From contig JAQYBD010000052.1 of NCBI GenBank assembly GCA_029338835.1, positions 1 to 32,227 on the forward strand: 32,227 bases of DNA, read 5' to 3'. The translations under genes were made by a program, and so were the position numbers. Source of the stretch: Selenomonadaceae bacterium. GTDB lineage: Bacteria > Bacillota > Negativicutes > Selenomonadales > Selenomonadaceae. Numbering within the stretch: the stretch's first letter is position 1; the number at the start of each line of letters is the position of its first letter. The notes below the pieces were generated by a model. The model worked only from the letters and a program-made list of their open reading frames with translations, was not told the origin of the DNA and ran no database searches. Shown piece by piece: positions 1 to 32,227 of this stretch.

Positions 1-26
1 AGCGTTATATCAAACGAAAGTAGCTG

Positions 27-40
27 CCTGCTTCGGCAGG
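27..40 (+). other. Small UUCG-capped hairpin
   Basis: CCTGC and GCAGG flank a TTCG tetraloop, giving a stable 5-bp stem. No T-run follows on the + strand, so it is not a convincing terminator. It may be the remains of the 3' end of a transcript starting left of the window. Nothing else recognisable was found in the first 80 bases. Confidence 0.3.
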
Positions 41-84
41 GCAAAATCGGACGCAATGAAACAGGAAGGATGTTTGTGAAGACA

Positions 85-112
85 TTCAAAGTGTAAATTT
101 GTATAGTATAAA
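85..112 (+). promoter_or_regulatory. Possible promoter for the acetyltransferase
   Basis: TTCAAA (85-90) is followed after 16 bp by TATAAA (107-112) in an AT-rich patch. The -35 is weak and the -10 fair. The position suits a transcript covering the acetyltransferase. Confidence 0.35.
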
Positions 113-149
113 ATAGATATTTACAGATTTATCGTAGCGGAGGTGAGAG

Positions 150-269
150 ATGACCTTGGCATGTGGTTTTGGTTGTTTGGCGGCAAGCAGGGAAATGGCA
201 AGGGCTTGTCGAATGATAGAAACAAGAATACCGGATGAAGGAAGGCGATACGATGCGCAGAGCTCATGA
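150..269 (+). CDS. Possible 39-residue leader peptide
   Basis: An ATG at 150 sits six bases after a strong ribosome binding site (GGAGG at 139-143) and opens a 39-codon frame that overlaps the start of the acetyltransferase gene. The peptide resembles no family I recognise and has several Cys and Arg residues. A second short frame (ATG at 161, stop at 236-238) begins with a Trp/Phe-rich stretch and ends in an ATGA overlap with a possible acetyltransferase start at 235, but it lacks a well-placed binding site. Only the strong binding site argues for translation here. Confidence 0.25.
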   Translation: MTLACGFGCLAASREMARACRMIETRIPDEGRRYDAQSS

Positions 270-891
270 TAAGTTGACGAATGGAGAGCTTTATTGGCCG
301 ATGGATGATAGTCTGATGGAGGATCAGTTTGATTGCATGGAGAAGCTCTATGATTATAATATGACACGGCCGCATGAACAGGAGAAGCGGCAGGCGCTTT
401 TGCGGGAGATGCTGGCGGAGATGGGCGAGGATTGCTATATCGAGCCGCCGCTGCATGCGAATTGGGGCGGGCGTCATCTGCATCTCGGCCGTCAGGTTTA
501 TGCGAATTACAACTTGACGGCAGTGGATGACGGTGAGATCTTTATCGGGGATTATACGATGATCGGCCCGAATGTGACATTGGCTACGCCGAATCATCCG
601 CTGGCACCGGAGCTGCGCGAGCAGGGGTATCAGTACAATCTGCCCATCCATATCGGCAGGAATGTCTGGCTGGGCGCCGGAGTCATCGTGGTGCCGGGCG
701 TGACGATTGGCGATAATTCCGTGATTGGGGCAGGCAGCGTGGTGACAAAGGACATTCCCGCGAATGTGCTGGCATTCGGTGTGCCGTGCTGCGTGCAGCG
801 TGAGCTGGGGGATGCGGACTGGCAGTTCTACCACAAGGGGCGCCCCGTGCCGCAGGAGCTTTTGAAATTCCGCCGTACGGGCGAGGACTGA
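253..891 (+). CDS. maa: Maltose/galactoside-type O-acetyltransferase
   Basis: This is a left-handed beta-helix (hexapeptide-repeat) acetyltransferase that moves acetyl from acetyl-CoA to a sugar hydroxyl. Residues about 8-60 form the Mac N-terminal domain seen in maltose acetyltransferases. The hexapeptide core follows, with the catalytic His in TPNHPL and the repeats IGRNVWLGAGVIVVPGVTIG and NSVIGAGSVV. The length of 212 residues is slightly above the usual 185-205. The ATG at 253 is preferred because GGAAGG lies about eight bases upstream; an in-frame ATG at 235 is the alternative. The sugar acceptor cannot be told from sequence, and LacA, Maa and NodL-like enzymes share these features. Confidence 0.88.
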   Translation: MRRAHDKLTNGELYWPMDDSLMEDQFDCMEKLYDYNMTRPHEQEKRQALLREMLAEMGEDCYIEPPLHANWGGRHLHLGRQVYANYNLTAVDDGEIFIGDYTMIGPNVTLATPNHPLAPELREQGYQYNLPIHIGRNVWLGAGVIVVPGVTIGDNSVIGAGSVVTKDIPANVLAFGVPCCVQRELGDADWQFYHKGRPVPQELLKFRRTGED

Positions 892-930
892 CGGCATGAG
901 CTGGACGGTTTGAGAAGTGAAGGTGATTTT

Positions 931-1248
931 TTGGACGAAGAGAAGGATCCACAGGTGCGCGTGATGTCGCGCCGGGAAAAAGAGGATTATCAGGGAGTCA
1001 CGATTGATGAGAATCCGGATACGGAGGAGGAGTGCGTGGAGAGGCCGCGTCCGCATTCTCGCATTTATGTGCATTCCTCGTTTGGCGATACGGGTCTTAG
1101 ACGGATGGGCTGGGGGACGAAGCTGCTGCTCGTGGTGGGTGGCGCGGCGCTTTTGGCGTTTTTGTTCTTTGTGGCGCTGCCGGCGCTCCTGCTGCTTGTC
1201 GGTGCGGCTGCGGCAGTCTGGCTCATCATGCGCCTGATTTCCGGCTGA
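931..1248 (+). CDS. Small two-segment membrane protein, unknown function
   Basis: I do not recognise a family. The N-terminal half (to about residue 55) is highly charged and probably cytoplasmic. The C-terminal half has two adjoining hydrophobic stretches rich in Leu, Ala, Val and Phe that should form a membrane hairpin, ending just before the stop. The TTG at 931 is favoured because AGGTG lies five bases upstream; an in-frame TTG at 910 would add seven residues. It lies 40 bp after the acetyltransferase and is followed by a strong terminator, so the two may form one transcript. Confidence 0.6.
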   Translation: MDEEKDPQVRVMSRREKEDYQGVTIDENPDTEEECVERPRPHSRIYVHSSFGDTGLRRMGWGTKLLLVVGGAALLAFLFFVALPALLLLVGAAAAVWLIMRLISG

Positions 1249-1276
1249 GCTGCATAAGGCGGCATGTTGCCTCGTG

Positions 1277-1306
1277 AAACGCACAAGTTCCCGACTTGTG
1301 CGTTTT
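1277..1306 (+). terminator. Strong intrinsic terminator
   Basis: ACGCACAAGT (1279-1288) and ACTTGTGCGT (1294-1303) form a perfect stem with loop TCCCG. Two flanking A-T pairs extend it and a TTTT tract follows. The AAA on the left flank would also allow termination from the opposite direction. Confidence 0.85.
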
Positions 1307-1346
1307 CGGCATGGTCTTGCAAATGAAGCGGAAAGGAGCGGTTTTC

Positions 1347-2078
1347 ATGGGTACGGTTCTTTTGCTGATTATGGTTTTGGGTGTGGTTATTTTTGTGGCT
1401 AACCGCATATCGCCGCCAGCAAAGCAAGCGATTTCTTCCAGGCGTGCGGATGCCAGCAATCCTCCGGTGCATAAGTCTGTGGCGGGGGCAAGGCCTGCGG
1501 CACCTGCGTCTTCTTCGCTGCACCAGACTCCTTCTGGCGTGGTGCGCCCGCCTGTGCTGACGGCAGATCAGCGGCAGGCGCTGCGCGATATCCGTCGACA
1601 GCGTGCGCAGGAGCGTCAGCATGACAGCCGCATGGCGGCTGCAGCGGGGCTTGCGGGTGTGGTAGCCGGTGCGGCGCTCATGCATCATCATGACGCAGAG
1701 GCAACACAAGCCCATATCGATCAAGCGGCCGCCATGCAGCGCGATGCCCTGGCGCAGCAGGCTGATGATTATGATGATGGCGGTGCCGATATGGATTTTG
1801 ATGATACGGATTGGGACGACGATACGAATGATTGGCACGATGATGACGATGCGGATTGGTCCGAAGATGACGACGAGGACTACAGCAGCGATTCCGGGCA
1901 GGATGATGACTATGACGATTATGGCTACGGGGGATCTTCGGATTATGGCCATGACGATTACGGTTATGGCGATGATGATTATAGCGGCGGTTATGATGGC
2001 AATGATGGCTATCATGATTATGATGGCGGTGGCGGCTATGATGGCGGCGACGGAGGAGACGGCGGGGACTTCTTCTGA
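1347..2078 (+). CDS. Anchored or secreted protein with Asp/Gly/Tyr-rich C-terminus
   Basis: The product is 243 residues of unknown function. Residues 1-18 are a hydrophobic signal anchor. A Pro/Ala/Gln/Arg-rich linker follows, then a second hydrophobic Ala/Gly/Val stretch near residues 96-112 ending in three His. The last 105 or so residues are low-complexity, about 40 percent Asp, with many Gly and Tyr and repeated D-Y-G, D-D-D and G-G-D units, ending GGDFF. Such tails can bind divalent cations or stay disordered, but nothing here proves it. AAAGGAG upstream of the ATG at 1347 sets the start; upstream in-frame TTG/ATG codons lie within or just after the terminator. The GAT-rich DNA opens several other frames, which are shadows. 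Confidence 0.7.
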   Translation: MGTVLLLIMVLGVVIFVANRISPPAKQAISSRRADASNPPVHKSVAGARPAAPASSSLHQTPSGVVRPPVLTADQRQALRDIRRQRAQERQHDSRMAAAAGLAGVVAGAALMHHHDAEATQAHIDQAAAMQRDALAQQADDYDDGGADMDFDDTDWDDDTNDWHDDDDADWSEDDDEDYSSDSGQDDDYDDYGYGGSSDYGHDDYGYGDDDYSGGYDGNDGYHDYDGGGGYDGGDGGDGGDFF

Positions 2079-2130
2079 TCCTTGATTTTGTAGTCCTGTG
2101 CGTGTGTATATATTCGGGAGGACAAGACAG

Positions 2131-2670
2131 ATGTTTCGTGATTTGGCGCGCATGACGGCACAGCTCAAGGGGCTTCGTTATGAAGGGGCTTTGATTGGCC
2201 GGGCAATCTGGGAGCGCAGGTCCGGTGATACGGAGGGAGTTCCCCGTGTGCTGCGTGACCAGCATGGTGTGATGGAACTCATGGCGGCCGATGCCTCGGG
2301 GCGTCTGACGCTCGTGATGATGCTGGGTCATGCGGCACCCGTTCCGCCGCAGCCGTCTGAGTGCGGGCAGGAGCCGGCTGCTGTGCGGCAGCTGCGCTTG
2401 TCCGTGGTGGGAGACGTTCCTGCAAAAGTCCTTCGGCTGCGGTTTTCAGCGGAGGATGTTCACGCTTTTGTGCGGGCGGTCGGGGATACGAATCCCTTGC
2501 ATGCGGGCATGAGGCCTTTGGTGCCAGGACTGGCCATTCTTGAAGCGGCGTTGCTGCATCCGGCTCTGGCCGGAGCGACGCGTGCCGAGTTGCGTTTCCA
2601 TGGCGCTTCGTTTGCCGGAGATGAGATTGAACTCACGGTCCGGACAGCTGGTCCTCGACGTCAGGCATGA
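2131..2670 (+). CDS. MaoC-type hot-dog (dehydratase-like) protein, C-terminus probably frameshifted
   Basis: The C-terminal half carries the hydratase signature of MaoC/R-specific enoyl-CoA hydratases: FVRAVGDTNPLHAG followed by VPGLAILEAAL, then a strand pair around AELRFHGASFAGDEIELTV. In that family the Asp and His of the D-x-N-P-x-H motif activate water to hydrate trans-enoyl thioesters. The N-terminal 110 residues are not recognised. The start at 2131 follows GGGAGGAC. The open frame stops at 2668-2670, but the next frame continues with strand-like sequence (GQLVLDVRHDVAITMLAAVY), as expected for the last strands of this fold. The gene is probably truncated by a +1 slip near 2640-2655, or the sequence has an error. 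It lies just before the biotin operon but outside its promoter. Confidence 0.6.
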   Translation: MFRDLARMTAQLKGLRYEGALIGRAIWERRSGDTEGVPRVLRDQHGVMELMAADASGRLTLVMMLGHAAPVPPQPSECGQEPAAVRQLRLSVVGDVPAKVLRLRFSAEDVHAFVRAVGDTNPLHAGMRPLVPGLAILEAALLHPALAGATRAELRFHGASFAGDEIELTVRTAGPRRQA

Positions 2671-2692
2671 TGTTGCGATTACGATGCTGGCG

Positions 2693-2740
2693 GCAGTTTA
2701 TCGTCAACTTACCGATTATGGGTTGTTGACGATAAGCTGC
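2693..2740. promoter_or_regulatory. BirA-like operator: 16-bp inverted repeat over the bioY promoter
   Basis: GCAGTTTATCGTCAAC (2693-2708) and GTTGACGATAAGCTGC (2725-2740) are reverse complements except for one position, separated by 16 bp. The inner half-sites (TCGTCAACT and its partner) match the Firmicutes BirA consensus TTGTAAACC at about six of nine positions, with about 14 bp between half-sites as in known BirA sites. The right arm contains the -35 element. Occupancy should therefore block transcription. The assignment to BirA is inferred from architecture and the downstream gene. Confidence 0.65.
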
Positions 2741-2754
2741 TGCTATTTTATAAT
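2726..2754 (+). promoter_or_regulatory. Promoter of the bioY operon
   Basis: TTGACG (2726-2731), a 17-bp spacer, and a consensus TATAAT (2749-2754). The -35 lies inside the right arm of the BirA-like operator. Transcription would start near 2761, leaving a leader of about 80 bases that contains a palindrome CGCTTTGCAAAGCG (2801-2814). Confidence 0.8.
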
Positions 2755-2841
2755 AAAAAACGTGTGCAGCATTCCTGCTGACTGGATTCATGCGTTCTTC
2801 CGCTTTGCAAAGCGAGGCGCGAGAAAAGAGGTAATTTATCT

Positions 2842-3393
2842 ATGTATTCGCAATCATCTTCCTTGACCGTACGTGATATGACCAAGATGGCACTCTGTGT
2901 GGCGTTTTGCTGCGTGACGGCGTACATTTCGTTCCCGCTGCCGTTTACGCCGGGGATGGTCACGGCGCTGACGCTGGCACTCGGCGTGACGGCTTTCGTA
3001 CTGACGCCGAAGCAGACGCTGATCGCCCTGCTCATCTACACGCTGCTGGGTGTGGTGGGGTTGCCGGTCTTTGTCGGCGGCACAGCTGGACTCGGCAAGC
3101 TGTTCGGGCCGACGGGCGGCTATATCTTTGCTTGGATTGTCGTGTATCCGATCATCAGTGCGCTCAAGGGCAATCGGCCAAGCTTCAAGCGGTATGCGCT
3201 GGTCGATATCGTTATCGGCATTCCTGTGACGTATATCGGTGGCCTCATCTCGATGATGCTCGTCATGGATGTCAGCCTCGAGGCAGCGCTTGTCATGGCC
3301 GTCCTGCCGTATATCCCCGGGGATATCATGAAGTGCCTGATGGCGGCTTTCCTCGGTGCAAAGGTCAATGAAGCCGTCGAGAAATGGAGCTGA
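2842..3393 (+). CDS. bioY: BioY biotin transporter substrate-binding (S) component
   Basis: BioY is the membrane S-component that binds biotin and works with an ECF energizing module (ATPases plus EcfT), which is not in this window. The 183-residue length is typical. Hydrophobic segments cover most of the protein, and the BioY hallmark GLPVFVGGTAGLGKLFGPTGGY lies near residues 70-95. The start at 2842 follows AGAGG by about ten bases. It is the first gene after the BirA-like operator and stops eight bases before the thiolase start, so the three genes are one operon. The combination of transporter, thiolase and acyl ligase matches the biotin-repressed yhfU-yhfT-yhfS genes of Bacillus subtilis (established knowledge). 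Confidence 0.93.
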   Translation: MYSQSSSLTVRDMTKMALCVAFCCVTAYISFPLPFTPGMVTALTLALGVTAFVLTPKQTLIALLIYTLLGVVGLPVFVGGTAGLGKLFGPTGGYIFAWIVVYPIISALKGNRPSFKRYALVDIVIGIPVTYIGGLISMMLVMDVSLEAALVMAVLPYIPGDIMKCLMAAFLGAKVNEAVEKWS

Positions 3394-3400
3394 GCTTTCG

Positions 3401-4603
3401 ATGAAGGGCGAAGCGGTTTATATCCTGGGGGGGCTGCGCACGCCGATAACGCATCGTGGCGGCGCATTGGCTCATGTGCGTCCGGAAGAGCTGGGCAGCA
3501 CGGTGATCCGGGCATTGCTTGCGCGGTATGGTTTGCCCGCCAACGCGCTTTCCGGCGTGCTGGCGGGCAATGCTGTGGGGACGGGCGGCAATCTGGCGCG
3601 GTTGACGGCGCTGTTGGCGGGCATCCCGGAAGAAGTGCCGGCCTGTACGGTCGATATGCAGTGCGCTTCGGCCGCAGCAGCCATCTCGCTGGCGGCGGCA
3701 AAGCTTGCCTCTGGCCAGGGAGAGCTGTTTTTGGCGGGCGGCATGGAGAGTGCTTCGCTGCAGCCTTTGCGCATTTATGCAGAGCATGATCCGCGGTACT
3801 CTCTGGTGCCGGGAGGCGCGTACAAGACGGCACAGTTTGCACCGGGCGATGTTGCGCCGGATGCGATGCTCAAGGGGGCAGAACGCGTGATGGAGGCGGA
3901 GCAGGTGACGCGGGCGGAACTCGATGCCTTTGTACTGCGCAGCCATCACCTGGCCGGAGAGGCCGTGAAGCAGGGGCTGCTGGCTGACGTGATTGTTCCC
4001 GTGGGCGACTGCCGACGGGACAGTGGCATCCGGCCGCGCCTTTCGCAGCGCCTGCTCGACCGGCTGCTGCCGCATTTTGGCCCGGGGACGCTTCTGGATG
4101 CCGGCAATGCCTGTGCCATCCATGACGGGGCGGCATTCCTGCTGCTGGCAAATGGTGATTTCCTGCGCCGTCATTCCCTGCAGCCAGCTGCGCGCATCGT
4201 GGCGACGGCTGCAGTTGGCGGCAGGCCGGATGAGAGCCCACGCGGTGCGATGCGCACGGCCGATGTCCTGCTGCACCGCCAGGGGCTTCGTTATGAAAAT
4301 CTGGCGGCCATTGAGTTCAATGAAGCGTTTGCCGTCATCGATGTGCTGTTTGACCGCGCGCATCCAGGATGCCTGGCCCGCTATAACCGTCTTGGCGGGG
4401 CGCTTGCGTACGGCCATCCGTACGGGGCATCGGGCGCGATCATCGCTTTGCATCTGCTGCAGTCGCTGAAGCTTGCAGGCGGCGGTCTGGGCCTTTTGTC
4501 CATCGCGGGCGCCGGCGGTATGGGAGAAGCCATCTTGCTGGAACGAATGGCGGGAGGAAATGTGGTGAATCCGGATAGAGGGGAAGTGCGCGCACATGCG
4601 TGA
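3401..4603 (+). CDS. Thiolase-family protein lacking the second catalytic cysteine (YhfS-like)
   Basis: This 400-residue thiolase-superfamily protein keeps the nucleophile Cys88 (VDMQCASA), the NEAF motif at Asn307 and the GHPxGASG motif with His339. The usual C-x-G-G-G-M-G motif reads SIAGAGGMG, with Ala369 in place of the proton-shuttling Cys. Normal thiolases condense or cleave acyl-CoA units; without that Cys the chemistry may be altered, for example decarboxylating or acyl-transfer rather than reversible Claisen chemistry (inference). The ATG at 3401 gives the normal N-terminus VYILGGLRTPI; a frame extension to 3356 overlaps bioY and is unlikely. Its stop overlaps the ligase start. The operon position suggests a role tied to biotin or its pimelate precursor. 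Confidence 0.85.
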   Translation: MKGEAVYILGGLRTPITHRGGALAHVRPEELGSTVIRALLARYGLPANALSGVLAGNAVGTGGNLARLTALLAGIPEEVPACTVDMQCASAAAAISLAAAKLASGQGELFLAGGMESASLQPLRIYAEHDPRYSLVPGGAYKTAQFAPGDVAPDAMLKGAERVMEAEQVTRAELDAFVLRSHHLAGEAVKQGLLADVIVPVGDCRRDSGIRPRLSQRLLDRLLPHFGPGTLLDAGNACAIHDGAAFLLLANGDFLRRHSLQPAARIVATAAVGGRPDESPRGAMRTADVLLHRQGLRYENLAAIEFNEAFAVIDVLFDRAHPGCLARYNRLGGALAYGHPYGASGAIIALHLLQSLKLAGGGLGLLSIAGAGGMGEAILLERMAGGNVVNPDRGEVRAHA

Positions 4604-5993
4604 AAGAATCGGGAATCTTGAAAAACGCAACGTGGATGGCGAAAAAAGAGGCTTGGGGAATTATGCAGCGTTGCTTTTCTGGCAGGCTCGTCGTCAGCCG
4701 CAGAGGGAGGCTCTGGTCATCGATGATGAGAGCCTGACGTATGAGATGCTCTGGCAGCGCGTGGCCTCCATGGCCCTGGCGGCTTCTTCGCTCGGAGTGC
4801 ACGGCGATGTGCTGGTAGAGGCCGATGACTTCCTCGAACAGGCCATAGCTTTCCTGGCCCTGCAGGCCGTCGGAGTCCGTCCCATCCTGCTGCATCATGG
4901 AATGAGACCGGAAGACCTCCAGGCAATCTTGCAGGAGAATCACCTGCAGGGCATCTGGCGCTGCAGGTCGGGCGGTGTGCAGCTCTTTGATGCTTCGGGA
5001 CTGCCGGAGCAGCCGCATGAGGAGGCCGATATCCTCGGGGTGCTGAGTTCCGGTTCGACGGGGACACCGAAGGTCATGTATCGCACGTATGAGAGCTGGT
5101 CAGGCTTCTTTCCCGTGCAGGATGAGATCTTTAGCATCGATGGAGAGACCGTCTTGTTCCTGCAGGGCAGCCTGAGCTTTACGGGGAACACGAACAGCTG
5201 GCTTTCCGTGCTTTATGAAGGCGGCACGGTCGTGACGAGCCGGTTGATGCGCTGCCATGTCTGGGAAGAGCTGTTGCGCCGTCATGCGGTGGATGTGCTT
5301 TATCTCGTGCCGACGAAACTACAGCTCCTGGGGCGGGCGATGACAGCGCCGTATGATGGGCTCCGGATGCTTTTCACGGGGTCGCAGCTGCTGACGCCTG
5401 CCATGCTGCGTCGTCTGCAGCAGCTTTTTCCCGCAGGTGCGATACTGCTCTATTATGGAGCGAGCGAACTCAATTACATTACGTATGCCATCTGTGAGGA
5501 TCCGGATCGGGACAGCAGCAATCTCGGCCGGCCCTTTCCGGGCATCCGTGTGAGTGTCGGGGATGACGGCCTCATCTATGTCGACACGCCGTATCATGTG
5601 AGTGGTGCCAGGATTCCCTTTACGGTCAAGGATACAGGACATCTGAATGAAAAGGGAGAACTGATTTTTGGTGGCCGGCGTGCGGCCTGGATCAACAAAG
5701 GTGGCGTCAAGCTCAGCACTGTCCGCCTTGAACTCTTGTTGAAGGCTTTGCCGGGGGTGGCAGATGCAGTGGTCCTCCCCGTGAAGGATCGCTTGCGCGG
5801 CGATGCTGCGGCTGCGTTCCTTGTCGCGGAGAAAGGGGAAGGGGAGCAGGCAATCCGCCGGACAGTGCGCCAGTCCCTGAAACCCGTTGAAGTCCCGGAC
5901 AGCTTGATCTTTCTGCCGCAGATTCCGCTCAATGACCGAGGCAAGGTAGATCGCAATGCCCTGAGACGCCTTTTGGCGTCCGCAGGAGCGTGA
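4596..5993 (+). CDS. AMP-forming acyl-CoA ligase (YhfT-like) in the biotin operon
   Basis: The ligase would activate a carboxylate as an acyl-adenylate and pass it to CoA or a carrier. Visible motifs of the adenylate-forming family are the phosphate loop SSGSTGTPK (151-159), YYGASE (286-291), DTGHL (346-350, in place of the more common TGD), the hinge region GRRAAWINKGG (360-370) and catalytic Lys450 in NDRGKVDR. At 465 residues it is short for the family, like YhfT of Bacillus. The ATG at 4596 overlaps the thiolase stop and follows GAGGGGAAG, so translation is probably coupled. The substrate is unknown; pimelate or a related diacid is suggested only by the company of bioY and the operator. 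Confidence 0.87.
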   Translation: MRERIGNLEKRNVDGEKRGLGNYAALLFWQARRQPQREALVIDDESLTYEMLWQRVASMALAASSLGVHGDVLVEADDFLEQAIAFLALQAVGVRPILLHHGMRPEDLQAILQENHLQGIWRCRSGGVQLFDASGLPEQPHEEADILGVLSSGSTGTPKVMYRTYESWSGFFPVQDEIFSIDGETVLFLQGSLSFTGNTNSWLSVLYEGGTVVTSRLMRCHVWEELLRRHAVDVLYLVPTKLQLLGRAMTAPYDGLRMLFTGSQLLTPAMLRRLQQLFPAGAILLYYGASELNYITYAICEDPDRDSSNLGRPFPGIRVSVGDDGLIYVDTPYHVSGARIPFTVKDTGHLNEKGELIFGGRRAAWINKGGVKLSTVRLELLLKALPGVADAVVLPVKDRLRGDAAAAFLVAEKGEGEQAIRRTVRQSLKPVEVPDSLIFLPQIPLNDRGKVDRNALRRLLASAGA

Positions 5994-6023
5994 AAAAATG
6001 GGAAAATAAAAATGAAGAATGGC

Positions 6024-6052
6024 TTGACAAGGGGATACTAGGCTCATATAAT
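6024..6052 (+). promoter_or_regulatory. thrS promoter
   Basis: Consensus TTGACA (6024-6029), a 17-bp spacer and consensus TATAAT (6047-6052). Transcription should start near 6059, just before the T-box leader. No terminator separates it clearly from the upstream ligase gene. Confidence 0.9.
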
Positions 6053-6058
6053 AAAGCC

Positions 6059-6319
6059 ATCGACAAAAGCGATGCGAAAGACATGGCTGCGGAGGACACC
6101 CTCTTACAGAGAGACGTGCATTTGCTGAGAGTGCGTCAAGAGCATGCCGCAGTTACCCCTTTCAAGCTTCCCCGCCGAATGCCCTTGGTGAGTAGGCGGG
6201 GACGGAGTACATCCTTCGTTAACAAATGCTGAGTGGTCATCTTGCGGCAAAGGCAGGATGGCAATCAGGGTGGAACCACGATGCTTAAGCTTCGTCCCTC
6301 ATCGGGACGGAGCTTTTTT
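6059..6319 (+). promoter_or_regulatory. Threonine T-box leader
   Basis: This tRNA-sensing leader controls thrS. Stem I has GAAAG/CTTTC (6076-6080 and 6159-6163) and CTGCGG/CCGCAG (6087-6092 and 6147-6152), which enclose a specifier loop whose 3' side contains ACC (6155-6157), a threonine codon. A further helix pairs CCCCGCC (6170-6176) with GGCGGGG (6195-6201). The T-box itself is AGGGTGGAACCACG (6267-6280). The terminator is AAGCTTCGTCCC (6287-6298) with GGGACGGAGCTT (6304-6315) and six Ts. Uncharged tRNA-Thr should pair at the specifier and the T-box bulge and prevent termination. Confidence 0.95.
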
Positions 6320-6350
6320 GATTTTCCTATTTTCAAGGAGGGCATACATT

Positions 6351-8273
6351 ATGTTGAAGATCAGCATGAAAGATGGTGCTGTACGCGAGGTTGCGGCCGG
6401 CGTCAGCATCCAGGATTTCGTGAAACAAGTAAGCAACAGCCTCGCAAAGAAAGTCCTGGCTGCCAAGGTAGACGGCGAGACGAAAGATCTCGCGACTGTA
6501 CTCGATAAAGACTGCAAGGTAGAGTTCCTGACGTTTGAGGATGAGGATGGCCGCTGGGCGCTGCGTCATACGGCTTCCCACATCCTGGCTCAAGCTGTGA
6601 AACGTCTCTATAAGGATGCCAATGTCAAGCTGGCCATCGGTCCGGCCATCGACAATGGTTTCTACTACGATTTCGATATGGATCATCAGCTTTCGGAAGC
6701 CGACCTTGCCGACATCGAGAAAGAGATGAAGAAAATCGTCAAGGAGAACCTCAAGCTCGAGCGCAAGGAAGTCAGCCGCGAGGAAGCTCTGGCTTTCTTC
6801 AAGGAGAAGAATGAGGACTATAAGGTCGAACTCATCGAGGATCTGCCGGCAGGCGAGAAGATCACGATGTACACGCAGGGCGAGTTCACGGATCTCTGCG
6901 CTGGCCCGCACGTCGTTTCGACGGGCAAGGTCAAGGCTTTGAAGCTCATGAGCATTGCCGGTGCCTACTGGCGCGGCGATGAACACAACAAGATGCTGCA
7001 GCGCATCTATGGCACGGCCTTTGAGAAGCAGGCTGACCTTGACGCGTATCTGCACATGCTCGAGGAAGCCAAGAAGCGCGATCACCGCAAGCTCGGCAAG
7101 CAGCTCGACCTCTTCAGCCTGCATGAGGAAGGCCCGGGTTTCCCGTTCTTCCATCCAAACGGCATGGTCATCCGCAATGAACTCATCAATTACTGGCGTG
7201 AGGTGCATCGCCGCTATGGCTATCAGGAAATCAAGACGCCGATCATCCTGAACCGTCAGCTCTGGGAGACGTCTGGTCACTGGGATCACTACAAAGAGAA
7301 CATGTACTTCACGAAGATTGACGGCGAAGATTATGCCATCAAGCCGATGAACTGCCCGGGCGGCATGCTCGTCTACAACTCCAGGCAGCACAGCTACCGC
7401 GATCTGCCGCTGCGCCTCGGCGAACTCGGTCTCGTCCATCGCCATGAGAAATCCGGCGAACTCCACGGCCTGTTCCGTGTCCGCAACTTCACGCAGGATG
7501 ATGCGCATCTCTTCGTTACGCCGGATCAGGTCGAGGAGGAGATCCAGCATACGATCGATCTCTTCGATGAAGTGTACAAGACGTTCGGTCTGACGTATGT
7601 CGCTGAACTCTCCACGCGTCCGGACAATTCCATGGGTTCGGATGAGGATTGGGAACGCGCAACGAATGGCCTGCGCAAAGCTCTCGAGCATCGCGGCCTC
7701 GACTACATCGTCAATGAGGGCGATGGTGCGTTCTACGGCCCGAAGATCGACTTCCATCTCAAGGATTCCATCGGCCGTACGTGGCAGTGCGGTACGATCC
7801 AGTACGACATGCAGATGCCGGAGAAATTCAATCTGACGTACATCGGTGAGGATGGCGAGAAGCATCGCCCCATCATGCTGCATCGTGTCGTTTACGGCTC
7901 CATCGAGCGCTTCATCGGCATCCTCATCGAGAACTACGCTGGTGCGTTCCCGGTCTGGTTTGCACCGGTACAGGCACGTATCCTGCCAATCACGGAGCGT
8001 CAGGGTGAATATGCGCACCAGCTTTGCCAGCAGATGTTCGATCTCGGCCTGCGTGTCGAAGTGGATGACCGCAACGAGAAGGTCGGCTACAAGATCCGTG
8101 AAGCACAGGTCAAGAAAACGCCGTACACGCTCGTCATCGGTGACCAGGAGATGGAGAATGGTACGGTCACGGTCCGCAAGTACGGCGAGAAGAACAATGG
8201 CCAGTCCATGAAGGTCGAAGAGTTCATCGCTTACCTGCAGGACAAGGTCAAGACGAGAGTACAGGAATATTGA
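6351..8273 (+). CDS. thrS: Threonine--tRNA ligase
   Basis: This cytoplasmic class II synthetase attaches threonine to tRNA-Thr. The 640 residues run in the standard order: TGS domain (about 1-62), editing domain with H73-x3-H77 (HTASH) and the later TDLCAGPHV segment, the class II catalytic core with zinc ligand Cys335 in NCPGGM, and a C-terminal anticodon-binding domain around the segment after PVQARILPI. The ATG at 6351 follows AAGGAGGG. Longer in-frame extensions run back into the terminator of the T-box and are not real. It is transcribed from its own promoter and regulated by the threonine T-box. Confidence 0.98.
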   Translation: MLKISMKDGAVREVAAGVSIQDFVKQVSNSLAKKVLAAKVDGETKDLATVLDKDCKVEFLTFEDEDGRWALRHTASHILAQAVKRLYKDANVKLAIGPAIDNGFYYDFDMDHQLSEADLADIEKEMKKIVKENLKLERKEVSREEALAFFKEKNEDYKVELIEDLPAGEKITMYTQGEFTDLCAGPHVVSTGKVKALKLMSIAGAYWRGDEHNKMLQRIYGTAFEKQADLDAYLHMLEEAKKRDHRKLGKQLDLFSLHEEGPGFPFFHPNGMVIRNELINYWREVHRRYGYQEIKTPIILNRQLWETSGHWDHYKENMYFTKIDGEDYAIKPMNCPGGMLVYNSRQHSYRDLPLRLGELGLVHRHEKSGELHGLFRVRNFTQDDAHLFVTPDQVEEEIQHTIDLFDEVYKTFGLTYVAELSTRPDNSMGSDEDWERATNGLRKALEHRGLDYIVNEGDGAFYGPKIDFHLKDSIGRTWQCGTIQYDMQMPEKFNLTYIGEDGEKHRPIMLHRVVYGSIERFIGILIENYAGAFPVWFAPVQARILPITERQGEYAHQLCQQMFDLGLRVEVDDRNEKVGYKIREAQVKKTPYTLVIGDQEMENGTVTVRKYGEKNNGQSMKVEEFIAYLQDKVKTRVQEY

Positions 8274-8302
8274 TATTTTGTCTGGATTTGACAAAAGCAT
8301 GG

Positions 8303-8331
8303 TTGACAAGGCGATATCCTCATGATATACT
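8303..8331 (+). promoter_or_regulatory. Promoter of infC-rpmI-rplT
   Basis: Consensus TTGACA (8303-8308), 17-bp spacer, TATACT (8326-8331). The predicted start is near 8338, giving a leader of about 140 bases before infC. Confidence 0.9.
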
Positions 8332-8337
8332 TGTCAA

Positions 8338-8439
8338 GTACGAAACAAGAAGGAGCCACCGCTTCTCACCTGCTGACACAAGGCCAGTCGGGTTTATAGC
8401 ATGAAACGATGAGAGGTGGCTTTGTGCCGCCTCTTTTTT
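8338..8439 (+). promoter_or_regulatory. L20-type ribosomal-protein attenuator leader
   Basis: The leader ends in an intrinsic terminator: AGAGGTGGC (8412-8420), loop TTTGT, GCCGCCTCT (8426-8434), then six Ts. An upstream segment GCCACC (8355-8360) followed by TTCTC (8363-8367) is complementary to the ascending arm and can form an antiterminator. This matches the known L20 leader of infC-rpmI-rplT operons in Firmicutes, where excess L20 favours the terminator. The exact L20 site was not resolved. Confidence 0.8.
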
Positions 8440-8480
8440 CTTTCTTATTTATACATTATCTTGTAGGAGGTGTTTTTACC

Positions 8481-9059
8481 ATTAGCAGGGAATCGTTACG
8501 CATCAACGAACAGATCCACATCCGCGAAGTCCGCGTGACCAGCGCCACGGGCGAACAACTCGGCATCATGCCGACTCGCGAAGCACTGCGCATGGCAGAG
8601 GAACAGCATCTTGATCTCGTCGAGGTCGCTCCGAAGGCCAAGCCGCCGGTCTGCCGCATCATGGATTTCGGCAAGTACCGCTATGAGCAGCAGAAACGGG
8701 AGAAGGAAGCGAAGAAGAAACAGAAGACCATCAACATCACAGAGGTCAAGCTTCGCCCGAACATTGAGCAACACGATTTTGACGTCAAGTTGAAGAATGC
8801 ACTTCGCTTTGTCGAGGAAGGGAATAAGGTCAAGGTAACGATCATGTTCCGTGGCCGCGAGCTTTCGCATCCGGAACTCGGCAAGGAGGTACTCGCTCGC
8901 GTGGCTGCACAGCTCGGAGACCGCGTCTCCGTCGAGCGCAATGCCAAACTTGAAGGAAAAAATATGACGATGATCGTCGCACCGAAGGTGCAGAAGGCAT
9001 CGAAGAAAAAGTCGAACAAGACGCAGATTAAGGGAGGAAACAGTAATGCCGAAGATTAA
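8481..9059 (+). CDS. infC: Translation initiation factor IF-3 (AUU start)
   Basis: IF-3 binds the 30S subunit, checks start-codon pairing and blocks premature 50S joining. The 192 residues show the N-terminal domain ([15 protein letters not shown]), a basic Lys/Glu-rich linker near residues 70-85 and the C-terminal domain ([21 protein letters not shown], then [13 protein letters not shown]). A Lys/Ser/Asn tail follows. The start is ATT at 8481, ten bases after TAGGAGG (8464-8470); no ATG, GTG or TTG is suitably placed in frame. AUU starts allow IF-3 to limit its own synthesis in other bacteria. The 3' end overlaps rpmI by 14 bases. Confidence 0.95.
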
Positions 9060-9243
9060 GACTCGCAGAGCTGCAGCAAAACGCTTTTCCGTAACGGGCA
9101 GCGGTGAATTCAAACGTAACAAGGCTTTCAAGAGCCACATCCTGGAGAAGAAGTCTCCGAAGCGCAAGCGCAACCTGCGCAAGGCTACGCTCGTAGCTGG
9201 CGCTGATTTTGGCCGCGTAAAGAACATGCTCCCGAACGGTTAA
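9046..9243 (+). CDS. rpmI: 50S ribosomal protein L35
   Basis: The 65-residue basic protein is typical of bL35, with [20 protein letters not shown] at the N-terminus and [15 protein letters not shown] in the middle. It starts at ATG 9046 after GGGAGG, inside the last 14 bases of infC, which suggests coupled translation. It is the middle gene of the infC-rpmI-rplT operon. Confidence 0.97.
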
Positions 9244-9285
9244 TCCCAGGGACTGACGATAGATAGATTTTAGGAGGATAAGAAC

Positions 9286-9639
9286 ATGCCAAGAGTTAAA
9301 GTAGGCGTGACTGCACATAGACGTCATAAGAAGATCCTGAAGCTCGCAAAGGGCTACAAAGGTTCCAAGAGCAAACAGTTCAAGAAAGCAAATGAGACCG
9401 TCATGAAGGCTCTCTACTATGCACGCCGTGACCGTCGTGCCAAGAAGGGCAACTTCCGTCGTCTCTGGATCGCTCGTATCAATGCCGCTGCTCGCACGAA
9501 CGGCATTTCCTATAGCAAGCTCATCAACGGCCTGACGAAGGCTGGTGTTGAAGTCAACCGCAAGATGCTGGCTGACCTCGCCATCTCCGATGAGAAGGCT
9601 TTCGCACAGCTCGTTGCTGTTGCCAAGGAGAACCAGTAA
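9286..9639 (+). CDS. rplT: 50S ribosomal protein L20
   Basis: The 117-residue bL20 protein binds 23S rRNA early in 50S assembly and in Firmicutes represses its own operon through the leader. The N-terminal [26 protein letters not shown] and the [12 protein letters not shown] core are diagnostic. The start follows TAGGAGGA. It is the last gene before a strong terminator. Confidence 0.98.
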
Positions 9640-9671
9640 TTCGTTATCCCGGTGATATCCCGGTAACGATG

Positions 9672-9722
9672 CGGGCCCGTCGAAGTCCTGCTTGTTGAAG
9701 CAGAGCCTCGCGGGCCCGTTTT
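9672..9722 (+). terminator. Terminator after rplT
   Basis: CGGGCCCG at 9672-9679 and 9711-9718 form the outer stem, with CTGCTT (9688-9693) and AAGCAG (9698-9703) as an inner helix, followed by TTTT. A smaller imperfect hairpin with CGTTA...TAACG ends lies just upstream at about 9642-9668. Confidence 0.85.
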
Positions 9723-9789
9723 CTCATATAGTTTTATTGTTTTTGGATAAAGGGCAAGACGAAGCAGAGAACGATGGGGGGAGACGGTG

Positions 9790-10611
9790 ATGGCAGAACG
9801 CATTGACAGTCCGGCCAACAAGAAAATCAAGCAGATGGAGAGCCTGCTCTTGCGCAAGCATCGGCAGAAGCAAGGGCTTTTCCGCGTGGAGGGCGTGCGC
9901 CTCGCGGAGATGGCTGCTGCATCCGGCTGGCAGCTTGAATTCGGCCTCTATACGCAGGAACTTGCGAAGAAGGAACGCGGCAGCCGACTGCTGCAGGCAC
10001 TCAAACCACTCGGCCCGCTCTATGAGATCTCGGAATCCTTGGCAAGGCGTGTAGCCGCGACGGATACGCCGCAGGGCATCTTCCTTGTCATGCGCCAGCC
10101 GTCGTGGCAATCCATGGAGCTCCGGACGACAGGCGCTGCGCTCTATGTGGTACTCGACGGCGTGCAGGATCCTGGCAATGCCGGCACGATCATCCGCACG
10201 GCTGATGCAATCGGCGCAGATGGCGTCATCCTGATGAAGGGATCCGTCGATATCTACAGCGACAAAGTCGTGCGTGCTTCAATGGGTTCGATTTTCCATC
10301 TGCCGATCCTGCATGACATGGAGCCTGCCGCACTCTGTGCGCTGGCGAAGCGTGAAGGCTGGCAGCTCCTGGCCACGGCGCTTGACGAGACGGCACAGCC
10401 GCTTTTTGCGGCGGATTTCCGTCCGTCGTCAGTCATCATCTTCGGCAATGAAGGGAATGGGGTCTCCAGGGAGCTGCTCGCAGCGGCGCAGAAAGTCTAC
10501 ATCCCGATGTACGGCCGTGCGGAGTCGCTCAACGTCGGTGTCTCGGCAGCCGTCGTGCTTTATGAAGCGGTGCGCCAGCGCCGCTTTCAGCCTTTGCCCC
10601 AGACGAGGTAA
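9790..10611 (+). CDS. TrmH/SpoU-family rRNA 2'-O-methyltransferase
   Basis: This SPOUT-class enzyme transfers methyl from SAM to a ribose 2'-hydroxyl in rRNA. It has an N-terminal substrate-binding domain (KIKQMESLLLRKHRQKQGLFRVEGVRLAE) and a C-terminal knotted domain with the three signature motifs: NAGTIIRTADAIGADGVIL, FGNEGNGVS and ESLNVGVSAAVVLYE. The 273-residue length fits. ATG 9790 follows GGGGGAGA; GTG 9787 is an alternative. The target nucleotide cannot be told. The last 25 bases overlap the end of thiN on the other strand. Confidence 0.92.
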   Translation: MAERIDSPANKKIKQMESLLLRKHRQKQGLFRVEGVRLAEMAAASGWQLEFGLYTQELAKKERGSRLLQALKPLGPLYEISESLARRVAATDTPQGIFLVMRQPSWQSMELRTTGAALYVVLDGVQDPGNAGTIIRTADAIGADGVILMKGSVDIYSDKVVRASMGSIFHLPILHDMEPAALCALAKREGWQLLATALDETAQPLFAADFRPSSVIIFGNEGNGVSRELLAAAQKVYIPMYGRAESLNVGVSAAVVLYEAVRQRRFQPLPQTR

Positions 10612-11297
10612 ACGCCGAGGATCCCTTTTTGCAGGGAGACGTGGAAGGTATCCTGCGGCGGTTCGAGGACATTGCTGACGGCGCGGGGTAGGAGCTGCGG
10701 AAGTGTGGCGTCCTGCAGCGGCCAGTGTACTCCGGTGATGGTCACGCCTTCTGCAAGTGGTGTGAGCGGCAGCAGGGAGATGGCCGTGGGACAGGCATGG
10801 CAGGTGATGGTGATGTCCTCGCCGTCTTTGAGGTAAAAGAGGGCTTCACATTCATCGGCCAGCACGCAGCGCAAGGGAGCTGCAGCACAGCTGAAAATCG
10901 TGCTGCAGGCATGGTCAAAGCGGCCGCCGAAAACTCCGGTGAGCAGTGCGGCTGGCATGCCCTGTTCGTGGGCAATCGTCAGTGCCAGCTGCGTGTCCGT
11001 GTCGTCTTTTTCGGGCGGGAAGGCATATATGGGGATGCCGGTATCTTGCGCCTGCTGCCAGGCCGCGGGCGTGGCGCTGTCGCCGTCGCCGATGAGGCAG
11101 GCGGGGCGGAGTCCCGCTCTTTGGCAGGCATCAAGGCCGTGGTCGACGGCGATGAGCCGGCGGCCGTTGGCGGCCTCCTGCAGCCAATGGGGTTCCGGGG
11201 GGCGTCCTCCGCTCACGAGCAGGCCGGTTGTCTCTGGTACGGCCGGTGATGAAGAAACAGCAGTGAGCTGCGGCAGATGAAATCGATGCTCGGACAT
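10587..11297 (-). CDS. thiN: Thiamine pyrophosphokinase
   Basis: ThiN moves pyrophosphate from ATP to thiamine to make thiamine diphosphate in the cytoplasm. Motifs in order are IAVDHGLDACQRAGLRPACLIGDGDS (ATP/metal site), EKDDTDTQLAL and GVFGGRFDH. The 236-residue length is a little above the family norm of about 210-220. The second ATG (11297) is chosen because GAGG lies eight bases upstream; the first (11303) is too close. It is the only clear minus-strand gene, convergent with the methyltransferase and divergent from the UPF0173 gene. No TPP riboswitch fits in its short upstream region. Confidence 0.92.
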   Translation of the reverse strand: MSEHRFHLPQLTAVSSSPAVPETTGLLVSGGRPPEPHWLQEAANGRRLIAVDHGLDACQRAGLRPACLIGDGDSATPAAWQQAQDTGIPIYAFPPEKDDTDTQLALTIAHEQGMPAALLTGVFGGRFDHACSTIFSCAAAPLRCVLADECEALFYLKDGEDITITCHACPTAISLLPLTPLAEGVTITGVHWPLQDATLPQLLPRAVSNVLEPPQDTFHVSLQKGILGVYLVWGKG

Positions 11298-11328
11298 GAA
11301 CATTACCTCGCTTTTTTATCGAATCACA

Positions 11329-11337
11329 TGATATACT
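11329..11337 (+). promoter_or_regulatory. Possible extended -10 promoter
   Basis: TG-A-TATACT (11329-11337) is an extended -10 without a recognisable -35, well placed for the UPF0173 gene. The 74-bp divergent gap must also hold the thiN promoter, which I could not place with confidence. Confidence 0.45.
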
Positions 11338-11377
11338 ACTATTAGGATAACATTTACCAAGAAAGGATGGAAGTCAT

Positions 11378-12052
11378 ATGGTCAAATACACGTATTATGG
11401 TCATGCCTGTTTCCTGCTCGATGATGGGAAGTACAAGGTGCTTTGCGATCCGTTCCTGACGGGCAATCCGAAGGCGACGATCACGCCGGCGGAAGTGGAT
11501 TGCGATTATATTCTCATCACGCATGCACACAGCGATCATCTCGGCGATGCACCGGAGATCGCGGGTCGCACGGGGGCGGAACTCGTGGGCATTCCCGAGG
11601 TCCTGGCTGTCTGTGAGGATCGCTTGCCCGGTCTCAAGCAGCATCCGATGAACCTCGGCGGTTCGCTGACGCTGCCGTTCGGCAAGGTGCGCATGACACT
11701 CGCGCAGCACAGCGCAGGTGTTGCGGGCGGCGTGGCCTGCGGCTATGTCATCTACATGGGAGACCTGGTCATTTACTTTGCCGGCGATACGGCACTCTTC
11801 AGCGACATGCAGCTCATTGGTCACAAGGATACGCTCGATTATGCCATCCTGCCGATTGGTGACAATTATACGATGGGCCTTGAGGATGCGGCCATGGCTG
11901 CGCAGCTCCTCAATGTACCGCATGTGATCCCCGTGCATTACAACACCTGGCCCATCATCAATCAGGATGTGCGCCATTACAAGGAAATCACGGAAGCAAT
12001 GACGCGCGCTGAGGTGCATATTGTCGAGCCGGGTGAAACGAAAGAATTGTGA
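11378..12052 (+). CDS. UPF0173 metal-dependent hydrolase (metallo-beta-lactamase fold)
   Basis: The 224-residue protein carries the MBL-fold metal motif THAHSDHLGD (HxHxDH), further ligand His/Asp residues in LAQHSAGV and IYFAGDTALFSDM, and a C-terminal VIPVHYNTWP. This matches the UPF0173/YtkL family, whose substrate is not established. The start follows GAAAGGATGG. Its stop overlaps a possible GTG start of miaA, so the two are probably co-transcribed. Confidence 0.92.
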   Translation: MVKYTYYGHACFLLDDGKYKVLCDPFLTGNPKATITPAEVDCDYILITHAHSDHLGDAPEIAGRTGAELVGIPEVLAVCEDRLPGLKQHPMNLGGSLTLPFGKVRMTLAQHSAGVAGGVACGYVIYMGDLVIYFAGDTALFSDMQLIGHKDTLDYAILPIGDNYTMGLEDAAMAAQLLNVPHVIPVHYNTWPIINQDVRHYKEITEAMTRAEVHIVEPGETKEL

Positions 12053-12060
12053 GGGCAGAG

Positions 12061-13071
12061 GTGTCAGCGGAGATGTCAACAGCGGCGGCTGCGTCAGGCA
12101 AGGCCGGCCAGTCCGGCAAAGATAAAGTCATTGTCATCCTGGGACCCACGGCCTCCGGCAAGACGGCCCTGTCGCTCGATTTAGCCGAGCGGCTCGGCAC
12201 AGAGATCATTTCGGGTGACTCGATGCTCGTCTACAAAGGCTTTGATATCGGCACAGCCAAGCCGACGCTGGAAGAACGGCGCGGTATCCGGCACCATCTC
12301 ATCGATATCCTGGAGCCTGCACAGGTGTACAGCGTGACGCAGTTCCAGCAGCAGGCCGGTACCATCATCCGGGAACTCAATGCAGAGGGGCGTATCCCCA
12401 TCATCGCAGGTGGTACGGGGCTTTATCTGAAGGCATTGCTTGAGGATTATACCTTCAATGAGACAGGGGAACATCAGGCATTCCGTGAAGAGATGCGCGC
12501 GTTCTGCGAGCGTGAGGGGCGTGAGGCCCTTTACGCCCGGCTCGTGCAGGCAGATCCAAGATCGGCGAAGACGATTCACGCACATAATATCCCGCGCGTC
12601 ATCCGGGCGCTTGAGGTCGCGTATTTCGGCGGCGAACAGATTTCGCGCAGCCGTGCGTATGACGATGGACAGGAGCTGGCTTACGATGCGTTTGTCGTCG
12701 GCCTTGCCTGGGAGCGCCCAGCTCTCTATGCGCGCATCAACCGTCGCGTCGACCTCATGATGGAAGCGGGGCTGGAGCAGGAGGTGCGCACTTTGCTTGA
12801 TGCGCATGTGACGCGCGAGATGCCTGCGATGAAGGGGATTGGCTATAAGGAAATGGCAGCGTATCTGGCAGGTGAATGGACGCGCGAGGACGCGATTGAT
12901 GCCATCAAGAAGGGAACGCGTCATTTTGCGAAGCGCCAGCTGACCTGGTATCGCAAGATGCCGTATATTCACTGGTATGCGTTGGATGATTGCTCAGAGC
13001 AGGAACTTTTCGCAGACGTTTTGCAGGATCTGGCAGGATTTTGGCCAAAGGAGTCGAATCTCTTTACATGA
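12061..13071 (+). CDS. miaA: tRNA dimethylallyltransferase
   Basis: MiaA adds a dimethylallyl group to N6 of A37 in tRNAs that read codons starting with U. The P-loop GPTASGKT, the DSMLVYKGFDIGTAKP motif, RHHLIDI, GGTGLYLKALL and the tRNA-binding GIGYKEM segment are all present. The length is about 336 residues. GTG 12061 after GAGGG is preferred; ATG 12073 and GTG 12049 are alternatives, and the first residues are poorly conserved Ala/Ser-rich sequence. It is followed 33 bp later by hfq, a pairing found widely in bacteria. Confidence 0.95.
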   Translation: MSAEMSTAAAASGKAGQSGKDKVIVILGPTASGKTALSLDLAERLGTEIISGDSMLVYKGFDIGTAKPTLEERRGIRHHLIDILEPAQVYSVTQFQQQAGTIIRELNAEGRIPIIAGGTGLYLKALLEDYTFNETGEHQAFREEMRAFCEREGREALYARLVQADPRSAKTIHAHNIPRVIRALEVAYFGGEQISRSRAYDDGQELAYDAFVVGLAWERPALYARINRRVDLMMEAGLEQEVRTLLDAHVTREMPAMKGIGYKEMAAYLAGEWTREDAIDAIKKGTRHFAKRQLTWYRKMPYIHWYALDDCSEQELFADVLQDLAGFWPKESNLFT

Positions 13072-13104
13072 CAGCAATCATAGAAGTAAGGGGGATTTAT
13101 TCCT

Positions 13105-13362
13105 ATGCCAAATAAGACAATCAACTTGCAGGACAGTTTCTTGAATCAAGTACGCAAGGAGAATATCGCCGTGACGATCCATCTCATCAATGGCTTCCAG
13201 ATCAAAGGGAATGTCAAGGGATTCGATAATTTCACGGTGGTCCTCGAGAGCATGGGCAAGCAGCAGATGGTGTACAAGCACGCCATCTCCACAATCACGC
13301 CGGCACGCCCGGTCAAGGGAGCGTTTGCCGTAACCGGTGAGAAGAAGAGCGAAGAGGCCTGA
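13105..13362 (+). CDS. hfq: RNA chaperone Hfq
   Basis: Hfq forms a hexameric Sm-like ring that pairs small RNAs with mRNAs. The 85 residues show the Sm1 region ([27 protein letters not shown]) and Sm2 (MVYKHAIST), the latter close to the YKHAIS consensus. The C-terminal tail is short (KKSEEA), as in Firmicutes rather than enterobacteria. The start follows AAGGGGG. It is downstream of miaA and closes that transcript before a terminator. Confidence 0.97.
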
Positions 13363-13377
13363 GCCTTTTTGCCTGCC

Positions 13378-13419
13378 TAGGTCCTTCTCTGCGCACATTG
13401 CGTGCAGAAGGGCCTTTTT
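13378..13419 (+). terminator. Terminator after hfq
   Basis: An imperfect hairpin pairs GGTCCTTCTCTGC with GCAGAAGGGCC, with a small bulge and a G-U pair, followed by five Ts (13415-13419). Confidence 0.7.
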
Positions 13420-13473
13420 GGTGTCTGTTTTTGGTATCTGGTAGAAGAGCTTGGACAAGAAAGGATGCATGGC

Positions 13474-13959
13474 ATGGATAAGGATATGGTCACGGAGAAG
13501 GGGATCAGGGGGCGCGGCTTTGCTGTCGTGTCTTCGTATGAGGGAGCGGGGATTGTGCTGCCGCAGCGCAAGACGGCGGCGAGCGCTGGTTACGATCTTG
13601 AGGCTGCGGAGCGGACGGTCATCGGCCCACAGCAGATGGCCATGGTGCCGACGGGACTCAAAGCGTATATGCAGCCGGATGAGATGCTGACAATCCACAT
13701 CCGTTCGAGCCTGGCTGTCAAGCGCGGGCTCGTGTTGATGAACAACGTGGGCATTGTCGATGCGGATTATTATAATAATGAAGAGAATGAGGGACATATC
13801 TATATTGCGCTCTGGAATCGCGGGCAGGAAGCGGTCGTCATCGAACGCGGCGAACGCATTGCACAGGGCATCTTCCAGAAGTATCTGACGGTAACGGAGG
13901 ATGCAGCTGGCCTGGGCAGCGTGCGCACAGGCGGTTTCGGTTCAACGGGTCGGTCATAA
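13474..13959 (+). CDS. dut: Deoxyuridine 5'-triphosphate nucleotidohydrolase (dUTPase)
   Basis: dUTPase hydrolyses dUTP to dUMP, keeping uracil out of DNA and feeding dTMP synthesis. All five trimeric-dUTPase motifs appear: ASAGYDLEA, RSSLAVKRG, VGIVDADYYNNEENEGHI, ERIAQGIF and RTGGFGSTG. The 161-residue length is normal. ATG 13474 is chosen because AAAGGA lies eight bases upstream; ATG 13465 is too close to it, and earlier in-frame codons lie in the hfq terminator. The frame ends 12 bp before rarA. Confidence 0.95.
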   Translation: MDKDMVTEKGIRGRGFAVVSSYEGAGIVLPQRKTAASAGYDLEAAERTVIGPQQMAMVPTGLKAYMQPDEMLTIHIRSSLAVKRGLVLMNNVGIVDADYYNNEENEGHIYIALWNRGQEAVVIERGERIAQGIFQKYLTVTEDAAGLGSVRTGGFGSTGRS

Positions 13960-13971
13960 GGGGGGAGCCGC

Positions 13972-15387
13972 GTGAAAGACGATAAGGATGCGATGGGCGA
14001 GCTTGGCATGGACCTTTTTGCTGGCCCCGCTGCCGGATCTTCTGTGGCGGGAAGTTTTGCAGGCAGCGTGCCTGCTGGCGAGGCAGGCGGCGCTCTGCAT
14101 GCGTTCGAGCCGCTGGCACAGCGCATGCGGCCGCGGAATTTTGCGGAATTCATCGGTCAGCAGGAAGCGGTGGGGGCTGGTCATTTCCTGCGCCGCATGA
14201 TCGAGAGCGACCAGATCCCGTCGCTGATTTTCTATGGGCCTCCAGGGACGGGCAAGACGACGCTGGCGCAGATGATTGCGCAGATGACACACAGCGATTT
14301 CAAGAAACTCAATGCCGTTTCCGCAGGCATTGCTGATATCCGCAAGATTGTCAAGGAAGCCGATGAGACCCGGCGCTATTATCAGCGCCGCACTATTGTT
14401 TTCATCGATGAGATCCATCGCTTCAACAAGAGCCAGCAGGATGTCCTCCTGCCTTATGTGGAGGACGGGCGTCTCATACTCATCGGTGCGACGACGGAAA
14501 ATCCGTTCTTTGAGGTCAATCATGCGCTGCTTTCCCGTGTGCGCATCGTGCGGCTGCGTCCGCTGACCGATGGACAATTGCTCGCTATCCTCAAGCGGGC
14601 TCTCACGGATGAGGAACGTGGGCTCGGCAGCCGGAAAATCACGGCGGATGAGCAGGTGCTGCAGGTCATCGCCCAGCTGGCGAACGGCGATGCACGCATG
14701 GCGCTCAATCTGCTCGAAGGTGCAGCCGCACTGCTGCCGCCAGAGGGCGGCGTACTCACGATGGCTCTGCTTGATGAGATCACGGGCGAGCGTGTGCAGC
14801 GGTATGATAAGACGGGCGACAACCATTACGATACGGTTTCCGCTTTCATCAAGAGCATGCGCGGCAGCGACCCCGATGCTGCGCTTCATTATCTGGCGCG
14901 CATGCTGGCTGCCGGAGAGGATACGAATTTTATCGCGCGCCGCATCGCCATCTGTGCAGCAGAGGATGTGGGCAATGCGGATCCGCTGGCACTTGTCGTC
15001 GCGATGTCGGCTGTGCAGGCTGTGCAGTTCGTTGGCATGCCGGAAGCGCGGATCCCTTTGGCGCAGGCCGTGACGTACATTGCTTCATCACCAAAGTCGA
15101 ATGCGGCGTATCTTGGCATCGATGCGGCACTTGCCGATGTGCGCAGCAGGAACTGTGGCAGCGTGCCGGTGCATTTGCGTGATTCCCATTACAAGGGGGC
15201 AGCAACGCTCGGTCACGGCAAAGGCTATGTCTATCCGCATGATTTCCCGGGACATTTCAGGCGCCAGGCCTATCTTCCCGAGGCCATGCGCCACGCACAT
15301 TATTACGAGCCGACTGAGAACGGCGAGGAGAAGCGTTTGCGTGACTACCTCAAGAAATGCTGGCCTGAACGCTTCCATGAAGGATGA
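13972..15387 (+). CDS. rarA: Replication-associated recombination protein A (AAA+ ATPase)
   Basis: RarA/MgsA is a clamp-loader-like ATPase acting at stalled replication forks. Residues 1-40 are a variable Ala/Gly-rich leader. Walker A GPPGTGKTT lies at 89-97 and Walker B VFIDEIHRFN has Asp146-Glu147. Sensor 1 (GATTENPFFEVNHALLSR) and the C-terminal tetramerisation region with GYVYPHDFPGHF follow. Length 471 is slightly long. The GTG at 13972 follows AAGGGGGG. Rrf2 regulator and cysteine desulfurase genes follow, as in the Bacillus yrvN-cymR-yrvO block. Confidence 0.95.
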   Translation: MKDDKDAMGELGMDLFAGPAAGSSVAGSFAGSVPAGEAGGALHAFEPLAQRMRPRNFAEFIGQQEAVGAGHFLRRMIESDQIPSLIFYGPPGTGKTTLAQMIAQMTHSDFKKLNAVSAGIADIRKIVKEADETRRYYQRRTIVFIDEIHRFNKSQQDVLLPYVEDGRLILIGATTENPFFEVNHALLSRVRIVRLRPLTDGQLLAILKRALTDEERGLGSRKITADEQVLQVIAQLANGDARMALNLLEGAAALLPPEGGVLTMALLDEITGERVQRYDKTGDNHYDTVSAFIKSMRGSDPDAALHYLARMLAAGEDTNFIARRIAICAAEDVGNADPLALVVAMSAVQAVQFVGMPEARIPLAQAVTYIASSPKSNAAYLGIDAALADVRSRNCGSVPVHLRDSHYKGAATLGHGKGYVYPHDFPGHFRRQAYLPEAMRHAHYYEPTENGEEKRLRDYLKKCWPERFHEG

Positions 15388-15415
15388 AGATGCCTGAGAA
15401 GATATCTTCATGGAA
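15373..15415. repeat. Inverted repeat across the rarA stop codon
   Basis: TTCCATGAAG (15373-15382) and CTTCATGGAA (15406-15415) are perfect complements with a 23-base spacer that includes the stop codon. A 12-bp palindrome GAAGATATCTTC (15398-15409) overlaps the right arm. No T-run follows, so this is not an ordinary terminator. Confidence 0.5.
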
Positions 15416-15430
15416 AAGGTCAGCTGTCTT

Positions 15431-15459
15431 TTGACAGGGCAGTGTATTTCTGCTATATT
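15431..15459 (+). promoter_or_regulatory. Promoter of the Rrf2 regulator and desulfurase genes
   Basis: Consensus TTGACA (15431-15436), 17-bp spacer, TATATT (15454-15459). Predicted start near 15466, about 75 bases before the regulator gene. Confidence 0.85.
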
Positions 15460-15466
15460 GTCTATA

Positions 15467-15497
15467 GGATTTAAATCCGAGGAAATTACTCGGAATT
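15467..15497. promoter_or_regulatory. Putative Rrf2/IscR operator
   Basis: Two overlapping dyads lie just downstream of the -10. The palindrome GGATTTAAATCC spans 15467-15478. AAATCCGAG (15473-15481) pairs with CTCGGAATT (15489-15497) at eight of nine positions across a 7-base spacer. Their place at the start of the regulator's own transcript suggests autorepression (inference). Confidence 0.5.
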
Positions 15498-15541
15498 CGT
15501 TTCATATATTCTATTTATCATTGTTCAATGAGGTATCCGGG

Positions 15542-15994
15542 ATGAAGATATCGACTAAGGGAAGATACAGCGTGACGGCACTCTATGAGCTTGCGCTCCA
15601 TTACGGAGAGGGTGCCGTGTGCCTGAAGAACATTGCCAAGAGCCAGGGGCTTTCCGAGAATTATCTGGAGCAGCTCATGGTGCCGCTGCGGCGTGCCGGC
15701 ATCGTCAAGAGTGTGCGCGGCGCACAGGGCGGCTATATGCTCGCCAGGAGTCCGGAGGACATCACCATCGGGGAGATCATCACGACCGTGGAGGGGCCAA
15801 TCGCACTCGTCGATTGCCTGCTGACGAGTGCGGAATCTTCCGAACAGCCTTGCGACCGAGCCTGTGACTGCGTGACGCGCGGTGTCTGGGAAAAGGTCTG
15901 TGACAGCATCAGCAGCGTACTCAACAACATCACGCTGCACGATCTCTGCAACGACAAGGGGCATGTCTCACAGAAAGTGGGGTGCGCGCGTTGA
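15542..15994 (+). CDS. Rrf2-family regulator, IscR-like
   Basis: A 150-residue winged-helix regulator. The N-terminal MKISTKGRYSVTALYELALHYG and the recognition region LSENYLEQLMVPLRRAGIVKSVRGAQGGYMLAR are typical of Rrf2 proteins. The C-terminal half has Cys92, Cys104, Cys108 and Cys110, which suits binding of an Fe-S cluster as in IscR; CymR, which occupies the same place in Bacillus, lacks such a cluster. It is followed by the desulfurase gene with a 4-base overlap, so it probably senses Fe-S or cysteine supply and controls that gene and itself. The start follows GAGG; longer in-frame extensions would cross the promoter. Confidence 0.88.
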   Translation: MKISTKGRYSVTALYELALHYGEGAVCLKNIAKSQGLSENYLEQLMVPLRRAGIVKSVRGAQGGYMLARSPEDITIGEIITTVEGPIALVDCLLTSAESSEQPCDRACDCVTRGVWEKVCDSISSVLNNITLHDLCNDKGHVSQKVGCAR

Positions 15995-17127
15995 AGCCTG
16001 TTTATCTCGATTACGCGGCTACGACGCCGACCGATGAACGCGTCTTGGCTGCCATGCTGCCGTATTTCACACAGCACTTCGGCAATCCGTCCAGCCTCTA
16101 TTCGTTCGGCCGTGAAACGCGGCGCGCTGTGGCGCTGGCTCGCCGCCAGGTGGCCGAGCTGCTCGGAGCATCACCAGAGGAAATCTTTTTCACGAGCGGC
16201 GGCAGCGAGAGTGACAACTGGCTCATCAAGGGCGTGGCGGCGGCGCGGGGGCGCGGCCATATCGTGACGACGGCCGTCGAGCATCATGCCGTTTTGCGGG
16301 CTTGTGCTTCGCTGTCGACAGACCGGTTTTCCGTGACGTATCTGCCGGTTGATGCCAAAGGCCGTGTGGCGCCGGAAGATGTGGAGGCGGCGCTGCGTCC
16401 CGATACGATACTCGTCAGCATCATGATGGCAAATAATGAAGTGGGGACGATTGAACCCATCGCCGCTATCGGCGCCATCTGCCGCCAGCAGGGGATACTC
16501 TTTCATACGGATGCTGTCCAGGCTGCAGGGCATCTGCCTATCGATGTGCAGCAGCTCCAGGTGGATGCGCTTTCACTGTCCGGGCACAAGCTGTATGGAC
16601 CGAAAGGCATCGGTGCCTTGTACCTGCGGCGTGGCTTAGCCGTAAGCCCCTTGATTTGCGGCGGCGAGCAGGAGCGTTCCCAGCGGGCCGGTACAGAAAA
16701 TGTGCCTGGCATCGTCGGCCTTGGCCGGGCGGCAGGACTCGCGCAGCAGGAGATGCCCGCGGAAACGGAACGGCTGCTCTCGCTGCGTACACGCCTGCTG
16801 CAGGGCGTGCAGGTGATACCTGGCGTGCGGCTCAATGGCGATGCACAGCAGCGCCTGCCGGGCAATGTCAATCTCGCGATTTCCGGTGTCGACCAGGAGA
16901 CCCTGCTCATACGGCTGGATCTCATGGGCTTTGCCGTTTCGGCAGGCAGTGCCTGCAGTGCGGGATCACTGGAGCCCTCGCACGTGCTGCTGGCCATGGG
17001 GCAGTCGCCGGACGAGGCGCGGTCGGCCCTGCGCATCACGCTCGGCCGCTTTACGACGGAAGCGGATGTCGATGCGTTCACGGCATCACTATGTCAGGCC
17101 GTGGCAGAAATCCGCCGGACATCATAA
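15991..17127 (+). CDS. Cysteine desulfurase (NifS/IscS family)
   Basis: A PLP enzyme that removes sulfur from cysteine as a persulfide for Fe-S clusters or tRNA thiolation. The PLP lysine is Lys200 in SGHKLYGPKG, the substrate-side motif VEHHAVLR is present, and the persulfide Cys322 lies in SAGSACSAGSLEPSH. TTG 15991 follows GTGGGGTG at a good distance; GTG 15982 is the alternative and adds three residues. No iscU or mnmA follows, so the sulfur acceptor must be encoded elsewhere. A terminator hairpin follows the stop. Confidence 0.93.
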   Translation: MKPVYLDYAATTPTDERVLAAMLPYFTQHFGNPSSLYSFGRETRRAVALARRQVAELLGASPEEIFFTSGGSESDNWLIKGVAAARGRGHIVTTAVEHHAVLRACASLSTDRFSVTYLPVDAKGRVAPEDVEAALRPDTILVSIMMANNEVGTIEPIAAIGAICRQQGILFHTDAVQAAGHLPIDVQQLQVDALSLSGHKLYGPKGIGALYLRRGLAVSPLICGGEQERSQRAGTENVPGIVGLGRAAGLAQQEMPAETERLLSLRTRLLQGVQVIPGVRLNGDAQQRLPGNVNLAISGVDQETLLIRLDLMGFAVSAGSACSAGSLEPSHVLLAMGQSPDEARSALRITLGRFTTEADVDAFTASLCQAVAEIRRTS

Positions 17128-17138
17128 TGCCATTCGGA

Positions 17139-17169
17139 CGGGCACTTGCGCAAGTGAGTGCCTGTTTTT
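17139..17169 (+). terminator. Terminator after the cysteine desulfurase
   Basis: CGGGCACT (17139-17146) pairs with AGTGCCTG (17157-17164), with one G-U pair, followed by five Ts. Confidence 0.7.
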
Positions 17170-17186
17170 GTGGTTTCGGCAAATCA

Positions 17187-17215
17187 TTTGCAAATACTAT
17201 GATTTCATGTATAAT
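17187..17215 (+). promoter_or_regulatory. Promoter of the rodZ-like to pyrR gene run
   Basis: TTTGCA (17187-17192), 17-bp spacer, consensus TATAAT (17210-17215). Few later promoters or terminators are visible until after pyrR, so this may drive a long transcript. Confidence 0.7.
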
Positions 17216-17265
17216 GAATTGGGATGGCTCTATGCAAGGGCTTATTGATTCAAGGAGGGAATTGA

Positions 17266-18171
17266 ATGGTAGGCGATAAACTGCGCGCAGAGCGCGAAAA
17301 ACAGGGGCTTACAGTCAAGGATATTGAGAAGGGTACGAGTATCCGGGCTTTATATATTGAATGCATTGAGAAGGGGGATTACGAACAGCTGCCGGGCGAA
17401 GTCTATACGAAGGGCTTCATCCGCAACTATGCCAATTATCTGAAGCTCAATGCTACAGAACTCGTCCGTGCATTCGTGGCGGAGCGTCATCCGGAAAAGG
17501 CCGCAGCAGATTCTGCTGCACAGGCGGCGAAGACGCCTGCAGCACCGGCTGAACCAAATACCACAGCAGCTCCGGCACAACAGGTGCGCGCAGCAGGTAA
17601 GTCACAGCAGGCTGCAGGAACGCCGGCTGCTCCAGCTGAGGCAGAGAACGTGAACAATCCGTCCGCTGCTCCGCAGAAAAAAACGCAGCGCCCGGCAACT
17701 CCGGTGCATCGGGAGCAAAAGATCCAGAAACCGGCTCCTGCGCTGGGGTCTTTCTCCGCATCGCAGGCGGGCGGCTCGAACCGCAGCAAATTCGTCCTTT
17801 TGGCGGTAGTCCTGATTGTTGTGGTCGGTGCTGCTGCGTATCTGCTCGGGTCATCTTCTTCGGAGACACCGGCTGCTGCACCGCAGCAGACACAACAGCA
17901 GGCTGCTGCTCCGCAGAAGACGTATGACGGCGTTGAGGTCACAGGCAAATTCAGCGACGATTGCTGGATTGAAGTCAAGGCCGATGGCAAGGTCATCTAC
18001 GAGGGGACGCTCAAGAAGGGGGATTCGATGGACTGGAAGGGCCAGGAGAATGTAACGGTTCGCGCCGGTAATGCGGGTGCTGTCGAATTCACCGTCAATG
18101 GCAAGGCATTGGGCAAGGCCGGCAAGGAAGGCCAGGTCGCCAATAAGACGTTTACGAAGGATGCAAACTGA
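17266..18171 (+). CDS. RodZ-like helix-turn-helix membrane protein
   Basis: The 301-residue protein has an N-terminal cytoplasmic Xre-type helix-turn-helix (about 1-70, [21 protein letters not shown]...[16 protein letters not shown]), a long Ala/Pro/Gln linker, one transmembrane segment (about 175-196) and a C-terminal DUF4115-like beta domain ([29 protein letters not shown]). This is the architecture of RodZ, which links MreB filaments to the wall-synthesis machinery. The start follows AAGGAGGG. It leads a cluster that also contains sepF and divIVA. Its stop overlaps the next start (TGATG). Confidence 0.88.
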
Positions 18172-20027
18172 TGAAGGGCTTTTTACCGATTTCACGGCGT
18201 GATATGGAGAAGCGCGGCTGGGAACAGCTGGACTTTGTCTTTGTTTCGGGGGATGCTTATGTCGATCACCCGAGCTTTGGCCCGGCCATCATCTGCCGGC
18301 TTCTCGAGAAACATGGGTATAAGGTTGGTATCATTCCCCAGCCAGACTGGCATTCCACCAAGGACTTCGACCGCCTGGGAAAGCCGCGGCTGGGGTTCCT
18401 TGTTTCCGCCGGGAATATGGATTCCCTGCTCAACAAATTCACGGCGGCGAAAAAGGTCCGACACCAGGACGCCTATTCGCCGGGCGGACGAGCCGGCTAT
18501 CGTCCGGAACGCGCGACCATCGTCTACTGCAACCGTCTCAGGGAACTCTATCCGGAGGTGCCGATCATCATCGGTGGTATCGAGGCGAGCCTCAGGCGGT
18601 TGGCGCATTACGATTACTGGACGAATGCCCTGCGGCGTTCCATCCTGGTGGACAGCCAAGCTGATCTTTTGATTTACGGTATGGGAGAGCGGGCAATCCT
18701 CGAGATCGCAGCAGATCTCCAGCAGGGCGTTGCGGTAGAGAATATCCAGGATGTCAAGGGAACCTGCTATCGCGTACCGAGCAAGGATTATGCCTGGGAC
18801 TACCTGGAGCTGCCGTCCTTTGCAGAAGTACGGCGGGACAAGCATAAGTTTGCCGAGGCGTTCAAGCTCGAATATCTTGAACAGGATCCGATCCGCGGCC
18901 GCCGCTTGCTGCAGCAGAATGACGAGTGGTGTGTCGTGCAGAATGCGCCGGCGTTGCCGCTCACAGAGGAGCAGATGGATGAGGTCTACGACCTGCCGTA
19001 CATGCGTACCTGGCATCCTGTCTATGACAAGCTGGGCGGCGTGCCGGCCATCCAGGAGGTCCAGTTCAGCCTGGTCTCGCAGCGCGGCTGCTTCGGCGGC
19101 TGCAATTTCTGCGCCATCATCTCGCATGAGGGACGCATCATCCAGCGGCGCAGCCATGCGTCGCTCCTGCGCGAAGCGAAAATCCTGACGAAGATGAAAG
19201 GCTTCAAGGGCTATATCCACGATGTGGGCGGCCCGACGGCCAATTTCCGCCGCACATCATGTGACGGTCAGCTGAAGCGCGGCACGTGCCGCGGCAAGCC
19301 CTGTCTTTCGCCAGTGCCGTGCAGGCAGCTGGTCGCGGATCATTCGGATTACATCAAGCTCCTGCGTGAACTCCGGAGTCTGCCAGGGGTCAAGAAGGTC
19401 TTCGTGCGCTCGGGGATCCGCTTCGATTATCTGCTGCTCGCCAAGGACGATTTCCTGCGCGAGCTTTGCGAGTATCATATCAGCGGCCAGCTCAAGATCG
19501 CTCCGGAACACATCTCGGACCGTGTGACGCAGCTCATGGGCAAATCGAACCGGGATGTCTATCTGCGCTTTGTCGAGAAATTCCGTCGCATGAATGAGAA
19601 GCTCGGCAAGAAGCAGTATCTCGTGCCGTATTTCATGTCGAGCCATCCGGGCTCGGAACTCAGCGACGCCATTGAACTCGCGGAGTTCATCCGGGATATG
19701 GGATATCATCCGCAGCAGGTGCAGGATTTCATCCCGACGCCGGGGACACTCTCGACTTGCATGTACTATACGGGGATCCATCCGCTGACGGGGGAGAAGG
19801 TCTACACGGCCAAATCCTACGAAGAAAAGAAGATGCAGCGGGCGCTCATGCAGTACTGGCTGCCGAAGAATCACGATATCGTCCGCAAGGCGCTGCATAT
19901 GGCACACCGTGAAGATTTGATTGGTTTTGGCCCCAAGTGCCTTGTACGCCCACGCGAACAGGAAAAACAAGAACGACACGAACGCCAGAAACGGCAGAAG
20001 AAACAGGAAAAGAAGGTGCAGCCATGA
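18171..20027 (+). CDS. YgiQ-family radical SAM protein (UPF0313)
   Basis: The 618-residue protein has an N-terminal YgiQ-specific domain and a radical SAM core with Cys307-x3-Cys311-x2-Cys314 (CFGGCNFC), the [4Fe-4S] site that cleaves SAM. Downstream family segments include [26 protein letters not shown] and [11 protein letters not shown]. The C-terminus is a Lys/Glu/Gln/Arg-rich tail. The reaction catalysed by this family is not established. The start ATG 18171 overlaps the previous stop and the end overlaps nrdR by four bases (ATGA), so translation is coupled on both sides. Confidence 0.93.
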
Positions 20028-20515
20028 GATGTCCATATTGCAAGAAAGCCGACAGCCGGGTGGTGGATTCCCGCGCGACAGAAGACGGTACGACCATCCG
20101 CCGGCGAAGGGAGTGCAATGGCTGCGGCCGCCGGTTCACCACGTATGAAGTCGTGGAGAAGATGCCCCTGATGGTCGTCAAGCACGACGGCCGCCGCGAG
20201 GTATTCAAGCGCGACAAGATCCTGAACGGGATCATCCGTTCCTGTGACAAGCGTGATATCTCGATGGAGCGCATCATCGCACTCGTCAATGAGATCGAAC
20301 GCGATATCCGCAATACCATGGACCAGGAGATTTCTTCGCAGGAAATCGGCAATCTCGTCATGGAAAAGCTCAAGGATTTTGACGATGTGGCCTATATCCG
20401 CTTTGCATCGGTTTACCGGAAGTTTGCGGACATATCGAGTTTCCTTGAAGAACTTCGTGACCTGCAGGCCCGCAAGGAGCAGAAGGGACCTCATGACAAA
20501 GGGCAGACCGAATGA
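20024..20515 (+). CDS. nrdR: Transcriptional repressor NrdR
   Basis: NrdR represses ribonucleotide reductase genes and senses ATP/dATP. The 163 residues contain a zinc ribbon (Cys3, Cys6, Cys31, Cys34) followed by an ATP-cone ([24 protein letters not shown]...). The start at 20024 follows AAGGTG and overlaps the ygiQ stop. No nrd gene lies in the window, so its targets are elsewhere. Confidence 0.97.
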
Positions 20516-20611
20516 AGACGGATGGCGGGAAGACCGCAGGCTGTTCCTGCTGCCTGTCGGCGCAATGAATGGGAATGAACGTGGAAAACGCATGAGTGGA
20601 GGAATTTGCGA

Positions 20612-22336
20612 TTGGATTGGGAACTGAAGAAAGGGCTGCAGCAGCAGCTCGAGGCGGAGCGCGGCTATTACCGTTATCCTGCGGGAACACGGACGAGAAC
20701 CGCTCTCGTCTACCCGAATTCCTACTTTGTCGGCATGTCGAACCTCGGGTTCCACATCATCTACGACCTCTTGAACAAGCGGCCTGATGTGGCCTGTGAG
20801 CGGGCTTTCCTGCCGGATTGGCAGGATATCACGCGCTATGAGAATACGCGGACCCCCGTCATGACCATTGAGTCTCAGACGCCGCTCTATGAATTTTCGC
20901 TGCTTGCCTTTGCCGTTTCCTTTGAGATGGATTACTTCAATATCTTGAAGCTCTTGGAACTCGGGCGAGTCAAGGTGCGTGCCGCTGAACGCGGTGAGCG
21001 TGACCCTATCCTGATTGCCGGTGGTCCATGCCCGACCTTCAATCCCGAGCCGCTTGCCGCCATTTTTGACGCATTCATCATCGGCGAGGGCGAGGTCATC
21101 ATGCCGGCGTTCATGGATGCGTATCAGGCAGCGCAGCGCGAGGGCCTGACACGGGCGGAGACGCTGCGGCGTCTTGCCTGCGTGCCGGGGGTCTATGTAC
21201 CATCTCTTTATGAACATCATTATGCAGAGGATGGGACGCTTGCTGCCATCGAGCCGTTGCCGGGAGCGCCAGGGCAGATCGCGCGTCAATGGCTCAAGGA
21301 TCTTGATGCCTGGCCGGCGCATACCGTTGTTGTGACGGACAACACGGAATTCAATTTCTATCTCATCGAGACGGCGCGCGGCTGCGGACGCCATTGCCGG
21401 TTCTGCATGGCAGGCTACTGCTTCCGCAAGCCCCGGAACCGGTCTTTGAAGGTCATTGAGGCAGAGGTACAGGAAGCCTTGAAGTACCGCAAGCGTATTG
21501 GACTCATGGGGGCGGCTATTTCCGATTATCCCGAGATCAATGCACTCTGCAAGGATATCCTCGGCGAAGGACTCTCGATGTCGGTGGCTTCCTTTCGCGC
21601 CGATTCCGTCACGAAGGAGCTGGTCGATTCTCTGGCCGAGAGCGGTCTCAAGACACTGACGATGGCGCCGGAAGCCGGCAGCGTGCGCATGCGCGCCGTC
21701 ATCAACAAGGGGATTGAGGAGCATCATCTATTCACGTCGATGGATCTCGGACTGGCGGCCGGCATCAAGAATTTCCGCCTGTATATCATGGTGGGCCTGC
21801 CGTTCGAGGGAGAGGAAGATATCGATGCGATTATCGATATGACAAACCGCCTCAAAGATTATATGGAGGAAAAGGGCAGCAAGGGGACGCTGACGCTCTC
21901 CGTCAATCCCTTCATCCCGAAGCCTTTCACGCCATTCCAGTGGGAGCCGATGGCTGACCGCCGCGTCGTCGAGAAGCGCTTGAAGCGTCTCGAGAAGACG
22001 CTGCGCAGACGCAAGCACATCATCGTCAATATCGAGTCCCCGAAAGAAGCCTATATCCAGGGCGTACTCTCACGCGGCGACCGCCGCGTTGGGGAAGCGC
22101 TGCTGCGCGCACACGAAGGCGGCGGCAGCAAGGCCTTCAAGCGGGCGATGAAAGAATGCGCACTGGATCCGGCATTCTACTTGTACCGTCGTCGCCCGGA
22201 AACTGAACTTTTCCCTTGGGAACGCCTCGATATGGGGTTCCGCAAGGCGTATCTTTATGCAGAGCTGCAGCGTTCAGCCAAGCTTGAATCGACGATCCCG
22301 TGCTTTGAGGGCTGCCACCGCTGTGGTGTCTGCTGA
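20612..22336 (+). CDS. B12-binding-type radical SAM protein (TIGR03960-like)
   Basis: The 574-residue protein has an N-terminal region resembling a B12-binding domain (ALVYPNSYFVGMSNLGFHIIYDLLN), the glycine-rich IAGGPCPTFNPEPLA segment and a radical SAM core with Cys258-x3-Cys262-x2-Cys265 (CGRHCRFC). The C-terminus has a Cys cluster, CFEGCHRCGVC, typical of this family. The activity is unknown; relatives often sit near ribosomal-protein or RNase G genes, which are absent here. TTG 20612 is preferred since GGAGG ends nine bases upstream; TTG 20606 is too close. It lies 96 bp after nrdR. Confidence 0.87.
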   Translation: MDWELKKGLQQQLEAERGYYRYPAGTRTRTALVYPNSYFVGMSNLGFHIIYDLLNKRPDVACERAFLPDWQDITRYENTRTPVMTIESQTPLYEFSLLAFAVSFEMDYFNILKLLELGRVKVRAAERGERDPILIAGGPCPTFNPEPLAAIFDAFIIGEGEVIMPAFMDAYQAAQREGLTRAETLRRLACVPGVYVPSLYEHHYAEDGTLAAIEPLPGAPGQIARQWLKDLDAWPAHTVVVTDNTEFNFYLIETARGCGRHCRFCMAGYCFRKPRNRSLKVIEAEVQEALKYRKRIGLMGAAISDYPEINALCKDILGEGLSMSVASFRADSVTKELVDSLAESGLKTLTMAPEAGSVRMRAVINKGIEEHHLFTSMDLGLAAGIKNFRLYIMVGLPFEGEEDIDAIIDMTNRLKDYMEEKGSKGTLTLSVNPFIPKPFTPFQWEPMADRRVVEKRLKRLEKTLRRRKHIIVNIESPKEAYIQGVLSRGDRRVGEALLRAHEGGGSKAFKRAMKECALDPAFYLYRRRPETELFPWERLDMGFRKAYLYAELQRSAKLESTIPCFEGCHRCGVC

Positions 22337-22398
22337 GCGTATGGCTGCATGACAGTCTTTGTCTTTACCGGGCTTGGCCCGCAGAAAGAGGTGTTTCG

Positions 22399-23226
22399 AT
22401 GAGTTTCCAGTTGGGACAGATTGCTCCAGGTATCTGGAGCGGCTCGTTTTCTTCTTTTCCGGCAGGTGTTGCCGTGCATGGCCTGTCGGGACGCCTGGGC
22501 GGTGTGAGCGATGCGCCGTATGCTTCCCTGGATCTGGCACTGCATGTCGGCGATGTGCCATCTGCCGTCATTGAGAACCGTCAGCGTTATCTTGCGGCGC
22601 TGGGACTGGATGCCAGTCGGCTCGTGACGCCAGAACAGGTCCATGGCGAGACGATTGCCCGTGTGACGGCCGCGGAGGCTGGGCGTGGCGCGCTCGCTTA
22701 CGCTGACAGCATTGCGGCAACGGATGCACTGATCACGGATGAGGAGGACCTGCCGCTGCTGCTCTGCTTTGCGGACTGCACGCCCATCCTGTTCCTGGAT
22801 CCCGTGCGCCGTGCCGTCGGCATTGCTCATGGCGGCTGGAAGGGAACAGTGCGCCGCATCGCCGCGAAGACGGTGCAGCGGATGCAGCAGGACTTTGGCA
22901 GCCGTTTGGAGGATATCCTCGTGGGTATCGGTCCTGCCATCGGTCCCTGCTGCTACGAGGTGGGCAGTGAAGTTGCTGACAGATTCCGCGCAGCGTTCCC
23001 GGGACATGATGAGGAACTCTTCACGGAGCCGCAGGCAGGGAGCGTGCATCTCAACCTCTGGGCGGCGAATCGCATCCAGCTGGAAGAACTCGGCATCCCG
23101 CATGCCCATATCGATTGTGCGGCTGTCTGTACAGCCTGCAATCACGCCATCTTCTATTCCTACCGCGCAGATGGCGGCAGGACTGGGCGCATGGCAGCTG
23201 TCATCGCTTTGAAGAAGCAATCATAA
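22399..23226 (+). CDS. pgeF: Peptidoglycan editing factor PgeF (YlmD/YfiH, laccase-domain)
   Basis: This family of copper/zinc-binding proteins, formerly called polyphenol oxidases, prevents wrong amino acids in peptidoglycan stems. The 275 residues show QVHGETI, CFADCTPILFLDPVRRAVGIAHGGWKGT with the metal-binding Cys/His residues, and GIGPAIGPCCYEVG. The start follows AAAGAGGTG. It begins the ylmD-ylmE-sepF arrangement of Firmicutes. Confidence 0.93.
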   Translation: MSFQLGQIAPGIWSGSFSSFPAGVAVHGLSGRLGGVSDAPYASLDLALHVGDVPSAVIENRQRYLAALGLDASRLVTPEQVHGETIARVTAAEAGRGALAYADSIAATDALITDEEDLPLLLCFADCTPILFLDPVRRAVGIAHGGWKGTVRRIAAKTVQRMQQDFGSRLEDILVGIGPAIGPCCYEVGSEVADRFRAAFPGHDEELFTEPQAGSVHLNLWAANRIQLEELGIPHAHIDCAAVCTACNHAIFYSYRADGGRTGRMAAVIALKKQS

Positions 23227-23276
23227 ATCATCTATCGTCATACAAGCGAGATCATCTGGGGAATGGGGGATTTTTC

Positions 23277-23969
23277 ATGATCGCAGAACGACTCCAGCAA
23301 GTAGAAGCAGAAATCAAAGCCGCTATGGCGCGGCGGACGCGTGTGCCGAAGGATGCACCCGTCAAGCTTGTGGCCGTCACGAAGAACCACGATGTCGCAG
23401 CCATGCGTGAGGCCATCGACGCCGGTGTCACGGATATCGGTGAGAACCGCATCCAGGAGGCAAAAAGCAAGTTCGATGTACTGGATCGCGACGTTGCCTG
23501 GCATCTCATCGGGCATTTGCAGACAAACAAGGCCAAGCAGGCAGTCAAGTATTTCCGTCTCATCCATTCGGTCGATTCGGAGCATCTGGCGCAGGCACTC
23601 AATCATGAAGCCGGTAAACTCGGCAAGATCCAGGATGTCCTTGTGCAGGTCAACCTGGCCCGGGAGGAAAGCAAGTCCGGCGTCTACAAGGAAGATTTGC
23701 GTCCGTTGCTGGATCTTGTCGACGGCTTGCCGAATTTGCGGCTGCGCGGTCTCATGTGCATTGCGCCGAATTATGAGGATGTCGAGGATTGCCGACCCCT
23801 GTTCCACGAAATGTATGAAATTTTCCAGCAGGTAAAGGAAATTCCCTTCCAGACCGCGAATATATCATATTTATCAATGGGTATGACCCATGATTACACC
23901 ATCGCCGTCGAAGAGGGAGCGAATATCGTCCGGGTCGGCACAGCCATCTTCGGCCCGCGTCAGTACTAG
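23277..23969 (+). CDS. PLP homeostasis protein (YggS/YlmE)
   Basis: A 230-residue member of the YggS/PLPBP family, which binds PLP and balances vitamin B6 and amino-acid pools without known catalysis. Lys36 in VAVTK binds PLP; the segments IGENRIQEA, WHLIGHLQTNKAK, GLMCIAPN and LSMGMTHDY are diagnostic. The start follows GGGGGA; an extension to 23115 overlaps pgeF. sepF follows 14 bases later. Confidence 0.95.
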   Translation: MIAERLQQVEAEIKAAMARRTRVPKDAPVKLVAVTKNHDVAAMREAIDAGVTDIGENRIQEAKSKFDVLDRDVAWHLIGHLQTNKAKQAVKYFRLIHSVDSEHLAQALNHEAGKLGKIQDVLVQVNLAREESKSGVYKEDLRPLLDLVDGLPNLRLRGLMCIAPNYEDVEDCRPLFHEMYEIFQQVKEIPFQTANISYLSMGMTHDYTIAVEEGANIVRVGTAIFGPRQY

Positions 23970-23983
23970 AGGAGTGTTTACGC

Positions 23984-24478
23984 ATGAATGTCATTGATAA
24001 AATTTGTGGCAAGTTCGGGCTTTCTGATACGGAAGACGAAACCCTGGATCTTGAGGAGGAAGGTATGGATCAGGATCAGAAAAAGCGCCCTTACGATAAA
24101 GAGGAGCCCGGCGTCCGTCAGGATCGCCGCGAGGAGGTAGGCAATGTGGTCAATCTCCATTCCGGTGCCTCGGTACGCGAGAATGTCGTAGCGGCCAAGA
24201 TGAAGGTCATCATCATCGAGCCAAAGACATTTGACGATGCGCAGCAGGTCGCCAATAACCTGCGTGAACGCAAGCCGGTCGTCATCAATTTTGAACATAC
24301 GGATGCCGAGTCCGCAAAGCGCATCATCGATTTCATCAGCGGCACGACGTATGCACTGAATGGCGAGATCAAGAAGGTCGGCCATAATGTATTCCTTTGC
24401 GCACCGAGCAATGTCAATGTAACGTACACGGAGGAAGAACGCAAGGTTTCGGCAGAGATGCCCTGGCTCAAGAAGTGA
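23984..24478 (+). CDS. sepF: Cell division protein SepF
   Basis: SepF bundles FtsZ filaments and ties them to the membrane. The 164 residues include an N-terminal helix (MNVIDKICGKFG) likely to bind the membrane, an acidic linker, and the C-terminal core with VIIIEPKTFDDAQQVANNLRERKPVVINF and FISGTTYALNGEIKKVGHNVFLCAP. The start follows GAGGAGTG. Its neighbours match the ylmDEF-divIVA division cluster. Confidence 0.96.
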   Translation: MNVIDKICGKFGLSDTEDETLDLEEEGMDQDQKKRPYDKEEPGVRQDRREEVGNVVNLHSGASVRENVVAAKMKVIIIEPKTFDDAQQVANNLRERKPVVINFEHTDAESAKRIIDFISGTTYALNGEIKKVGHNVFLCAPSNVNVTYTEEERKVSAEMPWLKK

Positions 24479-24537
24479 GGACATTTCCGGGATCTTGACG
24501 GTTTTATTTTCATTTCGGATGGAAAGGAGATTTTCCC

Positions 24538-25338
24538 ATGGGAAAGGTTGGCTTTATCGGCGGCGGAGCAATGGCAGAGGCCATTGTTGCCGCGATTACG
24601 CAGGGGATGGTGGCTCGCGAGGACATCTATGTTTCGGATCACAAGGCGAAACGCTGTGAAGAACTCTCGGAGCGCTATGGCATTCATACGAGCGTCGGTG
24701 CGGACAGTTTCGTGGGAACGGTCGATGTACTCGTCCTGGCCATCAAGCCGCAGGCTGCAGCCAAGGCAATCGCAGAGGTCAAAGGCCGAGTCGGGAATGA
24801 GACCATCATCCTCTCGATTGTTGCCGGCTTGACGCTTAAGGTCCTGGAAGAGGCGTTCCCCGTGCAGCCAGTCGTGCGCGTCATGCCGAATACGCCGCTG
24901 GCAGTGGGGGCGGGGATGTCGGCCTTTGCCTGTGGCAGCCATGCGGATCATCTGGCAGCACAGACTGTGGAGGATCTCTTATCGTCTGCTGGCCGGGCCA
25001 TCGAGGTTCCTGAAGCAGCGATGGATGCCGTGACGGGGCTTTCGGGCAGCGGCCCTGCCTACGCGTTCTTGATGATCGATGCACTCGCTGACGGCGGCGT
25101 GGCGGCGGGACTCAAGCGCCCGGCAGCTATTGAACTCGCTGCACAGACGCTCTTGGGCGCGGCCAAGATGGTCCTTAAGACCGGCAAGCATCCCGATGTC
25201 CTGCGCGACCAGGTAACGAGCCCGGCTGGTACGACAATCGCCGGTGTCCGGGTCATGGAGCAGCATGGCGTGCGCGGCGCCCTCATCGACGCCGTACTCG
25301 CCGCGACGGAAAAATCAAAGGAGTTAGGGAAGAAATAA
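24538..25338 (+). CDS. proC: Pyrroline-5-carboxylate reductase
   Basis: ProC carries out the last step of proline synthesis, reducing pyrroline-5-carboxylate with NAD(P)H. The 266-residue protein has the dinucleotide motif GFIGGGAMAEA, MPNTPLAVGAGM, and the dimer/active-site helix TGLSGSGPAYAFLMIDALADGGVAAGL. The start follows AAAGGAG. It sits where ylmG/yggT is often found between sepF and ylmH; a yggS-proC link is also known in enterobacteria. Confidence 0.96.
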   Translation: MGKVGFIGGGAMAEAIVAAITQGMVAREDIYVSDHKAKRCEELSERYGIHTSVGADSFVGTVDVLVLAIKPQAAAKAIAEVKGRVGNETIILSIVAGLTLKVLEEAFPVQPVVRVMPNTPLAVGAGMSAFACGSHADHLAAQTVEDLLSSAGRAIEVPEAAMDAVTGLSGSGPAYAFLMIDALADGGVAAGLKRPAAIELAAQTLLGAAKMVLKTGKHPDVLRDQVTSPAGTTIAGVRVMEQHGVRGALIDAVLAATEKSKELGKK

Positions 25339-25341
25339 TCT

Positions 25342-26136
25342 ATGGCAAGTGAACAGAAAGAAAAACTCATTCGTTTCTATAAGGGCACAGAAGGCGAGGA
25401 AGCCGTCATCAAGCTCACGGACCTTGCCGAAACCGTGCAGCGCACGCAAAAATTCCGCATCAGCGGCTTCCTGGATCCATTTGGGCAGGAAATCGCGGAG
25501 ACTGTTGCAGCCAACTACGGCAATCTGCGCGTTGAATTTGACGGCGGTTATCTGGGGGCCGAGCGTGCGCGTGCCATGTATATCCATGAAGATTTCCAGG
25601 GGACGCCGGCCGGATTCGATATCGCCTGCCTCAAAGCCAGCTGGAATGGCCAGTTCGCGCGCCTCAGCCATCGAGATGTACTCGGCGCCCTGATGGGCCT
25701 CGGTATCGAACGCGATCGTCTGGGCGATCTTCTGGTGACGGCAGACTCCGTGCGCATCCTCTGTGATACGAAGATGGCGGCGTATCTCTTGCAGAATCTC
25801 ACGAAGATCGGCGCTGTCGGTGTTGCCTGTGAGGAGGCAGATCTGGCGGATATTGCGCCGCGCGAGGAACGCTGCAAGGAGATCCGTGCGACGGTCGCTT
25901 CGCTGCGCATTGATTCCATCGCGGCTTCGGGCTTCGGCTCTTCACGCAGCCGTGCTGCTGCCGATATCGCAGCGGACAAGATGAAGCTCAACTGGCAGCA
26001 TGTCAAGAGTGCTTCGCAGACGGTCAAGGAAGGAGACATCATCTCCATGCGCGGCCGCGGCCGCCTGGAAGTCGCAGAAGTACGCGGCCAGACCAAGAAG
26101 GGCCGCACGGTCGTCGTACTCAAGCGTTATATTTAA
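25342..26136 (+). CDS. YlmH-like S4-domain RNA-binding protein
   Basis: The 264-residue protein has an N-terminal YlmH-type region (RISGFLDPFGQEIAE, then LGALMGLGIERDRLGDLLV) and a C-terminal S4 domain (GSSRSRAAADIAADKMKLNWQHVKSASQTVKEGDIISMRGRGRLEV). YlmH proteins are encoded next to divIVA in Firmicutes and in Bacillus have been linked to ribosome rescue of stalled peptidyl-tRNA. It starts three bases after the proC stop. Confidence 0.9.
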   Translation: MASEQKEKLIRFYKGTEGEEAVIKLTDLAETVQRTQKFRISGFLDPFGQEIAETVAANYGNLRVEFDGGYLGAERARAMYIHEDFQGTPAGFDIACLKASWNGQFARLSHRDVLGALMGLGIERDRLGDLLVTADSVRILCDTKMAAYLLQNLTKIGAVGVACEEADLADIAPREERCKEIRATVASLRIDSIAASGFGSSRSRAAADIAADKMKLNWQHVKSASQTVKEGDIISMRGRGRLEVAEVRGQTKKGRTVVVLKRYI

Positions 26137-26155
26137 CAGATAGGGGATCTTAGCA

Positions 26156-26716
26156 TTGCTTACACCACTGGATATTCACAACAAAGAATTCAAACGTAGT
26201 TTTCGCGGTTATGATGAGGATGAAATCGATGATTTCCTCGACCAGGTCGTCAATGATTATGAAAAGCTGTTCCGTGAGAATGAAAAACTGAAGGAAGAAC
26301 TTGCGCGTGCGCAGCAGGATAATGCCCAGTATCAGAAGCTCGAGAAGAACCTCAAGGATACGCTGCTTGTCGCTCAGAAGACGGCGGAAGAGGTCACGAC
26401 GTCGGCCAAGCAGAATGCACAGGAGCTGCGCGACAATACGGCCAAGGAATGCCAGAACATGCGACGTGAGGCTGAACTCGCTGCCCGCCAGATGACGGCG
26501 GATGCCGAGCAGAAGGTCCGTGAGGCTCAGGCTGCTTACGCACGGCTGACCGGCGAGCGCAATGCGTTCCTCTGCCGTGTGAAAGCTGCACTTGAATCGG
26601 AACTGGCCGTCCTCGAAGAAGCCATGAAGCATGTGCCTGAAGGAAAAGAAGAACCAGCAGTGACTACTGCGGAAGAGACAGCTGCTCAAACGGAACAGCC
26701 GGTACAGGAAGGATAA
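26156..26716 (+). CDS. divIVA: DivIVA-family septum/pole protein
   Basis: The 186-residue protein opens with the DivIVA membrane-binding motif LTPLDIHNKEFKRSFRGYDEDEIDDFLDQVV and continues as a long Glu/Lys/Gln/Ala coiled coil to about residue 160, then a Glu/Thr-rich tail. DivIVA proteins sense membrane curvature and recruit division or wall factors. The start is TTG at 26156, seven bases after AGGGGAT. It follows ylmH, as in Bacillus. Confidence 0.94.
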   Translation: MLTPLDIHNKEFKRSFRGYDEDEIDDFLDQVVNDYEKLFRENEKLKEELARAQQDNAQYQKLEKNLKDTLLVAQKTAEEVTTSAKQNAQELRDNTAKECQNMRREAELAARQMTADAEQKVREAQAAYARLTGERNAFLCRVKAALESELAVLEEAMKHVPEGKEEPAVTTAEETAAQTEQPVQEG

Positions 26717-26726
26717 GCGACACCAG

Positions 26727-27161
26727 ATGGCTTTCGTGTTATTTTTCCTGATCCTGGCCGTAGACCAGCTGACGAAATTCGCAGTGGATGCAGTTTTCCT
26801 GCCCGGCGAGAGCATATCTGTACTTGGCTCTTTTTTCCATCTGACGTATGTGCTGAATCCGGGCGCTGCTTTTGGTCTGCTGGAGCATGCTCGCTGGTTT
26901 TTCATCCTGGCAGCAGCAGCGCTATTGGTCGTTTTTTGCTGCTACTACAAACGGCTGCGCCGTCAGGATGGCTTCTTCTACTATGGCTGTGTGGCTTTGC
27001 TGGGCGGGGCCATGGGGAATCTGATCGACCGCATACGGCTCGGCGTGGTCATCGATTTCTTCGATTTTCGTATCTGGCCGGTATTCAATGTCGCCGATGT
27101 GGCCATTGTCCTCGGCGTAGCGAGCATGATCTATGCAATTGTATTCCGCATGAAAGATTAA
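26727..27161 (+). CDS. lspA: Lipoprotein signal peptidase (signal peptidase II)
   Basis: LspA removes the signal peptide from diacylglyceryl-modified prolipoproteins in the membrane. The 144 residues form four transmembrane helices with NPGAAFGLL, GGAMGNLIDRIRLGVVIDFFDF and FNVADVAIVLG; the catalytic pair is Asp101 and Asp124. The start at 26727 is about a dozen bases after GGAAGGAT, which lies over the divIVA stop. ileS, which in Bacillus lies between divIVA and lspA, is absent. Confidence 0.95.
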   Translation: MAFVLFFLILAVDQLTKFAVDAVFLPGESISVLGSFFHLTYVLNPGAAFGLLEHARWFFILAAAALLVVFCCYYKRLRRQDGFFYYGCVALLGGAMGNLIDRIRLGVVIDFFDFRIWPVFNVADVAIVLGVASMIYAIVFRMKD

Positions 27162-27182
27162 AAAGAAACGGATGGGTGATGT

Positions 27183-28109
27183 ATGGCGGAGGAAAGCAAA
27201 CAGTATACGGCAGACCGGGAAGGGGAGCGTCTCGATGTGTTCCTGACCCGCATGGAGCCGGAACTCTCTCGCGCGCATATCCAGAAGCTCGTTGCAGCCG
27301 GCAAGGCAGAAGTGAGCGGCAGAGTGCGCAAGTCCAACTATAAGCTGCAGGCAGGGGAACTGGTGGCGCTTACGATTCCTGCGGCACAGCCCGTCGCCAT
27401 CCTGCCGGAAGATATCCCTCTGGATGTCCTTTATGAAGATGCCGATATCATCGTCGTCAACAAGGCGCGCGGCATGGTCGTGCATCCGGCCACAGGCGTC
27501 TACTCGGGGACGCTCGTCAATGCACTCCTGTTCCATTGCCGTGACCTTTCTGGCATCAACGGCGAGATCCGGCCGGGCATCGTTCACCGGCTCGACAAGG
27601 ACACATCGGGTGTCATGGTGGCTGCCAAGAACGATGCGGCACATCTTGACCTTGCGGAGCAGATCCGCACGAAGACGGCACATCGTGTCTACCAGGCCAT
27701 TGTCTGTGGCAATATCCGTGAGGAGGCCGGCATCATCAAAGGGGATATTGGCCGTCATCCGACGGATCGCAAAAAAATGGCCATTGTCCACGAACACGGC
27801 AAACCGGCTGTGACGCACTTCCGGGTACTCGAGCGTTTCGGCGACTATACACTTGTCGAATGCCGCCTGGAGACGGGGCGTACGCATCAGATCCGCGTGC
27901 ATATGGCAAGTATCGGCCATCCGGTACTCGGTGATCCCAAATACGGGCCGCGCAAAGCCTGCCCGTTTGCCATCCGGGGACAGGCCCTGCATTCCCTGAG
28001 CTTGTCGCTCACGCATCCTGCGACGCGCGAACGCATGACCTTTACGGCGCCTCTGCCCGAAGATATGGCCAGCATCCTCAAGGTGCTGCGGTCCAAATAT
28101 AAGCGTTGA
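27183..28109 (+). CDS. RluA/RluD-family pseudouridine synthase
   Basis: The 308-residue enzyme has an N-terminal S4 domain (ERLDVFLTRMEPELSRAHIQKLVAAGKAEVSG) and a catalytic domain with HRLDKDTSGVMVAAK, the Asp being the family nucleophile. The GRTHQIRVHMASIGHPVLGDPKYG motif follows. It matches RluD/YlyB, which modifies helix 69 of 23S rRNA in relatives. The lspA-rluD-pyrR order is the same as in Bacillus. Confidence 0.95.
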   Translation: MAEESKQYTADREGERLDVFLTRMEPELSRAHIQKLVAAGKAEVSGRVRKSNYKLQAGELVALTIPAAQPVAILPEDIPLDVLYEDADIIVVNKARGMVVHPATGVYSGTLVNALLFHCRDLSGINGEIRPGIVHRLDKDTSGVMVAAKNDAAHLDLAEQIRTKTAHRVYQAIVCGNIREEAGIIKGDIGRHPTDRKKMAIVHEHGKPAVTHFRVLERFGDYTLVECRLETGRTHQIRVHMASIGHPVLGDPKYGPRKACPFAIRGQALHSLSLSLTHPATRERMTFTAPLPEDMASILKVLRSKYKR

Positions 28110-28136
28110 TGTTTTGGTACGACCAACTTTTTGTAG

Positions 28137-28706
<570 letters not shown>

Positions 28707-28721
28707 CAGGCTCATGGAAAC

Positions 28722-28761
28722 GTCAAGTAAAAAATGAACTGTATTCATTTTTTTACTTGAC
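28722..28761 (+). terminator. AT-rich terminator-like hairpin after pyrR
   Basis: GTCAAGTAAAAAATGAA (28722-28738) pairs with 28744-28761 along its whole length apart from one extra T. The descending arm contains seven Ts that can act as the termination tract. The same arm supplies the -35 of metK. Confidence 0.65.
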
Positions 28762-28785
28762 ACAATTTCGCCGATACGTTATGAT
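28757..28785 (+). promoter_or_regulatory. metK promoter
   Basis: Consensus TTGACA (28757-28762), 17-bp spacer, TATGAT (28780-28785). Predicted start near 28792, just before the riboswitch. Confidence 0.9.
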
Positions 28786-28809
28786 GATAACAACAAAGCA
28801 GAATAAGAA

Positions 28810-28948
28810 CTCATCCAGAGCAGTGGAGGGAATGGCCCAATGAAGCTGCGGCAACCATTGACGCGGTCAAAACGGTGCCAATTCCTTTAGGTTTCGTGCC
28901 TATAAGATGAGAGTACGTCAAGGCTCTCTTTTATAGAGAGCTTTTTTT
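28810..28948 (+). promoter_or_regulatory. SAM-I (S-box) riboswitch with terminator
   Basis: The aptamer runs from CTCATC (28810-28815) to GATGAG (28906-28911), which form P1. Conserved S-box core elements GTGGAGGGAATGGCCC, ATGAAG, CGGCAACC and GGTGCCAATTCC lie between. The expression platform is GCTCTCT (28923-28929) with AGAGAGC (28935-28941) and seven Ts. With SAM bound, the terminator should form and reduce metK expression. Confidence 0.97.
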
Positions 28949-29004
28949 CTGCCGTTCGTATCTGTTCCCTAAAGCAGTCAACAACCAGCAAGGAGGTTTA
29001 TGAA

Positions 29005-30195
29005 TTGAGCAAGAAACGCATGTTATTCACTTCTGAATCCGTAACGGAAGGCCATCCGGACAAGATGGCAGATCAGATTTCCGACAGCATCCTCGATGCT
29101 ATTCTCGAAAAAGACCCGAACGGCCGCGTGGCCTGCGAGACACTCGTGACGACGGGCCAGGTTCATGTTGTCGGCGAGATTTCGACGAAATGCTATGTCG
29201 ATATCCCGAAAATCATCCGTGAGACGGTACGTGAGATCGGTTATACGCGGGCAAAGTACGGCTTTGACGCCGAGACCTGCGGCATCCTCGTCTCGCTGGA
29301 TGAGCAGTCCCCGGACATCGCTCAGGGCGTCAATCAGGCGCTTGAGGCACGCGAAGGCGATATGGATGTCGAGGATGCCATCGGTGCTGGCGACCAGGGC
29401 ATGATGTTCGGCTATGCGACGAATGAGACGCAAGAGTACATGCCGCTGCCGATTGCTCTGGCACATCGCCTGGCACGCCGTCTCGCTGAGGTCCGCAAGA
29501 ACGGCACGCTGCCGTATCTGCGCCCGGACGGCAAGACCCAGGTCACGATCCTCTACGAAGACAATAAACCTGTTGCTGTCGACACTATCGTCATCTCGAC
29601 GCAGCACGATGAAAATATTTCGCTCGAGCAGATCCGCAAGGACCTCATCGAGCATGTCATCAAGGCGATTGTGCCTGCAGGCCTGCTGCGCGAAGATACG
29701 CGCATCTTCATCAATCCGACGGGCAAATTCGTTATCGGCGGCCCGCAGGGTGATTCGGGGCTCACGGGCCGCAAGATTATCGTCGACACCTACGGCGGCT
29801 GGGCTCGTCACGGCGGCGGCGCTTTCTCAGGCAAGGATCCCACGAAGGTAGACCGCAGTGCTGCGTATGCAGCCCGCTACGTCACGAAGAACATCGTTGC
29901 CGCCGGCCTGGCGGATCGCTGCGAGATCCAGCTGGCATACGCCATCGGTGTTGCCCACCCGGTATCCATCATGGTGGACACGTTCGGCACGAACAAAGTA
30001 GACGAGGATACGATTGAAGAACTCGTCAAGAAGCATTTCGACCTGCGTCCGGCTGGCATCATCAAGATGCTTGACCTGCGCCGCCCCATCTACAAACAGA
30101 CGGCTGCCTACGGTCACTTCGGCCGTACGGATGTTGACCTGCCCTGGGAACACACGGACAAGGCTGAGATCTTGCGCAAAGAAGCAGGTCTCTGA
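29005..30195 (+). CDS. metK: S-adenosylmethionine synthase
   Basis: MetK makes SAM from methionine and ATP. The 396-residue protein has [20 protein letters not shown] at the N-terminus, [12 protein letters not shown], and [22 protein letters not shown], all diagnostic. The start is TTG 29005, eight bases after AGGAGG; an ATG at 29000 gives only a two-codon frame (ATG AAT TGA) that overlaps it. SAM is also the cofactor of the two radical SAM proteins and the methyltransferase in this window. Expression is under the S-box riboswitch. Confidence 0.98.
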
Positions 30196-30267
30196 GGCGG
30201 TGAACCTCTTCCAACGCTGACGCGGCTTCCTTTCCCCGTGAGCGGGAAGGCTCAGGAAAACAATATG

Positions 30268-30300
30268 AGCGTAACAGTATTTTGCTGTTGCGCTTTTTTT
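30268..30300 (+). terminator. metK terminator
   Basis: AGCGTAACAG (30268-30277) pairs with CTGTTGCGCT (30285-30294), with one G-U pair, followed by a run of Ts. Confidence 0.88.
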
Positions 30301-30355
30301 GTGCCCTTGATTGAGAGAAAATGATAATAAAAAATAAAATTTTTTATATTTAGAA

Positions 30356-30384
30356 TTAACAAAATAAAACTTTACAAATATAAT
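30356..30384 (+). promoter_or_regulatory. Promoter of the PTS operon
   Basis: TTAACA (30356-30361), 17-bp spacer, consensus TATAAT (30379-30384), in strongly AT-rich DNA. The predicted start is near 30391. No sigma-54 (-24/-12) element was seen, although many mannose-family operons use one. Confidence 0.75.
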
Positions 30385-30402
30385 AGGAGTCAAGAAAAAA
30401 GA

Positions 30403-30434
30403 AAATTTCGTATAAAATTTAAAACACGAAATTT
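30403..30434. promoter_or_regulatory. Perfect 9-bp inverted repeat in the PTS leader
   Basis: AAATTTCGT (30403-30411) and ACGAAATTT (30426-30434) flank a 14-bp AT-rich spacer. The repeat lies between the predicted transcript start and the ribosome binding site. It may be an operator or an mRNA hairpin; no regulator gene lies in the window. Confidence 0.5.
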
Positions 30435-30466
30435 AACTACAATGTGTAAGGGAAAGGTGGTTCCTC

Positions 30467-30940
30467 ATGAAAATCAAATTATGCCGCATTGATGACAGAT
30501 TGATTCACGGACAGGTTGCGACGGTATGGGCGCATGAAGCCAACGCAGAGCGCATCATCATTTGCAGTGATGAAGTTGCTGGCGATGAGATCCGCAGGAC
30601 TCTTTTGAAGCAGGTGGCGCCTCCGGGCATCAAAGTGAGCGTTGTCTCTGTGGACAAAGCCGTTCGCGTATACAACAATCCAAAATATGCAGAAGATAGT
30701 GTCTTTTTCCTATATACCTGTCCGCAAGACGTCCTGCGCATGGTGGAAGCAGGCGTACCCATCAAGAGCTTGAATATCGGCGGTATGTCGTTCAAGCAGG
30801 GCAAAGAGCAGATCACAAAGGCTGTTTCTGTGAATGAAAGCGACAAAGAAGCATTCCGCGCCCTTGATAAACATGGCGTAGAATTGGAGATCCGTCCGAT
30901 TGCTACCGATCCCAAAGTCAATCTGATGGAAAAAATTTGA
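30467..30940 (+). CDS. Mannose-family PTS EIIB component
   Basis: The cytoplasmic IIB protein takes phosphate from IIA and hands it to the sugar during transport. The 157 residues open with IKLCRIDDRLIHGQVATVW, with phospho-accepting His14, and contain SLNIGGMSFKQGKEQITKAV. The start follows GGGAAAGGTGG. It leads a IIB-IIC-IID operon; no IIA gene is in the window. The sugar (mannose, fructose, sorbose or amino sugars) is not determinable. Confidence 0.93.
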   Translation: MKIKLCRIDDRLIHGQVATVWAHEANAERIIICSDEVAGDEIRRTLLKQVAPPGIKVSVVSVDKAVRVYNNPKYAEDSVFFLYTCPQDVLRMVEAGVPIKSLNIGGMSFKQGKEQITKAVSVNESDKEAFRALDKHGVELEIRPIATDPKVNLMEKI

Positions 30941-30969
30941 CCATATCCACTTGAGAGGAGTGAAGAATC

Positions 30970-31776
30970 GTGGAAATCAGTGCCTTGCAAGTCGTACTTA
31001 TCGTTATTGTTTCGGCTATTGTCGGTATGGGAAGTGTATTGGATTCCTTCCAGACGCATCGTCCGTTGATTGCCTGTACCTTGATCGGCTTGATCCTGGG
31101 GGATGTGCAGACCGGCATCATTCTCGGCGGCACCTTGGAATTCATTGCTCTGGGCTGGATGAATATCGGTGCTGCACAATCGCCAGATTCAGCATTGGCC
31201 AGTATCATCTCTACTATCCTGGTCATTGTCGGCAATCAGTCTATTGCAACGGGAATTGCCATTGCTCTGCCCCTTTCGGCAGCAGGCCAGGTCCTGACCG
31301 TTATCGCACGTACCGTTACCGTTTTTTTCCAGCATGCAGGTGACCGCTATGCGGAAGAAGCGAATTTCCGCATGATTGACTTTTGTCATCTCTGCGCTCT
31401 GGCTGTCCAGGCTCTGCGTATCGCAATCCCTGCGCTGCTGGTTGCTGTCTTTGCCAGTCCAGAAGCCATCCAGAGCCTGCTCGATATGATCCCGCCATTC
31501 GTCACGCATGGCCTGCAGGTCGCCAGTGGGTTCGTGGTCGTCGTTGGTTTCTCCATGGTCATCAATATGATGGGAGCAAAATATCTGATGCCGTTCTTCT
31601 TCCTGGGGTTCGTCTTCGCGAGCTTCACAAATTTCAATTTGGTTGCCTTTGGCGTAATCGGTGCTGTGGCGGCTATCATCTATGTCCAGCTGGATCCGAA
31701 ATTCCAGAAAGCAGCCGTCCCTGCAACGGCTTCGGCAGGGACTGGTGATGCAGATGATGAATTGGATGACGATTGA
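30970..31776 (+). CDS. Mannose-family PTS EIIC component
   Basis: This is the membrane channel subunit of the transporter. The 268 residues have several hydrophobic segments, with the family pattern SALQVVLIVIVSAIVGMGSVLDSFQTHRPL, then IGLILGDVQTGIILGGTLEFIALGWMNIGAAQSPD. The acidic tail ends DDELDDD. The start is GTG 30970, after GAGAGGAGTG. The length is normal, so this gene seems intact. Confidence 0.92.
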   Translation: MEISALQVVLIVIVSAIVGMGSVLDSFQTHRPLIACTLIGLILGDVQTGIILGGTLEFIALGWMNIGAAQSPDSALASIISTILVIVGNQSIATGIAIALPLSAAGQVLTVIARTVTVFFQHAGDRYAEEANFRMIDFCHLCALAVQALRIAIPALLVAVFASPEAIQSLLDMIPPFVTHGLQVASGFVVVVGFSMVINMMGAKYLMPFFFLGFVFASFTNFNLVAFGVIGAVAAIIYVQLDPKFQKAAVPATASAGTGDADDELDDD

Positions 31777-31804
31777 AGATGTGTTCAGAAAGCAGGTGGA
31801 ATGA

Positions 31805-32167
31805 ATGGAAAAAGTAAAATTGACCAAAGGCGATCTTATCAACATGTTTATCCGCTCGAATTTCCAGCAGGCATCGTTCAATTTTGAACGCATCCATGCC
31901 CTGGGGTTCTGTTTCGATATGGTTCCGGCCATCAAGCGTTTGTATCATGACAAGAAGGAGCAGGCTGCCGCCTTGAAGCGCCATATGACGTTCTTCAATG
32001 TCACGCCAGCCTGCGTAGGCCCGGTTCTCGGCGTCACTGCGGCCATGGAAGAAGCAAAAGCCAACGGTGCGCCGGTGGAGGATGGTGCTGCACTCGTCGA
32101 ACAACATGATGGGTTTTGGAATGCGGACGCCGAAGCGTACTTGCTGGCGCATCATAAGGAATATTGA
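31805..32167 (+). CDS. Mannose-family PTS EIID component, truncated
   Basis: The first 95 or so residues match the start of IID subunits: LTKGDLINMFIRSNFQQASFNFERIHALGFCFDMVPAIKRLY, then ALKRHMTFFNVTPACVGPVLGVTAAMEEAKANGAP. Full-length IID proteins are about 265-300 residues and continue with a GPLAGVGDP-type segment and membrane helices. Here the frame leaves the family after VEDGA and stops at residue 120 with an unrelated tail (DGFWNADAEAYLLAHHKEY). The other forward frames in the remaining 60 bases do not restore the family sequence. The gene looks like a 3' deletion or fusion product, and the transporter may lack a working IID unless another copy exists. Confidence 0.75.
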   Translation: MEKVKLTKGDLINMFIRSNFQQASFNFERIHALGFCFDMVPAIKRLYHDKKEQAAALKRHMTFFNVTPACVGPVLGVTAAMEEAKANGAPVEDGAALVEQHDGFWNADAEAYLLAHHKEY

Positions 32168-32206
32168 GTTCATTATCGCATGCGTGAAGATAAAAAGACA
32201 GATCAG

Positions 32207-32227
32207 CGGCAACAGAACTTGTTGCCG
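32207..32227 (+). terminator. Hairpin at the right edge, probable terminator
   Basis: CGGCAACA (32207-32214) pairs perfectly with TGTTGCCG (32220-32227) around loop GAACT. The window ends at the base of the stem, so a following T-run cannot be checked. Confidence 0.5.

Follow-up and report, generated by a model that had tools for sequence, protein, structure and literature searches.

The bioY locus

The window analysed here, a stretch of 32,227 nucleotides of forward-strand DNA, carries bioY followed by genes for a thiolase and an acyl-CoA ligase, an arrangement that is a yhfUST-type operon. The features at the locus, in order along the window, are the following.

2131-2670, + strand: unannotated MaoC-like, putatively double-hotdog protein of 179 aa, directly upstream of the operator
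2693-2740, no strand assigned: inverted repeat, arms and spacer
2703-2730, no strand assigned: predicted BirA operator core GTCAAC-N16-GTTGAC, kept in relatives and found also at bioB and ecfA
2726-2731, + strand: -35 TTGACG, inside the right arm
2749-2754, + strand: -10 TATAAT, after a 17-bp spacer
2842-3393, + strand: bioY, BioY-family ECF S-component (PF02632, E 1.1e-31)
3401-4603, + strand: thiolase, yhfS-type, second gene of the operon (TIGR01930, Thiolase_N/C)
4596-5993, + strand: acyl-CoA ligase/AMP-binding enzyme, yhfT-type, third gene (PF00501/PF13193; NF005797 below cut-off)

By comparison of BioY, which shares 86% identity with its counterparts in Mitsuokella multacida DSM 20544 and M. 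jalaludinii DSM 13811, the source genome is a Mitsuokella (Selenomonadaceae, Negativicutes). The substrate of BioY need not be biotin and may by analogy be a related vitamin precursor, since YhfU of B. subtilis, which belongs to the same operon type, is reported to be a pantothenate-related transporter and has been renamed PanU (PMC11487621).

The original prediction described a 16-bp inverted repeat with one mismatch that covers the -35 of a TTGACG-N17-TATAAT promoter directly before bioY. Both repeat and promoter were confirmed. The arms, GCAGTTTATCGTCAAC (2693-2708) and GTTGACGATAAGCTGC (2725-2740), are 16 bp each with one mismatch and a 16-bp spacer, and no second repeat of that quality (arm 16, at most one mismatch, loop 3-30) occurs in the window; under the same settings a comparable repeat was absent from all eight Markov-randomised windows. 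The exact pattern TCGTCAAC-N10..20-GTTGACGA has a single occurrence genome-wide. The promoter, with an 11/12 match, is the sole sigma-70-like match across 2400-3000. As for the overlap, the right arm contains the whole -35 hexamer, whereas the left arm lies upstream of it.

Conservation of the box upstream of bioY

Across the genome of the window and its relatives, 42 of 61 bioY loci have an exact GTNAAC-N14..19-GTTNAC core within 450 bp upstream, against a mean of 0.13 in shuffles, a contrast to be read with the pattern having been partly tuned on this family and the related genomes being non-independent. A second, partly overlapping set of 59 named bioY loci has the exact core within 320 bp in 32, with a 16-bp spacer in 25 of these. 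M. multacida and M. jalaludinii have the box at the same place before bioY. The repeat core is thus conserved in close relatives, and the outcome that would have told against the original prediction, non-conservation upstream of bioY, did not occur.

Among the 32 operators, position 3 of the left half-site is variable (T 15, A 10, C 4, G 3) and the right half-site is nearly fixed (GTTGAC in 28). The window's GTCAAC is one variant of this common GTNAAC core, at the usual spacing, so the proposal of a lineage-specific version of the operator is not supported: the site is an ordinary predicted BirA site of standard type rather than a lineage oddity. The outer GCAG/CTGC extension, which had been called unusual, is present here; the outer TTATC/GCAG arms, however, are not kept even in M. 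multacida or M. jalaludinii. Outer arm positions 1-10 are complementary in just 5 to 14 of the 32 operators, and since the arms are not conserved in the other Mitsuokella or elsewhere they are probably incidental.

The box is not always close to bioY. Several of the loci without a core within 320 bp, for example those of Veillonella and Pectinatus, have one extra gene that separates the box from bioY and so places box and promoter about 630-700 bp 5' of bioY. No exact box was found within about 760 bp of bioY in 11 of 29 relatives with an HTH-bearing ligase, in some of them because the box is less strict or the operon begins at a greater distance.

Boxes at other biotin genes

A loose pattern search of the window's own genome returned six dyads, a count attainable by chance alone, and therefore it is position that counts. 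Further copies at other biotin genes, which the original prediction had named as support, were found. Upstream of bioB (27327-28217, - strand) there are two abutting boxes, at C77:28336-28364 and 28366-28393; in the orientation of bioB, a TATAAT that lies within the second copy comes 17 bp after GTTGAC, the right half of the upstream copy, and the boxes are interleaved with the -35 and -10. The bioB box recurs in at least 10 relatives, namely M. multacida, M. jalaludinii and at least eight others. In relatives the box is also found upstream of a bioW-like gene that follows an S-component gene, and upstream of a bioA-like gene; these names come from reading of the sequence and were not assigned by family search. 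For bioA, the window's own genome gave sub-threshold matches only. A one-mismatch copy precedes ecfA1.

Three further dyads were set aside. That on C70 is located in a hairpin between genes. That on C50 lies between a promoter and an O-acetylhomoserine-type gene and has a different spacing. The exact core at C106:8623-8650, at the start of meaB, has no -10 and is absent from the other meaB loci examined, and was judged to be probably a chance match; the cluster around it encodes methylmalonyl-CoA mutase/epimerase/decarboxylase and represents a biotin-dependent pathway.

The biotin protein ligase

The genome has one biotin protein ligase gene, whose product carries an N-terminal HTH_11 domain (E 4.5e-17) together with catalytic and C-terminal domains and is alignable over its length to the BirA proteins of S. 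aureus and E. coli. With its N-terminal HTH it is classed from sequence as a group II ligase, and the alternative outcome that had been set against the original prediction, a BirA lacking a DNA-binding domain, did not occur. Of the 36 ligases examined, 32 have the HTH; three are without it (G013, G019, G042) and one is interrupted by a contig end. The bioY box is found in none of the three HTH-less genomes, one of which has just 244 bp of upstream sequence, against 18 of 29 HTH-bearing genomes (Fisher p 0.07, non-significant), an association in the expected direction from too few genomes for a conclusion.

Identity of the operator

The claim of a BirA operator on the bioY promoter gains support from the family-wide conservation at bioY, from the copies at bioB and ecfA and from the HTH of BirA. 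The half-sites are GTNAAC-related with about 15-18 bp between cores; the site is placed on the promoter of a biotin gene and kept in relatives; the same genome has a tandem pair at bioB and a one-mismatch copy at ecfA1, and a single BirA with an N-terminal HTH. We consider it very probable that the repeat, together with its promoter, serves as a BirA-controlled operator for the bioY-yhfS-yhfT-type operon of this Mitsuokella species.

A dyad by itself does not name its protein, and some other dyad-binding repressor (GntR, TetR or similar, for example BioR- or BioQ-like) might be proposed in place of BirA, the more so as two further GTNAAC...GTTNAC dyads stand at non-biotin genes, the O-acetylhomoserine-type enzyme gene and meaB. 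We regard this as improbable. The core, the spacing and the targets (bioY and bioB, and bioW-like and bioA-like genes in relatives) match BirA regulons, an HTH-bearing BirA is present, and the meaB site is neither conserved nor accompanied by a -10. A second reading would have the repeat act as RNA, as a hairpin attenuator or terminator in a leader, and its long near-perfect arms could indeed pair as a single strand. Lying at and upstream of the -35, however, the arms would not be transcribed from the bioY promoter; no terminator was called at the repeat, an Rfam search gave no family at the bioY operator locus and the outer arms are not conserved, so that this reading is very improbable.

Three BirA systems offer the nearest comparisons. 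B. subtilis yhfUTS (also yuiG and bioWAFDBI) has the same operon type, an HTH BirA and a 5' dyad, and binding of BirA to yhfUTS and to bioO has been demonstrated there and requires both biotin and ATP (PMC4016012). In the predicted operator of the window, by contrast, the half-site is GTCAAC with its right half coincident with the -35. S. aureus BirA, the closest solved BirA by sequence, controls biotin synthesis (bioO), bioY and yhfS-yhfT, as is predicted here, although the S. aureus bioY is reported to be a unit apart from yhfS-yhfT (PMC6391492), whereas in the window they form one operon. The E. coli bioO, of TTGTAAACC type, likewise has two half-sites on a promoter, and the E. coli ones are bound by a holo-BirA dimer. 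The operator of the window differs from it in having C and not A at position 3 of the half-site, no inner CC/GG flank and a shorter spacer. Between E. coli and B. subtilis, too, BirA operators differ in sequence and spacing (PMC4016012).

By analogy to the biochemistry of the E. coli, B. subtilis and S. aureus proteins, we infer BirA binding, ligand dependence and repression at bioY. On loading with biotinyl-5'-AMP, BirA would form a dimer whose two winged helices each contact one of the GTCAAC half-sites, the centres of which are 22 bp apart. Most of the -35 falls within the right half-site, so that RNA polymerase would be kept off the bioY promoter while BirA is bound. When biotin is scarce the ligand would be consumed, BirA would leave and the strong promoter would fire. 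These results document a predicted BirA regulon for a lineage whose gene regulation has been little studied.

Half-site and -35

Two layouts of operator and -35 were distinguished among 40 operators. In the first, that of the window, the right half-site is the -35, and all 27 such operators read GTTGAC. In the second, a separate TTGAC stands 6 bp before the right half (TTGACGTTGAC); the 13 operators of this kind are found in a sub-clade of mostly rumen Selenomonadaceae. A GTTTAC right half occurs in four of these 13 and in none of the 27 (Fisher p 0.008, indicative only, as the genomes are related). That the conserved element might be the promoter alone, with the dyad a by-product of its TTGAC -35, would fit the 27 coincident operators, but a left half GTNAAC at 15-18 bp is conserved too and the right half is retained 6 bp downstream of the -35 in the 13 sub-clade cases, which leaves this reading scarcely any probability. 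Since the right half is retained apart from the -35 in the second layout, the comparison shows a predicted operator dyad selected independently of the -35. Most simply read, the promoter would fix the sequence of any half-site that coincides with the -35, which suggests how such a repressor half-site comes to be tied to that sequence.

Predicted control of the ECF motor genes

The EcfA1-EcfA2-EcfT motor is common to all ECF vitamin transporters. In the genome of the window (C85) a one-mismatch box, ATTGTCAAC-N16-CTTGACAAT, stands before a TATAAT about 150 bp 5' of ecfA1, and the box of ecfA1-ecfA2-ecfT is positioned just after a ribosomal operon. An exact box at ecfA1 is present in five of 31 genomes (M. 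multacida, M. jalaludinii, G008, G022 and G050; 0.04 in shuffles), and one-mismatch boxes occur in the relatives G009, G016 and G023; most relatives have no box at ecfA1. All three Mitsuokella, along with some relatives, have such a predicted BirA box ahead of the shared motor genes, and for the genus we treat it as a good prediction rather than as established. A literature search, with RegPrecise and subscription papers outside its scope, did not find BirA control of EcfAA'T/ecfA1-ecfA2-ecfT.

We see about an even chance that BirA acts as a repressor of ecfA1-ecfA2-ecfT as well as of bioY and bioB in Mitsuokella and some other Negativicutes. If this is true, uptake capacity for several vitamins at once would be set by biotin status, and the box before the motor genes is a testable extension of a known circuit.

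The MaoC-like open reading frame

The ORF at 2131-2670 is homologous to the extra gene that separates the box from bioY in Veillonella, Pectinatus and others. In those genera the homologue lies within the boxed operon, whereas in Mitsuokella the box stands between the ORF and bioY. The protein has no Pfam or NCBIfam match. Profile support for the resemblance is weak (1iq6, E 0.007). Of 15 family members, two match the MaoC family, with E 0.007 as the lowest value. The 15 homologues share an invariant D-x-N-x-x-H (D119, N121, H124), the motif expected of the catalytic Asp/His in a MaoC-like hydratase, and a P-G pair. The AlphaFold model has a pLDDT of 90, and the structures that it matches best are those of MaoC-type 2-enoyl-CoA hydratase 2 (1s9c, E 4.6e-4, TM only about 0.5), so that a hotdog fold is likely. 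A putative hydratase, a thiolase and an acyl-CoA ligase under predicted BirA control suggest a small acyl-CoA pathway, possibly leading towards a precursor of biotin or of CoA. This raises the question of whether biotin status controls both the ECF motor and a MaoC-like enzyme near yhfS-yhfT.

Elsewhere in the window, the ORF at 1296-2078 (+ strand) encodes a long acidic tail of Asp/Gly/Tyr-rich repeats and has no informative family match. An RAGATH-18 RNA family match at 1-67 (+ strand) is interrupted by the window start, and a SAM riboswitch (S box leader) lies at 28808-28913 (+ strand).
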